DNA of 64,000 nucleotides from Hyphomicrobiales bacterium. GTDB taxonomy: Bacteria; Pseudomonadota; Alphaproteobacteria; Rhizobiales; Rhizobiaceae. Position numbers and translations under genes: made by a program. The DNA is taken from contig UBXV01000007.1 of NCBI GenBank assembly GCA_900469625.1, positions 1 to 64,000 of the forward strand, in the 5' to 3' direction. Of the stretch, positions 1 through 64,000 are shown in pieces. The notes below the pieces were generated by a model. That model was not told the origin of the DNA. It did not search any database and worked only from the letters and a program-made list of their open reading frames with translations. Each line of letters starts with the position of its first letter. Position 1 is the stretch's first letter.

Positions 1-2027
1 AGAAGCGCGTTGAGAGAGGCTGCTTCCGACGCCAGGCCATGGCTTGCCGCCGTCTGCTCTTCCACCATCGCCGCGTTCTGCTGCGTGCCCTGGTCCATCG
101 TGTTGACCGCGGTGTTGATCTCCTGAAGGCCCGTCGACTGCTCGCGCGTCGCCGTCACGATCGCACTCACATGCTTGTTGATCTCCTGCACCTCGGAAAC
201 GATCGTCTGCAGCGCCTTGCCGGTATCGCCGACCAGCGTCACGCCGCTGCGCACCTGGTTGCCCGAGGTGGTGATCAGCGCCTTGATCTCCTTGGCCGCA
301 TTGGCCGAACGCTGCGCAAGCTCGCGCACTTCCTGGGCGACGACCGCAAAGCCCTTGCCGGCGTCCCCTGCCCGCGCCGCCTCGACGCCGGCATTCAGCG
401 CCAGCAGGTTGGTCTGGAAGGCGATGTCGTCGATGACGCCGATGATGTTGGAGATCTCGCCTGACGATTTCTCGATCGCATGCATCGCCTCGACCGCATT
501 GGCGACAACCTCGCCGGACTTTTCCGCACCCGCTCGGGTACGGGCGACCAGCGCGCCGACTTCCTCGGCGCGACGGGCGGAATCCTTGACCGTGGTGGTG
601 ATCTCTTCAAGCGCTGCTGCCGTCTCTTCGACGGAGGCTGCCTGCTGTTCGGTGCGGCGGGCGAGATCGTCGGCGGCCGAGCGGATTTCCGTCGCGCCGG
701 CATCGATGCCGCGGGCGTTGGCGCCGACGGCGCAGAGCGTATCGTGCAGCTTGGCGACCGAATTGTTGAAGTCGGCACGCAGGCGGTCGAGACGATCGGC
801 GAAGGGATTGTCGATGCGGTAGGCGAGATCGCCGTCGGCAAGACGGCCGAGACCGGTCGCCAGACCGTCGACGGCCTGCTGGATCTCGGCGGCGTCACGG
901 GCCTTCTGCGCCTCGCGCTCCAGACGCTCGCGCTCCGACATTGAACGGTTGGCATCCGCTTCGTCTTCGAGACGCGCGCGCTCGACCGCATTGGCCTTGA
1001 AAACGGCGACAGCGGCGGCCATCGAGCCGATCTGGTCGGTGCGCTCTTCGCCGGGGATTTCGACGTTGTGGTTGCCCGAAGCCAGCTTTTCCATCGCGCC
1101 GGTCATATCGGTCACCGGACGGATGACGAGGCGGTTGAGGAAGGTCGCGAGGAAGACGAGCATCACGCCGACCGCAAGCAGGGTCGCGACGGTGGCCGCA
1201 ATGCGGAACTGGTCGATGGCGGAATAGGCGACATCGGCGTCGATGACGAAGCCGACATACCATTCGACCGAGGGCAGCCCCTCGACGGGTACGAAGCTGA
1301 CGATCATCGGCTTGCCGTCGAGCTCTGTGTTCATGATGCCAGAGCTGATCGTCGGCGTGTTGGTCGGGAAGGCGTCCGACAGCGTCTTGGTGACGAGCTT
1401 GGCGTCCGGATGCACGAGGATCTGACCGTCCTTGCTGGCGAGGAAGGCGAAGCCTTCGCCGCCAACGTCGATGCCCTTGATCATCTGCACCAGCGTTTCG
1501 AGCGAGAAGTCGCTGCCGGCCACGCCGTAGAGCTTGCCGTCACGCTTGACCGGGATGGCCGCGCTGATGATGAGGTCGCCGGTCGAGGCGTCGACATAGG
1601 GCTCGGTCAGCACGCGTGCGTCGGCCTTGACCGCCTGCTGGTACCACGGACGCTGGCGCGGGTCGTAGCCCGCCGGCATCGGGTTGTCAGGCCAGGTGAT
1701 GAACTTGCCCGCCTCGTTGCCGACATAGGTCGACATGAATTCGTTGGTCAGCACATCGTTCTTGAGGATCGGCTGGACACCGGCGTCGTCAGCCGCGCGG
1801 CCAGCGGCATCGGCCACCATCGCCGTCAGGGTGACGCGGCCGTTCAGCCACTTGGCGACGCTCTGCGCGGCCTGATCGCCGGAGGACGCTATGTTTTCTT
1901 CCACAGCCTTCGTCGTGGTGTCGTACTGGAGGCTGTCGATATAGACGGAAAAGCCGACGAAGGCGGTGACCACGACACCGGACGCGGCAACCAGAATGCG
2001 CGTCATGAGGTTCGATCGCTTGGACAA
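1..2027 (-). CDS. Methyl-accepting chemotaxis protein with dCache sensor (3' end outside window)
   Basis: Membrane chemoreceptor that passes a periplasmic ligand signal to CheA/CheW. The reading frame is open from a TTG at 2027, with AGGAG six bases upstream, to the window edge; an ATG seven codons on (2006) has no Shine-Dalgarno. Order: a first membrane helix at about residues 9-25, a periplasmic double-Cache domain to about 270, a second helix at about 270-292, HAMP segments at about 293-345 and 390-440, then the cytoplasmic signalling domain with its hairpin tip around [20 protein letters not shown]. The sensor holds RPWYQQA, EPYVDAS and GSDF, which resemble the dCache motif that binds amino acids or quaternary amines (compare McpU/McpX of S. 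meliloti). The C-terminal end, including any CheR/CheB docking tail, is missing. The ligand is inferred. Confidence 0.93.
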
Positions 2028-2468
2028 GATGGGCTCCTAACAGGGGCCGGCGTGCTTCGCCGGACATGAGCTCTCGATGATTTTCGCGCGCAGCATCGCC
2101 CAGCCGCCGGGATGGCGGACAGTCAAGCCTCGGGAAAACGTTGAACATGCCTAAGAGGCGGGAGCAGCCATGCGTCATGCGGCCGGGGCCGCCCTCGTAA
2201 GGGTAGGCCTATCGCGCCGAACGCTAGCGATGGCTATTTAAGAAGCGATTAAAATTGACATATGCAAGTTCGCGATGCCGGCGGCAACCTGATCTTTACA
2301 ATCGCTCGCCTAAAAGACCGCCCCGAATTTGCCAGCTCCGCCCCTGAAGGACGGCGACGACAAAGCGCGCCGGCGGTGATCGCCAGCGCGGGGGCATCGA
2401 GCCACAAGACCCTGATTTTTATCGCATATGCCTGCTTCGCACAGGCGTTCGACTTAACCCAGGATGCG
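2028..2468. other. Intergenic region upstream of the chemoreceptor gene
   Basis: This 441-base stretch separates the chemoreceptor start from the end of the enoyl-CoA hydratase operon, both on the minus strand. It should contain the chemoreceptor promoter and the end of the operon transcript. An AT-rich patch lies around 2235-2265. I see no clear sigma-54 or sigma-70 consensus, no strong terminator hairpin and no convincing small gene; the plus-strand frame that crosses it runs antisense through the hydratase. Confidence 0.5.
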
Positions 2469-3221
2469 TCAGCGACGCATGAAGGCTTCGAAGGCCGCCC
2501 TTGCCTCTGCGCTTTTCAGCTGGGCAGCAAAATGCGTGGCTTCTTCGTCGATACGGGCAAGCACATCGCTGCGGTCGCCGCGCACGAGATCGCGGGCGAT
2601 GCGAAGCGCCTCCGGCGGCTTCTTGGCAAGGCGGGCGGCCAGAGACAGCGTCTCGTCTTCGACGGCATCCTGGCCGACGATCTTCCAGATCAGCCCCGCC
2701 TCGAGCGCGTCACGCGCCTCAAGCGGCGCACCGGCAGCCAGGAGCGCGAAGGCGCGCTGATGACCCATGACGCGCGGCGCGATCAGGCTAGACGCGGCTT
2801 CCGGCACAAGCGCGAGATCGACGAACGGCGTCTTGAAGACCGAGCGGGCGGAGGAAATCGTCAAATCGCAGTGCAGATGGATCGTCGTGCCGATGCCGAT
2901 CGCCAGGCCGTCGACACCGGAGACGACAGGCTTGGCAGCGCTTGCCAACGCCTTCAGGAAATCGATGACCTCGGTGCCCATCGTACCGCCCATGGCGAAT
3001 GCCAGGAAGTCGGCCATGTCGTTGCCGGCCGAAAAGCAGCCGTCGGTGCCGAGAAACGCGGTGACGCGAACGGCCGGATCGCTGCCGGCGACGGTCAGGG
3101 CATTGGTCATCTTCGCGTACATGTCACGCGTGATGGCGTTCTTCTTTTCCGGCCGGTTGAGGCGAATGACCTGTACGCCCGGATAGACCTCCGGACGTTC
3201 GATAAGCACGTGGTCAGTCAT
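2469..3221 (-). CDS. Enoyl-CoA hydratase/isomerase family protein
   Basis: Crotonase-fold enzyme of 250 residues, the usual family length, expected to hydrate or isomerise enoyl-CoA esters in fatty-acid or branched-chain breakdown. The ATG at 3221 follows GAGGG at good spacing and lies 10 bases after the stop of the acyl-CoA dehydrogenase gene, so the two are co-transcribed; a longer frame upstream only overlaps that gene. The oxyanion-hole region reads CFSAGNDMADF at about residues 65-75 and the second Gly-rich loop VDGLAIGIGTT at about 101-111. The catalytic region reads FVDLALVPEAASS: only the second acidic residue (Glu in VPEA) is present and the first Glu of true hydratases is absent. 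Single-Glu enzymes are often delta3-delta2-enoyl-CoA isomerases, so the exact reaction is uncertain. Confidence 0.9.
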   Translation of the reverse strand: MTDHVLIERPEVYPGVQVIRLNRPEKKNAITRDMYAKMTNALTVAGSDPAVRVTAFLGTDGCFSAGNDMADFLAFAMGGTMGTEVIDFLKALASAAKPVVSGVDGLAIGIGTTIHLHCDLTISSARSVFKTPFVDLALVPEAASSLIAPRVMGHQRAFALLAAGAPLEARDALEAGLIWKIVGQDAVEDETLSLAARLAKKPPEALRIARDLVRGDRSDVLARIDEEATHFAAQLKSAEARAAFEAFMRR

Positions 3222-3231
3222 GATTTTTCCC

Positions 3232-5010
3232 TCAACCCAAGACGGCGCGCGCGGCAGCCAGGCTGTCAGCGCCGGTAACGACACGATCCTTCAAGGCGGA
3301 CGTCTCCGCCAGCATGTTTTCGGCGGCAAACCGGCTGAGCGCGATGCGCTGCTCGTCCTTGCCGTCGGACGCTTCGGCAAGGCCGCCCTTGGCGAGATAG
3401 GCGCCGGTCAGCGCGAGGCCGAACAGGCGCTGATAGGCGGTCGCGCCCGCGAGCGCCTCGGAGAGCTGGCCGGCCGAGACCGCCGCAAGCAGCCACTCCG
3501 TCGCATCGGTGAGATCGTCGAGTGCCGCATCGAGCCGCGCTGCCGTTTGGCCGAAACCTTCGCGGTTGGAGGCGCTGACCGCAGAAGCGATCTCCCGCAG
3601 CTCGGCGATGAACCCGCGCACATGGGCACCGCCCGAAAGCGGCAGCTTGCGGGTGACGAGGTCGATTGCCTGGATGCCGTTGGTGCCCTCGTAGATCGGG
3701 GCGATGCGGGCGTCGCGCAGATAGCGGGCGGCACCCGTTTCCTCGATGAAGCCCATGCCGCCATGCACCTGGACGCCGAGCGAGGCGACGTCGACGCCGG
3801 CATCGGTTGCAAATGACTTGGCGATCGGCGTCAGCAGGCTGGAGCGCTCCTGCCAGTAGGCGGCGCTGTCACCTTCGACATGGCCCATGTCCACCGCGTG
3901 GGCACAGGCATAGGCGATGGCGCGCGAGCCTTGCGTCAGGGCCTTCATGGTCAAAAGCATGCGGGCAACGTCGGGATGCTCGATGATCGGGCTCATGCCC
4001 TGGCCGGACCAGCCGGGCGCCTTGCCCTGGGTACGCTCCTTGGCAAAGGCAATCGCCTTCTGCGTGGCGGCGTCGGCGATGGCAACGCCCTGCATGCCGA
4101 CGGCAAGGCGGGCGTTGTTCATCATGGTGAACATGCAGGCCAGGCCACGGTTTTCCTCACCGATGAGGTAGCCGACAGCCCCCTTCTCAGCCCCGAACCT
4201 GCCGTCGCCATAGATCATGGTGCAGGTGGGCGAGCCATGAATGCCGAGCTTGTGTTCGAGCGAATGGCAGAACAGGTCGTTGCGCTCGCCGAGCGAGCCG
4301 TCGGCATTCACCAGGAATTTCGGCACGAGGAACAGCGAAATGCCCCTGGTGCCGGCGGGCGCATCCGGCAACCGTGCCAGCACGAGATGAACGATGTTGT
4401 CGGTGAAGTCGTGTTCGCCCCAGGTGATGAAGATCTTCTGGCCGAAAATGCGATAGCTGCCATCGTCGCGGCGCTCGGCCCGCGTCTTCAGAACGCCGAG
4501 ATCGGAGCCGGCGTGCGGTTCCGTCAGGTTCATGGTGCCGGTCCATTCGCCGGACACCATCTTCGGCAGGTAGGTGGCCTTCAGTGCCTCGGAGCCATGC
4601 TTCTCCAGCGCCTCGACGGCGCCCATGGTCAGCGTCGGCCCGAGCGCAAAGGCCATCGAGCCGGCGTTCCACATTTCCATGGCCGCCACATGCAGCATGT
4701 GCGGCAGGTTCTGGCCGCCGAATTCTTCCGGCGCCGTCAGGCCGTTCCAGCCGCCGCCGATCCAGTTGTGGTAAAGATCGCGCCAGCCGTCCGGCGTCTC
4801 GACCTTGCCATCGACAAGGCGCGAGCCCTGCCTGTCGCCGACGTCGCCGAGCGGCGCCACTTCCTCGGTCGCAAAGCGTCCGGCTTCCGACAGGATCGCA
4901 TCCACCAGATCCTCGCCGAGATCGCCGAGGGCGCCGCTTTCCAGCGCGCCGGCCATGCCGGCCACATGCTTCAGGGTGAATGAGATCTCGTCGACGGGTG
5001 CCTTGTACAT
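3232..5010 (-). CDS. Acyl-CoA dehydrogenase (about 590-residue subfamily)
   Basis: FAD enzyme that oxidises acyl-CoA to trans-2-enoyl-CoA and passes electrons to ETF. The product is 592 residues, matching the long bacterial subfamily with an extra C-terminal helical domain rather than the 380-residue short form. The ATG at 5010 (MYKAPVDEISF) has GGAGG seven bases upstream. FAD-binding motif MNLTEPHAGSDLG is at about residue 155, the flavin-contacting KIFITWGEHDF near 190, and the catalytic Glu lies in IYEGTNGIQAID at about 438. It is first in a two-gene operon with the crotonase-family gene, which would take its product. A palindrome resembling a LiuR operator lies 72-87 bases upstream of the start. 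Substrate chain length cannot be read from the sequence. Confidence 0.94.
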   Translation of the reverse strand: MYKAPVDEISFTLKHVAGMAGALESGALGDLGEDLVDAILSEAGRFATEEVAPLGDVGDRQGSRLVDGKVETPDGWRDLYHNWIGGGWNGLTAPEEFGGQNLPHMLHVAAMEMWNAGSMAFALGPTLTMGAVEALEKHGSEALKATYLPKMVSGEWTGTMNLTEPHAGSDLGVLKTRAERRDDGSYRIFGQKIFITWGEHDFTDNIVHLVLARLPDAPAGTRGISLFLVPKFLVNADGSLGERNDLFCHSLEHKLGIHGSPTCTMIYGDGRFGAEKGAVGYLIGEENRGLACMFTMMNNARLAVGMQGVAIADAATQKAIAFAKERTQGKAPGWSGQGMSPIIEHPDVARMLLTMKALTQGSRAIAYACAHAVDMGHVEGDSAAYWQERSSLLTPIAKSFATDAGVDVASLGVQVHGGMGFIEETGAARYLRDARIAPIYEGTNGIQAIDLVTRKLPLSGGAHVRGFIAELREIASAVSASNREGFGQTAARLDAALDDLTDATEWLLAAVSAGQLSEALAGATAYQRLFGLALTGAYLAKGGLAEASDGKDEQRIALSRFAAENMLAETSALKDRVVTGADSLAAARAVLG

Positions 5011-5081
5011 GCTGATCCTCCCAGATACCGGGGCGCGTTGACAGCTCCGGCGCATCTTCGTTTGGCCGAACACTATTGATT

Positions 5082-5097
5082 TTTACGTAAACGTCAA
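5082..5097 (-). promoter_or_regulatory. Imperfect palindrome, LiuR-like operator
   Basis: On the minus strand the site reads TTGACGTTTACGTAAA, two near-inverted ACGT-centred half-sites. It lies upstream of the acyl-CoA dehydrogenase start. Its form resembles the motif described for LiuR, a MerR-family regulator of branched-chain amino acid and acyl-CoA breakdown in proteobacteria. The regulator assignment is from memory of that motif and is tentative; the palindrome itself is seen directly. Confidence 0.45.
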
Positions 5098-5141
5098 CGT
5101 CAATTCACCCCCTCATGCCGCCGCTGGCGTCACGGGCGGCA

Positions 5142-5159
5142 CCGTAACAAAACTGTCAT
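5142..5159 (+). promoter_or_regulatory. Possible Pho box upstream of the zntB-like gene
   Basis: Two 7-base direct repeats, CCGTAAC and CTGTCAT, are separated by AAAA, an 11-base period as in PhoB boxes (two CTGTCAT-like units). The right unit matches the consensus well, the left poorly. It ends 48 bases before the start of the transporter gene. Confidence 0.3.
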
Positions 5160-5207
5160 CAACGGCGCATAGAAGCCAGGGGATATGGCCCTCGCCAAGG
5201 CGTTCAC

Positions 5208-6197
5208 ATGAACCTGATTTCCCCAGAAATACCCGGCCTCGTCTGGGCCTACCGCTTCCTGCCGGGCGAAAGCCGATGTCAGCGCATCGCCAACGATGCC
5301 GCAATCGACGGTCTTATCAACGGTGACGGTTGGATCTGGTTGCACCTGGCGCTTTCGGACGCGCGCACGCCGGCGCTGATCGAGCGCATCGCTGGCCTGC
5401 CCGTGGCCGCTGTCACGACCTTGACCAGCCACGACACCCAGGCCGCCATCACCGTGTCCGACGATATCGTTCACGGCACGCTGGTCGATTTCGAGCGAAC
5501 CTTCGACGCGGTGACGAAGACCATCGGCTGGCTGCATTTCGCCGTCAGCGATCGGGTGATCATCACCACCCGGCTGCACCCGCTGCGCAGCATCGACCGG
5601 GTCAAGGCCGCAGTCGAAAAGAGCACGAAATGCGCGCGGCCGATCGATCTCTTCGAAATGCTGGTGGTGGAATTCCAGCGCACGCTGATCTCGCTGGTGC
5701 TGGAGCTGACGGAAGAGTTGAACGTGATCGAGGACCATGTCTATGGCGAGGCCGGCCACCGGCAGCAGCCGGGTCTCGCGCCGCTGCGCCGGACGGTCGT
5801 TCGCCTTCACCGGCACCTGCGCACGGTGCTTGCCCTTTTACGCCGCGCCGGCGCGTCTGATGAGGACGAGGTGCCGCCCGGCTTCATCGACGCCACCGAG
5901 CGCCTTTCGGACCGGCTGGAGGCGGTCGATCGCGACGTCTTTGCGCTGCAGGAACGTGCCCGGCTGCTGCACGAGGAGATCGACAGCAAGATTTCGTCCG
6001 AAACCAACCGCCACCTCTACATCCTGTCGCTGATGACGGCCTTCCTGCTGCCGCCGACGCTGGTCACAGGCTTCTTCGGCATGAACACCGGCGCACTACC
6101 CTTTGCCGATGGCGGCGGCACGCTCTATGCGGCACTGTTCATCGCGCTTTCCATGGGGCTAGCGTGGTGGATCCTCAGGCGGATCGGTATTCTGTGA
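5208..6197 (+). CDS. zntB: CorA-family zinc/divalent cation transporter, ZntB type
   Basis: Inner-membrane pentameric channel/transporter of the CorA superfamily, 329 residues, normal for ZntB. A long soluble N-terminal domain (about 1-265) with charged helices is followed by two membrane helices at the C-terminus (about 272-292 and 302-322). The signature at the end of the first helix is FFGMNTGALPF, with the GMN tripeptide at about residue 290 and the following T-G-x-L-P-F stretch favouring ZntB over Mg-type CorA. The start ATG lies just after GGCGTTCAC with no strong Shine-Dalgarno. The gene stands alone, divergent from the acyl-CoA dehydrogenase operon. Direction and metal (zinc export or uptake, nickel, cadmium) are inferred from the family. 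A second CorA-type gene at 54324-55301 has the more classic YGMNF motif. Confidence 0.88.
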   Translation: MNLISPEIPGLVWAYRFLPGESRCQRIANDAAIDGLINGDGWIWLHLALSDARTPALIERIAGLPVAAVTTLTSHDTQAAITVSDDIVHGTLVDFERTFDAVTKTIGWLHFAVSDRVIITTRLHPLRSIDRVKAAVEKSTKCARPIDLFEMLVVEFQRTLISLVLELTEELNVIEDHVYGEAGHRQQPGLAPLRRTVVRLHRHLRTVLALLRRAGASDEDEVPPGFIDATERLSDRLEAVDRDVFALQERARLLHEEIDSKISSETNRHLYILSLMTAFLLPPTLVTGFFGMNTGALPFADGGGTLYAALFIALSMGLAWWILRRIGIL

Positions 6198-6212
6198 CCT
6201 TGCCGACATGAC

Positions 6213-6235
6213 AAAGGCCGGGCAATGCCCAGCCT
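6213..6235. terminator. Hairpin between convergent genes
   Basis: The stem AAGGCCGGGC pairs with GCCCAGCCTT across a three-base loop, with one mismatch, between the convergent ends of the zntB-like and BA14K genes. T-runs on both sides are short, so efficiency is uncertain. Confidence 0.5.
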
Positions 6236-6261
6236 TCATCGCCGTCTATTTCCAGACCGTC

Positions 6262-6714
6262 TTAGCTGTAGGGCGAGTAGCACTGCCGGCGCGGCGCGCC
6301 ATAGGGCTGGTAGGTGTTGTCATATGCCCGGTAAGAGCGATAGCGGTCGTAGCACCATTGCACGTGACGGCTGCCATAGACGGGAGCCGGCCGCTGGTAG
6401 CGCGGCGGCTGGGCAACCGTACCGCCGATGATTACACCGGCGCCGAAGGCGGCCATCGGATACCACCAGCCATTGTAGTAACGGTAGCCCGGACGGCGAT
6501 AGTTATACCCGCGATAGCCATTGTAGTAATAGTAATTACCGCGCCGTTCGTATCCAGACCCGTATCCGGGCCGGCGATACTGAATCTCGGTGGCTTCGCT
6601 ATGCCGCTCAACGCGCGGCGGAGCCGGCATGAAGGCCTGTGACGGAGCCGCCGACGTCATTAAGACGGTCGCAGCAACCACAGCGGAAAACCACTTGCCA
6701 CTCATTGTTCTCAT
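6262..6714 (-). CDS. BA14K family protein (Tyr/Gly-rich secreted protein)
   Basis: Small exported protein of 150 residues. The start is the ATG at 6714 (MRTMSGKW), because GGAGG sits five bases before it, inside the extra codons of a longer frame that begins at 6726. A signal peptide ends near SAAPSQA at about residue 28. The middle is very rich in Tyr, Arg and Gly, followed by a short hydrophobic glycine segment (MAAFGAGVIIGGTVA, about residues 88-102). The C-terminus, HVQWCYDRYRSYRAYDNTY, carries the two-cysteine BA14K domain known from the Brucella immunoreactive lectin-like protein and common in Hyphomicrobiales. Function in the envelope is not established. Confidence 0.85.
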   Translation of the reverse strand: MRTMSGKWFSAVVAATVLMTSAAPSQAFMPAPPRVERHSEATEIQYRRPGYGSGYERRGNYYYYNGYRGYNYRRPGYRYYNGWWYPMAAFGAGVIIGGTVAQPPRYQRPAPVYGSRHVQWCYDRYRSYRAYDNTYQPYGAPRRQCYSPYS

Positions 6715-7112
6715 ATAAACCTCCATAAGGACGCCGCGCGCGCCACCCGGCGCAAGCGACCATCAGCACAACCGAAAGCTTCACCCGATTTCATCCTGAT
6801 GTCGATACCGCTCCGGGCGATGGCTCAACGAGAGCAATGAAACCGATTCATAACGGTTAAGTGTCGGGTTTTGTTCCATGTTCAGGCAATGCAAAACGGA
6901 GTATCGTGAGAGGCTGGCGCGACTATCGTGATAGGCAACGCCAGACCAGGGTGGAGGCGCTAAGGCCCCTGGCGCCGGGCTTCGAAACAGATCTCGAAGC
7001 AATCCCTAATATACATCCATAAGTCTCTATACATTCGCCACCGTCTCAAGCACAGTCGCCGCGGGGACCGGGATTTACGATCCATTAACTGTAGTGTCGG
7101 CAATCTCTCTGA
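6715..7112. other. Intergenic region between divergent genes
   Basis: A 398-base divergent region between the BA14K gene and the GH25 gene, presumably with both promoters. It is less GC-rich than the genes around it. I see no conserved regulator motif or RNA structure that I can name; a 73-codon minus-strand frame here has no ribosome site or recognisable sequence. Confidence 0.45.
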
Positions 7113-8174
7113 ATGGCAAAGCGGCATATCTCCACGTCACGGATGATTCTGCGCCTCGCGACCCTTCTGGGTCTGGTTTTCGCGGCGGCGAACGCACGCG
7201 CCGGAGAGCTCGAACCCTGGAAGACGAAATCCAACGCCATCGTCGTCGATGCCTATGAGCTGAACAGCATCGACTGGGAGGCCATGCTCGTCGACAAGCG
7301 CATCTCCGGCTTCATCGCCAAGGCCTCCGACGGCTTGCCCGAAAGCTTCTCCTGCACCGGCGATCACAACGGCGACACCTTCGCTCACTGCAAGACGATG
7401 TGGCGCAAATATGCCGTCAGCCGGGAACTCTACCAGACGCGACGGATGATCGCCCGCTCGCACGGCATGCTGTGGGGCGCCTACCACCTCGCCCGGCCCG
7501 GCAATCCGGTCGACCAGGCCAACCACTTCCTCGACTATGCGAGCCCACGCGACGACGAACTGATGGTGCTCGATCTCGAAGGCATCGACCCGGACAAGTA
7601 CATGTCGCTCGAAGACGCGGCGATCTTTGCCGGACATATCAAGACCCGCACCGGCCGCTACCCGATGCTCTACACCAATCACGTGACGGCGACATACATC
7701 GCCGCCAACCGTGAAAAGCACCGGCTTCTGTCACGCCTGCCGCTCTGGTATGCGCGCTACAAGCCCGATATCCGGAATGTCTTTCCGATGGGCAACTGGG
7801 ACAGCTACGCGCTGTGGCAATTCTCCTCGGGGATCAATTGCGGCAAGCGCCGTTGCCCCTACCGCGTTCCCGGCACGCTCGACGACATCGACGTCAACGT
7901 CGCCGCCATGACCAGCGCCGCCCTCAGATCGGTCTGGGCCGGGGGCACGTTGCTACCGGAAAAACCGATGCCTCTGATCCTGATCGCAAAGGCCGATGAA
8001 GGGGTCGGCGCGTCGAGCGTGGCCCGGGCAACGGCGACGATCGAAGCGCCCTTGCTCATCAGCCGCGCCGACGCCGCAAGCGCTGCCGGCGAAGGCGTCG
8101 ACATGATGGCGACGGGATCGATCGATTTCGGTCGGCACGAGCGGGCCGTGCGGCTGGCGGCGGCCGGCCGCTGA
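7113..8174 (+). CDS. GH25 family muramidase (lysozyme-like), exported
   Basis: Predicted peptidoglycan N-acetylmuramidase of 353 residues. An N-terminal signal peptide is visible (LRLATLLGLVFAAANARA, cleavage near residue 30). The GH25 barrel follows: first acidic motif IVVDAYELNSIDW at about 42-54, catalytic pair in VLDLEGID at about 151-158, YARYKPD at about 212, ALWQFSS at about 233 and the closing DDIDVN near 255. A 90-residue C-terminal extension has no recognised domain. The start is uncertain: the ATG at 7113 lacks a clear Shine-Dalgarno, and the internal ATG at 7143 would still leave a signal peptide. Family members remodel the host's own wall or are encoded by phages; no phage genes are nearby, so a cell-wall role is likely. 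Confidence 0.88.
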   Translation: MAKRHISTSRMILRLATLLGLVFAAANARAGELEPWKTKSNAIVVDAYELNSIDWEAMLVDKRISGFIAKASDGLPESFSCTGDHNGDTFAHCKTMWRKYAVSRELYQTRRMIARSHGMLWGAYHLARPGNPVDQANHFLDYASPRDDELMVLDLEGIDPDKYMSLEDAAIFAGHIKTRTGRYPMLYTNHVTATYIAANREKHRLLSRLPLWYARYKPDIRNVFPMGNWDSYALWQFSSGINCGKRRCPYRVPGTLDDIDVNVAAMTSAALRSVWAGGTLLPEKPMPLILIAKADEGVGASSVARATATIEAPLLISRADAASAAGEGVDMMATGSIDFGRHERAVRLAAAGR

Positions 8175-8223
8175 CGGGTCCCGCAACAGCAGCGCCGCTG
8201 CTCTCATTCATGTTCGCCCACGG

Positions 8224-9321
8224 TCAGGCTTCGATCTGGACGTCCCCGAGCGGCCGCGAGCAGCAGGCGAGGATGTAACCCTCATCGATTTCGTCGTCGA
8301 GAATGCCGCCATTGTGGTTCATCTCGACCTCTCCCGCGACCTTCATCACCCGGCACGTGCCGCAGATGCCGCCCTCGCAGGCAGCCCCGATCCGCACACC
8401 ATTGGCGCGCGCCGCCTGCAAGATCGTCTGGCCGGGCTTGGCCTCGATCTCCTTGCCGCTCATGGTGAACACCACCCTGGCGCCCTGGGCCTCGCCGTCT
8501 GATGCTGCTCCTGCCCTGACCGCGATCTCCTCGGCGGCCGGCGCTGCCGCCGGCTGGAAGCTTTCCTCATGGTAGCGGCTCATGTCGAAACCGGCCGCCT
8601 TCAACAGCTCGCGCACGCCACGCATGAACGGCTCCGGACCGCAGCAGAACACTGTGCGCTCCATGAAGTCGGGCGCAAGCAGCGGCAGCTTGGCGCCGTC
8701 GATGCGGCCACGCAGCCCATGCCATCCATGCCGGGCCTCATGTCCCTCGACCACGAAGCCAAGGTTCAGCCCGGACATCTGGCGGGCCAGCACTTCCAGT
8801 TCCGAGCGGAACAGAAGGTCGTCCGGCCGGCGGGCGCAGGAGATGAAGGTGACGTCGGTCTCGGGAATGCAGTCGGCCATCCAGCGCGTCATCGACATCA
8901 TCGGCGTGACGCCGGAGCCCGCCGAGATGAACAGATACTTGTCGCCGGGATGGCGCACGAAGCTGAAGTCGCCGAGCGGTCCGAAAGCCTTCAGCCGCAT
9001 GCCGGGTTTCAGGTGATCGAACATCCAGCGCGTGCCGATGCTGTCGGCCTGTGCCTTGACGGTGACGGCGATCGACAGCGGCCGCGAGGGCGTTGACGAC
9101 AGCGTGTAGGTGCGCATCACCGGCTCGTCGTCCGCCACCGGCAGTTCGAGCGTGACGAACTGGCCGGGCAGATAGCGAAACCATGAAGGCTTCTCGGCGC
9201 GGAACGTAAAGGTCATCACATCGGCGGTCTCGACGACCACCGATGTGCATTCGAGCATGTTCTGCCGGTCGATCCAGACGTGCAGCTCGTCGAAGTGATG
9301 GAAGGAGGATGCCATCTGCAT
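8224..9321 (-). CDS. gbcB: Glycine betaine demethylase reductase subunit (FAD, [2Fe-2S])
   Basis: Electron-transfer partner of the Rieske oxygenase encoded just upstream; passes electrons from NAD(P)H through FAD and a plant-type [2Fe-2S] centre. The 365 residues hold a ferredoxin-reductase FAD domain (RTYTLSS at about 90), an NAD-binding domain (SAGSGVTPMM at about 134) and a C-terminal ferredoxin domain with ligands in CEGGICGTC at about 316-324 and a fourth Cys near 353 (LACCS). The start is ATG 9321, one base after the gbcA stop, or ATG 9315; either way the genes are translationally linked. The layout equals GbcB of Pseudomonas, but similar reductases serve stachydrine or carnitine demethylases, so the name rests on the partner. 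Confidence 0.85.
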   Translation of the reverse strand: MQMASSFHHFDELHVWIDRQNMLECTSVVVETADVMTFTFRAEKPSWFRYLPGQFVTLELPVADDEPVMRTYTLSSTPSRPLSIAVTVKAQADSIGTRWMFDHLKPGMRLKAFGPLGDFSFVRHPGDKYLFISAGSGVTPMMSMTRWMADCIPETDVTFISCARRPDDLLFRSELEVLARQMSGLNLGFVVEGHEARHGWHGLRGRIDGAKLPLLAPDFMERTVFCCGPEPFMRGVRELLKAAGFDMSRYHEESFQPAAAPAAEEIAVRAGAASDGEAQGARVVFTMSGKEIEAKPGQTILQAARANGVRIGAACEGGICGTCRVMKVAGEVEMNHNGGILDDEIDEGYILACCSRPLGDVQIEA

Positions 9322-9322
9322 G

Positions 9323-10567
9323 TCAGGCGACCCTGAAGAGCGGCATGGCGTCGCCCTGCAGGCGCTGTTCCATGAAGTTGCAGTACCACTCGACGAACTG
9401 CATCACGCCGCCTTCATGATCGGGCGAATAGGGCCCCGGCTGATAGGCCGGCGAGCGAATGCCGAAGGCGTTTTCCTCGACGATCTGGCGATCCTGGTCG
9501 TTGGTCTCGGTCCAGACGTGGGTCAATTCTTCCAGATCGTAGTCGACGCCTTCGACCGCGTCCTTGTTGACGAGCCACTTGGTCGTCACCTGCGTCAATT
9601 CAGGCCCGAGCGGCAGGACGCGGAAGGTGATGGCATGGTCGGCGAGCACATGGTTCCATGTCGATGGGTAGTGGAACAGGAGCAGCGTGCCGATATGCTT
9701 CTGGCTGACATCAGCCGACAGTTGCCGACGTACGGCGCGCGCGCCGGACATGGTGTAGCTCTCGGCGTCGTCGATCAACGGCATGCGCGCCGAGCGGAAC
9801 TGGCCGCTCTCGGACATGCGGAACTCGCTTGGCAGCCCCGTCGCCTCGCATTTGGCCCAGTGGGCGGCGATGACAGGATCATCCTTGGCGCCCTGCACGC
9901 CCGTTGCCGACGGGGCCTCCGGATAGGTGCGGCAAAGCTCGGGATGGTTGGCGGCGCAATGGTAGCATTCGCGGTTGTTTTCCCAGACGAGCTTCCAGTT
10001 GCCCTTCTCGATGATCGTGCTTTCGAAGGCGACCTTTGTCTCGCCGAGACGATGCGGCGCCAGATAGGGCGCAACCATGTCGCGGAACGGGCCGAAATCC
10101 ATCGGCTTTTCGGACAGGTTGATGAAGATGTAGCCGCCGACGGTTTCGCAATGGATCGGCTTCAGGCTATGCGCGGCCTTGTCGAAATCCTCGCCCATCT
10201 GACGGGCAAAGAGCAGCGTGCCGTCGAGTTCGTAGGTCCACTGATGATAGGGACAGACGAGCTTGGCGGAAGCCCCCTTGTGTTGCGAGCAGACCCGCGA
10301 GCCGCGATGCCGGCAGGAATTGTGCAGGGCGCGGATCGTGCCCTGCCGGTCGCGCACGATGACGACGGGATAGTCGCCGACCTGGACGGTGAAATAGTTG
10401 CCGGCGCGCGGGATCTCGCAGTCGTGGCCGATGAACAGCCAGTCCTTGTACCAGATGCTTTCGAGATCCTGCCCGTAATAGTCGGGGTCGATGTAGAAGG
10501 CCCGGTCGAGGCTGTAGCCGTCGCGTCGACCCTTCAGCTTGCGGAGCATATCGCCCTTGATGTCCAT
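9323..10567 (-). CDS. gbcA: Rieske-type glycine betaine monooxygenase, oxygenase subunit
   Basis: Catalyses oxidative removal of a methyl group from glycine betaine, giving dimethylglycine and formaldehyde, with GbcB as reductase. The 414-residue product has the Rieske motif CRHRGSRV...CPYHQW at about residues 84-107 and the mononuclear-iron motif ENNRECYHCAANHPEL near 205. It also has the conserved stretches WLFIGHDCEIPRAGNYFTVQ and TKWLVNKDAVEGVDYD, which I recognise from Pseudomonas GbcA. The ATG at 10567 (MDIKGDML) follows GAGGACAGGAC; the same frame runs further upstream into the leader, but that part is RNA structure. The leader carries a cobalamin riboswitch whose terminal hairpin covers this ribosome site. 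Stachydrine demethylases are close relatives, so the substrate is probable rather than certain. Confidence 0.88.
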   Translation of the reverse strand: MDIKGDMLRKLKGRRDGYSLDRAFYIDPDYYGQDLESIWYKDWLFIGHDCEIPRAGNYFTVQVGDYPVVIVRDRQGTIRALHNSCRHRGSRVCSQHKGASAKLVCPYHQWTYELDGTLLFARQMGEDFDKAAHSLKPIHCETVGGYIFINLSEKPMDFGPFRDMVAPYLAPHRLGETKVAFESTIIEKGNWKLVWENNRECYHCAANHPELCRTYPEAPSATGVQGAKDDPVIAAHWAKCEATGLPSEFRMSESGQFRSARMPLIDDAESYTMSGARAVRRQLSADVSQKHIGTLLLFHYPSTWNHVLADHAITFRVLPLGPELTQVTTKWLVNKDAVEGVDYDLEELTHVWTETNDQDRQIVEENAFGIRSPAYQPGPYSPDHEGGVMQFVEWYCNFMEQRLQGDAMPLFRVA

Positions 10568-10605
10568 GTCCTGTCCTCGTTCGCCTTGTTTCGCGGAGGC
10601 AGGAC
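10568..10605 (-). promoter_or_regulatory. Ribosome-site sequestering hairpin of the cobalamin riboswitch
   Basis: On the minus strand GTCCTGCCTC (10605-10596) can pair with GAGGACAGGAC (10578-10568) with a single bulged A. The second arm is the Shine-Dalgarno and touches the gbcA ATG. There is no T-run after it, so it looks like a translational switch and not a terminator. Confidence 0.7.
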
Positions 10606-10688
10606 TGGAACCCGCGCAGGCGCATTGCCTGTGCGATGACGGCTCCGATCCGGCTGCCCGCCGCAACCCGTTACGGTCTGTTCGTGTC

Positions 10689-10855
10689 AAGGCTGGTTTC
10701 CGGGCTCAGGAGCTATCCGCAAGGACCAGCCCGGCGCCTTCCCGGACGGACCCGTCCAGTGGCTTTCTGCCGTGGCTTTCGCTCCACCACCGTTGCGGGG
10801 GCAGCGCCGGGTTTTGACCGGCTTCCCAATTCTCCGCCTTCCCTAAAAGGCGGCA
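10689..10855 (-). ncRNA. Cobalamin (B12) riboswitch, aptamer domain
   Basis: Reading on the minus strand, the hallmark elements come in order: GCTGCCCCCGCAACGGT (10805-10789), GGAGCGAAAGCCAC just after it, GCCACTG (10763-10757), GGGAAGGCG (10743-10735) and the B12 box GAGCCCGGAAACCAGCC (10707-10691). These match the cobalamin riboswitch family. A leader of about 120 bases separates it from the gbcA start and ends in a hairpin that covers the ribosome site. By family rule, adenosylcobalamin or related cobalamin binding lowers expression of the downstream genes. A riboswitch of this class on a betaine demethylase is unusual; cob, btu and metE-type genes are the common targets. Confidence 0.93.
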
Positions 10856-11191
10856 CCTTGAGTAGGCATATCTAATCGCGGAAGCCACCGTCGCAGCTGC
10901 CGGTTAACGACATCAGATTCCTGAAAGACGACACAGTGCATGCTGTGCCATAAACGCCTCGGCATCGATTATTTCCCCTTGCAAACAATCGGTTAGACGA
11001 AATTTTGGGCATCTGTCGCTTTTTCCGGCGATACCGGCGCGAAAGGGCCGTGCCTTCGTCGGTTTGCGACATGCCGTCCCCCACCGTGGTACCAGTTTCC
11101 CGGCCGCGGTCGAAATAGTCTCTTAACCATAATGCATTAGCGTCGCCTGACGGAGAAACCGGCAGAACCGGCAAACAGCGCATTGAAGTTC
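10856..11191. other. Divergent promoter region between gbcA leader and a hypothetical gene
   Basis: This 336-base stretch lies between the riboswitch 5' end and the plus-strand gene at 11192 and must hold the gbcAB promoter. A CtrA-like half-site TTAACCAT is present at 11124-11131. No further gene or stable RNA fold is evident. Confidence 0.45.
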
Positions 11192-11791
11192 ATGGCAAAG
11201 CTCAAATATTACGACGCCGCAGCCGAGAAGCTGCCCACGATCGCCGCGAAGACGGCGGTCCACACCGAATTCCTGCGCACCGGCCGTATCGAACGGCGAC
11301 AGTGGTCGCAACGCGAGCGGCGTTATCTGAGCTATGACGAAGTTGCCAATCGCACCGGCCACAAGCTGACGACCGCCGGCGAAACAACGCACAAGCGGAT
11401 GAACGGCTTCCATACCTCGATCCAGTTTCCCAAGATGATCTTCCACCGCACGCTCGCCGGGCGGCCGCATCTGGGCTACTGCCACGTGACGGCGGCGAGG
11501 ACACATCTCGCCCAATCCAAGGACGTCACCTGGTCTTTCTACTTCGCCAATTTCTTCTGCGACCTCGGCGACGAAAAACACTTCTTCGAACGCATCCAGA
11601 CCGGCTATTCGCGGATGTACTTCGCCGTCGCAATCGAACCCGACGCGCAGGAAGGACAGATGACGATCAACCGCAGCGTCAGCGACAACGGCCTCATCTT
11701 TCGCACCGATGATCCAAAGGTGGCGCTCAAGAACGTGCTGATGCTCGGTGCGCGCGACGAGGCGCTGCGGCGCATCATCCGCAGCCTCTGA
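11192..11791 (+). CDS. Conserved hypothetical protein (possibly DUF6656)
   Basis: A 199-residue soluble protein with no signal peptide or membrane helix. The ATG at 11192 (MAKLKYYDAA) is preferred; a TTG three codons upstream is the only other in-frame option and neither has a strong ribosome site. The sequence is basic with many aromatic residues (SFYFANFFCDLGDEKHFF around 112-130). Codon use matches its neighbours, so it is a real gene. It reminds me of a rhizobial family named DUF6656, but I cannot verify this and give no function. It is followed closely by tsaC on the same strand. Confidence 0.75.
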   Translation: MAKLKYYDAAAEKLPTIAAKTAVHTEFLRTGRIERRQWSQRERRYLSYDEVANRTGHKLTTAGETTHKRMNGFHTSIQFPKMIFHRTLAGRPHLGYCHVTAARTHLAQSKDVTWSFYFANFFCDLGDEKHFFERIQTGYSRMYFAVAIEPDAQEGQMTINRSVSDNGLIFRTDDPKVALKNVLMLGARDEALRRIIRSL

Positions 11792-11871
11792 GCGGCGGCG
11801 ACGCCTCCATAAAGAAAATCATTCTGTTTTCGCCGGCGCTCCTTTAAGGAAGCCACGGAAAGGGAAGCGAT

Positions 11872-12846
11872 ATGGCCGAAATCATCGATACACGGACCGA
11901 GCCGGAACGGGCGATCGAGCGCGCCTGCGCGGTTCTTGCCGAAGGCGAGCCCGTCGCCATCCCCACCGAGACGGTCTATGGCCTTGCGGCCGACGCCACC
12001 AATCCCGATGCCATCGGCCGCATCTACGAAATGAAGGGGCGTCCGCGCTTCAACCCGCTGATATCGCATGTGTCCGACATGGCGATGGCCGAAGCTCATG
12101 TGACGTTCGATCCCCTGTCCCGACAACTGGCAGAGGCATTCTGGCCCGGCCCACTAACGTTGATCCTGCCGCAGCGCGCCGCAAGCTCGGTCCATGCGCT
12201 TGCCTCGGCCGGCCTCGACACGCTGGGCATCCGCATGCCCGACGGCTTTTCGCGCCGGGTGATCGAGCGCTTCGGCCGCCCGCTCGCCGCCCCGAGCGCC
12301 AATACATCGGGCAAGATCAGCCCGACGAGCGCTGCCCATGTGGAGGCCGATCTCGGCCCCAGACTGAAGCTCATTCTCGACGCTGGCGCGGCGCAGATCG
12401 GCCTCGAGTCGACGATCATCAAGGTCGAGGGCGGCGCGCTTCGGCTCTTACGTCCCGGCGGTCTGGACGTATCCGACATCGAAAACCTGACAGGTCTTGC
12501 CGTCGCAAGGCCTGAGAGCGCCGGCGCGACGATCGAGGCTCCGGGCATGCTCGCCTCCCATTACGCGCCGGGTGCCGCTGTCCGGCTCGATGCCCGCGAC
12601 GTGCGCCCGGGAGAAGCCCTGATCCGCCTCGGCGGATCGGCGCTGCCCGGCGAGGAACAGGCAGCGCTCGTGCTCGATCTCAGCCCGACGGCCAACCTGC
12701 GCGAGGCGGCCGCCAATCTGTTCGACTATATGAAACGGGCGGATGCGAGCGGTGCTGCAACCATCGCCTTCGGCCCCATCCCGTCCGAAGGATTGGGAGA
12801 AGCGATCCTCGATCGGCTGCAGCGCGCCGCCGCTCCCAGAGACTGA
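11872..12846 (+). CDS. tsaC: L-threonylcarbamoyladenylate synthase, Sua5 type
   Basis: Makes threonylcarbamoyl-AMP from threonine, bicarbonate and ATP, the first step of the t6A37 modification of ANN-decoding tRNAs. The 324-residue product has the YrdC domain (about 10-200) with YEMKGRPRFNPL at about 50 and the LAAPSANTSGKISPT loop near 140, plus the C-terminal Sua5 domain (about 215-320) absent from short TsaC proteins. The start ATG follows GGGAAGCG. It precedes an FAD-linked oxidoreductase gene by 44 bases on the same strand, so the two may share a transcript. Confidence 0.93.
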   Translation: MAEIIDTRTEPERAIERACAVLAEGEPVAIPTETVYGLAADATNPDAIGRIYEMKGRPRFNPLISHVSDMAMAEAHVTFDPLSRQLAEAFWPGPLTLILPQRAASSVHALASAGLDTLGIRMPDGFSRRVIERFGRPLAAPSANTSGKISPTSAAHVEADLGPRLKLILDAGAAQIGLESTIIKVEGGALRLLRPGGLDVSDIENLTGLAVARPESAGATIEAPGMLASHYAPGAAVRLDARDVRPGEALIRLGGSALPGEEQAALVLDLSPTANLREAAANLFDYMKRADASGAATIAFGPIPSEGLGEAILDRLQRAAAPRD

Positions 12847-12890
12847 CCAGGATACCAGGCGCCTGCGGGCGCATTTGCGAAGGCAGGGCC

Positions 12891-14324
12891 ATGACTACGA
12901 CGCTCCCCTCTCCCGAACTGATCGCCTCCTTCATCGATATCGTCGGCAGCGCCAACGCGCTGACCAACCCGGCCGACCTTGTCCCCTACCTCGTGGAATC
13001 GCGCGGGCTCTACAAGGGCACGACACCGATGGTGCTTCGCCCCGGCACCGTCGATGAGGTGTCACGCATCATGAAGCTTGCGAGCGCCACCCGCACGGCA
13101 ATCGTGCCACAGGGCGGCAACACCGGACACGTGGCCGGACAGATCCCCCGCGAGGGCAAGGCCGACATCGTGCTGTCGCTGCAAAGACTGAACCGGATCC
13201 GAGATATCGACCCGATCGGCAATGTCATCGTGGCCGACGCCGGCTGCATCCTTGCAGACATCCAGAAGGCGGCGGAAGAGCACGACCGGCTGTTTCCGTT
13301 GTCGCTGGGCTCTGAAGGCTCGGCCCGCATCGGCGGCAACCTGTCGACCAATGCCGGCGGCACCGCCGTGCTTGCCTATGGCAACATGCGCCAGCTCTGC
13401 CTCGGCCTCGAGGTCGTGCTGCCGACCGGCGAGATCTGGGATGGGCTGAGGCGGCTGAAGAAGGACAATACCGGCTACGACCTTCGCGACCTGTTCATCG
13501 GCGCCGAAGGCACGCTCGGCGTCATCACCGGTGCCGTGCTCAAGATGTTTCCAAGGCCGCTCGGCCACCAGGTCGCCTTTGCCGGCGTCGGCAGTGTCGA
13601 GCATGCGCTTGCCCTCTTCGACAAGGCGTCGAGCCTTTGTGGTGCGGCACTCACCGGCTTCGAACTGATGCCGCGCCTCGGCGTCGAGTTCACGACCCGG
13701 CATATTCCCGGCGTGCGCGACCCGATGGCAACAGTTCACCCCTGGTACGCGCTGATCGACATTTCCACGTCCGATTCCGCCGAAAGCGCCGAGCGCATGG
13801 TGCATGAACTGCTGGAACAGGGCATCGCCGCCGGGCTGGTCGAGAACGCGGTGATCGCGACCAGCGAAGAACAGCGCAAGGCGCTGTGGCACATGCGCGA
13901 AAGCATGTCACCGGCGCAGAAGCCCGAAGGCGGCTCGATCAAGCATGACGTGTCGGTTCCGGTGTCGAGCATCCCTGCCTTCATGAAGGAGGCCGACGCC
14001 GCCGTCATCAAGGCGATACCGGGCGCGCGGATCTGCTCGTTCGGCCATATGGGCGACGGCAACATTCACTACAACATCTCGCAACCGGTCGGCGCCGACA
14101 AACAGGCCTTTCTCGATCGCTGGCGAGAGATCAACGCTATCGTTCACGGTATCGTCGCCAGTTACAACGGCTCGATCTCGGCCGAACACGGCATCGGGCA
14201 GTTGAAGCGCGACGAGCTTGCCGAGGTGCGCCCTGAAATCGAGATCGAGCTGATGCGCCGCATCAAGCACGCCTTCGATCCCGCCGGGATCATGAACCCC
14301 GACAAGGTGCTGCGGGCGGACTGA
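12891..14324 (+). CDS. FAD-linked oxidoreductase, D-2-hydroxyacid dehydrogenase type
   Basis: Cytosolic or membrane-attached flavoprotein of 477 residues from the VAO/PCMH family (GlcD, D-lactate dehydrogenase, D-2-hydroxyglutarate dehydrogenase). The FAD-binding PCMH domain shows VPQGGNTGHVAG at about 70-80, LSLGSEGSARIGGNLSTNAGG at about 138 and DLRDLFIGAEGTLGVITG at about 198. The C-terminal substrate domain holds HMGDGNIHYN near 385 and a final EHGIGQLKRDEL at about 431. These zinc/substrate motifs match D-2-hydroxyglutarate dehydrogenase-like enzymes best, but D-lactate cannot be excluded. It ends 10 bases from the convergent DUF1217 gene. Confidence 0.9.
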   Translation: MTTTLPSPELIASFIDIVGSANALTNPADLVPYLVESRGLYKGTTPMVLRPGTVDEVSRIMKLASATRTAIVPQGGNTGHVAGQIPREGKADIVLSLQRLNRIRDIDPIGNVIVADAGCILADIQKAAEEHDRLFPLSLGSEGSARIGGNLSTNAGGTAVLAYGNMRQLCLGLEVVLPTGEIWDGLRRLKKDNTGYDLRDLFIGAEGTLGVITGAVLKMFPRPLGHQVAFAGVGSVEHALALFDKASSLCGAALTGFELMPRLGVEFTTRHIPGVRDPMATVHPWYALIDISTSDSAESAERMVHELLEQGIAAGLVENAVIATSEEQRKALWHMRESMSPAQKPEGGSIKHDVSVPVSSIPAFMKEADAAVIKAIPGARICSFGHMGDGNIHYNISQPVGADKQAFLDRWREINAIVHGIVASYNGSISAEHGIGQLKRDELAEVRPEIEIELMRRIKHAFDPAGIMNPDKVLRAD

Positions 14325-14333
14325 TAGCCGCTT

Positions 14334-16784
14334 TTATCGGCCGCCGGCGCGCAACTGCGCCAGCGAGAAGAGGGCGTCAGCGCTGATGCCGCCGCCACCG
14401 CCGCCCGTCAGGATGGCGAGACCCGGATTGACGTCGGTGTTGTTCTCGACGTCATACAAGGCCGTGAAGCGCTTCATCAGCTTCTCGAGCTCCGCCGGGT
14501 CCTGAAGATCCTTGATGTCCATCAGGCGCTCGATATAGGCGGCCTGCGTCTCGATCTTGGCGCTCTTCAACCCTTCGGGCATGCTGTAGGCGGTTCGGAT
14601 GACCTGCATCAGCGCGTTGTCGGCGAGCAGGTCGTAGGGCGTGGTTATCTCCGGCGCCTTGCGCTTGAAATAGAGCGCCAGGCGGACACCGGCATTGTCC
14701 TCACCTTCGCTCTCCTCCAGCGTCTGATTGAGGTAGAGATCGAACGTCATGGTCAGACCGCGCCGCGTCTGGATCTGCCCGGCTTCGCCCGTAACGATCT
14801 TGCCGTCCTTGTCGAAGTTGAAACCGGAGACGATCTCGCGGTATTTCATGCCGTTCGGATCGGTGTTGATGAAACTCTTGCGATCGTTGAGGTCGGAGGT
14901 GAACATCTTCTTGAGGTAGTCGGTCGTCACGCTTTCCGGATCGATGCCGGCGCCGATCAGCACGATATCGACCAGCCGCTTGTCCTTGAGAAGATCGTCG
15001 AGCGTCTCGATCTTCTGGATCTGCGTCGTGTAGTATTTGCTTTCCTCTTCCGCCTTGGTCTTGGCGGCCTTCTTTTCGTCTTCCGTGCCGAAGCGCGACT
15101 TTTCGACGATGTAGGCCTTGGCCGTGTTGACGATGTCGGCCTCGTTCTGCGCCAGCTTGGGGGAACCGAGCGTCCCGTCCGGATTGAAATTGAAAGCCTT
15201 CACCAGCTTGACGTAGCGTTCGTCACGCAGGGAATTGGCATAGCTCGCCGGATTGTTGAGGTCACTGATCAGAACCTCCTTCAGCTTGCGCGGCGTCAGG
15301 CCTTCCTTTTCCAGACCGAAGGCACTCAGCACGAAGGAGCGCAGTTCGCTGTTGCCGACGAGATCGTCGACCGAGCTCATCGTCTTGATCTGCAGCTTGT
15401 AGCGGCTGATCTTGCCCTCGTCCGCTTCGTCGTCGGCGTCGTTGTAGTGGACCATGTAGCCGCTGGTGGTCGTATTGGTCTGTTCGGTCGTCTGGGCCTT
15501 GGTGCCGGCAGCCAGCGTCCCGTCCGGCTGAAAATTGAAGGCGGCATGCAGGGCCTTGTAGGCCTTGTTGTATTCACCGCCAAACTTGTTGACGTAGCTG
15601 TTCGGGTCGTTGATGTCGCTGGTGAGGATGTTTTCGATCGTCGCGTTCACCGCCGTGATGGGCAAGCCGAACGCCGTTCTGACGTAGTTCACCATGCGCG
15701 AGTCGGCGAGGAGTTCGGTTACGGTCGTAATCGAACCGATCTTCTGCTCGAAGTAATCCCGGTTGAGGACCGCTCCCGAAGGGGTCAGGCGCGGGCTGCT
15801 GAAGATGTATGCCTCGTTCAGCATCTTCTTCTTTTCGTCGGTAATCGCCTTGCCGCCCGCCGCCACGCTGCCATCCGCCTCGAAGTTGAAGGCGCCGTTC
15901 AGCTGCCGATAACGGTCGAGCATGGCGATCTGCCGGTCCAGCATGCTGAATTCCGTCGACAGCTGATTGATCATCGCATTCGACTCGCTACCCACCGGCG
16001 GCAGCTTGGTGTTGAGGTCGGCGATGGTGGCGTTGTTGGCGTCGATCTTCGCCTGGATCGCGGGCTTGTCGGCAGCCGGTGCCTCCGCAAGTTCCGCGGT
16101 CAGCTTGTTGTTGTCGTTCATCGCGATTGCGCGCGTGTCGAAATCGGTCAACGTCTTGCTGACTTCGGTGCGTCGGGTCTGCGCCGCGGTATGGGAATTG
16201 GTCAGGTCCGAAGGCTCGGCCGTCAGCGCGTAGCGGACCTGATCGTAGGAATAGTTGCGCGCATCGATGCCGAAGATGCCGAACGCGTATGAACGCAGGC
16301 GTTCGTTGCCAAGCAGTTGGTCGACGTCGGTGACCTGATCCATCGCCGCATTGAAATAGGCGTTGTCTCCTTTGAGCACAGTGTCGAGATTGGCGACCCG
16401 CTCGTTGTAGAGGCCGATCAGCGCATCCTGCTGGGCCGTCGTCTGCGCGGCCGCCGACGATGTGCTGAAGTTGAACGCCTGGGCGAACTTCTGATAGCGG
16501 TCATCCGTCAGGCGGTTGGCAAAGCTGTTGCTGTCCTTCAGGTCGCTTTCCAGCACCTGACGCATGAAGGCCTTGGCGTAGATCATGTCCTCGAGGCCAT
16601 GGGCCTTCATCGCATAGGAATACAGCCGATAATCGCCGAGGAACTCGTCGACCGTTTTCACGTTGCCGATGTTTTCCTTGTAGTATTCGGCCTCGCGCGC
16701 GACCAGCGGCCTTTGGGCGACCCGATCGAGGCTGGCCCTCAGGTCGCTCGTAATCCGGCTGTAGTTGAGATAGGTCGAAACCAT
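14334..16784 (-). CDS. DUF1217 multi-repeat protein, possibly flagellum-associated
   Basis: An 816-residue protein built from about six copies of a 60-70 residue unit, with no signal peptide. Each copy starts with LL/LVGN/ADxRL..Y...AFG and ends with SDLNDP.SYAN...Y.....AFNF, for example near residues 45-107, 160-200, 350-420, 465-535 and 590-665. This is the DUF1217 family, found mainly in rhizobia and often near flagellar genes; its function is not known. The ATG at 16784 (MVSTYLNYSRI) begins the conserved N-terminus, and the longer frame upstream has no matching features. No flagellar gene lies next to it here, so a motility role is only a guess. Acidic, low in cysteine, probably helical. 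Confidence 0.85.
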   Translation of the reverse strand: MVSTYLNYSRITSDLRASLDRVAQRPLVAREAEYYKENIGNVKTVDEFLGDYRLYSYAMKAHGLEDMIYAKAFMRQVLESDLKDSNSFANRLTDDRYQKFAQAFNFSTSSAAAQTTAQQDALIGLYNERVANLDTVLKGDNAYFNAAMDQVTDVDQLLGNERLRSYAFGIFGIDARNYSYDQVRYALTAEPSDLTNSHTAAQTRRTEVSKTLTDFDTRAIAMNDNNKLTAELAEAPAADKPAIQAKIDANNATIADLNTKLPPVGSESNAMINQLSTEFSMLDRQIAMLDRYRQLNGAFNFEADGSVAAGGKAITDEKKKMLNEAYIFSSPRLTPSGAVLNRDYFEQKIGSITTVTELLADSRMVNYVRTAFGLPITAVNATIENILTSDINDPNSYVNKFGGEYNKAYKALHAAFNFQPDGTLAAGTKAQTTEQTNTTTSGYMVHYNDADDEADEGKISRYKLQIKTMSSVDDLVGNSELRSFVLSAFGLEKEGLTPRKLKEVLISDLNNPASYANSLRDERYVKLVKAFNFNPDGTLGSPKLAQNEADIVNTAKAYIVEKSRFGTEDEKKAAKTKAEEESKYYTTQIQKIETLDDLLKDKRLVDIVLIGAGIDPESVTTDYLKKMFTSDLNDRKSFINTDPNGMKYREIVSGFNFDKDGKIVTGEAGQIQTRRGLTMTFDLYLNQTLEESEGEDNAGVRLALYFKRKAPEITTPYDLLADNALMQVIRTAYSMPEGLKSAKIETQAAYIERLMDIKDLQDPAELEKLMKRFTALYDVENNTDVNPGLAILTGGGGGGISADALFSLAQLRAGGR

Positions 16785-17109
16785 GACTGCTGCCCCGTCG
16801 CTTAACCGAGGGACAGGTCGCACCAATCCCCAAAACAGAATTCTGACACGGCATGATTGCACGACAGGCTTGTGTGTGGCTTTTCGCCGCCCGCGCCGGG
16901 CCATTGCCGAAAATGCGAGCGCCGCCGTTGACGAAACGGAAACCTTGGCCGGTCGGCTTTTGCTAACCATCGAAAAACGCAAAGTTTTCTTAACCGCGAT
17001 TTTTAAGTTGGCCGGAAGGAGGGCCGCCTATTCTCCAGCCCACAGAGGACGAAAAGTCCCGACGAGAAGACCGGAAACCGGCTCTCAAGGTAAAACAAGG
17101 GCGATTGAA
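16785..17109. other. Divergent promoter region
   Basis: This 325-base region lies between the divergent DUF1217 and DUF6101 genes. AT-rich patches occur at 16970-17010, including TTAACCGCGATTTTTAA, which is close to a CtrA site but has the wrong spacing (9 instead of 7). An AAGGGCG ribosome site precedes the gene at 17110. Nothing else recognised. Confidence 0.4.
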
Positions 17110-17676
17110 ATGCGCAATACACTCTCTCAACCCGCATGGGTCGAAAACACGCTCCGGCTCGACCCGAAGCGTTTTCCTCAGCAGGCTAGCTACGTCCTGC
17201 GCGGCCACACAGGCAATGTAACGATCAGCTTGGACGAGCGTGGCGCGGTTCTGCGCAAGGTGCTACCATCAAGCGGCCTGCCGCTTTCGATCGCATTGCC
17301 GGCGCGGGCATTCAAAGGGGTCGCGGCACGCGCGATCGACCACGGCGACGGAGACGTTACAGTGACGCTTGAACTTCATCATGACGATCCGGACCTTTGC
17401 GTACCGCTGCTCGTCGCCCACGATCTTTCCGATATCGCCGCCGATTGGCGCGCCTGGGCCGAAGCCTATCGCATTCCGATGCTGATGGTCGAAGCCGATG
17501 GCGTCGCCCGCGCGCTCGAAGAGCATCTGGGCGACGTGCGCACCGCACCGATCAAGCCGCGACGCCGTCACTCCTTCTTCGCCGACCGCCGGCCGCGTTT
17601 CCTGGTGCGTCGCTCCACCGGCCGACTTGGCGTCGCCATGAAGATCGACGGACGCGAAATCATCGCCCGAAGCTAG
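17110..17676 (+). CDS. DUF6101 family protein
   Basis: A 188-residue cytosolic protein of unknown function found in Hyphomicrobiales. The ATG at 17110 (MRNTLSQPAWVEN) follows AAGGGCG; the same frame extends upstream without any sensible start. Visible features are a beta-rich N-terminal half (QASYVLRGHTGNVTISLDE) and a basic C-terminus (IKPRRRHSFFADRRPRFLVRR) ending in GREIIARS. It sits alone, followed by a strong intrinsic terminator. The DUF number is from memory. Confidence 0.75.
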   Translation: MRNTLSQPAWVENTLRLDPKRFPQQASYVLRGHTGNVTISLDERGAVLRKVLPSSGLPLSIALPARAFKGVAARAIDHGDGDVTVTLELHHDDPDLCVPLLVAHDLSDIAADWRAWAEAYRIPMLMVEADGVARALEEHLGDVRTAPIKPRRRHSFFADRRPRFLVRRSTGRLGVAMKIDGREIIARS

Positions 17677-17703
17677 GCCTGTCCGAATACCTCCAGTGCA
17701 AAA

Positions 17704-17736
17704 GCCGGTCGTTCCCTGCGACCGGTTTTTTGTTTT
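17704..17736 (+). terminator. Intrinsic terminator after DUF6101 gene
   Basis: Perfect 7-base stem CCGGTCG / CGACCGG with a seven-base loop, followed by TTTTTTGTTTT, 28 bases after the stop. Confidence 0.85.
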
Positions 17737-17854
17737 CGGCGCATCGCCGATTGGCAGCCATCAGAAATCGGAATGTTCCTTCGGAAACAGCCGCTTCGCC
17801 TTCTTCATGCCATATCCGGCTCCTAGCCAGGGTCACGAAAGAAGGAGATACCTG

Positions 17855-17959
17855 ATGCGCAAGTCGCTCGCCGCCACCATCAAGGCCATCGCTGGCATTT
17901 TCCGTGCGCGGACCGCTGCCAAGACGCGCAAGGCCGTGGCCGAAGTCAGCTGGGCCTGA
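17855..17959 (+). CDS. Small basic protein, 34 residues
   Basis: A very short gene with strong support from its signals: GAAGGAG sits six bases before the ATG, and the open frame ends in TGA followed about 70 bases later by an intrinsic terminator. The stretch is flanked by the upstream terminator at 17704-17736, so it forms its own transcription unit. The peptide starts MRKSLAATIKAIAGIFRA and carries nine Arg/Lys residues and an amphipathic helix, ending in EVSWA. I do not recognise it. It could act at the membrane or bind nucleic acid, but that is speculation. Confidence 0.6.
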   Translation: MRKSLAATIKAIAGIFRARTAAKTRKAVAEVSWA

Positions 17960-18025
17960 ACATCCCGCACGCTCGACCTTTCGACGGAAACCACGACCAC
18001 CCTCGTCCATCCGCCTGAACTGCCG

Positions 18026-18051
18026 ATCCTCCGTCAACACGGAGGATTTTT
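18026..18051 (+). terminator. Intrinsic terminator of the small-protein unit, overlapping the ubiA end
   Basis: Perfect 9-base stem ATCCTCCGT / ACGGAGGAT, four-base loop, then TTTTT on the plus strand. It abuts the ubiA stop on the other strand. Confidence 0.75.
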
Positions 18052-19010
18052 CACATCAGGCGGACAAAAAGCGCCGCGACCAGCCCCGCAAAGATGATGA
18101 GCCCGACGACGCCGTTGAACTTGAACAATACAAGGCATTGGGCCGGATCGTGAATGTTCAGAACCAGGATCTGATAGGTGAGCAGCACGGCGGCGACCAG
18201 CAGCCCCGCATAGGCAAAGAGCCCCGCGCCGGCTGCGAGAAACGCAAGCAGCATCAAGACGACCGCCAGCCCGTAGAGCCCGATCAGCCATGGACGGGGA
18301 TTGTCGCCAAAGCGGCGCGCCGTCGAGCGGACGCCGATAAGTTCATCGTCCTCCCGGTCCTGATAGGCGTAGATCGTGTCGTAGCCGATCGTCCAGGCGA
18401 TGGCGGCGCCATAGAGCAGGACCGGCGCCAGCGAAAGTGCAGCGAACTCGGCCGACCAGCCCATGATCGCCCCCCAGGAAAAAGCAAGGCCAAGGAAGAA
18501 CTGCGGCCAGTCGGTGAAGCGCTTGGCAAAGGGATAGATCGCGACGAGCCCCAGCGACAGGATGCCGAGCAGAATGGTGAAGGCATTGAACTGCAGCAGG
18601 ATCACCAGCCCGGCGAGCGCCTGCAACACCATGAAGGCCTTTGCCTGAAAGCGTGAAACGCGACCGGATGGCAGGGGTCGCGAGCGTGTCCGCGCCACTT
18701 CCATGTCGATGTCGTGGTCGATGATGTCGTTGAACGTACAGCCGGCCCCGCGCATGGCGATGGCGCCGGCGATGAAGAGGAAGCTGTGGAAGACGAACCG
18801 CCCGGCCGAGAACTCTCCCGCCGCGGCCGCGGTGCCGGAGGCTAGCGCGACCGACCACAGGCATGGCCACATCAGCAGCTGCCAGCCGATCGGACGATCC
18901 CAGCGGGCAAGTTGCGCGTAGGGCCAGAGCGCGCGCGGCAGCACGCGATAGACCCAGTTGTTCGACGGCGCGTCGTGGACGCGCCCGGAATCGGCGGAAG
19001 ACGTGTTCAT
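18051..19010 (-). CDS. ubiA: 4-hydroxybenzoate polyprenyltransferase
   Basis: Inner-membrane prenyltransferase that attaches the polyprenyl tail to 4-hydroxybenzoate in ubiquinone synthesis; the tail comes from a polyprenyl diphosphate synthase such as the one at 39309-40328. The 319 residues show 8-9 membrane helices and both Asp-rich motifs: NDIIDHDIDMEVARTRSRPL at about 94-113 and YDTIYAYQDREDDELIGVRS near 215. The start ATG at 19010 (MNTSSADSG) gives the normal length with a short hydrophilic head. The family also includes chlorophyll and haem prenyltransferases, but RPLPSGRVS and the second motif fit UbiA. Confidence 0.93.
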   Translation of the reverse strand: MNTSSADSGRVHDAPSNNWVYRVLPRALWPYAQLARWDRPIGWQLLMWPCLWSVALASGTAAAAGEFSAGRFVFHSFLFIAGAIAMRGAGCTFNDIIDHDIDMEVARTRSRPLPSGRVSRFQAKAFMVLQALAGLVILLQFNAFTILLGILSLGLVAIYPFAKRFTDWPQFFLGLAFSWGAIMGWSAEFAALSLAPVLLYGAAIAWTIGYDTIYAYQDREDDELIGVRSTARRFGDNPRPWLIGLYGLAVVLMLLAFLAAGAGLFAYAGLLVAAVLLTYQILVLNIHDPAQCLVLFKFNGVVGLIIFAGLVAALFVRLM

Positions 19011-19084
19011 GCCCCTGTTTGACGCTCCACGCCGGGACGGTCAAGCGGCTCGATGCCGCACCGTCCCGACGCCGGACGCATCAT

Positions 19085-19891
19085 TCAGTGAAGCGTGAAG
19101 TCGAAACGGTAGGTGGCAGAAACGCCGACGAGGAACTGGTTGCGGCTGCCGCGTTCGCGCACGAGGCTGGAATCGGCGGCAGACCCCATCAGCCTGCGGT
19201 ATTCGGCATAGGCTCCGGTCTCGAGTTTTTCCGTCGCCTGCCAGTTGATCGCAGCCCCGACGCCGGCGGAGTGAATGCCGCCATGCGGGCTATAGGGGCT
19301 GAGGCCGGAGGCGGCCGATTCCGCATCGTTGACACCGTAATAGGCGCCGAAATAGTCGCTGGTGGCGGCCGTCATCCGCGGACCGGCGGAAACGCGCACG
19401 TTGCTGCTGACGTCTGTAAAGGCATCGGCGGTCACGTCGGCGACGACGCCGTGATGGCTGCGGATACCCTGGCGGACTTCCGCGCGCACGCGCAGCCAGT
19501 CGGCCGGATAGACTTCGGCGAAGCCACCCAGCTCCCCACCGAACTTGACCGGGGCAAGCCCGTTCAGATCGCTGGAAGTGCCAGAATCCCGTTCGAAGAT
19601 GAGCTTGCCGACGACGCCGGCACGAAAGCCGCCCTGGTCGAGCAGCGCATAGGACATGTTGTCGTTGCGCGAGGAGAAGCGAACGGTGCTTCCGGCCTTG
19701 CCGAGCGAGACGAGAGGCGCCGCCTGAAACATGCGCTTGGACGCACCTTCGTATTTCGGGCCGAGAAAGCCGGTGGCGCCGACCTTCAGATACCAGTCGC
19801 CGGACCAGAAGTACGGGCCGTCAGCGGCCGCGGCACTGCCTGCGGACAACAAAAGAGTTCCAGAAAGGAGGAGAAGAGAACGGATACGCAA
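19085..19891 (-). CDS. MipA/OmpV family outer-membrane protein
   Basis: Outer-membrane beta-barrel protein of 268 residues. A signal peptide (LLLLSGTLLLSAGSAAAA, cleavage about residue 22) leads into alternating strands; typical stretches are VGATGFLGPKYEGASK at about 38 and a final strand SATYRFDFTLH ending in an aromatic/hydrophobic residue as barrel proteins do. Family members include MipA, a scaffold for murein enzymes, and OmpV-like porins; which applies here cannot be told. AGGAGGAG precedes the ATG. It is a single gene. Confidence 0.88.
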   Translation of the reverse strand: MRIRSLLLLSGTLLLSAGSAAAADGPYFWSGDWYLKVGATGFLGPKYEGASKRMFQAAPLVSLGKAGSTVRFSSRNDNMSYALLDQGGFRAGVVGKLIFERDSGTSSDLNGLAPVKFGGELGGFAEVYPADWLRVRAEVRQGIRSHHGVVADVTADAFTDVSSNVRVSAGPRMTAATSDYFGAYYGVNDAESAASGLSPYSPHGGIHSAGVGAAINWQATEKLETGAYAEYRRLMGSAADSSLVRERGSRNQFLVGVSATYRFDFTLH

Positions 19892-20054
19892 GGAACAACT
19901 CCGGAAAAATCATTCGCCGGGGCGAAGTTTGAACCGTGTCCCGGCACTGGACATTGGCGCGATTTCAAGGACACGAGGGCGACTTATTGCCCTTTGATCC
20001 TACGATTCCGTTAACCAGGTCAATTCAGCTCCCGTTTGCCATGCAGCCGATACG

Positions 20055-20870
20055 TCACCGATCCTGGTACATTTTCAGATAGTGGCTCGGGGCGCTGCCG
20101 AGCATGCGCCGAAACATCGTGGTGAAGGCCGCAACGTTCTCATAGCCGGCATCGAGCGCGACGTTGGTGATCGGCTCGCCGTCGGCAAGGCGCGGCAGCG
20201 ATGCAAAGATACAGGCCTGCTGGCGCCAGGTGACGAAGCTGACGCCCGTCTCATTGCGGAACAGCCGCGTAAACGTGCGCCGGCTGAGCCCCAGGCGGCT
20301 CGCCCACTGGTCGATGCTGGCCGACGCCGAGGGTGCTTCGAGAAACTGCCGGCAGAGCAGCGCCAGTTTCTGCTCGCGCGGGAAAGGCAGGCCGAGCGGG
20401 CGCTCATGCAGAAGCCCGATCTCCTCGAGGAGCAGGTCCATGATCAGTTGTTCTCGACGCTCCGACATCGTTTCGCTGTCGACGCTGACCAATGCGTCGA
20501 CGAGGCTGCCGGCAAGCGGTGTGATCTCCATGACCATCGGCCGCTCGGCGCGCAACAGGGACGGCGCGAAATAGATCGAGTGCATGCGCACGTCGCTGAT
20601 CATTTCTGTGGAATGCTCGACGCCGGCCGGGATGAGAAGCGCGTGGCCCGGCGGCACGAGCCAGCGCCCGTGGGCGGTGCGCACGAGGACGACGCCCTGG
20701 CGCGCCCACCACAACTGCGTGCGGGTGTGACTGTGCAACGGAACGGTCAGACCCGCGCGGTAGTCGCGGCCAAGCGCGAGCACTGCGGAGTTCCCGGTCT
20801 CGATCCAGTCCAGGTTCCTGAAGTGGTCGGCGTCGGGCAATTCAGGCAAGGTGACGCGATAGATCGGCAT
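20055..20870 (-). CDS. AraC-family transcriptional regulator
   Basis: A 271-residue activator/repressor with an N-terminal cupin sensor (about 20-110; LTVPLHSHTRTQLWWARQG, VPPGHALLIPAGVEHSTEM) and a C-terminal AraC double HTH (about 170-265; WASRLGLSRRTFTRLFRNET and NVALDAGYENVAAFTTMFRR). The ATG at 20870 (MPIYRVTLP) is chosen over an ATG 11 codons upstream because the latter has no ribosome site. It is divergent from the MFS exporter gene, 108 bases apart, and probably controls it. Confidence 0.9.
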   Translation of the reverse strand: MPIYRVTLPELPDADHFRNLDWIETGNSAVLALGRDYRAGLTVPLHSHTRTQLWWARQGVVLVRTAHGRWLVPPGHALLIPAGVEHSTEMISDVRMHSIYFAPSLLRAERPMVMEITPLAGSLVDALVSVDSETMSERREQLIMDLLLEEIGLLHERPLGLPFPREQKLALLCRQFLEAPSASASIDQWASRLGLSRRTFTRLFRNETGVSFVTWRQQACIFASLPRLADGEPITNVALDAGYENVAAFTTMFRRMLGSAPSHYLKMYQDR

Positions 20871-20978
20871 TGGCCCACTCTCGAAAGAAGTCGACCACAT
20901 CACAAAAGCAGGCCACGAGCAAGATCAGTAGAGATATCCCACGCCGCACACAACCATCGAGACGGCAGGGACAAATCC

Positions 20979-22178
20979 ATGGCAACGGTTACATCGAGCG
21001 GGGGCATCACCCCTGAAAAGACGGCATTCTCCGTCATCCTGGCAGTCAGCTTCTGCCACATGCTGAACGACATCATGCAGTCGTTGCTGACCGCGCTCTA
21101 TCCCCTGCTCAAGGCGAATTATTCGCTCGATTTCGTGCAGATCGGGCTTTTGACATTCACGTTCCAGCTGACGGCCTCGATGCTGCAGCCGGCCGTCGGC
21201 ATCATCACCGATCGCTGGGCGCTGCCGTATTCGCTGCCGGTTGCGATGCTGTCGACCTGCTCGGGCCTGATCCTGCTCGCCAACGCCCATGACTTCACGA
21301 TGCTGCTTCTGGCGGCAAGCCTGATCGGTGTCGGCTCGGCGATCTTCCACCCGGAGTCCTCGCGCATCGCCCGTCTCGCTTCGGGAGGGCGGCATGGCCT
21401 GGCGCAGTCGCTGTTTCAGGTTGGCGGCAACGCCGGCAGCGCCATGGGGCCGCTGCTTGCCGCCTTCATCGTCATCCCCTTCGGTCAGGGCAGCCTCAGC
21501 TGGTTCTCGATCGTGGCGATCATCGGCTTCTTCGTGCTCTCCTGGGTCAGCACATGGTATGTGCGCCACCGCCGCTCGTCGATGATGAAGCCGGCTCCGA
21601 GCCGTGCGCTGCCGCTGCCGAAGAACCGCGTGGTCTGGGCTGTCGCCGTGCTGGTGCTTCTGACCGCCACCAAGAACGTCTACATGGCGAGCATCTCCAG
21701 CTACTTCACCTTCTTCGTCATCGAGAAGTTCAGCGTTTCCGTGCAGGAGGCGCAGCTGATGCTGTTCCTGTTCCTGGGCGCTGCCGCCGCCGGCACGTTC
21801 CTCGGCGGGCCGATCGGCGACCGCTACGGTGCGCGCTTCGTCATCTGGTTCTCAATCCTCGGCGTCATTCCCTTTGCGCTGATGCTGCCTTATGCGAACC
21901 TCTTCTGGACCGGCGTGCTGTCGATCATCATCGGCTTCATCTTCTCCTCGGCATTTTCGGCGATCGTCGTTTTCGCGCAGGAACTGGTGCCGGGCCGCGT
22001 CGGACTGATCGCCGGTGTCTTCTTCGGCTTCGCCTTCGGGTTCGGCGGCATGGGGGCAGCGCTCCTCGGCATCTTCGCCGACCGGCAGGGCATCGAGTTC
22101 GTCTACACCGTCTGCTCCTATCTGCCGCTGCTCGGCATTCTGACGATCCTGCTGCCGAAGATGCCGGCGCGGCACTAG
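20979..22178 (+). CDS. MFS exporter, fosmidomycin-resistance (Fsr) type
   Basis: Inner-membrane drug/proton antiporter of 399 residues with 12 predicted helices. The family fingerprint FHPESSRIARLASGGRHG, followed by AQSLFQVGGNAGSAMGPLL, at about residues 125-160 is nearly that of E. coli Fsr. The start is ATG 20979 (MATVTSSGG); the long frame upstream runs antisense through the araC gene and is not coding. A hairpin terminator follows. The natural substrate is unknown; fosmidomycin resistance is a property of the E. coli relative. Confidence 0.88.
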   Translation: MATVTSSGGITPEKTAFSVILAVSFCHMLNDIMQSLLTALYPLLKANYSLDFVQIGLLTFTFQLTASMLQPAVGIITDRWALPYSLPVAMLSTCSGLILLANAHDFTMLLLAASLIGVGSAIFHPESSRIARLASGGRHGLAQSLFQVGGNAGSAMGPLLAAFIVIPFGQGSLSWFSIVAIIGFFVLSWVSTWYVRHRRSSMMKPAPSRALPLPKNRVVWAVAVLVLLTATKNVYMASISSYFTFFVIEKFSVSVQEAQLMLFLFLGAAAAGTFLGGPIGDRYGARFVIWFSILGVIPFALMLPYANLFWTGVLSIIIGFIFSSAFSAIVVFAQELVPGRVGLIAGVFFGFAFGFGGMGAALLGIFADRQGIEFVYTVCSYLPLLGILTILLPKMPARH

Positions 22179-22202
22179 CCAGCACTCCGCACCGGACCAT
22201 CG

Positions 22203-22236
22203 AACGGGCGCCGTCATGCGGCGCCCGTTGTGTTTC
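22203..22236 (+). terminator. Hairpin terminator after the MFS gene
   Basis: Perfect 11-base stem AACGGGCGCCG / CGGCGCCCGTT with a five-base loop, followed by the weak T-tract GTGTTT, about 25 bases after the stop. Confidence 0.65.
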
Positions 22237-22342
22237 CGGCAACAGCCTGCGTGAGGCCATGCTAATTCCCGCAGCCCTGCGTAATCATTCATCAATTTTT
22301 GCGCGCTACGGTCGCTGGATGGGGAATGGGCAGGGGTAGACA

Positions 22343-23383
22343 ATGCGAGGGCGAGCGGCGATTCCTGCCTTTTTGACGACGTTGCTGATGGCGACGGCGG
22401 GGCAAGCCGAGACGCTGAACCTGCTGATCTGGGAATCCTATATCGACCAGGCGATCCTCGATCGCTGGACGGCGATCACCGGCGTCGGAATCCATCAGGT
22501 CTACTACGACAGCGGCGATACCCGCGACGAGGTTCTGGCCGATCCGAACAGCATCGTCGACCTGGTGGTCACAGGCGAAAACGGCGCAGCAATCTTCGGG
22601 CGCAAGGGCGTGCTGGAGGCGGTCGACGAAAACAACGTTGCCTCGCTCAGGGACTATGACGAGAGCTGGCGCAAGCGCTGCTCCAACCATGGCCTCCCCT
22701 ATCTCTGGGGCACGATGGGCATCCTCTATCGGTCGGACAAGTTGCCCGACGCGCCGACATCCTGGCGCGACCTGATGCAGCCCGCACCGGCGCTCACCAA
22801 GCACATTGCCATGTATGACGACCACAACGAGGCTTTCGTCGCCCCGTTGATGCTGCTCGGCGAATCGATCAACACCAACGAGCAGGAAACGCTGAAGACC
22901 GCCTTCAACATGATGAAGCAGCAGGCACCGGCAGTCCTGACTTATGAGTATGTCATCAGCTCGATCCAGAACCAGGCGATCGGCAAGAACATCTATCTGG
23001 CGCTTGGCTACAGCGGCGACCAGCATGTCCTGAACGAGAAAGCCGGCACGCCCGGGACCTGGCGCTACGTGGTGCCGAAGGAAGGCACGCTCTCCTGGCT
23101 CGACTGCATGTCGGTTGTCGCCAAATCGCCGAACAAGGCCCGCGCGCTGGCCTTCCTCGACTATATCGGCTCGCCCGGAAGTGCTGCCGCCAATGCGATC
23201 GCGCTCAACATGCCGACGGCCAGCAAGGCCGCCTTCACGCAATTGCCCGATGCGATGCGTGCGGACGAGACGATCTATCCGTCGCCGGACATTCTGGCCA
23301 AGAGCCAGTACCAGCAGGAACTGTCAACGACGTCGGTGCTCCTGCGCCGGCGCATCATCAGCACATTGGCGAATTTCCAGTGA
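22343..23383 (+). CDS. PotD-like periplasmic binding protein coupled to a GGDEF-EAL receptor
   Basis: Periplasmic solute-binding protein of the spermidine/putrescine (PotD) class, 346 residues. It has a signal peptide (AIPAFLTTLLMATAGQA, cleavage about residue 22) and the family openings LNLLIWESYIDQAILDRW and YYDSGDTRDEVLADP. No ABC permease or ATPase gene is adjacent. Instead the next gene starts at a GTG that overlaps the stop (GTGA), and encodes a membrane GGDEF-EAL protein with a periplasmic sensor. The same arrangement is known for NspS-MbaA of Vibrio cholerae, where the binding protein reports polyamines to the c-di-GMP enzyme. A signalling role, not transport, is therefore inferred. 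The ligand is unproven. Confidence 0.85.
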   Translation: MRGRAAIPAFLTTLLMATAGQAETLNLLIWESYIDQAILDRWTAITGVGIHQVYYDSGDTRDEVLADPNSIVDLVVTGENGAAIFGRKGVLEAVDENNVASLRDYDESWRKRCSNHGLPYLWGTMGILYRSDKLPDAPTSWRDLMQPAPALTKHIAMYDDHNEAFVAPLMLLGESINTNEQETLKTAFNMMKQQAPAVLTYEYVISSIQNQAIGKNIYLALGYSGDQHVLNEKAGTPGTWRYVVPKEGTLSWLDCMSVVAKSPNKARALAFLDYIGSPGSAAANAIALNMPTASKAAFTQLPDAMRADETIYPSPDILAKSQYQQELSTTSVLLRRRIISTLANFQ

Positions 23384-25743
23384 CCCTCGGCAAGCGCGCA
23401 CTCATCCTGATCTTCCCCGTGGTGCTGGCCGGCTATCTGCTGGCGGCGATCTCGGTCCATGTCACCCAGAGCCGCTCCATCCGGGCACTCGAACACGCCA
23501 AACTGTCGCAGCGGCTGGAACACGCAGCCGCCGTGTTCCAGAATGAAATCGGCCGCAGCAAGGGCTTCCTCAATGCGCTCCTGAACAGCAACTCGCTGCG
23601 CCAGTACATCTCGGAAACCGACAAGAACTATCGCGCCAACGCGCTCGGCGTGCGACTGCAGGAAAGCGTCAAGTCGCTTTCCGACGATCCGATGGGCTAC
23701 GTGTCGCTGGCGATCCTGACATCGGACCTGCAATCGGAATACTACTTCGAAAACAGCTGGGATCCCTTCGCCGAGATCGACGAGGCGCAGCTCAACCTAG
23801 CGCGACGGCTGGTGCGCGAGGACAAGCTCGCCGACTGGACCTACATATATGACGCCGGACACAAGGCGCGGATCGTCTACTCCTACTTCCTCGATCCCGT
23901 GACCTTCACCCGGCCGCTGCCGAGCAAGAAGTCGAGCGCGCTCCTGGTCCAGGTGGCGATCCAGCCGGATCGTTTCCTCGACATGCAGCAGACGCTCAAG
24001 CAGGAATACGGTGCCGACGTCGTGCTTCAACCGTGGCCGCTGGCGGTCACCGACGACCTCTCGGCAAGCGTGCATCTCGGACCGTCGCTCTATGCGACGC
24101 TGACGGTTTCGGACAATCATTTCGACCTGCTGATGGCACAGCAGAAAATGCTGCTGGCGCTTGGCGCCGTGGCGATGAGCCTGTTTTCGATCTGGCTGAT
24201 CATCGTTCTCATCCGGCGTTTCATCACCGACCCGATCGCCACGCTCGATGCCAACGTCATGGCCGTCATGGTCGGCGCCCATGACGAAATCCGCAACATG
24301 GACGAGAAGGGTGAGATCGGCCGGCTGACGGAAAACATCAGGGAGCTGCACCGTCAATCGGGGCAGTCGCTCAAGCTGGTGCAGCGCAGTTCCTGGACCG
24401 ACACGCTGACCGGCATCAGCAATCGCGGCCATTTCAATGCCGTGGCCGCCGGCATCGTGCGCGAGGCCATCGTCTCCGACGAAAAATGCAGCCTGCTGTT
24501 CATCGACATCGACAACTTCAAGTTCGTCAACGACAAACACGGCCATGAGATCGGCGACGAGCTCCTGAAAACCCTGGCGATGCGGATCGCCGCGAATGTC
24601 GAGGCGATCACCGCGCGGCGCGGCCAGAAACCCGCGATCCTCGCGCGGCTCTCGGGCGACGAATTCGCAGTGCTGGTCCGCTCGCGACCGGGAGACGGAA
24701 CGGTACGGGAAGTGTCCGCCGCAATCCTCGCGCTGTTCGAGGACGGCTTCGACGTTGCCGGGAAGAGCTATCCGGTTACCGCCAGCATCGGCGCGGCGAT
24801 CTGCCCCGATGATGCGACCAACCTCGCCGAACTGATCTCGAACGCCGACGCGGCGATGTACCAGGCAAAGACCAGCGGCAAGAACCGCTCTTCCCGGTTC
24901 TCGCGCGCCTTGCACGACAAACGCACCCGCCTGCGCCAGATCCAGGACGAGCTGCGCTCGCTCGATCCGGACGAGCAGTTCCACCTGGTCTACATGCCGA
25001 TCGTCGATCCGGATGGCCGGGTGATGGGCTGCGAAGCACTGCTTCGCTGGTATTCGCCGGTGCTCGGGAACGTGACGCCCGACGAATTCGTGCCCATCGC
25101 CGAAAGCTCCGGCCTGTTCACCAAGATCGACTGGTGGGTGATCAACCAGGCGATGTCCGATTGCCACCAGCTGAAAGCTCTGTTCGGGCCCGACACGATC
25201 CTCGCCATCAACATTTCTTCGGCCGAACTGCATTCGAAGGCGATCGCGGACTATTTCTCCGATTGCCTGCACCGCCACGGGCTGCAGCCGCAGTCGATCG
25301 AGATCGAGCTGACAGAAACCTTCGCGGTCAAGTTCAGCGATCAGCTCCGCCGCAACATCGATGACCTGCGCAGCAAGGGCTTCCGCCTGTCGATCGACGA
25401 TTTCGGCGCGGGCTACACCTCGGTGCAGCAGATCATCGAATACACCGCCGACACGATCAAGCTCGACCGGGCGCTCGTGTCGAACCTGACGGCCTCGCAA
25501 TCGCTACCGGTCCTGAAGGCCCTGATCGCGCTTTGCCACGCCAAGGACGTGGCCGTAGTCGGAGAAGGCGTCGATACACCTGAGAAGCTCTCGATGCTGA
25601 CGGCTGCGGGCTGCGATCTCTTTCAGGGCTATCTCATCAGCAAGCCGCTGCCTCTCGAGGACCTCGGCATCTGGGCGCTGACGCGCACTGCCCGCTACGG
25701 CAATGCGCCCGACGATCGCCGGAGCCAGCAGGCAATCGCCTAG
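23380..25743 (+). CDS. Membrane GGDEF-EAL c-di-GMP enzyme (MbaA-like)
   Basis: A 787-residue inner-membrane receptor: helix at about 7-27, periplasmic sensor about 28-255, second helix about 256-280, HAMP about 275-330, GGDEF about 345-500, EAL about 520-770. The GGDEF site reads SGDEF (about 426) and there is no RxxD inhibitory site before it. The EAL site appears complete: CEALLRW, the Asn of NISSAEL, the Glu of ELTETF, SIDDFGAGYTS, the Lys of TIKLDRAL, GEGVDTPEKL and QGYLISKP. Phosphodiesterase activity is thus likely; cyclase activity is possible. Translation starts at a GTG overlapping the stop of the PotD-like gene, so the two are made together and probably form one sensor. Confidence 0.9.
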   Translation: MTLGKRALILIFPVVLAGYLLAAISVHVTQSRSIRALEHAKLSQRLEHAAAVFQNEIGRSKGFLNALLNSNSLRQYISETDKNYRANALGVRLQESVKSLSDDPMGYVSLAILTSDLQSEYYFENSWDPFAEIDEAQLNLARRLVREDKLADWTYIYDAGHKARIVYSYFLDPVTFTRPLPSKKSSALLVQVAIQPDRFLDMQQTLKQEYGADVVLQPWPLAVTDDLSASVHLGPSLYATLTVSDNHFDLLMAQQKMLLALGAVAMSLFSIWLIIVLIRRFITDPIATLDANVMAVMVGAHDEIRNMDEKGEIGRLTENIRELHRQSGQSLKLVQRSSWTDTLTGISNRGHFNAVAAGIVREAIVSDEKCSLLFIDIDNFKFVNDKHGHEIGDELLKTLAMRIAANVEAITARRGQKPAILARLSGDEFAVLVRSRPGDGTVREVSAAILALFEDGFDVAGKSYPVTASIGAAICPDDATNLAELISNADAAMYQAKTSGKNRSSRFSRALHDKRTRLRQIQDELRSLDPDEQFHLVYMPIVDPDGRVMGCEALLRWYSPVLGNVTPDEFVPIAESSGLFTKIDWWVINQAMSDCHQLKALFGPDTILAINISSAELHSKAIADYFSDCLHRHGLQPQSIEIELTETFAVKFSDQLRRNIDDLRSKGFRLSIDDFGAGYTSVQQIIEYTADTIKLDRALVSNLTASQSLPVLKALIALCHAKDVAVVGEGVDTPEKLSMLTAAGCDLFQGYLISKPLPLEDLGIWALTRTARYGNAPDDRRSQQAIA

Positions 25744-25891
25744 CTGCGCCTGACGCCTGCCGTCATGCGGGTTTCCCATGGAAGCTGCGCCGGATGACGG
25801 GAATCGTGCCTGCGCGCCCCCTGCCCTCTTGACCTGAAAGCCGCCTCGCCTTAACCGCAACGCAACAATTTCGGCATGTCGGGGGCAGGCA

Positions 25892-27163
25892 ATGAAGGTT
25901 CTTCTGATCGGATCGGGCGGACGCGAACATGCGCTCGCATGGAAAATCGCACAGTCCCCCAAATTGACCAGGCTCTATGCTGCGCCGGGCAATCCGGGCA
26001 TTGCCGAGGAAGCGACCCTCGTTGCGCTCGATACCGACAATCATTCTGATGTTGTGGCCTTCTGTCTGAAGGAAGCAATCGACTTCGTCGTCGTCGGGCC
26101 GGAAGGTCCGCTGGTGGCGGGTCTGGCGGACGTGTTGCGCGCTGCCGGCATCGCCGTTTTCGGCCCGTCGGCTGCGGCAGCACAGCTCGAAGGCTCGAAG
26201 GGCTTCACCAAGGATCTTTGCGCCAGATACGCGATCCCGACCGGCGCCTATGGCCGCTTTACCGACGCGGAAACCGCCAAGGCCTATGTGCGCGCTGAGG
26301 GCGCGCCGATCGTCATCAAGGCGGACGGCCTTGCCGCCGGCAAGGGCGTAACCGTCGCCATGGAACTGGACGAGGCCCTTGCCGCGATCGACGATTGTTT
26401 CGACGGCGCCTTCGGCGCTGCCGGCGCGGAAGTGGTGGTGGAAGCCTATCTCGACGGCGAGGAGGCGAGCTTCTTCTGCCTCAGCGACGGCAAGACCGCG
26501 CTGGCGCTCGCCTCGGCGCAGGATCACAAGCGCGTCGGCGACGGCGACACCGGCCCGAACACTGGCGGCATGGGCGCCTATTCGCCAGCCCCCGTCATGA
26601 CGCCCGAAATGACCGAACGCACGATGAAGGAGATCATCGAGCCGACCATGCGCGGCATGGCCGAAAGCGGTCATGCCTTTTCCGGCGTGTTCTTCGCCGG
26701 GCTGATGATCACGGCGAAAGGGCCGGAGCTGATCGAATACAATGTGCGTTTCGGCGATCCGGAATGCCAGGTGCTGATGATGCGGATGAAAAGCGACCTG
26801 CTGCCGCTGCTCCATGCGGCCGCCACCGGTACGCTTGCGGGCATGGACGCCGAATGGCGCGACGAGACCGCGCTGACCGTCGTGATGGCGTCGAAGGGAT
26901 ATCCGGGCGCCTACGACAAGAACACGCCCATCGCAGCGCTTCCGGACGCTTCGGCCGGAACCAAGGTGTTTCATGCCGGGACAGCGATGAAGGATGGCGG
27001 CCTGGTCGCGACCGGCGGGCGGGTGCTGAACGTGACCGCGATCGGAGAAAGCGCCAGCGCGGCCAAGGCGCTTGCCTATGCGGCGGTCGACGGCGTTTCC
27101 TGGGACAACGGTTTCTATCGCCACGACATCGGCTGGCGCGCGGTCGCCCGCGAAAAGGCCTGA
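25892..27163 (+). CDS. purD: Phosphoribosylamine-glycine ligase
   Basis: Second enzyme of purine synthesis: joins glycine to phosphoribosylamine with ATP, giving GAR. 423 residues, the family norm. It opens with [18 protein letters not shown]. The ATP-grasp part shows [16 protein letters not shown] at about 136-151, the family signature [20 protein letters not shown] at about 213-232 and FGDPECQ at about 288. GGGGGCAGG precedes the ATG. It stands alone on the plus strand. Confidence 0.97.
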
Positions 27164-27269
27164 TCGGCGACATCAAATACGCCGGATCATTCAATTTTTA
27201 CCAATTCTCCTGACGGGAAGGTAAGAGAGAACGCATATTCTCACCGAGAACAATCTCGGGAGAAGTCCG

Positions 27270-27797
27270 ATGCGCATGCTGCTGATCACCACCGCCGTTG
27301 CACTTGCTGCAGGCAGCGCCTGGGCATCGTCGATCGAGGACGTCGTTTCCGGACAGGCTGTCAATTCCAGCGTCGCGACCGTTTCCTGCCCGCAGTGCCC
27401 GCCGTTGCAGATCAAGAAGAAGGTCACCTATGTGGTGCCGGAAATCGAGAAAGGCAGCGAGAAGGTCGAGCTCAAGGAAATCAACGGCGAGATGCGGCTC
27501 GTGCGCACCGAAGCATGGCTCGGCGGCTCGCCGGTCGTTTTCGTCAGCAAGCCGGCGGAGAGCGCGGTCAAGACCGATGCGGCTGCAACCGATCACGCTG
27601 ACATGGCGACCGCCGCGGCTCTCGGCGATCTGGCCGACCAGAGTGCGCATGCCGTCGTTCCACCGGCAATCGACGAGACTGCCAAAACTGCGGCGGTGGC
27701 GACCATCACTGAAGGCGAACCGGCGATCGCCGCCTCGGCAGTAGTGGCCGGCTCACGGCAATTTGATCCGGCAAGCCTCGAACTTCGGCTAAACTGA
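27270..27797 (+). CDS. HPE1-like domain protein, exported
   Basis: Small exported protein of 175 residues with a signal peptide (LLITTAVALAAGSAWA, cleavage about residue 20). The mature N-terminal part has a CPQCPPL cysteine pair at about 50 and the conserved stretch VRTEAWLGGSPVVFVSK at about 78-94, which I recognise from rhizobial proteins labelled plant virulence effector HPE1-like. The rest is Ala-rich and low in complexity. GGAGAAG precedes the ATG and a strong terminator follows. The effector label comes from the domain name; no secretion system is near, so a host role is not shown. Confidence 0.72.
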   Translation: MRMLLITTAVALAAGSAWASSIEDVVSGQAVNSSVATVSCPQCPPLQIKKKVTYVVPEIEKGSEKVELKEINGEMRLVRTEAWLGGSPVVFVSKPAESAVKTDAAATDHADMATAAALGDLADQSAHAVVPPAIDETAKTAAVATITEGEPAIAASAVVAGSRQFDPASLELRLN

Positions 27798-27879
27798 AGG
27801 TCGAAACTTAAACGTTCCCTGCCCCCTCAGCCGCTCCAGCATTTGAAGGCTGACGGGCAAATTCGCTGCTAAGGCGAGA

Positions 27880-27918
27880 GAATGCGCCCCTGAGAGAAGC
27901 AGGGGCGCATTCTTTTTT
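27880..27918. terminator. Strong intrinsic terminator
   Basis: Perfect 13-base stem GAATGCGCCCCTG / CAGGGGCGCATTC, seven-base loop, then TTTTTT on the plus strand. It lies between the convergent HPE1-like and DUF523 genes and may serve both. Confidence 0.9.
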
Positions 27919-27929
27919 GTCCTGGCCTT

Positions 27930-28433
27930 TCAGTCCGTCTCGTGCGGTCCGTCGACACGCTCGATCAAGGCTTCGATCTCCCTGTCGGAATAGACTTCTA
28001 TGCCGTTTCGCGCCAGCAACGCGGCCGTAACCCCCTGCCCCTTATGGCGCGCGCCGGAAAACGTGCCGTCATAGACAAAACCCGAACCGCAGGACGGGCT
28101 GCCGTCGATCAGCAGCGCGAAGCGACAGCCTGTTTCGCGCGCAAGCGCCAGCGCATTTTCCGCAGCCTCGAGGAACGCTCTGGTGACATCGCGGCCGGTG
28201 TTTTCGACGACAGTTGCCGCGCCGTCGACCACGTCAGGACCGGACAGTCCCGATGCGATCTCGGCCGGCGGGCGCGGCACCGGCATGCCGGCCGACATTT
28301 CCGGACAGATGGTGACCAGACGCCCTTCCTGGCGCCAGCGATCGATCGCCGGATGGAGAAGCGGCTTCGACTGGCCGTCGTAGCGCACGGCGTGGCCCAT
28401 GAGGCAGGCGCTGACGAGGATCTTCGTCGTCAT
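27930..28433 (-). CDS. DUF523 family protein
   Basis: A 167-residue soluble protein of unknown function. It has the DUF523 cysteine motifs: ILVSACLMGHAVRYDG at the N-terminus and LLIDGSPSCGSGFVYDGTF at about 105-123, plus ICPEMSAGMPVPRPP at about 42-56. The ATG at 28433 has GGGAGGGG just upstream and lies 13 bases after the glyS stop, so it is expressed with glyS. The conserved cysteines suggest metal or sulfur chemistry, which is a guess. Confidence 0.85.
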   Translation of the reverse strand: MTTKILVSACLMGHAVRYDGQSKPLLHPAIDRWRQEGRLVTICPEMSAGMPVPRPPAEIASGLSGPDVVDGAATVVENTGRDVTRAFLEAAENALALARETGCRFALLIDGSPSCGSGFVYDGTFSGARHKGQGVTAALLARNGIEVYSDREIEALIERVDGPHETD

Positions 28434-28446
28434 GCGCCCCTCCCGT

Positions 28447-30612
28447 TCATCCCGCGATCTTGGAGAAATCGGCAACCGTGCCGGTTGCCGAGCGCACAAG
28501 CCCGAGCAGCGCCAGGCGGTTTGCCCGGATCGAGACGTCGTCGTCGTTGACGAGCACGTCGTTGAAGAACTGGTCGACCGGCTCGCGCAGCTTCGACAGG
28601 GCCTGCATGGCCGAGCGGAAGTCTTCCTTGGCGATCGCATCGCGGGCCTCGCCGGAGCCGAGCTCGACTGCGGCGTGCAGCGCCTTTTCGGCATCGAGGC
28701 GGAAAAGACCAGCGTCGACCGCATCGGCTACTGCCGTACCCTTTTTCTCCTCGGCGGCAAGGATCTGCGTCGCGCGCTTGGTGCCGGCGAGCAGGTTCTT
28801 GCCCTCCTCGTCGGTGATGAAGGCAGTCAGGGCCTCGACGCGGCGGGCGATCATCAGGAGATCGTCGGCATCCGGCGTCAGCACCGCGTCGATCAGATCG
28901 TGACGGGCGCCGAGATCACGCAGATAGACCTTGAGACGATCGTGGAAGAAGGAAAGCAGATCCGCCGAAACATCATCGGTCAGCGCCGGCTTCTGCGCCC
29001 TGATTGCAGTCAGCGCGATCTCGAAGAACGGCACGAGCGGCAGGCGCGCCTTGCCTTCGAGGATCAGGCGGATGACGCCGAGGGCGGCGCGACGCAGGGC
29101 GTAAGGGTCCTTCGAGCCGGTCGGCTTTTCGTCGATCGCCCAGAAGCCGACGAGCGTGTCGAGCTTGTCGGCCAGCGCCACGGTGACTGCAACGGCATCG
29201 GTCGGCGCGCGGTCAGACGGGCCGTTCGGCTTCCAGTGATCTTCGATCGCTGCGGCGACAGAGGCGTCTTCGCCCTGGAGCAGCGCGTACTTGCGGCCCA
29301 TGATGCCCTGGAGTTCGGGGAACTCGCCGACGGCTTCGGTGCGCAGGTCGGCCTTTGCCAACACCACGGCACGGTCGACCAGCTTGCCGTCGGCGCCGGT
29401 CACCTTGGCAAGTTCGGCGGCGAGTGCGCGGATGCGCGCGACACGCTCGCCCTGGGTGCCGAGCTTGGCATGGAAGGTGACGTTGAGCGCGTCGAGCTTG
29501 GCCATGCGCTGGTCGAGCGGCTTTGAAAGATCGAGGCCGAACTTTTCAGCCGAGGGCTTCAAGGTCTCGAGGTCAGGCAGGTTGCCCTGGTCGCGGTGCC
29601 AGAAGTGGGTGGCGTCCGACAGGCGGGCGCGAACGACCTTGCCGTTGCCGTGCACGATCTCCTTGCCGCCGTCCTTCGCCTCGATGTTGGAGACGAGGAT
29701 GAATTTGTTGGAGAGCGTCTCGGCGCCCGGCGCGCGGGTGACGAAACACTTCTGGTTCGTCTTGATCGTCAGGCGGATGATTTCCGAGGGGATTTCGAGA
29801 TAGCTCTCTTCAAAGCTCCCCATCAGGACCTGCGGCCATTCCACGAGGCCGGAGACCTCCTCGAGCAGGCCTTCGTCCTCGACCAGTTCGAGACCATTGG
29901 CAAAAGCGACATTGTGCGCGTCGGCGAGTATCATCTGCTTGCGGCGCTCGCCGTCGAGCACGACCTTCGCCCGCTCCAGCTTCTCGGCATAGTCGGCAAA
30001 GCGGCGCACGGTGATTGCATCGGGCGCATGGAAGCGGTGGCCATAGGTGACGTTGGAGGCGACGATGCCGTCGACCTCGAACGGGATCACATGGGTTTCA
30101 TCGGTTTCGGAACCGAAGGTGCAGACGATCGACTGCAGCGGCCGGACCCAGCGCAGCGACCCCGGCTTGGCGGAGGCGGCACCCGAGCGCATCGGCTTCG
30201 GCCAGGGGAAGTTACGGATGATCTCCGGCATCGCCTCGGCGACGATCTCTTCGGCGGGGCGGCCCGGCTTGACGATGTGGGCGACGTAGAAATCCCCCTT
30301 CTTCGGATCGCTATGGACATGCGCCTCGCTGATCGAGGACAGGCCGGCGCCACGCAGGAAGCCTTCGATCGCCTTTTCGTTGGCGTCGGTGCGCGGACCC
30401 TTGCGGTCTTCGCGCACATCGGCGGAACGGGCGTTGAGGCCACGGATGTCGAGCGTCAACCGGCGCGGCGTCCAGTATTCGCGCGCACCCTCATAGGTCA
30501 AACCCGCTTCGACGAGTGCGTCGGTCAAGAGCTTCTTGAGGTCACCGGCCGCCTTGCGCTGCAGGCGGGCAGGAATTTCCTCGGAGCGGAGTTCGATAAG
30601 AAGATCGGGCAT
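28447..30612 (-). CDS. glyS: Glycyl-tRNA synthetase, beta subunit
   Basis: Beta chain of the bacterial alpha2-beta2 glycyl-tRNA synthetase; holds the HD-like and anticodon-binding regions while the active site is in the alpha chain (glyQ at 35854-36816). 721 residues, close to the usual 690-720. It begins [18 protein letters not shown], carries [20 protein letters not shown] near 270 and ends with the DALR-like region [13 protein letters not shown]. Unlike many bacteria, glyQ and glyS are not adjacent but lie about 5.2 kb apart on the same strand with unrelated genes between. Confidence 0.96.
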
Positions 30613-30726
30613 GGGAGATGACTTTTTCTGTTCCGGACGGTTGCCGCCGACTTAGCAAGCTCTGGCGAAAATGTCACCAAGTGCGGCAATGAATTTGACC
30701 CCGCGGCCGCGAGGCTTTCGGCGAGA

Positions 30727-32667
30727 TCACCAGCCGCCGCCACCGCCGCCGCCGCCGCCGCCGCCGGAAAAGCCGCCACCGGTCGAAAAGCCTGACGATG
30801 AAGATTTCGGCGGGGGTGGCAGAGAGGAGGTCATGGTGTCGGCCATGGAACCGGCAAAGCCGCCAATGCGATCCCCGAATGAGGTCGAGCCGAAACCATC
30901 GCCATGATACCAGGCCGGCTGGTAGGCGCTTGCTGCCGCGGCGCCGGCGGCCGCCGCCAGCAGCCAGCGATCGAAGGTTTGCGTCCACGGCTTTTCCACG
31001 CCGAGCGCAACGGCATAGGGCAGCAGCGTCTCGAAATGCCGGGGCGACATTTCCGGCGCCCCTTGCATGTTCATCCGGTCCTTCTCGGCAAGGGTCATGT
31101 ATTGCCTGAGGCCGTCGATGCCATCCATCAGCCGGCTGCCGAGCGGCGTCGGCGCGCCCATCAGAAAGAAGAACAACACGTTGAGCAGCACGATGCCGCC
31201 GATCGCAAACAGCAGCGGCAGTTCGTCGGCCTCCGTGGCACTATAAAAGACCACTGCGAGAATGCTCGAGAAGATGGTGAAGGCGACAAAGCCGATGAAG
31301 GCAAGCACCACGATCGACATGATGCGGCTCATCAGGCTCTTTTCGCGGCGCAGCGACTTGCCGACGGAGACGGCAAGGATCGACACGAAAAACGCGATGA
31401 AGACCGGGACGATCACCAGCGGGATGCTGTCCTCGCTGAGATCGCCGAACAGGAATACGGCCGCGATCGCCAGAACCGAAAGCAGCACGCCAGCGACGAT
31501 ATAACCGGTGTTTTCCAGGTAATACTTGCCGCGATGCTCGCGCTCCATGGCATTGCGGAAGTCGGCGCCGATTGCCTGCACTTTCGTGCCGTTGGCCCTG
31601 TCGATCTTCAGCTTTCCGCCGGCGGCATCGACTGCCTTCATCAGGCTCGCCTCGCCGGTCGGCAGCTTTTCGCCGCGTCCCTTGCCGGTCGTAGCGATGA
31701 CGATCGCGCTCTTCAGATCCTCGAGAACGACATGTCCCTTGACCGCCAGGCTGAGCGCAGAGGCCGACAGGGCCGTCCAGCCTTCGCCGGAAAATCCCCG
31801 GTTGTCGATGTAGTTGACGAGTGCCGGGGAAATGCCCTCCGGCGCATCCCAGCGCGGCACCATGACGCCGCGGGCCGGGTCTTTCCCGACCTTCAGCCAG
31901 GCGCGGCCATAATAGAGCGCGACGACGACCAGGCCCGCTCCGGCTATCAACAGCGCCATGTGATCGCGCATCCACCAGGCGTTTTCCTGGCTTGCGGATG
32001 GTTGTTCGATGCTGCCCTTCGGCATCTTCACCGCGATCGTCAACCCCTCCCTCGGCTCCAACCGCCGGGTGGTCGCAAAGAAGATCTCGCTGCCTTCCTC
32101 CGACACCCGCGCATCCTTGCCGGTGGCGCCATAGCCGCCGGTAAAGATGTCGAGCGCCTGCGGTCGCACGCCTTCCGGCAGGTTGACAGTGGCGCTCGCC
32201 TCATCGATCGGAAAGGCCCATTCGGTGCCGGTCACGTTCCAGTAGAGTTCGTCGTGGTCGTCGAAGAAGCGGATCTGCCGGCTCGTCTCATAGGTAAACT
32301 GGAACGTATGCTGGCCGTGCGGCAGAAAAACCTCGGCAGATCCCGTATAGATGCGGATGCCGCCCGAGATCGATTCCGTGCGGTAGGGCTCCTCCTCGCC
32401 GTCGCGCTCGACCGAAAGCAGCTTGAAATCGACCTTGCTGCGCCGTCCCTTCGCGTCGGTGAAGCTCAGCGGCAGATCACGGAAGATCCCCCGCCTTATC
32501 TGGTTGCCCTCGGCGTTGGCCGTGATCGTTTCGGTGACCGTCAGCGTGCCGTCCTTGGCGACGTCGATCACCGAATGATAGGACGAGAATACCTCGTCCG
32601 CCCGCCCGGCGCCCGCCGTCGCCAGCAGGAAAAACAACATGCCAACCAGGGCGACGAAACGGGCCAT
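30727..32667 (-). CDS. DUF2207 membrane protein with poly-Gly C-terminus
   Basis: A 646-residue inner-membrane protein of unknown function. Signal peptide/first helix at about 3-22, an extracytoplasmic DUF2207 domain (about 24-220; [20 protein letters not shown]), a helix near 235-252, a cytoplasmic segment, then about four helices at 385-480 and 510-530. The tail is extremely glycine-rich ([17 protein letters not shown] at the very end), typical of the family. DUF2207 genes are commonly found near lemA, as here (lemA lies beyond aroA), which suggests a shared envelope role. The ATG at 32667 has AAAGG upstream. Confidence 0.88.
30730..30768. repeat. CCG triplet tract inside the DUF2207 gene
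   Basis: A nearly pure CCG-type triplet run, coding for the C-terminal glycines of the DUF2207 protein. Such tracts may vary in copy number between strains, without shifting the frame. Confidence 0.7.
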
Positions 32668-32747
32668 ACGATCTCAGACCTTTCGATCGATCTTCAGGAA
32701 CGATTTCATGGTTTTGTGCTTTTCCCGACCAGGCTTGAGGCGCGATA

Positions 32748-34016
32748 TCAAGGACGGTCACCGGTGTAGGCGACGCCGAGCGAGGCCAGCGCGTCCCAAT
32801 AGGCCGGGTAGGTCTTGGCAACGCAACCGGGGTCCTCGATGGCAATGCCGTGGATCTTCAGCCCGGCAAGGGCGAAGCTCATGGCGATGCGATGGTCGGC
32901 AAACGTGTCGATGGAGGCCGGCAATGTCTGCCCGGCAAGGCCGGGATCGGAAGAGACGATCAGATCATCGCCTTCCTCATGCGCCAGCCCCGGGCGGATG
33001 GCGGTCAGGCCCAGCGACAGGGCGCGGACGCGGTCGCATTCCTTCACGCGCAGGTTGGCAAGACCGACGAAACGCACCGGCGTCTCGTTGAACGCGGCCA
33101 GAACCGCGATCGTCGGGATCGCGTCCTGCATCTGCGACCCGTCGATGACGGCTGGAAGATGCGGGAACTGGGCGATGACGTCGTGGGCGCGTGCATCGGG
33201 CTGCGAAAACACCGACGCCGGCACGCCGAGGTCGATGGCGCCGCCGGTCAAGACTTCAGCGGCCCAGAGATAGGTCGCAGCCGACGCATCCGGCTCGATG
33301 GCAAAATCGGCGGCGCTATAGCCGGTCGGCGCGACCTCCCACACGGAGGGGCTCAATTGCTCGACCTTGGCTCCGAAAGCGCGCATTGCGGCGACCGTCA
33401 GGTCGATATAGCCGCGCGCGCCGATCTCGTCGCCGGCAAGCTCGATACGGACCGGACCCTTGGCACCGGGGGCAGCCATCAGCAACGCCGAGACATACTG
33501 GCTGGAAAGGCCGGCATCGATCTCGATGCGACCCGCCGGAAAGCCACCCTTGCCGTTGACGGTGACGGGCGGGCAGCCGGTTTCCGACGTCGCTTCGACG
33601 CCGAGCGTGCGCAGCGCATCGACCAGCGGCTTGATCGGTCGCTTGCGCATGTGCTGGTCGCCGTCAACGACCACAGGGCCATCGACGAGAGCGGCCGCGG
33701 CCGTCAGGAAGCGCGTGGCGGTTCCGGCGTTTCCGAGAAAAAGGGGTGCCGAAGGCGAGGCAAGCCGACCGGTGCCGGTGACGACGAAGGTGGTATCATC
33801 GGGTTCGTTGACCTCGACGCCCATCGCCCTGAGCGCGTCGGCCATATAGCGTGTGTCGTCGCTTTTCAGCGCGCCGGTCAGCCGGCTCGTGCCCTTTGCA
33901 AGCCCTGCAAGAAGCAGCGCCCTGTTGGTGATCGACTTCGAGCCCGGTGGGCGCACATTGCCGCGCAGCGGATGGTCGGTCGGCAGGATGGTCAGCTTCT
34001 TCACGGGTTCACTCAT
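32748..34016 (-). CDS. aroA: EPSP synthase (3-phosphoshikimate 1-carboxyvinyltransferase), class I-like
   Basis: Transfers enolpyruvyl from PEP to shikimate-3-phosphate in chorismate synthesis. 422 residues, similar to E. coli AroA and shorter than the 445-455 residue class II type. Key residues are visible: PPGSKSITNRALLL at about 24-37, LGNAGTATRFLTAA at about 93-106, SSQYVSALL near 168, DAIPTIAVLAAF near 305, KECDRVRAL near 332, DHRIAMSFAL near 380 and CVAKTYPAYW near 402. The position equal to Pro101 of E. coli appears to be Phe. Rhizobial primary aroA normally sits beside cmk and rpsA, which are absent here, so this may be a second copy. Confidence 0.92.
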   Translation of the reverse strand: MSEPVKKLTILPTDHPLRGNVRPPGSKSITNRALLLAGLAKGTSRLTGALKSDDTRYMADALRAMGVEVNEPDDTTFVVTGTGRLASPSAPLFLGNAGTATRFLTAAAALVDGPVVVDGDQHMRKRPIKPLVDALRTLGVEATSETGCPPVTVNGKGGFPAGRIEIDAGLSSQYVSALLMAAPGAKGPVRIELAGDEIGARGYIDLTVAAMRAFGAKVEQLSPSVWEVAPTGYSAADFAIEPDASAATYLWAAEVLTGGAIDLGVPASVFSQPDARAHDVIAQFPHLPAVIDGSQMQDAIPTIAVLAAFNETPVRFVGLANLRVKECDRVRALSLGLTAIRPGLAHEEGDDLIVSSDPGLAGQTLPASIDTFADHRIAMSFALAGLKIHGIAIEDPGCVAKTYPAYWDALASLGVAYTGDRP

Positions 34017-34104
34017 GCTCGGGTCTCTTGATGCGATTGGCCGGGCTTTCGGGCTCGGCAGGCGTGTCTCTTATCATCTAGTGGCAGTATCGGGTAACGC
34101 CCGA

Positions 34105-34653
34105 TCAGAACTTGACTTGCGGCACCGCGCGGTCCGCCTCGTTGGTAATCTCGAAATAGCCCGCCTTGACGAAGCGGAAGGCGTTGGCGATGAGGTTAGA
34201 CGGAAAGCTCTCGACCTTGACGTTCAAGTCGCGCGCAGCACCGTTGTAGTAGCGGCGCGACATCTGGATCTCGCCCTCGATCGTCTCCAGCGAACGCTGC
34301 AGCTCGGCGAAATTCTCGTTCGCTTTCAGGTCCGGATAGGCTTCGGCAAGAGCAAAGAGCTTCCCAAGGGCCTGCGACAGGGCCCCTTCGGCGGCAGCCC
34401 GCCCCTCGACATCGCCCGATGGCACCGCCTGCGCGCGATTGCGCATCGCAATGACCTCCTCGAGCGTCGATTTTTCGTGGGCGGCATAGCCCTTCACGGT
34501 TTCGATCAGGTTGGGGATGAGGTCGGCGCGCCGCTTCAGTTGCACGTCGATGCCGGACCAGGCTTCCTCGGCGATCTGCCGCGCCTTGACGAGGCCGTTA
34601 TAGACGAAAACCAGATACAGGATCACGACGACGCCGATGGCCAGACCAATCAT
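34105..34653 (-). CDS. lemA: LemA family protein
   Basis: A 182-residue protein with one N-terminal membrane helix (IGLAIGVVVILYLVFVYNGLV) and an extracytoplasmic helical bundle; the family signature AWSGIDVQLKRRADLIPNLIE spans about residues 32-52. GGAGGG precedes the ATG. It lies next to aroA and close to the DUF2207 gene, the usual LemA partner. Function is unknown. Confidence 0.93.
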   Translation of the reverse strand: MIGLAIGVVVILYLVFVYNGLVKARQIAEEAWSGIDVQLKRRADLIPNLIETVKGYAAHEKSTLEEVIAMRNRAQAVPSGDVEGRAAAEGALSQALGKLFALAEAYPDLKANENFAELQRSLETIEGEIQMSRRYYNGAARDLNVKVESFPSNLIANAFRFVKAGYFEITNEADRAVPQVKF

Positions 34654-35006
34654 GGGATACCCTCCAAAAAAGCTCGGCAGAGACTACTGCATAACGTCTT
34701 AAACCGGAATCGATTTAAGGGCAAAATTATGCAGCAAGTCTAACGCGTTAAAGCGCCCTTATCCCGTCGCGCTCCATGCGTGGAGCGATAAACCGGCTCC
34801 TCGGCTCCAGCGCGCCTTCTGCAGCATCCGGACAAAGAAGGACACCCCTTGCGACATACCGGCCAAAGGCTGTGAACGAACCGTTCACAGCGGGGGGCCA
34901 TCTCGACGCCAAAACACACTCACTCCTGTTCCATCGGGAACGGCGAGGATCCGGGTGATCGGCGATAGTCGGGATATCGAATAACTCCGAAGACGAAGTG
35001 AAGACC
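34654..35006. other. Intergenic region with a 9-base inverted repeat
   Basis: This 353-base divergent region lies between lemA and a small exported-protein gene. At 34870-34890 it holds the inverted repeat CTGTGAACG / CGTTCACAG with a three-base spacer, which could be an operator or a hairpin. No sigma factor consensus was clear, and an RpoE2-like GGAAC at about 34937 lacks a matching -10. Confidence 0.5.
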
Positions 35007-35210
35007 ATGAAAACGCTCGCAACCCTCACCAACGTCGTCGCTTTTTCAGCGCTGTTTGTTGCCTATGCGAGCCTCGGTTCGATCGAAAGACCCTCAGGCG
35101 TCCGCCGTGCGCTGCAGACCTATTCCAGCCAGTCTCAGGACAGCCCCTACCCCACACTGGAACAGATATCGAAGAAAAGCGGCTGCCCGCGCCAGGCCGC
35201 CGAAGCCTAG
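35007..35210 (+). CDS. Small exported or membrane-anchored protein, 67 residues
   Basis: A short gene with an N-terminal hydrophobic segment (LTNVVAFSALFVAYASLG, about 8-25) and a polar tail with a single Cys (KKSGCPRQAAEA). The ATG at 35007 has GAAG upstream; a GTG three codons earlier is an alternative. It is followed directly by two stem-loops. I do not recognise the family. It may be a small periplasmic protein tethered by an uncleaved signal. Confidence 0.5.
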   Translation: MKTLATLTNVVAFSALFVAYASLGSIERPSGVRRALQTYSSQSQDSPYPTLEQISKKSGCPRQAAEA

Positions 35211-35301
35211 AGCGCCGTGCGCTGCCTTGAACGCACGAGGTGCGCTCTGGCACTTTAAGTCTGGGGCACCTGCGTCGCCTGATTCCACTTGAGGCAGGTG
35301 C
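35209..35301. repeat. Two stem-loops between convergent genes
   Basis: First hairpin 35209-35248: AGAGCGC pairs with GCGCTCT and CGTGCG with CGCACG, with a four-base bulge. Second 35266-35301: GCACCTGC / GCAGGTGC. Neither has a T-run, but both lie between convergent gene ends and could slow or end transcription. They resemble short intergenic palindromes common in rhizobia. Confidence 0.5.
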
Positions 35302-35308
35302 TATGACG

Positions 35309-35857
35309 TCAAGCCATCCGCACCAGGATTTCGCGCGCCGCTTCGTCAGCGCCGAGCGCGGTGACGTCCAGCTCGATCAGTTGGTCGCATTTGCCCTTCA
35401 ACAGAACATGCCGGCTTCTCAGATCCATCAACACATCGGGATCGGTCAGCTTGTGCGCCTTGGAGCGACCGGCGCGCGTCAGCCGCTTCAGGTTCTCCTC
35501 CATAGAGCAGTCGAGAACGACGGCCACGAAGCGAGCGCCGCGATCGGCTGCCAGTGTCGCGTAGTCGTTGAAGGCCCGGCTGTCGAATTCGTCGTCCGAC
35601 AGCGCATCGGTGAAGAGAAACGATTGCTGAGCCTCGGCCTGGCGAACATGGTCGAGGACCGCCGTCCTGACGGTCGCCCGCAGCGAGCGATAGAGCGGCG
35701 TGCCCCTCGCAAACAGCGCCTCGGCCGGATTGATCAGCGTGTGATTGTCCGCGAGCCTCGCGCCGAGATGTTCGGCGAGATGGCGCGCGATGGTGAGCTT
35801 TCCGGTGCCCGGCCAGCCATTGATGTGAACGATGCGGCTGGCTTGGTCGATGGTCAA
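35309..35857 (-). CDS. P-loop kinase-like ATPase coupled to glyQ
   Basis: A 182-residue P-loop protein with Walker A in [11 protein letters not shown] at about 11-21 and a gluconate/shikimate-kinase-like layout: [12 protein letters not shown], then [18 protein letters not shown] near 115-132 and an Arg-rich lid ([16 protein letters not shown]). The start is a TTG at 35857 whose last two bases overlap the glyQ stop (TTGA), since no ATG exists near the Walker motif; the frame further upstream lies inside glyQ. The substrate is unknown; small-molecule kinase or nucleotide kinase are options. It is likely translated by coupling to glyQ. Confidence 0.75.
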
Positions 35858-36816
35858 GCGGCGTCCCGATTGAGGTTGGCGCCGCCGGCATCGGTCAACA
35901 GGAATGCCTCGCCGCAAGCCTTGGCCAGCGTGCGCACACGCAGGATGTAGCTCTGGCGCTCGGTCACCGAAATCACGCCGCGCGCATCGAGCAGGTTGAA
36001 GACGTGGCTCGCCTTGATGCACTGGTCATAGGCCGGGAAGACGCATTTGTGCAGGTGGCTGTTGTTGCCGTCACCCGGCGCGCCGGCTGCCAGAAGCGCC
36101 TGGCATTCCGTTTCCGCATCGATGAAGTGCTGATGCAGCATGGCTGTGTTGGCGTATTCGAAGTTGTAGCGGGAATATTCCTGTTCCGCCTGCAGGAAGA
36201 CGTCGCCGTAGCTGATCTTTTCGGCGCCTTCGCGGCCGTTGAAGTTCAGATCATAGACATTGTCGACGCCCTGGACATACATCGCCAGCCGCTCGAGACC
36301 ATAGGTCAGCTCACCGGCAACCGGCGAGCACTCGATGCCGCAGACCGCCTGGAAATAGGTGAACTGCGACACTTCCATGCCGTCGCACCAGCATTCCCAA
36401 CCAAGGCCCCAGGCGCCGAGCGTCGGGCTTTCCCAATCGTCCTCGACGAAGCGAATGTCGTGAAGCAGCGGATCGAGGCCGATTGCCTCGAGCGAGCCGA
36501 GATAGAGTTCCTGCAGGTTCGATGGGTTCGGCTTCAGGATCACCTGATACTGATAATAATGCTGAAGGCGGTTCGGGTTCTCGCCATAGCGGCCGTCGGT
36601 CGGCCGGCGCGACGGCTGAACGTAGGCAGCCCGCCACGGACGGGGACCGAGCGCGCGCAGCGTCGTTGCCGGATGGAAGGTGCCGGCGCCGACTTCCATG
36701 TCGTAGGGCTGCAGCACGGCGCAACCCTTGTCGGCCCAATAATTGTGCAGCGTCAGGATCAGGGCCTGGAACGAGCGCTTGGGGTTCATGTGGTCGGGCA
36801 GCGAGGCGGTGGTCAT
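35854..36816 (-). CDS. glyQ: Glycyl-tRNA synthetase, alpha subunit
   Basis: Catalytic class II chain of the tetrameric glycyl-tRNA synthetase. 320 residues. Typical motifs: [20 protein letters not shown] at about 16-35, [15 protein letters not shown] at about 47-61, [20 protein letters not shown] at about 65-84, [12 protein letters not shown] and [17 protein letters not shown] at about 141-157. The start at 36816 ([10 protein letters not shown]) could also be the Met ten codons later. The partner glyS is about 5.2 kb downstream on the same strand. Confidence 0.96.
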
Positions 36817-36925
36817 GGGGAACGTCCGAATTCTTCACGAAATGAGAGCCGGACAGGTGCCACGACGGGCGACAGGGGTCAAGCGCCCAAGCCGATCTGC
36901 GTGTAGGCAAAGATGCGCGAAAACC

Positions 36926-37117
36926 TCAGTCGTCGTCGCGCTTCAGCCGGTATTCGCCGGTCTCGGGATCCTTGACCAGGGTCCCGCTCGCGCCCGTCTG
37001 CTGTTCGCGGCGCGTCTGATCGCGCTGGCGCGTCAGTTTCTGTGCGTCCGCAATGAACTTGCGGTAACCGATCCAAAGGACGAAGCCTGCGATCAGGAGC
37101 AGGATAAGCTGCGGCAT
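36926..37117 (-). CDS. Small single-helix membrane protein, 63 residues
   Basis: One N-terminal membrane helix (LILLLIAGFVLWIGY) followed by a charged cytoplasmic tail (RQRDQTRREQQ) ending DPETGEYRLKRDDD. The last segment is a short conserved-looking beta motif. It lies between sppA and glyQ on the same strand. Function not known. Confidence 0.7.
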   Translation of the reverse strand: MPQLILLLIAGFVLWIGYRKFIADAQKLTRQRDQTRREQQTGASGTLVKDPETGEYRLKRDDD

Positions 37118-37209
37118 TTTTCCTCTCTACTGCATATTCAAATGCTGAAGCCACATTTGCGCGCCTGACAAGACACGCGGCGCTGCAGACCCTTTGCGCC
37201 GGTGGCGCC

Positions 37210-38076
37210 TCAAAGTCCGAAGCGCGCCCACAATGCCCTTTCCTCTACTGCTTCGGCAAGACCCGCCATCGCGGAAGCAGCGAGCGGCGCGGCGATATCG
37301 CCGGAAATCGATGCGCCCGTCTGGCGGCGCCCGAAAAGACTGCGGGCCGGCTGGATCAGCTCGAGCCGCGCCTTCTCGCCGTAACGCTTCTTCACTTCGC
37401 CGCGCAGATCGCCGAGACCGTCGATCAGACCGAGCTCCAATCCACGCCGCCCGGTCCAGAACAGGCCGGAAAAGACGTCGGGATGATCGGCCAGCAGCTG
37501 TCCGCGACGGGCCTTCACCATCTGGATGAAGGTATCGTGGATATCGAGCTGCAGGCTCTTCAGGAACTCGATGTCGCGTTCCTTCTCCGGCTGGAACGGA
37601 TCGAGCATGACCTTGTTCTCGCCGGCGGTATAGACGCGCCTCTCGACGCCAATCTTCTTCAACAGCTCCGGGAAGCCGAAACCGCCGGAGACAACGCCGA
37701 TGGAGCCGACGATCGAGGTCGGGTCGGCGATGATTTCGTCGCCGGCAAGCGCGATCATGTAGCCGCCGGATGCCGCCACGTCCTCGACGAAGATCAGCAC
37801 GCGCTTCTTTTTTTCCTGAGCGAGGTCGCGGATACGCTGATAGATCAGCCGCGACTGCACCGGCGATCCGCCGGGCGAATTGATCGAGATCGCAACGGCC
37901 GGTGCGTCCTTGACGCCAAAGGCCTTTTCCAGAAGAGGTGCTGCCGAGGCGATATTGAGCGCCGGGCGAAACTGGCCGCCGCCGGCCATGATGGCACCGT
38001 GAAGGCGCACCACGGGGATCGCGATGCCATCCCGCCGAAAACGCTTCGGCATCAGCCTTTTGAAGAACCCGGCCAT
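37210..38076 (-). CDS. sppA: Signal peptide peptidase, S49 family
   Basis: Serine protease of 288 residues, the short single-domain SppA form that assembles as a ring. The Ser nucleophile lies in DVAASGGYMIALAGDE at about 101-116 and the Lys general base in TAGENKVMLDPF near 155. The ATG at 38076 (MAGFFKRLMPKRF) has GGAG five bases upstream. There is no clear membrane helix at the N-terminus, only a basic amphipathic stretch, so membrane attachment may be weak. Expected to clear leftover signal peptides; a housekeeping role is inferred. Confidence 0.92.
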   Translation of the reverse strand: MAGFFKRLMPKRFRRDGIAIPVVRLHGAIMAGGGQFRPALNIASAAPLLEKAFGVKDAPAVAISINSPGGSPVQSRLIYQRIRDLAQEKKKRVLIFVEDVAASGGYMIALAGDEIIADPTSIVGSIGVVSGGFGFPELLKKIGVERRVYTAGENKVMLDPFQPEKERDIEFLKSLQLDIHDTFIQMVKARRGQLLADHPDVFSGLFWTGRRGLELGLIDGLGDLRGEVKKRYGEKARLELIQPARSLFGRRQTGASISGDIAAPLAASAMAGLAEAVEERALWARFGL

Positions 38077-38152
38077 GTCAACTCCTGCAATACGAAACCG
38101 TGTGACTGCATGTATGCACTGACCGCCCAAACGCAATGCCGCATACGGTAAA

Positions 38153-38944
38153 TCAGCGGCGTCGATAGGCCGCCCGCCCGTTGTTGAGGTCGTCGACATC
38201 AGCGGAAAAGCGGTGGGTTCCCTCCTCGTGCACGATCAATGGCGCGCGCAGCACCAGCCGCTTTCGGCTCTGCTTGATCGCGGTGACGAGGATGCGCACG
38301 GCATTCTCCCCGGCACGTGGATGCAGCGCCGTGATCTCGATGCCGCCGAAACGGCGGCGGCAGGCCGCAATGATGTCGGCGATCGATTCCGGCCGGGCGA
38401 TCAGCGACAATTGCCCACCCGGCTTCATGATCGCGCCCGCCGTCTTGATCCAGATCTCGAAGAGGTCCTCGCTCATCGCATGCGCCTCGGCCTTGAGGCT
38501 GTCGGGCGTGCGGCGGTCGGAGGCGTCGTTGAAGGGCGGGTTCATGATCACATGGTCGAAGGCATCGTCCGGCAGGCCGGCGGCGCGGCGCGCCCTGCCG
38601 GCAAGCGCGACATCGGCCTCGATCACGCTGAGGCGCGCGGCGAAACGTCCGTTTTCGGCAAGCGCCAGGCTTCGGCGCGCATAGGCCGCCATGGTGGGTG
38701 ACCGTTCCACCAGCACGACCTCGGCCAGATCGAGCCGCGAGGCGACCGCCATGCCGGCAGCGCCCGCTCCGGCGCCCAGATCGGCGACGCGGCAGGTGCG
38801 GTCGGAGGCGACCAGGGAGGCTAGCAGCATCGCGTCCATGCCGGAGCGATGGCCCTGCCCCAGCGGCTGCACCACATGGAACCGGCCGCGGTGGAACGCA
38901 TCCACCGTTTCAGTGGCGACTGGCGCCATCGGTTCTTCGCTCAT
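38153..38944 (-). CDS. tRNA1(Val) adenine-N6-methyltransferase-like (TrmN6 family)
   Basis: SAM-dependent methyltransferase of 263 residues. SAM-binding motif I reads VADLGAGAGAAGMAVA at about 54-69; the catalytic N-P-P-F motif is in IMNPPFNDASD at about 127-137, typical for N6-adenine or N-methylation of RNA. By similarity to YfiC/TrmN6 it would methylate A37 of a tRNA. It is followed on the same strand by sppA and preceded by a DUF2007 gene 37 bases upstream, so an operon is likely. Confidence 0.85.
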   Translation of the reverse strand: MSEEPMAPVATETVDAFHRGRFHVVQPLGQGHRSGMDAMLLASLVASDRTCRVADLGAGAGAAGMAVASRLDLAEVVLVERSPTMAAYARRSLALAENGRFAARLSVIEADVALAGRARRAAGLPDDAFDHVIMNPPFNDASDRRTPDSLKAEAHAMSEDLFEIWIKTAGAIMKPGGQLSLIARPESIADIIAACRRRFGGIEITALHPRAGENAVRILVTAIKQSRKRLVLRAPLIVHEEGTHRFSADVDDLNNGRAAYRRR

Positions 38945-38981
38945 GGCAGAGCGCCTGTCATGGACGGCAATGCGCCAGCAA

Positions 38982-39203
38982 TCATGCCCGCAACTCCGCT
39001 TCCAGACCGGCCTCGACCAGGATGCGGCGGGCGGCTTCGGCGTCGTCGTCCGACACCAGGAAACGGCGCGGCAACAGCCCCAACGATCCCTCGAGAATGC
39101 TCATGCCCTGATCGGCGATCAGGCTGTTGATACCGGCGTCCTTCATCAGGCTCTCGACGAAAGAGAGCAGAACGACGTCGTTGGTGCGGATCAATTCCTT
39201 CAT
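38982..39203 (-). CDS. DUF2007 family protein
   Basis: A 73-residue ACT-like ferredoxin-fold protein (MKELIRTNDVVLLSFVESLM, with GLLPRRFLVSDDDAEAARRI near 45-63). DUF2007 proteins are described as putative signal-transducing modules, and small ones like this are common in Hyphomicrobiales next to a methyltransferase. Its promoter is shared divergently with ispB. Confidence 0.85.
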   Translation of the reverse strand: MKELIRTNDVVLLSFVESLMKDAGINSLIADQGMSILEGSLGLLPRRFLVSDDDAEAARRILVEAGLEAELRA

Positions 39204-39274
39204 CCAGCGGTTTTTCCTGTCCTATTTCAGCAAGCGGGACAATTCGCCTCTTGCCGCACGTGCCCCCCCTTCCT

Positions 39275-39292
39275 ATTGTCGAAAGCGACAAT
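39275..39292. promoter_or_regulatory. 18-base palindrome in the DUF2007/ispB divergent promoter
   Basis: ATTGTCG / CGACAAT with the spacer AAAG, 17 bases before the ispB start. It may be an operator for either gene. The regulator is unknown. Confidence 0.45.
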
Positions 39293-39308
39293 GAAAACAG
39301 GAGTCCCG

Positions 39309-40328
39309 GTGTTGGGCGTAGTGATACCGCTGGAAGACAGCAAAAACAAACAGGCGTCCGTCAAGCCGCTCGTTGATCTGACGTCTCCCGACATGGAACG
39401 CGTCAACCAGCTCATCCTGTCGCGGGCCGGTTCCGACGTCCAGATGATTCCTGAGGTTGCCAACCACCTGATCTCGTCGGGCGGCAAGCGCCTGCGCCCG
39501 ATGCTGACGCTCGCTTCGGCGGCGATGTTCGGCTACGAGGGCGATGCCCACGTCAAGCTCGCCACCAGCGTCGAGTTCATGCACACGGCCACGCTTCTGC
39601 ATGACGACGTTGTCGACGAGAGCGACCTGCGGCGCGGCAAATCCACCGCCCGCACGATCTGGGGCAACCAGGCAAGCGTGCTCGTCGGCGACTTCCTGCT
39701 CGGCCAGGCCTTCCGCATGATGGTCGATGTCGGTTCGCTCGATGCGCTCGACGTGCTGTCGACCGCAGCTTCCGTCATCGCCGAGGGCGAGGTGCTGCAG
39801 CTTTCCGTCGCCAAGAACATGGAAACGACCGAGGACGACTATCTGCAGGTCATCCGCGCCAAGACGGCAGCGCTCTTTGCCGCTGCTGCCGAAGTCGGCC
39901 CGATCGTCGCCCAGACCAGCAAATCCGATCGCAACGCGCTGAAATCCTACGGCATGAATCTCGGCCTCGCCTTCCAGCTCGTCGACGACGTGCTCGACTA
40001 TGGCGGCTCGGCCAGCGAGCTCGGCAAGAATGTCGGCGACGATTTCCGCGAGGGCAAGATCACCCTGCCGGTGATCCTGTCCTATCGCCGAGGTACGCCG
40101 GAAGACCGCGCCTTCTGGCGCGAGGCGATCGAAGGTGGCAACAGCAGCGACGCCAACCTCGAAAAGGCGCTCGGCCTGATCAAGCGCTACGGCGGCCTGA
40201 GCGACACCATTGCCCGGGCGCAGCATTATGGCACGATCGCGCGTGATGCCCTGGCGCCGCTTCCGGTTTCGCCGTGGAAATCGGCGCTGACCGAGGTCAT
40301 CGACTTCTGCATCGACCGGGTTAGCTGA
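39309..40328 (+). CDS. ispB: Polyprenyl (octaprenyl/decaprenyl) diphosphate synthase
   Basis: Builds the long isoprenoid tail of ubiquinone from FPP and IPP, feeding UbiA. 339 residues with both Asp-rich motifs: LLHDDVVDESDLRRG at about 97-111 and LAFQLVDDVLDYGG at about 219-232, and GGKRLRPMLTL near 58. The start is taken as GTG 39309 because AGGAG lies at 39299-39303; a TTG one codon later and an ATG at 39291 (no ribosome site) are alternatives. Chain length (C40 or C50) cannot be read; rhizobia make Q-10. Confidence 0.92.
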   Translation: MLGVVIPLEDSKNKQASVKPLVDLTSPDMERVNQLILSRAGSDVQMIPEVANHLISSGGKRLRPMLTLASAAMFGYEGDAHVKLATSVEFMHTATLLHDDVVDESDLRRGKSTARTIWGNQASVLVGDFLLGQAFRMMVDVGSLDALDVLSTAASVIAEGEVLQLSVAKNMETTEDDYLQVIRAKTAALFAAAAEVGPIVAQTSKSDRNALKSYGMNLGLAFQLVDDVLDYGGSASELGKNVGDDFREGKITLPVILSYRRGTPEDRAFWREAIEGGNSSDANLEKALGLIKRYGGLSDTIARAQHYGTIARDALAPLPVSPWKSALTEVIDFCIDRVS

Positions 40329-40492
40329 CCCGGTACGGCTGCGCGGCCCGAACACCCAAGAGGAATTTCTTGCCGCATTGCGCCAAAAAAGCCATTCTGT
40401 TCCTCAAGAGTTGTGCCGGGCAATACGTGGCTGATTCCAAAACAACCCTCAGTCGTGCGCAAGGCCGAGAGATCGGCTATGAAAGGTTTGAC

Positions 40493-42325
40493 ATGCGGCA
40501 AAAGACGATCCTGCGCCTTCTCTCCGGCGCTGCACTGATGGCTTTTGCCACGGTCGGCAGCAGCTACCAGGCTTTCGCCGAGGAAAAGGCCGCCGTCGAA
40601 GAGACCGAACCTTTCGACATCACGTCCGTCAACACTTTTTCCGGCGCGTTTCTCGCTGCCCGCACCGCTGATACCGATCGTGATTTTGCGACTGCCAACG
40701 AACTCTATCGCATCGCCCTGCAATTCGAACCCGGCAACAACGACGTCAAGCAGCGGCTGATGATCACGCTGCTGATGGCCGGCAAGTTCGACGAAGGCGC
40801 CAAGATCGCCGAGCAACTGAAATCGGACCCCGCCGTCGAGCGTATTACCACCGTGATCCGCGCGATCGAGGCGATACGAAAGCGCGAGTATCGCAATGCG
40901 CAGAAGCTTTTGAACTACGAAGGCCCCAACGATCTCGACCGGCTGATGAACGGTCTTTTGTCCGCATGGGCCAAGTTTGGCCAGGGCAAGCCCAAGGAAG
41001 CGCTGGCAGAGGTCAATGGACTTGACGGACCGGACTGGTTCCGCGTGTTCAAGAACTACCATGCCGGCGCGATTGCCATCGCCTCCGGCGACAAGACCAC
41101 GGCGCGCGCCAAGCTCAATGACGCGATCCTCGATCGCGAAGGCGGCGCCGCCGCACCCGACACCTTCATGCGGGCAGTCGAGGCGCTTGCCCGCTTCGAA
41201 GCACGGGAAAACAACAAGCAGAAGGCGCTCGACACGATCGCCGTCGGCGAGAACATGGTCAACAACTACACGCCGCTCGAAGCGCTGAGGAAAAGCATCG
41301 AAACCGGCGTGCCGCAGGAGCAGCAGGTCAAGACCGCATCGCAAGGGGCGGCGGCCGTGCTCTTTTCCATCGGTGGTGCGCTCAACCGCGAGGGCGCCGA
41401 AGACATCGTCTCGCTCTACCTGCAAACGGCCCGCCGTCTCGACCCTGACAGTGCGGATATTCTGGTGATGCTCGCCGGCATCGCCGAGAACCTGAAGAAG
41501 CCGAAGGAAGCGATCGAGCTTTACCAGAGCGTGCCCGAGGCCTCGCCGATGCGCCGCCTGTCTGAGTTGCAGCTCGGCCTCAGCCTTGCCTCCATCGGCA
41601 AGGTCGATGAAGCCAAGAAGCACCTGAAGGCGCTGATCGACGTCGACCCGAAGAATATCCGCAACTATCTCGCCTATGGCAGCGTGCTTTCCGACGCCAA
41701 GGACTACAAGGAGATGGGCGAACTCTACGACCGGGCGGTTGACCAGATCGGTCCCGTGCCGAAGCGCAGCGACTGGACCGTGTTCTTCCAGCGCGGCATC
41801 GCCTATGAGCGCCAGAAGCTGTGGGAGAAGGCCGAGCCGAACTTCCGCAAGGCGCTGGAACTCAACCCGGACCAGCCGCAGGTGCTGAACTATCTCGGCT
41901 ATTCCTGGGTCGACATGAACATCAACCTGGAAGAAGGCCTCGACATGATCCGCAAGGCGGTCGAGCTGAAGCCGGATGATGGTTACATCGTCGATTCGCT
42001 CGGCTGGGCCTATTTCCGCATGAACCGCTTCGACGATGCGGTGGTCGAGCTTGAGAAAGCCGCCGAGCTGATGGCTGGCGATCCGACCATCAACGATCAT
42101 CTCGGTGATGCCTACTGGCGCGTCGGCCGCAAGCTCGAAGCGGTGTTCCAGTGGACGCAGACGCTTGAGCTGAAGCCCGAGGAAGCCGAGATCCCGAAGA
42201 TCAAGGCCAAGATCGAAAACGGTCTACCGGCGCTGAAGGAAGTCGTGCCGGCCTCTGCCGACGCCAAGGAGACGGCGCCGAAGAAGGTGACCCCGGAAGC
42301 GCCCGCGCCGGACAAGAAGTCCTGA
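40493..42325 (+). CDS. Exported tetratricopeptide-repeat protein
   Basis: A 610-residue protein with a signal peptide (LRLLSGAALMAFATVGSSYQAFA, cleavage about 30) and TPR units through most of its length, clearest in the C-terminal half (KAEPNFRKALELNPDQPQVL at about 448-467, LGYSWVDMNINLEEGLDMI, GWAYFRMNRFDDAVVELEKA). The ATG at 40493 follows AAAGG; the frame extends 41 codons upstream without a better start. It ends in a Lys/Pro-rich tail. TPR proteins of this type are scaffolds in envelope complexes; the partner is unknown. It lies 7 bases before ispE. Confidence 0.85.
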   Translation: MRQKTILRLLSGAALMAFATVGSSYQAFAEEKAAVEETEPFDITSVNTFSGAFLAARTADTDRDFATANELYRIALQFEPGNNDVKQRLMITLLMAGKFDEGAKIAEQLKSDPAVERITTVIRAIEAIRKREYRNAQKLLNYEGPNDLDRLMNGLLSAWAKFGQGKPKEALAEVNGLDGPDWFRVFKNYHAGAIAIASGDKTTARAKLNDAILDREGGAAAPDTFMRAVEALARFEARENNKQKALDTIAVGENMVNNYTPLEALRKSIETGVPQEQQVKTASQGAAAVLFSIGGALNREGAEDIVSLYLQTARRLDPDSADILVMLAGIAENLKKPKEAIELYQSVPEASPMRRLSELQLGLSLASIGKVDEAKKHLKALIDVDPKNIRNYLAYGSVLSDAKDYKEMGELYDRAVDQIGPVPKRSDWTVFFQRGIAYERQKLWEKAEPNFRKALELNPDQPQVLNYLGYSWVDMNINLEEGLDMIRKAVELKPDDGYIVDSLGWAYFRMNRFDDAVVELEKAAELMAGDPTINDHLGDAYWRVGRKLEAVFQWTQTLELKPEEAEIPKIKAKIENGLPALKEVVPASADAKETAPKKVTPEAPAPDKKS

Positions 42326-42332
42326 TCGCAGC

Positions 42333-43247
42333 ATGCTTCAAGGCGGGATTGCGGGCTTTGCGCTGACACGGGCGGCGCCCGCCAAGATCAATCTGGCACT
42401 GCATGTCGTCGGCCAACGGGCCGACGGCCATCATCTCCTCGAAAGCCTTGTCACTTTTGCTGATCGCGGCGACCGGATCGGTCTCGTTCCATCGAGCGAG
42501 GACCGGTTTACCCTGTCCGGTCCCTTCGCCGCCGAACTGTCGGCACCCGGTGACGGTCAGAGCGGCAACCTGGTGCTCAAGGCACGCGACCTGCTGCGAC
42601 AGGTGCTTCCGGCGCAGGGCGTCGAAACGACGCCAGTCCATATCCACCTCGAAAAGAACCTGCCGATAGCCTCCGGCATCGGTGGCGGGTCCGCCGATGC
42701 GGCGGCGACCCTGCGCGGGCTCATCGACCTTTGGAACCTTCGGATCGAGCCGGCATCGCTCGCCGCCCTCGCACTCAAGCTCGGTGCCGATGTGCCGATG
42801 TGCCTCGACGGCCGACCGCTTGTCGCCAGGGGGATCGGCGAAGAGATCACCCCCACGCCGGACCTTCCTTCCTTCCCGATCGTGCTGGTCAATCCGCGCG
42901 TCGCCGTGTCGACGCCGGTGATCTTTCGGATGCTGGAAAACAAGAGCAACCCGCCGCTTGTCGTTCCGGCAGTCCGTGGATCTACCGTGGACTGGCTGGC
43001 AGCCCTGGCCGGGATGCGCAACGATCTGGAGCCGCCCGCCCGCCAGCTGCAGCCTGTCATCGCCGACGTATCCGGGGCGCTGGCCGCAAGCGGAGCGGCT
43101 CTGGTGCGCATGTCCGGTTCGGGTGCCACCTGCTTTGGCCTGTTCGACAGCGACGAGCGCGCTTCGCGTGCGGCGCACGCGCTTTCTGCTGCGCATCCCG
43201 AATGGTACGTTCTTTCGGCAAGGACAAGAGGCAGAGCCAACAGATGA
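42333..43247 (+). CDS. ispE: 4-(cytidine 5'-diphospho)-2-C-methyl-D-erythritol kinase
   Basis: GHMP kinase of the MEP isoprenoid pathway, 304 residues. The substrate end shows APAKINLALHVVGQRADGHH at about 15-34 and the ATP loop LPIASGIGGGSADAAATLRG at about 110-129. The C-terminal motif VRMSGSGATCFGLF is at about 254-267. The stop overlaps the moaB ATG (ATGA), so translation is coupled. Together with ispB and ubiA it supplies isoprenoid units. Confidence 0.95.
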   Translation: MLQGGIAGFALTRAAPAKINLALHVVGQRADGHHLLESLVTFADRGDRIGLVPSSEDRFTLSGPFAAELSAPGDGQSGNLVLKARDLLRQVLPAQGVETTPVHIHLEKNLPIASGIGGGSADAAATLRGLIDLWNLRIEPASLAALALKLGADVPMCLDGRPLVARGIGEEITPTPDLPSFPIVLVNPRVAVSTPVIFRMLENKSNPPLVVPAVRGSTVDWLAALAGMRNDLEPPARQLQPVIADVSGALAASGAALVRMSGSGATCFGLFDSDERASRAAHALSAAHPEWYVLSARTRGRANR

Positions 43248-43786
43248 CCGGAACCAAAGACGACCGCCCCTTCATTCCCGTCGGTATCGCCATCCTGACG
43301 GTCTCCGACACGCGCACGCTTGCCGACGACAAGTCCGGAGACACGCTGCAAGCCAGGGTGCTGGACGCCGGCCACCGCCTCCAGGCGCGCGCCATCGTGC
43401 TCGATGACAGGAAAGCGATCCACGATCAGGTGGAAGCCTGGACGCTCGACGCAGCGATCGATGTGGTGATCACGACGGGCGGGACCGGCTTTACCGGCCG
43501 CGACGTCACGCCTGAGGCGCTGGAGCCGCTGTTCGAAAAGCGCATGGATGGCTTCTCTGAGGTCTTCCATCGGATTTCCTACGACAAGATCGGCACTTCG
43601 ACGATCCAGTCGCGCGCGACCGGTGGCGTCGCCAACGCCACCTTCATCTTCGTCTTGCCGGGCTCGCCCGGCGCCTGCAGGGATGCATGGGACGGTATCC
43701 TCAGGCAGCAGCTCGACTACCGGCACATGCCGTGCAACTTCGTCGAGATCATGCCGCGCCTCTCCGAGCATTTGAAACGCGGCTGA
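43244..43786 (+). CDS. moaB: Molybdenum cofactor biosynthesis protein B
   Basis: Molybdopterin adenylyltransferase-like protein of 180 residues. It shows VGIAILTVSDTRTLADDKSG at the N-terminus, DVVITTGGTGFTGRDVTPEA at about 68-87 and LPGSPGACRDAWDGIL at about 143-158. The ATG overlaps the ispE stop (ATGA). In many bacteria MoaB adenylylates molybdopterin or is a paralogue of Mog; which holds here is not clear. Confidence 0.93.
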   Translation: MTGTKDDRPFIPVGIAILTVSDTRTLADDKSGDTLQARVLDAGHRLQARAIVLDDRKAIHDQVEAWTLDAAIDVVITTGGTGFTGRDVTPEALEPLFEKRMDGFSEVFHRISYDKIGTSTIQSRATGGVANATFIFVLPGSPGACRDAWDGILRQQLDYRHMPCNFVEIMPRLSEHLKRG

Positions 43787-43904
43787 TCCTTACGGCTGCG
43801 ACGCGACCGCGACTGCCTGTTCCCTGGGGAACTGCCAGGCTGGCTGCTACCTGCTAAACCTTTTTGCGTCAGCTCGAATTGAAGGATCGCAAAGAGACCC
43901 GAGC

Positions 43905-44069
43905 AAGTCCTTCGACCGGAGCAAAGACGAGCCCATCGCTGACGTCCCCCAAGCGATGGGAACATAACCATACGACGCGCGGCTCGCCCGGTCGCTCGGA
44001 CAGGTATTTGCTAACAAGGATATTTGGTAGCCGCCTGGAGGTGCCGTCCGCTGGACAGGCACCTTTTTT
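43905..44069 (+). ncRNA. Candidate small RNA between moaB and a glycosyltransferase gene
   Basis: An intergenic stretch with two clear hairpins on the plus strand. The first, 43932-43960, has a perfect 9-base stem CCCATCGCT / AGCGATGGG and an 11-base loop containing TCCCCC, which could pair with Shine-Dalgarno sequences. The second is a strong intrinsic terminator. The 5' end is a guess; no promoter was identified. It could also be only the moaB 3' UTR, but the stop is about 140 bases upstream of the first hairpin. Confidence 0.45.
44039..44069 (+). terminator. Strong intrinsic terminator
   Basis: Stem AGGTGCC-GTCC / GGAC-A-GGCACCT with a three-base loop and one bulged A, followed by a T-run (last paired T plus five). 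It ends transcription from moaB or from the candidate sRNA. Confidence 0.88.
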
Positions 44070-44088
44070 GTTGGCTGCAGCCCAAGCT

Positions 44089-44616
44089 TCAGGCGCTCTG
44101 CCTGCTGTCGACAGCAACCCAGGCAGGGACGAGTTCGGTCGAAAGTTTTCGCACCGCGCGAATATTGGTCATCTCGCTCAGCTGCATTTTTCCGCGTGCA
44201 ACGGCAAGCGCGTCGCCCTTGCGCAGCAGGAAGCCCGCCTCCAGAGGCTTGCCGCGCCGCGCCAGACGATGCAGCAACGGCTTGCGGTGCAGCCGCGACG
44301 GTGAAAAACGCGCCGGGCTCTTGTGCAACGAGACGTATTCGACGAGTTCGTCCACCCAGCGCCCGATCGGCCGGGCACCGGGCTCGAGCAGCATCAGCCA
44401 CTCGCCGCGCGCAGAGCGCACGATCTCACCCAGATCCCAATCGACGCAGAAGCGGCACCCGGCCGCATCCGCCACATGCGCGGAACCGTCGCTCGAGCCG
44501 TGATCGAGGATGATGACGTCGCTGACCAGACCCTCCACGGCGCCAGCCACGAGCACCGACAGCGTCTGTGCCAGTTCCGTCTCGTTGTCGCGCGTTTCCA
44601 TGATGATCGTCAGCAT
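44089..44616 (-). CDS. Short family-2-like glycosyltransferase
   Basis: A 175-residue protein with a GT-A fold start: LTIIMETRDNETELAQTL, then DVIILDHGSSDGSAHVADAA at about 33-52 and GEWLMLLEPGARPIGRW at about 71-87, where the usual DxD appears as EPG. It is short for GT2 (usually over 220), lacks a clear metal-binding DxD and has no membrane helix, so activity is doubtful. No other polysaccharide gene is nearby. Confidence 0.75.
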   Translation of the reverse strand: MLTIIMETRDNETELAQTLSVLVAGAVEGLVSDVIILDHGSSDGSAHVADAAGCRFCVDWDLGEIVRSARGEWLMLLEPGARPIGRWVDELVEYVSLHKSPARFSPSRLHRKPLLHRLARRGKPLEAGFLLRKGDALAVARGKMQLSEMTNIRAVRKLSTELVPAWVAVDSRQSA

Positions 44617-44722
44617 CGCTTTTCCTACCGCATTGCAGCGTAGATTGCTACAGCGACGTCAGCGCCCTTCCCTCTCCCTCCGATGTCGCGCGCAATCGGT
44701 GTTTTCAGCGCCAGTGTTTTTT

Positions 44723-44737
44723 GTTCTTGAATTGTTC
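44723..44737. promoter_or_regulatory. LexA (SOS) box, GTTC-N7-GTTC
   Basis: GTTC TTGAATT GTTC matches exactly the alphaproteobacterial LexA direct repeat. It lies 70 bases before the radical SAM gene start and 107 bases from the divergent glycosyltransferase. Confidence 0.65.
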
Positions 44738-44807
44738 CCTCAATCGCGATAGGAAAATGATCAGAACAAAACGGGATCAAAACTCCAGAGATCCCTCGGA
44801 GATTCCG

Positions 44808-45965
44808 ATGAACGAGCTGTCTGAGATCAGGCAGGGGGCCCTAGCCCCCGCCAACACGGCAGAGGTCGCCGAAGCCATGATGAGCGGGAACGGTCTCAGG
44901 ATCGATGTCGACCGGCGCCGTGGGCGCGGTGCCGGGCTCAATATATCCGGCCGTTTCGAACCGCAGGCGCGTGAAGCTTTCGATGATGGTTGGGAGAGCC
45001 TCGAAGACCTTCCGCCCTTCAAGACCGAAGTGCAGGTGGAAAAACCGCGTTCGGTGATCAGCCGCAACGATTCTCCCGATATTTCATTCGATCGCTCGAT
45101 CAACCCTTATCGCGGCTGCGAGCATGGATGCATCTATTGTTTTGCCCGTCCGACGCACGCCTTCATGGGCCTCTCGGCAGGCCTCGATTTCGAAGCGAAG
45201 CTCTTTGCCAAGCCCGACGCGCCGCGCCTCCTTGAGCGCGAGCTTGCCCGCTCGGACTACAAGGTGCGGCCGATCGCGATCGGCACCAACACCGATCCCT
45301 ATCAGCCAATCGAGAAGGAGTGGCGGATCATGCGCCAGATCCTCGAGGTGCTGCAGGCCGCCAACCATCCGGTCATGATCGTGACCAAGTCTGCGATGGT
45401 GACGCGCGACATCGATATCTTGGCGCCGATGGCCGAAAAAGGCCTTGCGCGGGTCGGCATTTCCGTGACGACGCTCGACCGGAAGCTGGCGCGCACCATG
45501 GAACCGCGCGCTTCGACCCCTTCCAAGCGCCTGGAAGCGATGAGTTCGCTCTCGCAAGCCGGTATCCCGACGGGCGTCCTGGTCTCGCCAATCATTCCGG
45601 CACTGAACGACCATGAGATCGAGAGGGTTCTGGAAGCGTCCCGCTCGGCAGGTGCTCAGGAGGCGACATACGTGCTGCTGCGCTTGCCGCTCGAAGTCAG
45701 CCCCCTCTTTCGCGACTGGCTGCTGCGGAACTATCCGGACCGCTATCGCCACGTGATGTCGCTGATCCGCTCGATGCGCGGCGGCAAGGACTACGACGCT
45801 GAGTTCGGCAAGCGGATGAAGGGAGCCGGCCCCTATGCCTGGCAGATTGGCCGACGGTTCGAGCTTGCCGCCAAACGCCTTGGGCTCAACCTCAACCGCC
45901 GGCAGTTGCGTGACGACATCTTCGTTCCGCCGCTCGGGACCGGCGTCCAGCTTTCGCTGCTTTAG
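44808..45965 (+). CDS. PA0069-type radical SAM protein (spore photoproduct lyase-like)
   Basis: Radical SAM enzyme of 385 residues. The [4Fe-4S] motif is CEHGCIYC at about 105-112 with the lead YRGCEHGC, as in the SplB-like family. Other stretches are VRPIAIGTNTDPYQPIEKEW at about 153-172, VMIVTKSAMVTRDIDIL and GISVTTLDRKLARTMEPRAS. The ATG at 44808 (MNELSEIRQG) has CGGAG seven bases upstream; the frame extends further but without a better start. The family is widespread in proteobacteria; its substrate is not known. A LexA box upstream suggests a DNA-repair link. Confidence 0.88.
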   Translation: MNELSEIRQGALAPANTAEVAEAMMSGNGLRIDVDRRRGRGAGLNISGRFEPQAREAFDDGWESLEDLPPFKTEVQVEKPRSVISRNDSPDISFDRSINPYRGCEHGCIYCFARPTHAFMGLSAGLDFEAKLFAKPDAPRLLERELARSDYKVRPIAIGTNTDPYQPIEKEWRIMRQILEVLQAANHPVMIVTKSAMVTRDIDILAPMAEKGLARVGISVTTLDRKLARTMEPRASTPSKRLEAMSSLSQAGIPTGVLVSPIIPALNDHEIERVLEASRSAGAQEATYVLLRLPLEVSPLFRDWLLRNYPDRYRHVMSLIRSMRGGKDYDAEFGKRMKGAGPYAWQIGRRFELAAKRLGLNLNRRQLRDDIFVPPLGTGVQLSLL

Positions 45966-46370
45966 GAGAGGTGTGAAGTGATTTTCCGTCCAGGGAGGCA
46001 AAGGGCAATGAGTTGGATTGCTTTCCGTTGGAACTGGAAACGCTCTGGTGGCATCGGGTTTTGCGTATGCCGCTGGACGCAGGACGTGTTGAGAGAGGGC
46101 TTGCAAGAACGTGACATGACGGGCGGACAATGACTGTCTCGACCATCCCGCGGTCGTTGGACCGGACACCGGCAATTGCCGGTGCTGGCGCGATGGCCGG
46201 GTTCCTGGACCGACGGCCGCCTCGATGTCGCCAGGCGGCGGCGCCAAACAATGCATCTACAGGCCGTCATGGTCGCCGCCTGACGGCAAATCTGAATTCC
46301 GGCGTCTCCCTCGTGCCTCGGGACGGCGCTGGCATACCCCCCGGCTGCTGCCGCACTCAGATCGGGGGAC
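45966..46370. other. Intergenic region before rnhB
   Basis: A 405-base stretch with no convincing gene. It holds a perfect 18-base palindrome CACCGGCAATTGCCGGTG at 46167-46184. A 109-codon plus-strand frame (46130-46459) overlaps the rnhB start in another frame and has no ribosome site. Confidence 0.45.
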
Positions 46371-47057
46371 TTGAAGAGAATCGGTCGATCATGCGAGTTT
46401 CGCCGCATGTCACATCGCAGATCGACCGATTCTCCCCTTTTCCCGGAAATTATCCTTGAGCCGGATTTCAGCTTCGAACTGGCGGCCCGCAAGGATGGGG
46501 CCTGGCCCGTCGCAGGTGCCGACGAAGCCGGACGCGGACCGCTTGCAGGCCCGGTCGTCGCTGCCGCTGTCATCCTCGACCCCGATGCCATCCCGCAGGG
46601 CCTGAATGACAGCAAGAAGCTGAGCGCCGCCGCGCGCGAAAAACTGTTCGACGAGATCCTGGCGACCGCCACGGTTTCCATCGCTTCATCGTCCGCCGCA
46701 ACCATCGATACCATCGACATTCGCAAGGCGAGCCTCGAGGCCATGCGCAAGGCCGTCGACGGCCTGTCGCTAACGGCGCGTTTCGTGCTGGTCGATGGCC
46801 GCGACGTGCCGCCTGGCCTTGGCTGCCACGCCAAGGCCGTGGTCAAGGGCGACGCCCGCTCGCTGTCGATCGCGGCCGCGTCAATCGTCGCCAAAGTGAC
46901 GCGCGACCGGATGATGGAACGGGCCGACCTCGCGCATCCCGGATACGGCTTTGCCGTCCATGCCGGCTATGCGACCGTAGTGCACCGCAAGGCGATCGAT
47001 GCCAAAGGCCCCTGCCCGCTGCATCGCATGAGCTTTCGCCCACTACGCAAGGATTGA
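46371..47057 (+). CDS. rnhB: Ribonuclease HII
   Basis: Removes ribonucleotides and RNA primers from DNA. 228 residues if started at the TTG 46371 (behind GGGGGAC) or 216 from the ATG 46407 (no ribosome site). Catalytic acidic residues are visible: [15 protein letters not shown] at about 48-62 (Asp, Glu) and [12 protein letters not shown] at about 141 (Asp), with [18 protein letters not shown] at about 165-182 containing the last. The C-terminus ends [11 protein letters not shown]. Directly after its stop, three decayed copies of its own 3' end follow in tandem. Confidence 0.93.
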
Positions 47058-47555
47058 CGGGCGGCGTGCCACCGAATGGTGGTGCGCGCCGTTGTCGCCA
47101 CTACGGCGGCAGTTTGCCGTCCGTGCCGGTTAGACAACCTTGGCGCATTGCGACGCGATCAACGCCTGAGGAACCCTGCCCGCTGCCCCGCATGTGCTTC
47201 CATCGGCTGCAGAAGGATTGACGGGCGTCAGGCGACACCGTGCGCGCCGATATCGCCCGCCGCGGCGACAATTTTCCGTCCATGCCGGTGAGGTAAATCT
47301 GCCGCATTGCAGGGCTATTAACACCAAAGGAACCCCACCTGCCGCATCGCATGCCCTTTCGCCCACTGCACAAGGCTTAACGGGTGACAGGCGACTCGCT
47401 ACCGCATGATGCTCCGCGCCAATTTCGCCTACCGCGGCAGCGATTGGCGAGCACGGCAGCTACGCGACAGTGGCACATTCCACGGCGATCGATGCCACTG
47501 GCTCTGCCCGTAGCGCGGCATGAGCTTCCGGCCGTTGCACAAGGATTGACGGGCG
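47058..47555 (+). repeat. Three decayed tandem copies of the rnhB 3' end
   Basis: After the rnhB stop (TGA 47055-57) the tail motif AAGGATTGACGGGCG recurs, with the stop position at 47219, 47378 (as TAA) and 47547. Intervals are 164, 159 and 169 bases. Other parts of the unit match in order: TTTGCCGTCCGTGCCGG (47112-) and TTTTCCGTCCATGCCGG against the rnhB TTTGCCGTCCATGCCGG, and GCATGAGCTT near 47518. The copies carry in-frame stops and cannot be translated like rnhB. This is seen directly; the cause (slippage or recombination) is inferred. Confidence 0.8.
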
Positions 47556-47970
47556 ATAGCAGAAAGGCTGGCAGCGTCTCGGCCATCAATCGCCGCCGGA
47601 CGCGGGTACAGCCCAGCGCAAGCCTGCATGCGGCGTTGCCGCAAGGCACTGTGACGAGTGACGCCGCTGCCGCCCTTAACCGTTGCGTTCAAGCGGCCCC
47701 AAAGGCTGCATCATCGCTCACTGCGCTCAACACAATCGGGACGTTCCAAGGGAGCTTCGTTGTCGCGGCAGCGCGCGGATAAACGCCACCCTCGCACAGT
47801 CTGGAGGGAAAGCTCGCCGCCTGCGCCCGGATCGGTCTTTCGCGCGTGCGCCGGTATCGTATCGCCAGTCTGGGCCGGAGGTGAGTTGGCGAACTGCCTG
47901 GGAAACCCGAGCCCGCCGCAACCGCATGCGGGGATGAAGCTCATACGCTCCAAAGAACCGGCCCGGAAAT
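47556..47970. other. Non-coding stretch after the rnhB repeats
   Basis: About 415 bases with no supported gene. The first 170 bases might be a fourth, more decayed copy of the rnhB tail (CTGCATC and CACTGCGC near 47708-47730), but this is weak. Frames in all directions lack ribosome sites and normal codon use. Confidence 0.4.
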
Positions 47971-47999
47971 GAAAAAAGCCCCGCACGAGGCGAGGCTTT
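47971..47999 (-). terminator. Intrinsic terminator of the atp operon
   Basis: On the minus strand AGCCTCGC / GCGGGGCT (one G-T pair) with a five-base loop CTCGT, then TTTTT, about 25 bases after the atpF stop. Confidence 0.85.
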
Positions 48000-48022
48000 C
48001 AGATCGTGTATGTGGCCGAAGC

Positions 48023-48508
48023 TTAGTTCAGGCGCGACTTGACTTCGCCAAGTGCCTTCTTGAACAGCTCGTTCTGCGCGCCGGCATCAGCCTTGGCAGC
48101 GACAACCTTTTCGGCAGCGCTGATGGCCAGATCGACGGCTGCGGAGCGAACGGCGTTGATCGCGTCGCTTTCGGCCTGCTTGATCTTCTGTTCCGATAGC
48201 GCGGTCCGGCGGGCGACGAATTCCTCCGTCTTCTGCTTGGCTTCGGCGGTCAGCATTTCGGCTTCGCGCTGAGCGGCGGCAACGATACCGGCAGCTTCCG
48301 CTTCGGCGTCCTTGCGCTTGCGCTGGTACTCGGCAACGAGGGCCTGGGCTTCTTCGCGCAGGCGCTTGGCTTCCGCCAGTTCGTTGGTGATCTTGTCGGC
48401 GCGGGCGTCGAGCGCCTTGCCCATCATGCCCGGAACCTTGAGGTAGGCAATCAGGACGAAGAAAAGGATCAAGCCGACGAGGGCATAGAAGGTCGCATCA
48501 AGATGCAT
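48023..48508 (-). CDS. atpF: F0 ATP synthase subunit b
   Basis: Stator stalk subunit of F1F0 ATP synthase, 161 residues: one N-terminal membrane helix (TFYALVGLILFFVLIAYLKVPG) and a long charged coiled coil (about 35-150, EAKRLREEAQALVAEYQRKR). AGGAG lies upstream of the ATG. It is the last gene of the operon; the second b-type subunit is encoded 13 bases upstream. Rhizobia carry two such subunits that form a heterodimer. Confidence 0.95.
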   Translation of the reverse strand: MHLDATFYALVGLILFFVLIAYLKVPGMMGKALDARADKITNELAEAKRLREEAQALVAEYQRKRKDAEAEAAGIVAAAQREAEMLTAEAKQKTEEFVARRTALSEQKIKQAESDAINAVRSAAVDLAISAAEKVVAAKADAGAQNELFKKALGEVKSRLN

Positions 48509-48521
48509 GGTTCAGTGCTCC

Positions 48522-49136
48522 TCAGTTACCCGATGCCTTGACGGCAGCGACGATCTCAGCCTTGGTGACGGTGCCACCGATGAGCTGCTTGACGACGGCG
48601 GTTGCAGTTTCCTCGGCGATGGCGCCGACGTCTGCAAGTGCCTTGGTCTTGATATCGGCGATACGGTCTTCCGCAGCGGTGATCTTCTTGGACAGATCGG
48701 CCTCGACGGCGTTGCGATCGGCGACGGCCTTCGACTTGGCGGCTTCGCGGGCGCCGTCGGCAATCTGATGACCCTTGGCCTTGGCAGCTGCCAATTCCTG
48801 CTCATAGGAAGCGATTGCGGCGTCAGCTTCGCCCTTCAGGCGCGACGCTTCGTCGAGATCCTGAGCGATCCGGTCGTGACGGGTTTCCAGAATTCCGCCG
48901 ATTCGCGGAATGATGACCTTCGACATCAAGAGATAGAAGAGGCCAAACGTGATCGCGAGCCAAAGCAGCTGCGATGCGAAATGGGTCGAATCAAAGGGCG
49001 GGAACACGCCGGAGCCAGCCTCGCCTTCGTGGGCCACACCCGTTTCGGTGTGCACCTCACCGGCCGCAGCGGCATCGTGTGCTTCGGCGCCTTCAGTGGT
49101 GGTTGACTGCTGGGCATAGGCCGCGGTCACAAACAT
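48522..49136 (-). CDS. atpG: F0 ATP synthase subunit b' (AtpG type)
   Basis: Second b-type stator subunit, 204 residues. The start is ATG 49136 ([10 protein letters not shown]), with GGAGG five bases upstream; the ATG at 49154 would put this ribosome site inside the gene. An Ala/Glu-rich head of about 45 residues precedes the membrane helix ([20 protein letters not shown], about 58-77) and a long coiled coil ([20 protein letters not shown]). Such an extended N-terminus is typical for alphaproteobacterial b'. Confidence 0.94.
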
Positions 49137-49212
49137 GCTCACCTCCAGGTGCACTCAAGAATATGCGCGGCCGCGACCCTTTGACGGGCCGCGGCCGTAA
49201 CTCCAGCCGTTA

Positions 49213-49440
49213 TTAGACGGCGAAGAGGAGGAGCAGGGCTACGAGCAGCGAGAAGATGCCCAGAGCTTCCGTAACGGCGAAGCCGAATACGAGGCGGCCG
49301 AACTGGCCGTCAGCAGCCGACGGATTGCGCAGCGCGCCAGAGAGGTAGCTGCCGAAGATGTTGCCGAGGCCGAGAGCCGTGCCGGCCATACCGAGGCAAG
49401 CCAGACCTGCGCCGATGTACTTTGCTGCTTCCGCTTCCAT
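49213..49440 (-). CDS. atpE: F0 ATP synthase subunit c
   Basis: Proteolipid ring subunit, 75 residues, two membrane helices joined by the polar loop RNPSAADGQ. The proton-carrying carboxylate is the Glu in [12 protein letters not shown] at about residue 58. The Gly-rich first helix ([21 protein letters not shown]) packs the ring. Confidence 0.97.
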
Positions 49441-49521
49441 GATTGAACTCCTTCGAATGGTGTTGCGGCTTAGGATTGCGCTTCCGGCGGAGGACCGGCC
49501 GGAAGCAAGCGACTGTATTCC

Positions 49522-50274
49522 TTAGTGGCTTCCGGGATGGACAGCGTCGTTGAGGTACATGCAGGTCAGTACCGCGAAGACATAGGCCTGGAGGAAGCAG
49601 ACGAGGAATTCAAGACCGGTGATAGCGACGGTCATGATGAGCGGCAGGATCGCGCCACCGATACCGAGCGCGCCAAGGGCGCTCAGCGAGGTCACGAAGC
49701 CCGCGAAAACCTTCAGCGTGATGTGGCCGGCCAACATGTTGGCGAAGAGACGGACCGAGAGGCTGATGGGACGGGAAAGGAACGAGATGATTTCGATGGC
49801 GACGACCAGCGGCAGAAGCACACCGGGCACGCCATGGGGCACGAAGAGCTTGAGGAAGCCGAAACCGTGCTTGTAGAAACCGTAAAACACCACGGTGCCG
49901 ATAACGAAGAGCGCCAACGCGAAGGTGACGATGATCTGGCTGGTGATGGTGAAGAAGTAGGGGAACATGCCGAGCAGGTTCGCCGTCAGGATGAACATGA
50001 ACAGCGAGAACACCATCGGGAAGAACTTCATGCCGCCGTTGCCCGCACCTTCGCGCAGCATCGAGGCGATGAATTCATAGGACATTTCCGAAACCGACTG
50101 CAGGCGCGTCGGGACCAGCCCGCGCTGCGACGTCGTCAGGTAAAGGAAGCCGGCAGCGGCACCCACGGTCGCAACCATGAAAAGCGACGCATTGGTGAAG
50201 GAAAAGTCAATTCCGCCAATTTCGATCGGGACAATCTTGTTGATCAGGAACTGGTGGGTCGGATCGTTTGACAC
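49522..50274 (-). CDS. atpB: F0 ATP synthase subunit a
   Basis: Proton-channel subunit, 250 residues, six predicted membrane helices. The essential Arg is in the [19 protein letters not shown] stretch at about 165-183, and the last helix region has [20 protein letters not shown]. The start codon is GTG at 50274 ([10 protein letters not shown]), with a weak ribosome site, 59 bases after atpI. Confidence 0.96.
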
Positions 50275-50333
50275 CGCGCTTCTCTTTCGTTCTGCCCGCC
50301 GTTAGAGCGGATACCGTTACTCCGGGCGACGCC

Positions 50334-50693
50334 TCAGGCGCCATCTCCGTCCGTCTTGTCATTCCCCGAACTGCGCTTGACCGAGTCGAGTGTTGCCACC
50401 ATTCCCGCCGACCGCAGTACATTCAACACACCGGCGCAAAAGCCAAGGAGCAGGAAAATGATCATGCCCCACGGCCCTGTACCCGCAAAGTGGTCCAAAA
50501 GATAGCCCAGAAACGCCCCGACAACGATACCAGCGATGAACTCGCTGGAGAGCTTCATTGCCGCCGCGTAGCCTTTGCGGCTTGCGGTGGCACGGGCCTC
50601 TGCTGCGTCTGACGAAGCGGGCCTTTTGGCCTCGATCTTGTCACCGAGCTGCTTGAGCCTCGTTTCCAGACTTTCCTCGGGTTTCTCCGTCAC
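50334..50693 (-). CDS. atpI: F0F1 ATP synthase assembly protein I
   Basis: First gene of the F0 operon, 119 residues with two membrane helices (SSEFIAGIVVGAFLGYLL and PWGMIIFLLLGFCAGVL). It helps c-ring assembly or ion supply in other bacteria. The start is GTG 50693 (VTEKPEESLE), with GGAG seven bases upstream; the longer frame upstream covers the 5' UTR. Confidence 0.9.
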   Translation of the reverse strand: MTEKPEESLETRLKQLGDKIEAKRPASSDAAEARATASRKGYAAAMKLSSEFIAGIVVGAFLGYLLDHFAGTGPWGMIIFLLLGFCAGVLNVLRSAGMVATLDSVKRSSGNDKTDGDGA

Positions 50694-50795
50694 GTGGCCA
50701 CTCCCTTGTTGCCCAACACGGTCTCGACCGTGATTTCGGCCACACAAAGGGCTGTCGTTCAAGCCACGTTTCAGCCCCATTTGAAGTCGCGCGCA

Positions 50796-50824
50796 ACATA
50801 GTTTTAGGCTTCCGCATAGTCAAG
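50796..50824 (-). promoter_or_regulatory. Sigma-70 promoter of the atp operon
   Basis: On the minus strand CTTGAC, 17 bases, CTATGT: almost the Sinorhizobium housekeeping consensus CTTGAC-N17-CTATAT. It gives a 5' UTR of about 95 bases to atpI. Confidence 0.75.
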
Positions 50825-50923
50825 GCGTGCCACGCGCTTCGGCGTGGACAATATTTTTCAACAATTTCATCGACTTGACTGCATCCCCGGCTACCAAAGG
50901 TCAGACAATCCCAGGAATCGGCA

Positions 50924-50954
50924 GATCGCGGGCCAGAATCTCCGACCCGCGATC
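50924..50954. other. Hairpin downstream of the SleB-type gene
   Basis: Perfect 9-base stem GATCGCGGG / CCCGCGATC with a 13-base loop, 37 bases past the hydrolase stop. No T-run follows, so termination is uncertain. Confidence 0.4.
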
Positions 50955-50990
50955 GATGCTTGTGCGCCAAGGCTAACGAACAGAACGGCG

Positions 50991-52166
50991 TCAGCTCCAG
51001 CCGCCGCCATAGGTGCGGTAGAAGATGTGCAGGCCGATCTTGCCGACACGCTTCATCGTCTTTGCCCAGGCAGGGTTCACATAGGTCGCGTGGTAATGCG
51101 TGGCGGAGCCGACTTCCGGCAGCCAGATCTTGCCGGCAGTCACCGCCATGGCGACTTCCTTTGCTTCCTTCCAGTGCGAGCGGGAATAGACCAGGTCGCG
51201 GATCATGTCGCAGGCAAAGGAAAACTGGCACCGGTTGCGCCACGCCTTGTTCTGGTAGACGACGCCGCAGATCGTCTTCGGATAGGTCGGATTGCGCACC
51301 CGGTTGAGAATCACCTGCGCGACGGCCGCCTGCCCCTTCAAGGGTTCGCTGCGTGCCTCGAAATAGATGCCTTCGGCCAGGCACGTCTGTTCTTCCTTGC
51401 CGAAAACGCCCGCGGGCAGCGCGGTTGCAGCCCAGGCGTGATCTTCGGGCGAGATATCGGGAATGAAGCGCCCGGCGTTCTTGTCCTCGCGCAGGATCGA
51501 ATCGAAGGGCGATTCACGCGCATAGTCCGGCTCGGGCCGGACATAGGCAGTCGCAAGAATGTCGGACTTATCGTTGGTGACAAGCTTGGCCAGCATCGGC
51601 GAGACACCGGGATCGGCCTTTGGCGGCTTCTTCTTATAGAAGGCCGTGGCGATCTCGATCTCCTTGCCCTTGATCGTCGGCTTGGCGAAGACCATCTTTT
51701 CGGCGCCCTCGAAGCCGGGCTCGATCAGCGAGCTGGTGCGCTGAAGGATGGAGCCGGCGGTAAAATCCTTCGGCGGCGTCATCGGCGTGACCGCGACGAT
51801 GCGGCCCTTCTTGCCGCGGCGGTTGACGCGGTCTTCGTCCGGCGTGCCGGCATGCTTGTTTTCCGCCGTCAATGCGACGCGGCTGCCATCGGGCAGATCG
51901 ATGCCGGCGCCGCCATCGAGCGCGCCCGTGGTGACCGGATCGGTAAAGACCATTTCGACCTCGTGGATCGAGCCGGCAGGCGACGGCGTCATGTACATTC
52001 GCCAGCGTTCGCCGCCACGGTTGATGCCGGAGAGAAATGTCGCGAGGTCCGAATAGGCCGCGACAGTCGGAAAACCGATATAGACCGCCAGACCGATAAT
52101 GGCCGGAGCCAGCCAGGCGGAGACGTTCACACGAGATTCGCGACGCAGTTTTTTACTGTTACGCAC
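50991..52166 (-). CDS. SleB-type cell wall hydrolase
   Basis: Predicted lytic transglycosylase/amidase of the Hydrolase_2 (SleB) family, 391 residues. The start is GTG 52166 (VRNSKKLRRES), with GGAG upstream; a GTG 11 codons earlier is an alternative. One membrane helix near residues 18-35 (LAPAIIGLAVYIGFPTVAAY) anchors it. The catalytic domain is C-terminal (about 265-390), with CLAEGIYFEARSEPLKGQAA, VAQVILNRVRNPTYPKTICG and GSATHYHATYVNPAWA. A long central region has no recognised domain. In non-sporulating rhizobia the family acts in wall remodelling. Confidence 0.88.
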   Translation of the reverse strand: MRNSKKLRRESRVNVSAWLAPAIIGLAVYIGFPTVAAYSDLATFLSGINRGGERWRMYMTPSPAGSIHEVEMVFTDPVTTGALDGGAGIDLPDGSRVALTAENKHAGTPDEDRVNRRGKKGRIVAVTPMTPPKDFTAGSILQRTSSLIEPGFEGAEKMVFAKPTIKGKEIEIATAFYKKKPPKADPGVSPMLAKLVTNDKSDILATAYVRPEPDYARESPFDSILREDKNAGRFIPDISPEDHAWAATALPAGVFGKEEQTCLAEGIYFEARSEPLKGQAAVAQVILNRVRNPTYPKTICGVVYQNKAWRNRCQFSFACDMIRDLVYSRSHWKEAKEVAMAVTAGKIWLPEVGSATHYHATYVNPAWAKTMKRVGKIGLHIFYRTYGGGWS

Positions 52167-52404
52167 CAATCCACTCCACGCAACGCTTACCGAAGGCACG
52201 GCTCTGCCCGCGCCGGCGATGAGCCAACGGACAGTTTCCGCGCGGGACGCTAGGACAATGAAGCTGCCGGACGCTCTGTCGGCGACGCTTCGTTCGAGCC
52301 TTGAAAATGAAGCATTAACCTTGATGTTTGGTTAATGCGTGCTCGCTGAAAGACAGGAAGGGCCGGCATCCCGGCCGTTCGCGGGCCTTATCGGGCTCAT
52401 GGCG

Positions 52405-54306
52405 TCAGATGATGACGTGCGAGCCGAGTTCGACGACGCGGTTGGTCGGCAGGCGGAAATAGTCGGACGGGTCGATCGCGGCGTTGGCGAGCGCGATGAA
52501 CAGCCGGTCCTGCCAATGGGGCATGCCGGACTGGGCGTCGGGCACCAGCTTTCGCCGTCCGAGATAGAATGACGTCGACATGATGTCGAACTTCAGCCCC
52601 GACTTGCGGAAGAGGCCGAGTGCCTGCGAAACGTTCTGCGTCTCCATGAAGCCGAAGCGCATTTCGAGCAGGGTGAAGCGTTCCGACAGCGGTTGCACGC
52701 TGACCCGTTCGGCCTTGGGCACTTTCGGCGTATTGGCGGTGCGGATGGTCAGGATGAAGTTCTGCTGATGCAGCACGTGATTGTGCTTGATGTTGTGCAG
52801 CAGCGCGGCCGGGGTCGATTCCGGGTCGCTCGTCAGGAACACCGCCGTTCCCGGCACCGAGACCGGGGCGTGCTCGCTCTTGCGCTCGATCGACTTGACG
52901 AAGCTTGCGAGCGGAATGTCGATGTGGCGGGTCTTGGCGTGCAGGATTTCCGTTCCGCGTTTCCAGGTCCACATGATGACGATGAAGGTGGCGGCGATCA
53001 TCACCGGCACATAGCCACCGTCATGGATCTTCAGCATGTTGGCCCCGAGGAAGACGCATTCCAGCGCAAACAGCGGCAGCAGAACCGCGCCGGCCCAGAG
53101 CGCCGACCACTTCCAGCGCGCGCGCAGGAACTCGAAGGAGAGAACGGTGGTGACCACCATCGCGCCCGTCACCGAGATGCCATAGGCGGTAGCCAGCGAT
53201 TCGGACGAGCCAAACACGAAGACCAGCGCCATGACGCCAAACATCAGCATCGTATTGACGTTGGGCAGATAGATCTGGCCCGTATGGGTTTCCGAGGTGT
53301 GGAAGATCGCCATGCGCGGCAGGAAGCCGAGGTGGATCGCCTGGCGCGTCAGCGAGAAGGCGCCCGTGATCACCGCCTGGCTGGCGATGATCGTCGCGAA
53401 GGTCGCCAGAATGACGACCGGCAGCAGCGCCCATTTCGGGAACATCAGGAAGAACGGGTCGGACATCGCCTCAGGGTTCTTCAGGACGAATGCACCCTGG
53501 CCGAGATAATTGAGCGTCAGCGCCGGAAAGACGATCAGAAACCAGGCCCACTGGATCGGGCGGCGGCCGAAATGGCCAAGGTCGGCATAAAGCGCTTCCG
53601 CACCCGTCACCGTCAGGAACACGGCACCGAGCACGATGATGCCGACATAGCCCTCGTTGAACATGAAGCTGAAGGCATAATAGGGATTGAACGCCTTGAA
53701 GATCGACAGGTCGTCGGAAATATGAACGAGGCCGATGCCGCCCATAACCAGGAACCAGACGAGCGTGATCGGGCCGAAGAAGTTGGAGACGGCAGCCGTT
53801 CCCTTGGACTGGACGGCGAACATCAGAAGAAGAATGACGACGGCGATGGGAACGACATAATCCGATAGTGCCGGTGTCACCAGCTTCAGGCCTTCCACCG
53901 CCGAAAGCACCGACAGCGCAGGCGTGATCATCGCATCGCCGATGAACAGCGCGGCACCGGCAATGCCCATGAAGAACAGGATCGCCGTGTGGCCGTTGCC
54001 CGTCTTCATCAACAGCGCCAGCAATGACAGCGTCCCGCCCTCGCCCTGGTTGTCGGCCCGCAGCAGGAACAGCACATACTTGATGGTGACGATGATCGTC
54101 AGCGTCCAGATCATCAGCGAGATCAGGCCGATGATTTCGACATCCGTCACGCCATCGTGGGAGACCGGGCGCAAGGCTTCGCGAAACGCGTAGAGCGGGC
54201 TGGTGCCGATGTCGCCATAGACAACACCGATGGAGCCGAGGCCGAGGACGAGCAGCCGGCGCAGGTCTTTCGACCCTTGTGCGGAAGGGGCATGGGATTG
54301 GGTCAT
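52405..54306 (-). CDS. kup: Low-affinity potassium uptake protein Kup
   Basis: K+/H+ symporter of 633 residues with 12 predicted helices and a C-terminal soluble tail. The signature [20 protein letters not shown] is at about 24-43. The ATG at 54306 ([10 protein letters not shown]) gives the normal length; the longer frame overlaps corA. It follows corA by 17 bases, so the two ion transporters form an operon. Confidence 0.95.
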
Positions 54307-54323
54307 GCGTGTCCTACTGGCGA

Positions 54324-55301
54324 TTAAAGCCAGCCTTTCCAGCGAAAGAAGAAAAACGGTATCACGGCGGATATCACCATAGCGACCAGGGCGAAGGGAT
54401 AGCCAAACTGCCATTGAAGCTCAGGCATGACGTTGAAGTTCATGCCGTAGACGGAGGCGACCAGCGTCGGCGGCAACAATACCACGGATGCGATCGAGAA
54501 AATCTTGATGATGGCATTCTGCTCGACATTGATGAGGCCGAGCGAGGCGTCGAGCAAGAAGGTGATGTTGCCGGAGATGAAGGAGGCATGCTCCGACAGG
54601 GTCTGGATGTCACGCGAGATCGAGCGGCAAAGCTCGCGGCTGTCCTTGTCCGCCTGGACCACGGGCACCGTGTAGACGAAGGTCAAAAGGCGAGAAAGCG
54701 ATGCGAGGCTGTCGCGCGTCTTGGCCACCAGCCGGTGATGGCCGGCGACGTCGCGCAGGCGCGCTTCGAGAAAATGCGGCGGCCGGCGCTTGACGACGGC
54801 CTTGTCGCCGAAGACCTGCAGCGACAGGTCGTCGAGCTTGCCGACGGCCTGCTCGAGGATTTCGGCGGTGCGGTCGGCGATCGTTTCGAGCAGCCGGGTC
54901 AGGATCGCCACGCCGCTCGGGCAGCCACCCGGAATCCGATGCATCGCCGCCTTGAACAGCACGAAAGCGCGTGGCTCGGCATAGCGTATGGTCACCAGAC
55001 GGCCGCCGTGCAGGATGAAGGCCACGTCGGTGAGATCGGGTATCTCGCTCTCCGAGCGATAGACCAGCGACGCCGTCATGAACACGGCGTCGACCTCGAT
55101 ATAGAGCCGGCTCGACGGCTCGATGTCCTTCAGGTCATCGCGTGTCGGAATGGAGATGCCAAGCAGCGCCTCCATCATCAGGTCTTCGTCCTTGCTCGGC
55201 TCTACGAGATCAATCCAGACGATGTCGGGACGCAGGGCGACGGGCTTGTCTGCCACCGAAAAAGTGACGGTCTCGCCATTGGAACAATAGCCGGTGATCA
55301 T
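54324..55301 (-). CDS. corA: CorA-type magnesium/divalent cation transporter
   Basis: Pentameric Mg channel, 325 residues. Two C-terminal helices flank the signature [13 protein letters not shown] at about 284-296; helix one is [15 protein letters not shown] and helix two [17 protein letters not shown]. The soluble domain has the usual long stalk helix. Positioned directly before kup. It differs from the ZntB-like protein at 5208 in the residues after GMN. Confidence 0.93.
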
Positions 55302-55704
55302 TCAGGCGCCCTTCCCGCTGGCGCGTAGCCGAACGAAAGTGAGCAACCCGATCGGCGCCACATTATTCCCACAGTCGAAATCCATCGGACAGAGCGTTCC
55401 CAGTCAGGACAAAATCCTCAACTCGGTCATCGCGGGAGAACACGGTCTCCGGCGAGAGGGCGCTAAGTTGGGCACCTTCGCAAGTGCGGCACGGCATATG
55501 GCGCAACACAGACGCAAAATCAATGCCCCCTCGATCCATGGCACGGTGTCGCCTATCGTTCCGGCGTCACCCTACTGCATGTCCCGGCGAATCGAAATCG
55601 GTCCGCGGACAAAATTGTGCCATTGTTTCAAAGGGGCCTGCCGCGTGCGGCCCTTGCCACGGCAGGCTCGTGTGGCGTGATCGCACGCCCTGGTCAGTCG
55701 TGGT
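55302..55704. other. Intergenic region between mrp and corA
   Basis: A 403-base stretch that should contain the corA-kup promoter and the mrp terminator (at 55636-55667). I see no gene with a ribosome site and no other named motif. Confidence 0.45.
55636..55667 (-). terminator. Probable terminator after mrp
   Basis: Stem GCCTGCCG / CGGCAGGC with a 16-base internal part that can fold further; on the minus strand it is followed by CCCTTTG, a weak T-tract, about 40 bases past the mrp stop. Confidence 0.45.
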
Positions 55705-56880
55705 CTATTCGAAGACGATGTTCGGCATTGCGCGGCTCTTGTCGTCGCGGGCGGCCGACGCCTCCGCCCAGACCCTGGTGGCGATGTCGCGATAGATCCG
55801 CGCGATCTCGCCGTCAGGATCGGAGACGACCAGCGGCGTGCCCGCGTCCGACGTCTCGCGGATCCCCATGGTGAGCGGCACCTCTCCGAGGAACGGAACG
55901 CCGATGCGCTCGGCCTCCTTGCGCGCGCCGCCATGGCCGAAGATATCGTAGCGCTTGCCGGTGTCCGGCGCCACGAAGTAGCTCATGTTCTCGATGATGC
56001 CGAGCACCGGCACCTCGACCTTGCGGAACATGGTCAGTCCCTTGCGGGCGTCGATGAGCGCCAGATCCTGCGGCGTCGAAACGATGACAGCGCCGGCAAG
56101 CGGAACCTGCTGGGCCATCGTCAGTTGCGCGTCGCCGGTGCCCGGCGGCATGTCGACCACGAGCACGTCGAGATCGCCCCATGCGACTTCGCGCAGCATC
56201 TGCAGCAGCGCCGACTGGATCATCGGGCCGCGCCAGATCATCGCCACCTCCTCGTCGACGAGGAAGCCCATGGACATGACCTTGAGCCCGTAGTTTTCCA
56301 TCGGCCGGATCATCCGGCCTTCGATTTGCTGCGGCCGTCCGGAAATCTTCAGGAGGCGCGGCATCGACGGTCCGTAGATGTCGGCGTCGAGAAGACCAAC
56401 CTTGAGGCCATTGGCCTTCAGCGCCAGCGCCAGGTTCACGGATGTCGTGGATTTTCCCACACCGCCCTTGCCGGAGGCCACGGCGATGATGGCGCCGACA
56501 CCCGGAATACCGGCCTTGGCGGGCGCACCGCCTGCGGGGCGCTGGCCATGGGAATGACCGGCATGGGCATGGCCAGCCGGCGCAGCGGCCGGTTGCGGAC
56601 GCTGCACCGGGGCGGCCCCGGATGCGGCCTTGCGGTCGGCCGTCAACGCGACCATGGCGGCACTGATGCCGGGAATTTCACGCACGACACGCTCGGCCGC
56701 GGCCCGCATCGGCTCCAGCTCCTTGGCGCGATCGGCCGGTACGGTGATCGAGAGATAGGCCTTGCCATCCGAGATGAAGACGTCCGACACCAGCCCGAGC
56801 GCGACGATATCGCCCTCCATGTCAGGACCGCGCACGGTGCGCAGCTTATCAAGAACCACGTCTCTGGTGACTTCCGGCAT
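55705..56880 (-). CDS. mrp: Mrp/NBP35-family P-loop ATPase
   Basis: Iron-sulfur cluster carrier-type ATPase (ApbC/Mrp), 391 residues. An N-terminal MIP18/DUF59 domain (about 1-85) is joined by a His/Gly-rich linker (GHAHAGHSHGQRP, near 105-118) to the ParA-like ATPase. The deviant Walker A is VASGKGGVGKSTTSVNLALA at about 134-153, switch I is LLDADIYGPSMP and Walker B VVDMPPGTGDAQLT. The usual CxxC cluster ligands after NMSYF are missing: the text reads NMSYFVAPDTGKRYDIFG. The gene is preceded by a palindrome array. Whether it still binds a cluster is open. Confidence 0.93.
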   Translation of the reverse strand: MPEVTRDVVLDKLRTVRGPDMEGDIVALGLVSDVFISDGKAYLSITVPADRAKELEPMRAAAERVVREIPGISAAMVALTADRKAASGAAPVQRPQPAAAPAGHAHAGHSHGQRPAGGAPAKAGIPGVGAIIAVASGKGGVGKSTTSVNLALALKANGLKVGLLDADIYGPSMPRLLKISGRPQQIEGRMIRPMENYGLKVMSMGFLVDEEVAMIWRGPMIQSALLQMLREVAWGDLDVLVVDMPPGTGDAQLTMAQQVPLAGAVIVSTPQDLALIDARKGLTMFRKVEVPVLGIIENMSYFVAPDTGKRYDIFGHGGARKEAERIGVPFLGEVPLTMGIRETSDAGTPLVVSDPDGEIARIYRDIATRVWAEASAARDDKSRAMPNIVFE

Positions 56881-56905
56881 CGCGCCCTCTCATTCCTCGC
56901 CATCG

Positions 56906-56953
56906 CCGAGATAACCTCGTTATCTCCGGGATCGGCTCGTTATCTCCGAGATA
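56906..56953. promoter_or_regulatory. Four-half-site palindrome array upstream of mrp
   Basis: Half-sites GAGATAAC (56906-13), GTTATCTC (56917-24), GTTATCTC (56937-44) and GAGATAAC (56946-53). The last two form the perfect 17-base palindrome GTTATCTC-C-GAGATAAC. A decayed half-site TTAGATAATC follows at 56965. The array ends 26 bases before the mrp start, the position of a repressor operator. I do not recognise the regulator. Confidence 0.65.
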
Positions 56954-57022
56954 ACGTTGTCATGTCTTAGATAATCGAGGCGGAGCGCTTCGCCAATGCG
57001 ACATTACGCAAAAACAAAAAGC

Positions 57023-57128
57023 AGGGCCGCCACCCGTGCCCTTGTGTCCGTACATCGGGGATCACAAGCATGATCCGAGATCGTAACGGCGATCCGGGAT
57101 CATGCGGGGTTGGGTGGCGGCCCTTTTT
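57023..57128. ncRNA. Candidate structured RNA with a three-way junction
   Basis: A 13-base perfect outer stem AGGGCCGCCACCC (57023-35) / GGGTGGCGGCCCT (57112-24) encloses two arms: CTTGTG / CACAAG (57041-46, 57063-68) and CATGATCC / GGATCATG (57069-76, 57097-104), the latter with an inner GATCG / CGATC. On the plus strand TTTTT follows at once; on the minus strand GCTTTTTGTTTTTG follows. It could be an sRNA, a leader of mrp or a bidirectional terminator; strand is undecided. Confidence 0.5.
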
Positions 57129-57391
57129 GTCGCGACCTTCTTGGGCGCTGTCTTGTTTTTAGTCCCCTCTGGACATGCCCCTGCCGATGCAGGATGCGTG
57201 CCAGATTCGAAAAGAACAAGAACAGTGAGTATTTTCAGATAGATATGAGGATCAGTAGAGGGTTCACGAACACGGAGCTTCTGCCCAGTTTATGAGCAAT
57301 GATCCCAAATTCGCACAGGAGCGGTGCATTTCGTGGCCACAGCGCCAAGATGGCGAGGGTTCGAACATCGCGAACCCCGTGGCGAACAAGG
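57129..57391. other. AT-richer non-coding stretch
   Basis: About 260 bases between the RNA candidate and the first luxR-like gene. It holds an inverted repeat GGGTTCG / CGAACCC at 57357-57377, which may end the luxR transcript. No gene is supported. Confidence 0.4.
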
Positions 57392-58135
57392 CTAGCTGAT
57401 GTAGCCCTTCTTCATCGCCTTGACGACGGCCTGCGTGCGGTTCACCGCATCGAGCTTCTTGGTGACGTGGTTGAGATAGTGGTTCACCGTGTGCTCGGAG
57501 AGGCCGAGAATGCCGGCGATCTCGGCGCTGGTCTTTCCTGCAGCCGTCCAGCTCAGGCACTGGATCTCGCGCTCGGAGAGCGAGGCGCTGCTGTTCTTCC
57601 ACACGGAGCCGATCTCGGCCAGCCGATTGTAGACATGGATCGCGATCATCTGCAGTTCCATGGTCACGGTCATCGGCAGCTCGGCTTCCGGCCCCATCAG
57701 GATGACGGCGCCGCGGCCGCCCTCGGCATCGTGGACCGGGAAGTAGCTCGCCTGGAAGATGGCGTTCTCGCGCAGCATCGTGATGTATTCGCGGGCCGAA
57801 TCGGGTTTGCCACCCTCGTCTTCCCACGCCTCGAGCGTCACCTGGAACGGAGTCGTCGTTTCCCGAAGCCGTTTGACGCCGGTGCTGAAGCGCAGCATCG
57901 ACAGGCTGTCATACTTGTTGAGCAGTTCGGCAGGCATGTTGGAGATGACGGTGGTCGCGGCCAGGCGCTCGACATCGATGGATGGGATCGAACAGATGAG
58001 AAAGGTTTTGAAGCCAAACATCTGCGTGACCCGCCGCATATAGCGGATGATGTCGAACTGGGTCTCCAGCTTTGCGATCTCGGACGCGAAGTCACCGCCA
58101 CGGGGCAGATCTGCGTCAGTCGTCCCGGTGGTCAT
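57392..58135 (-). CDS. LuxR-family regulator (first of a pair)
   Basis: Transcription factor of 247 residues: an autoinducer-binding-like domain (about 15-165) and a C-terminal LuxR HTH (about 180-245; LSEREIQCLSWTAAGKTSAE, LGLSEHTVNHYLNHVTKKLD). The ATG at 58135 (MTTGTTDADL) has AGGAT upstream; the longer frame starts at 58165. The ligand pocket region reads AELLNKYDSLSMLRFSTGVK, without the Trp and Asp that most AHL receptors keep, so it may respond to another ligand or none. No AHL synthase gene is in the window. Confidence 0.88.
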   Translation of the reverse strand: MTTGTTDADLPRGGDFASEIAKLETQFDIIRYMRRVTQMFGFKTFLICSIPSIDVERLAATTVISNMPAELLNKYDSLSMLRFSTGVKRLRETTTPFQVTLEAWEDEGGKPDSAREYITMLRENAIFQASYFPVHDAEGGRGAVILMGPEAELPMTVTMELQMIAIHVYNRLAEIGSVWKNSSASLSEREIQCLSWTAAGKTSAEIAGILGLSEHTVNHYLNHVTKKLDAVNRTQAVVKAMKKGYIS

Positions 58136-58316
58136 CGTATCCTGCATTCGCGCGTTCCATGGCATTCATCAATTATCTGATAGACCGACCCGTGGGCCAA
58201 TGCCAACAGATGATCGAGATTCCCTGCCCTACGCGCCCAAAAGCCTGTGTATTTCCCCGAAAACGAACCGCGCCACGTCGCAGCAGCCAGCTTCGCTGTG
58301 CGCAATGTGCCAATTC

Positions 58317-59057
58317 TCAGTTGATCAATCCGGCGCGCATCGCCTTGGCGACCGTCTGCACGCGGTTGACCGAATCCAGCTTTCGCGTCGCCCGGTTGAG
58401 ATAGTGGTTCACCGTGTACTCCGATAGCGCAAGGATTCGCGCCATCTCGCTCGTGGTCTTGCCGGCGGCCGCCCAGCGCAGGCATTCGACCTCGCGGCGC
58501 GACAGGCTTCCAGACCCGCGGCGCTCGCGCTCACGTACCTCGGCCAGCTTGCTGTAGAGAATGCCGGCCCAAAGGTTCAGTTCCTGCATTTCGTCGTTCG
58601 ACACCACCGGCCGATCTCCGCCGAAGGCGATCGCTGCGCGGTGGCCGCCGGCATCGTGCACCGGAAGATAGATGCCACGCGGCATGCCCGCCTGTTCGAA
58701 GACGCAGATGGCCGCATCGCCCTTGCCGTCGGCGCGGCGGCGCGCCAGTTGATGGGCATCATAGGTGAACGGGATGGTGCTGCGGCGCAGCCGCTGGATT
58801 ACCGGGCTGCCATTGATCAGGCCGGCACTGTCGTAGCCCTTCAGGAACTCGCCCGGATAGGTCGTCATGATCGCGTTTTCTTCAAGACTGCTGCAGCCGG
58901 TGTCCGGAACGGCAAGCACGAGGAAACCGCGGAAACCATAGGCATCCGCAACTTGCCCGATCACCCGCCTGATATCGTCCTCGCAACAGATCGGCCCTCG
59001 CACGGAGCGCCCGTCGGGGAGCTTCAACGACGCCATATTCGCGCTGAAATCGATCAT
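58317..59057 (-). CDS. LuxR-family regulator (second of a pair)
   Basis: Paralogue of the preceding gene, 246 residues, same domain order: sensor about 20-165 (FRGFLVLAVPDTGCSSLEEN; YPGEFLKGYDSAGLINGSPV) and HTH about 180-245 (LSRREVECLRWAAAGKTTSE, LALSEYTVNHYLNRATRKLD). The ATG at 59057 (MIDFSANMASL) is next to GGCGGAAG. AHL-contact positions are again changed. The two genes are 181 bases apart, likely from a tandem duplication, and could regulate together as VisN/VisR do for motility. Confidence 0.88.
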   Translation of the reverse strand: MIDFSANMASLKLPDGRSVRGPICCEDDIRRVIGQVADAYGFRGFLVLAVPDTGCSSLEENAIMTTYPGEFLKGYDSAGLINGSPVIQRLRRSTIPFTYDAHQLARRRADGKGDAAICVFEQAGMPRGIYLPVHDAGGHRAAIAFGGDRPVVSNDEMQELNLWAGILYSKLAEVRERERRGSGSLSRREVECLRWAAAGKTTSEMARILALSEYTVNHYLNRATRKLDSVNRVQTVAKAMRAGLIN

Positions 59058-59252
59058 CTTCCGCCCTTCTCCACATCCGGCTCCGGGGAGGAGCACGGCC
59101 GCTGACGCCGCATGAAGATCACGTCAAAATTTCTATCAATGACAAGACCAGGCCCCGTCGCTAAAAAAACGCACAACGAGCCTGATATATTAACGTTATC
59201 GAGCTTGGGACACTACGTCCAGTCGATGTTTCTAATTTACCGTAAAGTGAAC

Positions 59253-60047
59253 TCAAGGTCCACCGCGGCCCGGACCGAGGCGAATCGCGGCCTCCTCCCC
59301 GATCGCCGCCGCCGCTTCCCGAACCGCCCCTGACCAGGCGGTCAGTTGCTCCATGCTGACCCGATAGGCTGGCCCCGTAACCGAGATTCCAGCCGTCAGA
59401 TCGCTGCCCGAAACACGGATCGGCGCAGCCACGCAGCGGATCTCTACCTCATGTTCTTCCCGATCGAAAGCATGTCCTTGACGGCGAATGTCGACAATTT
59501 CCGCAAGCAGCGTTTCGGCCGACCGATGCGTGTGCGGCGTGAACGCATGAAACGCCATTCCCGAGACGATGCGTTCAAGCTCCGGTTGCGGCAGCAGCGA
59601 CAACGCCGCCTTGCCGATGCCGGTGCAATAGGCAGGCGAAGCCTTGCCGATCTGCGAACTCATGCGCACCGTCTGCTGGCTTTCGACCTTGTCGACATAG
59701 ACGATTTCGGCTTGCCTGAGAATGCCGAGATGGACCGTTTCGCCTGTCAGCGCGTGCAGGCTGCGCAGATGCGGTTCTGCGACGTCACGAAAACGATTGC
59801 CGGACCAGGATCGGTAGGCAAGCGTCAATAGCCGCAGCCCCGGCTCGTAGCTGAGATCGCGCCGCTGCACGAGAAGGCCTTCCTCGACCAGATGGCTGAG
59901 CAAGCGATGCAGGGTGCCGCGCGGCTGCCCGGACCGCGCAAGAATATCGGTAAAGCGCTGCGGCCCATCGGCGGTGACCACCGCCTCGAGGACGGCCATC
60001 GCCTTGCCGAGCGTGCCGGTGCCCGTCGTCTCGCCATCCGTATCCAT
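59253..60047 (-). CDS. IclR-family transcriptional regulator of the sugar-acid operon
   Basis: A 264-residue regulator: winged HTH about 10-75 (GKAMAVLEAVVTADGPQRFT, GQPRGTLHRLLSHLVEEGLL) and the effector domain (about 85-255; HLGILRQAEIVYVDKVESQQ, YCTGIGKAALSLLPQPEL). It is divergent from the SDR-dgoK-dgoA operon, and the shared region contains an inverted repeat placed as an operator. Likely effector: a sugar acid such as 2-keto-3-deoxygalactonate. Confidence 0.92.
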   Translation of the reverse strand: MDTDGETTGTGTLGKAMAVLEAVVTADGPQRFTDILARSGQPRGTLHRLLSHLVEEGLLVQRRDLSYEPGLRLLTLAYRSWSGNRFRDVAEPHLRSLHALTGETVHLGILRQAEIVYVDKVESQQTVRMSSQIGKASPAYCTGIGKAALSLLPQPELERIVSGMAFHAFTPHTHRSAETLLAEIVDIRRQGHAFDREEHEVEIRCVAAPIRVSGSDLTAGISVTGPAYRVSMEQLTAWSGAVREAAAAIGEEAAIRLGPGRGGP

Positions 60048-60111
60048 CGCCGTTCTCCAAGCCTGCCGTCCGCTTCATCCGTGCGGAGAAGCGCAAGGGC
60101 GCCATCCGATC

Positions 60112-60141
60112 TTGACAAAATAGCCATCGCCGCCCGATAAT
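60112..60141 (+). promoter_or_regulatory. Sigma-70 promoter of the sugar-acid operon
   Basis: TTGACA, 18 bases, GATAAT, on the plus strand 80 bases before the SDR start. Confidence 0.65.
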
Positions 60142-60158
60142 TCCATATAATAAAATCA

Positions 60159-60177
60159 AGTTCCACATTTTGGAACT
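60159..60177. promoter_or_regulatory. IclR-type operator
   Basis: Perfect 7-base inverted repeat AGTTCCA / TGGAACT with a CATTT spacer, starting 18 bases after the -10 box, so at or just past the transcription start. A TTCCAT half-site lies at 60141. TTCCA...TGGAA symmetry is usual for IclR-family sites. Repression by the divergent regulator is inferred. Confidence 0.65.
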
Positions 60178-60220
60178 GATAGAGTGGCGAACGCGCTGTT
60201 GCGCGAAGGGGGAGTGCCAT

Positions 60221-60991
60221 ATGCCGTTGCCTGCGGCCCAGTTCCACGACCTGCGGGATCGCTGTGTGCTTGTGACCGGCGGCGGCGCCGGCATCGGCGC
60301 GGCCCTTGTCGAAGGTTTCATCCACCAGGGCGCGAAGGTTGCCTTCGTCGACATCGACGAGAGGGCGGGCCTGGACCTCGTTGACAAGCTTTTCGCCGAA
60401 ACAGGGTCCAGGCCTTCCTTCATTCACGCGGACCTGCGCGATATAACAGCGGTGAGACAGGCTGCCGAAACGGCGGCAACTGCCCTCGGCGCAATCCACG
60501 TGCTCGTCAACAATGCCGCCCGCGACGACCGGCAGCCGCTTGAAGCGGTGACCGAAGAGAGCTGGGATGAAAGCCAGGCCGTCAATCTCAGGCACCTGTT
60601 CTTCATGAGCCAGGCGGTGGCGCCCCATATGCGTCAGGCCGGCAGCGGATCGATCGTCAACTTCTCGTCCATCGCCTTCCTGCTCAACATGGCGGAAATC
60701 CCGGCCTACGCGACGGCCAAGGCCGGCATCATCGGACTGACGAAGTCGCTCGCCGGCAAGCTCGGCCACGACAACATCCGCGTCAACGCGATCCTGCCCG
60801 GCATGATCGTGACCGTGCGCCAGAAGAAGCTCTGGCTTGACGAGGCGGCAATCGCGGCGATGCTGGAAAAGCAATGCCTGAAGCGAAGCCTGACCGCTTC
60901 GGATCTCGTCGGACCTTGCCTTTATCTGGCTTCGGACTGTTCTGCGGGCATGACCGCCCAAACGATGATCATTGATGGAGGCGCACTGTGA
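60221..60991 (+). CDS. SDR-family oxidoreductase (probable sugar dehydrogenase)
   Basis: NAD(P)-dependent short-chain dehydrogenase, 256 residues. Cofactor motif VTGGGAGIGAALVEGF at about 17-32, NNAARDD near 92, catalytic Ser in IVNFSSIAF and YATAKAG (Tyr-x3-Lys) at about 160. Its operon with a lactonase, a sugar-acid dehydratase, DgoK and DgoA suggests it oxidises galactose or a like sugar to the lactone. GGGGGAG precedes the ATG at 60221. Its stop overlaps the dgoK start (TGATG). Confidence 0.88.
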   Translation: MPLPAAQFHDLRDRCVLVTGGGAGIGAALVEGFIHQGAKVAFVDIDERAGLDLVDKLFAETGSRPSFIHADLRDITAVRQAAETAATALGAIHVLVNNAARDDRQPLEAVTEESWDESQAVNLRHLFFMSQAVAPHMRQAGSGSIVNFSSIAFLLNMAEIPAYATAKAGIIGLTKSLAGKLGHDNIRVNAILPGMIVTVRQKKLWLDEAAIAAMLEKQCLKRSLTASDLVGPCLYLASDCSAGMTAQTMIIDGGAL

Positions 60992-61908
60992 TGACGGCAG
61001 CCTATTATGCCGCAGTCGACTGGGGAACCACGAGCTTTCGGCTCTGGATCATTGCCGAAGACGGCACGGTGCTTGCGGAGCGGCGCAGCGGCGAAGGCAT
61101 GACGACCGCTGCCAAGACCGGATTTTCGCGTGTTCTGGAGGCGCATCTTTCGGCGGTTGACGCACCCGGCCACCTGCCGGTGATCATCTGCGGCATGGCG
61201 GGCGCCAAACAGGGTTGGCTCGAGGCCGGCTATCTCAACACGCCCGCCGCTCTTTGCCAAATCGCCGGCGGCGCGGTTGCAGTGCCCGACGTCGGCCGCG
61301 ACATCCGCATCCTGCCCGGCCTCGCCCAGCGCGACACTCAGCATCCCGACGTGATGCGCGGCGAGGAAACGCAATTGCTCGGCGCCGCGGCAAGCCTCGG
61401 TGACGGCCGCCACCTCGTCTGCATGCCCGGCACGCACAGCAAGTGGGTGCGCCTCGAGGACGGCAAGGTCACCGGTTTCTCGACCTTCATGACCGGCGAG
61501 CTGTTCGACGTCGTCTCGAAGCACTCGATCCTTGCCCATTCGATCGCCGATGCGCAGGTGTTTTCGGGCGAGCATCCAGCGTTTCTCGAGGCGGTTGCCG
61601 CAGCGCGTGCCAATCCGGCGCTCGCCACCAATTTGACCTTCGGCGTGCGCGCCGGCCAGTTGCTTCACGGAACCACAGCGACCGACGCCAAGGCGACGCT
61701 TTCGGGCACGTTGATAGGGCTCGAGATTGCCGGCGCCCTGGCGACAGTCGATACCGTCGACAGCGTCTGCCTTGTCGCCTCCGGATCCCTCGGCGCGCTC
61801 TACCGCGCCGCACTCACCAGCCTCGACCTTAGCCCCCGGATCGTCGATGCAGACGAGGCCGTGCGCGCCGGCCTTTCGACTGCCGCCCAGGCAATCTGGC
61901 CCCTCTGA
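60991..61908 (+). CDS. dgoK: 2-dehydro-3-deoxygalactonokinase
   Basis: Phosphorylates 2-keto-3-deoxygalactonate, the fourth step of the De Ley-Doudoroff pathway. 305 residues. It shows AVDWGTTSFRLWIIAEDGTV at about 7-26, ICGMAGAKQGWLEAGY at about 68-83 and VCMPGTHSKWVRLEDGKVTG at about 143-162. ATG 60991 overlaps the SDR stop; a GTG one codon earlier is possible. Confidence 0.94.
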   Translation: MTAAYYAAVDWGTTSFRLWIIAEDGTVLAERRSGEGMTTAAKTGFSRVLEAHLSAVDAPGHLPVIICGMAGAKQGWLEAGYLNTPAALCQIAGGAVAVPDVGRDIRILPGLAQRDTQHPDVMRGEETQLLGAAASLGDGRHLVCMPGTHSKWVRLEDGKVTGFSTFMTGELFDVVSKHSILAHSIADAQVFSGEHPAFLEAVAAARANPALATNLTFGVRAGQLLHGTTATDAKATLSGTLIGLEIAGALATVDTVDSVCLVASGSLGALYRAALTSLDLSPRIVDADEAVRAGLSTAAQAIWPL

Positions 61909-61924
61909 CCGAAAGACTGCTGCC

Positions 61925-62563
61925 ATGAACCGTATCCCCTTCCCGCCGATGAAGTACCCGCTGGTCGCCATTCTGCGCGGCCTGAAGCCCGAGGAAACCG
62001 AAGGCGTCGTCGGCACGCTGATCGAAGCGGGCTTCACCGCGATCGAGATCCCGCTCAATTCGCCCGACCCGTTCCGGTCGATCGAGACGGCGGTGAAGAT
62101 GGCGCCGGAAGGCTGCCTGATCGGCGCCGGCACGGTGCTGGCGACAGAGCAGGTCGAGCGACTTGCCGATGTCGGCGGCCGGCTGATGGTCAGCCCCAAT
62201 GTCGAGCCGGCGGTAATCCGGCTGGCAGCGCAAAAGGGCATGGTGACCATGCCCGGCGTCTTCACCCCGACAGAAGCGCTTGCCGCCGCGGCAGCGGGTG
62301 CTACGGGCCTGAAATTCTTTCCGGCAAGCGTGCTCGGCCCGTCCGGCATCGCCGCGATCCGCACCGTGCTGCCGACGGATATCGAGGTTGCCGCCGTCGG
62401 CGGCGTCTCGGAAGAGAACTTCGCCGACTACGCCAGGATCGGCATCAGAAGCTTCGGGCTCGGATCGAGCCTTTACAAGCCGGGCATGAGCGCTGCCGAC
62501 GTCGGCAAGCGCGCCATCGCGACCGTCAGCGCCTATGACGCCGTCTATGGAGCGGGCCGATGA
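61925..62563 (+). CDS. dgoA: 2-dehydro-3-deoxy-6-phosphogalactonate aldolase
   Basis: Cleaves KDPGal to pyruvate and glyceraldehyde-3-phosphate. 212 residues, class I KDPG/KDPGal aldolase fold. Motifs: YPLVAILRGLKPEETEGVVG at about 11-30, GAGTVLATEQVERL near 66 and the Schiff-base Lys in ATGLKFFPASVLGP at about 126-139. The ATG 61925 is 16 bases after dgoK, and its stop overlaps the next start (ATGA). Confidence 0.95.
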   Translation: MNRIPFPPMKYPLVAILRGLKPEETEGVVGTLIEAGFTAIEIPLNSPDPFRSIETAVKMAPEGCLIGAGTVLATEQVERLADVGGRLMVSPNVEPAVIRLAAQKGMVTMPGVFTPTEALAAAAAGATGLKFFPASVLGPSGIAAIRTVLPTDIEVAAVGGVSEENFADYARIGIRSFGLGSSLYKPGMSAADVGKRAIATVSAYDAVYGAGR

Positions 62564-63444
62564 GCGACACGATTGCCTTTTCCGGCAGCATCCTTTGCCA
62601 ATCCCCCTCGATACTCGGAGAGGGCCCGACCTATGACCCGGGCAGCGGCACCGCCTGGTGGTTCAACATCAAGGGCCAGGAACTGCATGAACTGCACCTC
62701 GAGAGCGGCCGCAAGACGGTGCACGCGCTGCCGTTCCTCGGCAGTGTGCTTGCCGTGATCGACCCTTCGCGGCAGCTGGTCGCATCCAACCAGGGGCTGT
62801 TCGTGAGAGACACGCAGACGGGCGCGTTCAGCCTGCTGGCGACACTCGAAGACAAGCCCGGCAATCGCTCGAACGACGGCCGCGTCCATGCCTCCGGCGC
62901 GCTCTGGGTCTCCACCATGGGCCGCGCCGCGGAAAAAGGTGCGGGCGCGATCTATCACGTCGCCGGCACGAAGGTGACCAGGCTCTACGACCGGATCACC
63001 ATTCCCAACAGCATCTGCTTTTCACCTGACGGCACCGTCGCCTACTTCGTCGATACCGATATCAACCACCTGATGCGCGTCGACATCGATGCCGAGACCG
63101 GCCTGCCGACAGGCGAGCCGAGCCTCCTCGTCGACGGCAGCGGCGAGGTTGGCGGCATCGACGGCTCGGTCTGCGATGCCGATGGCCTGATCTGGAACGC
63201 GCGCTGGGGCAGCGGCACGGTCGACGTCTACAGCCCCGACGGCAAAAGGGTCGCGCGCCATGCCATGCCGACAACGCAGCCAAGCTGCACCGCCTTCATC
63301 GGGCCGAAGCCCGACCGCATGCTGGTGACGTCTGCCTGGCAGGATCTTGACGACGCTCAGCGCGCCGCCGATCCGCATGCCGGCAAGACCTTCGAACTCG
63401 GCGTCAGCGTCAAGGGCCGCTTTGAGCCGTCGTTCCGGCTCTGA
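62560..63444 (+). CDS. SMP-30/gluconolactonase family lactonase
   Basis: Calcium-dependent sugar lactonase, 294 residues, six-bladed propeller. Metal and substrate residues lie in SILGEGPTYDPGSGTAWWFN (Glu), GNRSNDGRVHASGALWVSTM (Asn, Asp), ITIPNSICFSPDG (Asn) and VDGSGEVGGIDGSVCDADGL (Asp). Hydrolyses a sugar lactone, probably galactonolactone, made by the SDR enzyme. Translationally coupled to dgoA. Confidence 0.92.
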   Translation: MSDTIAFSGSILCQSPSILGEGPTYDPGSGTAWWFNIKGQELHELHLESGRKTVHALPFLGSVLAVIDPSRQLVASNQGLFVRDTQTGAFSLLATLEDKPGNRSNDGRVHASGALWVSTMGRAAEKGAGAIYHVAGTKVTRLYDRITIPNSICFSPDGTVAYFVDTDINHLMRVDIDAETGLPTGEPSLLVDGSGEVGGIDGSVCDADGLIWNARWGSGTVDVYSPDGKRVARHAMPTTQPSCTAFIGPKPDRMLVTSAWQDLDDAQRAADPHAGKTFELGVSVKGRFEPSFRL

Positions 63445-63525
63445 ACCGAATCCCCTGGCAAAAGGCCAATAAAAAATCATACAATTCATCCACGCGATTG
63501 ATCGCATGGTGAGGAGGAAGCGCGC

Positions 63526-64000
63526 ATGAGCGACAAGAAGAAAGAACTGCGCAGCCGTCACTGGTACGGCGGCACCCACAAGGACGGTTTCATCCATCGC
63601 TCCTGGATGAAGAACCAGGGCTTTCCCGATCACGTCTTCGACGGGCGCCCGATCATCGGCATCTGCAACACCTGGTCGGAACTCACGCCCTGCAACAGCC
63701 ACCTGCGCATTCTGGCGGAAGGCGTGAAGCGCGGCGTCTGGGAGGCTGGCGGCTTTCCCGTCGAGTTTCCGGTGTCCTCGCTCGGCGAAACGCAGATGCG
63801 GCCGACGGCAATGCTGTTTCGCAACCTGCTCGCCATGGATGTCGAGGAGGCGATCCGCGCCTACGGCATCGACGGCGTCGTCTTGCTCGGCGGCTGCGAC
63901 AAGACCACCCCGGGCCAGTTGATGGGCGCCGCGTCGGTGGACTTGCCGACAATCGTCGTTTCCTCCGGCCCGATGCTGAACGGCAAGTGGAAAGGCAAGG
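63526..64000 (+). CDS. IlvD/Edd-family sugar-acid dehydratase (3' end outside window)
   Basis: Fe-S dehydratase, first 158 residues only. The ATG at 63526 (MSDKKKELRSRHW) follows GAGGAGG. Cluster/metal residues are visible: IGICNTWSELTPCNSHL at about 44-60 and VVLLGGCDKTTPGQLMGA at about 122-139. The lead SRHWYGGTHKDGFIHRSW is typical of L-arabinonate/D-galactonate dehydratases rather than IlvD or Edd. In context it turns galactonate (or arabinonate, fuconate) into the 2-keto-3-deoxy acid used by DgoK. Confidence 0.9.
   Translation, partial: MSDKKKELRSRHWYGGTHKDGFIHRSWMKNQGFPDHVFDGRPIIGICNTWSELTPCNSHLRILAEGVKRGVWEAGGFPVEFPVSSLGETQMRPTAMLFRNLLAMDVEEAIRAYGIDGVVLLGGCDKTTPGQLMGAASVDLPTIVVSSGPMLNGKWKGK

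Follow-up and report, generated by a model that had tools for sequence, protein, structure and literature searches.

A cobalamin riboswitch before a gbcAB-type operon of Hyphomicrobiales and its probable role in the choice between B12-independent and B12-dependent betaine demethylation

Soil, plants and the sea are rich in the osmolyte glycine betaine, and the gbcAB genes of Pseudomonas are controlled by GbdR. Most known cases of isozymes under cobalamin riboswitches are methionine synthases and ribonucleotide reductases, with metE and nrdHEF as the textbook B12-independent isozymes. Rodionov et al. reportedly described a B12-regulated 'ardX-frdX' pair in alphaproteobacteria in J Biol Chem in 2003, which we assume may be the same as the gbcAB genes considered here; of these two names only frdX, and this for another gene, occurs in the accessible text of the open-access literature searched. 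Isozymes of B12-dependent enzymes form one class of cobalamin regulon genes (PMC3766115), and the logic of a B12-independent enzyme beside a B12-dependent one has been stated for NrdDG and NrdJ (PMC545781). Lists of 2007 (PMC2245857) and 2008 (PMC2573895) include an S. meliloti cobalamin riboswitch ahead of SMc00982, and SMc00982 has been given as a likely dioxygenase gene (PMC2848018).

The Rieske demethylases of glycine betaine and stachydrine belong to group Vb, which features an Asn and no aromatic residue where the carnitine/choline group has Tyr203 (PMC7948474). This Asn lies at the position of Tyr203 of CntA, a member of group Va, and a CxxC motif lies by the iron site (PMC7948474, PMC10952381). 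A cobalamin-dependent route of glycine betaine demethylation was described in 2025 from mtgC and mtgD mutants of Ruegeria pomeroyi, in which MtgB was assigned via proteomics and homology; the mtg genes of S. meliloti are located with a cobalamin operon (PMC12478193). In the portions of that paper available, riboswitches appear only in a reference on glycine, and MtgBCD is not linked to the control of gbcAB.

The window analyzed here—a whole stretch of 64,000 nucleotides from a Hyphomicrobiales bacterium—carries a cobalamin riboswitch aptamer on the minus strand at 10674..10875. The Rfam model RF00174 matches 10875-10674 over its full length (model positions 1-189) with 113.2 bits and an E-value of 1.4e-27, and this is the only Rfam match above its gathering score in the 64-kb window. 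The preliminary description had proposed such a riboswitch on this strand from recognized motifs, and the covariance model bears it out with a score well over the gathering score of 31.5. The P4/L5 element lies at 10805-10792 and the B12 box GAGCCCGGAAACCAGCC at 10707-10691, both on the minus strand as placed by motif coordinates. The latter departs in two positions from the usual consensus, in line with the "two at most" first given, but in three from the Rfam consensus line. The fold of the leader (10875-10560) beats 100 of 100 dinucleotide shuffles (z -4.0), and 106 nt separate the end of the aptamer from a Rieske oxygenase/reductase pair of the GbcA/GbcB-Stc2 type. In correction of the extent originally assigned to the element, 9323..10855, gbcA lies at 9323-10567, the aptamer starts at 10875 and the operon reaches 8224, because gbcB occupies 8224-9321.

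The platform that follows the aptamer features a P13 hairpin in the sequence (GGTTGC-GGCGG-GCAGCC; 10652..10668, minus strand), the loop of which is complementary to L5 (CTGCCCCCGCAA). The two loops are complementary as the L5-L13 kissing pair of RF00174 demands, a comparison made at the sequence level, and their pairing is present in the minimum-energy fold of the window leader. The L13 motif GCGGNGGG occurs in 69 of 70 riboswitch leaders and in one of ten riboswitch-less leaders, the expectation from mononucleotide shuffles being 0.07 per leader. A putative anti-sequester helix, helix A, would pair GGCAgccGGAUcGGAGCC (10641..10658, minus strand) with GGUUCCaGUCCUGCC (10598..10612, minus strand), the latter overlapping the anti-SD strand. 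The predicted fold contains, in addition, an SD-sequestering hairpin over the gbcA ribosome site (helix B; 10568..10605, minus strand), in which GTCCTGCCTC at 10605-10596 pairs with GAGGACAGGAC at 10578-10568 and which ends at the gbcA ATG at 10567.

The statistics of these elements are uneven. Taken as a duplex of the 3' side of P13 with the anti-SD strand, helix A outdoes shuffles at p<=0.05 in 13 of the 38 non-redundant leaders, with a mean z of -1.34; in the window leader itself p is 0.235. The SD hairpin as a duplex does so in five of 38 non-redundant riboswitch leaders (mean z -0.56) and in two of ten riboswitch-less ones, both of them leaders with a deleted aptamer core. This hairpin, already part of the preliminary description, is present in sequence and fold; its statistical signal is weak, since chance is not clearly exceeded in the window leader (p 0.085). 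When P13 is masked, SD accessibility drops in 28 of 38 leaders (p 0.0009), the mean falling only from 0.40 to 0.36; it stays unaltered at 0.43 in the window leader. In the minimum-energy fold of the latter, part of helix A is compatible with the SD hairpin. Bound cobalamin would stabilize P13 via the L5-L13 kissing pair, upon which the GTCCTGCCTC strand would be freed and would cover the Shine-Dalgarno site; when the ligand is absent, the competing helix would hold this strand and the Shine-Dalgarno site would be open. Because of the weak duplex statistics, the small effect of P13 masking and the coexistence of helix A with the SD hairpin, translational control of gbcA by its leader is rated as plausible.

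The first gene of the operon (9323..10567, minus strand, ATG at 10567) encodes a gbcA-like Rieske oxygenase of 414 aa, as judged from its open reading frame, NCBIfam and structure matches, and the second (8224..9321, minus strand) a gbcB-like ferredoxin-NAD(P)H reductase of 365 aa, as judged from its open reading frame and NCBIfam. In 77 of 80 related loci, gbcA has a gbcB homologue in its flank. Among curated families, the oxygenase fits GbcA best (NF058607; 516 bits) and the reductase GbcB (NF058606; 391 bits). The identification as a glycine betaine demethylase, made at the outset, is likely, but since both subunits score under the cut-offs of 670 and 500 bits it is uncertified by the curated models. 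The GbcA cut-off may be drawn tightly: among ten homologues, including a paralogue from the same genome, the model yields 256-542 bits and in no case 670. The oxygenase carries the group Vb signature ENNRECYHC, and the Asn motif is found in 77 of 80 tree rows, the window included; the paralogue, at 32% identity, has ENYVECYHC with Tyr instead of Asn.

Among solved structures, 3n0q is nearest to the oxygenase with 538 bits, and the stachydrine demethylase Stc2 follows with 528 bits. The S. meliloti orthologue is 82% identical and has a 100-bit aptamer and the same kinds of neighbors as the window; as it is nearer than Stc2 and preceded by a riboswitch, the window oxygenase is not the Stc2 orthologue. 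From the layout of the locus, we infer that this orthologue is SMc00982. The belief that the link to B12 had no earlier description must be corrected insofar as the riboswitch was listed there in 2007-2008, and stands insofar as no function was attached to it in the parts of those lists available (PMC2245857, PMC2573895). In the open-access literature searched, as far as its texts were accessible, no paper joins gbcAB, the riboswitch and MtgBCD.

A search of a plasmid collection returned 321 records with a gbcA match, four of which were examined. Around the Paracoccus versutus orthologue (71% identity) lie a GlxA-type regulator, ETF genes, folD, fdhA and a BCCT transporter, and the Agrobacterium orthologue (62% identity) adjoins fdhA and glycine betaine ABC genes. 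No cobalamin riboswitch was found at these two orthologues, which have the best betaine context, and no betaine genes were seen by eye beside gbcAB in the window. As judged from homology and gene context, glycine betaine is the most likely substrate of GbcAB.

The genome carries nine RF00174 sites at E<=0.001, all of them above the cut-off. Ten proteins behind eight of the nine sites, assigned to them from ORF positions, were run against NCBIfam: metE, class Ib nrdE, nrdF, nrdH, bluB, cobN and cbtA passed their cut-offs, and a btuB-like receptor and two ABC binding proteins missed theirs. Since metE and nrdHEF share its riboswitch regulon, gbcAB stands in the company of B12-independent isozymes.

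A set of MtgB, MtgC, MtgD and activase, all assigned by homology, is present in the same genome as a candidate B12-dependent counterpart, presumably catalyzing the same reaction. It includes three MttB-family genes, the products of which score higher with the glycine betaine methyltransferase 9yce (334-414 bits) than with the trimethylamine methyltransferase 7xcl (106-143 bits); their sole NCBIfam match is the trimethylamine methyltransferase model at 259-300 bits, under the cut-off of 525. One of these genes is near PDB 4yyc (1123 bits) and lies about 0.3 kb from a gene for a small corrinoid protein, whose best family is MtgC (NF047996; 213 bits, under the cut-off of 370). The same contig also carries MtgD, a pterin-binding methyltransferase (399 bits, above the cut-off of 259), a RACo/RamA-type activase, a DUF1638 gene and a MetF-like gene. 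A second B12-binding_2 match falls in a 1277-residue open frame of MetH size on contig C67, which is taken for MetH. A linkage by distance fails in the named set of 80 gbcA loci, because no relatives of the three MttB proteins (E<=1e-20) occur in their flanks of up to 5 kb, some of which are shorter; the one linked case comes from genome G044, in which riboswitch-gbcAB, a DMGDH-like gene and an MttB-family gene are physically linked.

The distribution of the riboswitch was followed in three samples, a well-formed riboswitch being one that is motif-positive or scores >=98 bits. The named set comprises 80 gbcA loci, the best 80 of at least 584, and 65 of these 80 were positive in a two-motif aptamer test. 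The 14 motif-negative loci whose leader was long enough (L106, with only 41 nt, being excluded) were scanned with Rfam, which gave four weak aptamers of 56-61 bits and ten loci with none; two motif-positive loci, L056 and L092, were both positive at 108-110 bits, and L071, L099 and L129 have Rfam matches at the expected position in their genomes. By sequence, the riboswitch at gbcA is real and conserved, and both the presence of the aptamer and its conservation speak for cobalamin control of a gbcAB-type operon.

MttB accompanies the riboswitch closely. In the named set, it occurs in 36 of 36 genomes with a well-formed riboswitch and then in a further 28 of 28 (L102 excluded), in none of the four with a weak riboswitch and in five of the ten with none. 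From 150 genomes sampled evenly across the order, 65 of which have MttB, came 34 with a gbcA homologue at E<=1e-60; 29 loci besides that of the window were scanned with Rfam, and MttB is found in all eight genomes with a riboswitch and in three of 21 without. Four genomes with distant homologues (34-37% identity; G018, G055, G092, G144), outside the Rfam scan, all have MttB. A sample of 240 genomes from across the class contributed just four further homologues besides the window's own, with MttB in two of two with and two of two without a riboswitch. Combined, all 75 genomes with a well-formed riboswitch (36 + 28 named, 8 from the order, 2 from the class and the window's own genome) have MttB, versus 10 of 33 riboswitch-less ones, the four weak cases being kept apart. 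Fisher's test gives p 5e-16, uncorrected for kinship, and 2e-12 with the four weak cases counted as riboswitches; the named set alone gives 2e-5 and 0.001, respectively. MtgC follows the same pattern in the named set: 36 of 36 with a well-formed riboswitch, none of four with a weak one and four of ten with none. Aptamer, regulon and co-occurrence with the B12 route are all read directly from the genomes. Co-occurrence is no proof of a shared substrate; MttB paralogues differ in substrate.

The four genomes with weak riboswitches (56-61 bits) have neither an MttB nor an MtgC gene, and 23 of the 33 riboswitch-less genomes have no MttB. Five genomes with neither a gbcA riboswitch nor MttB have each kept 2-5 other cobalamin riboswitches (E<=0.001), so that cobalamin riboswitches have not been lost from them across the board. 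A riboswitch-less gbcA despite MttB occurs in ten genomes (five named, three from the order, two from the class), and four of the five named ones have MtgC too. These ten genomes and the four with a weak riboswitch speak against the stand-in role set out below.

Kinship was addressed on a gbcA tree of 80 labeled rows, built by a quick method with long branches flagged. The riboswitch changes nine times on this tree and MttB eleven times; independent pairs are concordant in 5.7-6.6 cases on average and discordant in none, with a median p of 0.016-0.031 in the sign test and values up to 0.25 for random pairings in the least favorable setting. The named set alone shows five changes each of riboswitch and MttB, with which significance is unattainable. 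Two sister rows, R. freirei PRF 81 and R. lusitanum SEMIA 4060, carry natural deletions that have removed about 105 nt from the aptamer core; the flanks, most of the platform and gbcA are retained, and L13 is altered. MtgC is absent in both; R. lusitanum SEMIA 4060 has no MttB gene, and R. freirei PRF 81 has a lower-scoring MttB (587 bits) and a fragment. Their relatives with an intact aptamer (L097, L099, L107, L110, L116) have MttB and MtgC in five of five cases. A strict rule is weakened by Rhizobium sp. CSW-27 (L118), in which a leader decayed by eye coexists with retained MttB and MtgC.

The reading preferred here, to which we give a probability of roughly three in four, is that gbcAB acts as a B12-independent stand-in for MtgBCD under a cobalamin riboswitch, like metE for metH. 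Repression of gbcAB by cobalamin—the direction of control—we infer from the riboswitch family and the platform; likewise, substrate, shared reaction and mechanism are put forward conditionally. When cobalamin is plentiful, the leader would switch the gbcAB operon off. GbcAB would use O2 and NADH, and no B12, to strip glycine betaine of a methyl group, and MtgB, MtgC and MtgD would pass the same methyl by a corrinoid cofactor to tetrahydrofolate. One RNA would then probably select the pathway: when B12 is present, MtgBCD would save the methyl as methyl-tetrahydrofolate, and when B12 is missing, GbcAB would burn it with O2 to formaldehyde.

Four other explanations were weighed against this stand-in role. 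The operon may demethylate another betaine, chiefly proline betaine (stachydrine), with an MttB paralogue for that substrate as its partner and the same switch logic. This is unlikely, though the least so of the four: the oxygenase is about equally near to Stc2 and to its best structure, one of the MttB genes (C50:69628-71121) adjoins an old-yellow-enzyme-type gene, and proline-betaine-specific MttB relatives are known (PMC12478193), but the 71% and 62% orthologues have genes for glycine betaine transport or formaldehyde dehydrogenase as neighbors, and GbcA and GbcB are the curated families that fit best, albeit under cut-off. A slightly smaller chance is given to the riboswitch being a relic here, or acting via early transcription termination instead of covering the ribosome site. 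The weak platform statistics and three decayed aptamers (L121 and L125, and L118 by eye) would fit such a state, against which speak the fold of the window leader and the aptamers that precede gbcA in other lineages with scores from about 99 bits upward.

The remaining two explanations are far less probable. The preliminary description had named betaine-homocysteine methyltransferase as the competitor, such that high B12 would repress GbcAB and spare betaine as its methyl donor, and had pointed to the boost that betaine gives to the B12 output of industrial strains (PMC8123684). This is probably wrong, as the co-occurrence of riboswitch and MttB would be unexpected and the S. meliloti enzyme, 'Bmt', is argued to be without betaine-binding residues and to be the MtgE module of the cobalamin-dependent complex (PMC12478193); on this argument the partner was set aside. 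As MtgB, MtgC, MtgD and the activase are present in the genome and the same argument applies to Bmt, the riboswitch most likely selects between a B12-dependent and a B12-independent first demethylation. The faintest prospect is a role of the Rieske enzyme in corrinoid or lower-ligand metabolism, and hence in the B12 regulon, where several of the nine RF00174 sites do serve cobalamin synthesis, cobalt transport or uptake. It was set aside in view of three observations: the group Vb signature, which marks betaine N-demethylases (PMC7948474), the betaine neighbors of the orthologues and the absence of the gbcA riboswitch from genomes that keep other cobalamin riboswitches.

If the stand-in role is true, B12 status would set the fate of betaine methyl groups between one-carbon metabolism and oxidation and would couple the supply of B12 to the use of osmolytes by plant symbionts and by betaine-fed industrial B12 producers. 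A further, catabolic enzyme pair would come under a cobalamin riboswitch in Hyphomicrobiales and Rhodobacterales, and the second betaine route suspected in S. meliloti would have a possible explanation. A function would be suggested for SMc00982, which in the print sources available is just riboswitch-linked or a likely dioxygenase. The whole likely represents the known logic of B12-dependent and B12-independent enzymes with a new, catabolic enzyme pair.

Compared with known systems, gbcAB resembles the riboswitch-repressed isozymes (metE, nrdDG and class Ib nrd) in having an RF00174 leader and an apparent B12-dependent counterpart in the cell. Unlike these, it is catabolic and oxygen-dependent, and its B12 partner is a three-part methyltransferase, not a single isozyme. 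With the GbcAB glycine betaine monooxygenase of Pseudomonas and Chromohalobacter, which is its best curated family, the window pair shares the two-component Rieske system, but it differs in scoring under the curated cut-offs and in its riboswitch control. Stc2 of S. meliloti is, like the window oxygenase, a group Vb Rieske enzyme with a similar score in the PDB search. The MtgBCD(E) system of Ruegeria pomeroyi (PMC12478193) is the presumed B12-dependent counterpart, and relatives of its parts are present in the same genome as the riboswitch.

The divergent neighbour of gbcA in the window is a DUF6656 gene (PF20361, 11183–11791, 290 bits), and a homologue of this gene lies in the gbcA flank at 70 of 80 loci, these being the best of at least 584 matches. 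At one of the 80 loci, L109, a corrinoid-protein-like stretch (9144–9791) matches MtgC at 31%, the corrinoid protein of the presumed B12-dependent betaine demethylation route, and is located approximately 3 kb from gbcA; it is the sole such match among the same best 80 of at least 584 loci. The genome from which the window is taken (G000) features an MttB-family methyltransferase gene side by side with a gene for an old-yellow-enzyme-type oxidoreductase at 67–71 kb of contig C50 (4472–8248 of locus L024), approximately 59 kb from gbcA, and this pair perhaps constitutes a second betaine route.

The locus L035 carries two cobalamin riboswitches (813–1017 and 1174–1375; 136 and 111 bits with the Rfam model) arranged back to back on opposite strands, one of which serves gbcA. 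The loci L084, L088, L089, and L095 belong to one Rhizobium clade (genomes G160–G163). Three cobalamin riboswitches were found in each genome, all of them weak (39–76 bits), and a search of the four genomes for MttB and MtgC genes yielded none; B12 dependence may be in the process of being lost in this lineage. The gbcA orthologue of L027 (1483–2745, 70%) has a similar neighbourhood and lacks the riboswitch, and no adjoining gbcB was seen on inspection by eye. Its source genome is fragmented and devoid of MttB genes.

The riboswitch–gbcA locus of S. meliloti (L171) sits in a 3.7-Mb record titled plasmid pSymB (CP090106.1); given the SMc locus tags, we presume a chromosomal location, and the record may be mislabelled. 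The Phaeobacter gallaeciensis plasmid pGal_C110, in which a search of the plasmid alone gave no MttB gene, carries a cobalamin riboswitch (L174, 7683–7885, 119 bits) together with gbcAB, and hence, the arrangement is also plasmid-borne in Rhodobacterales.
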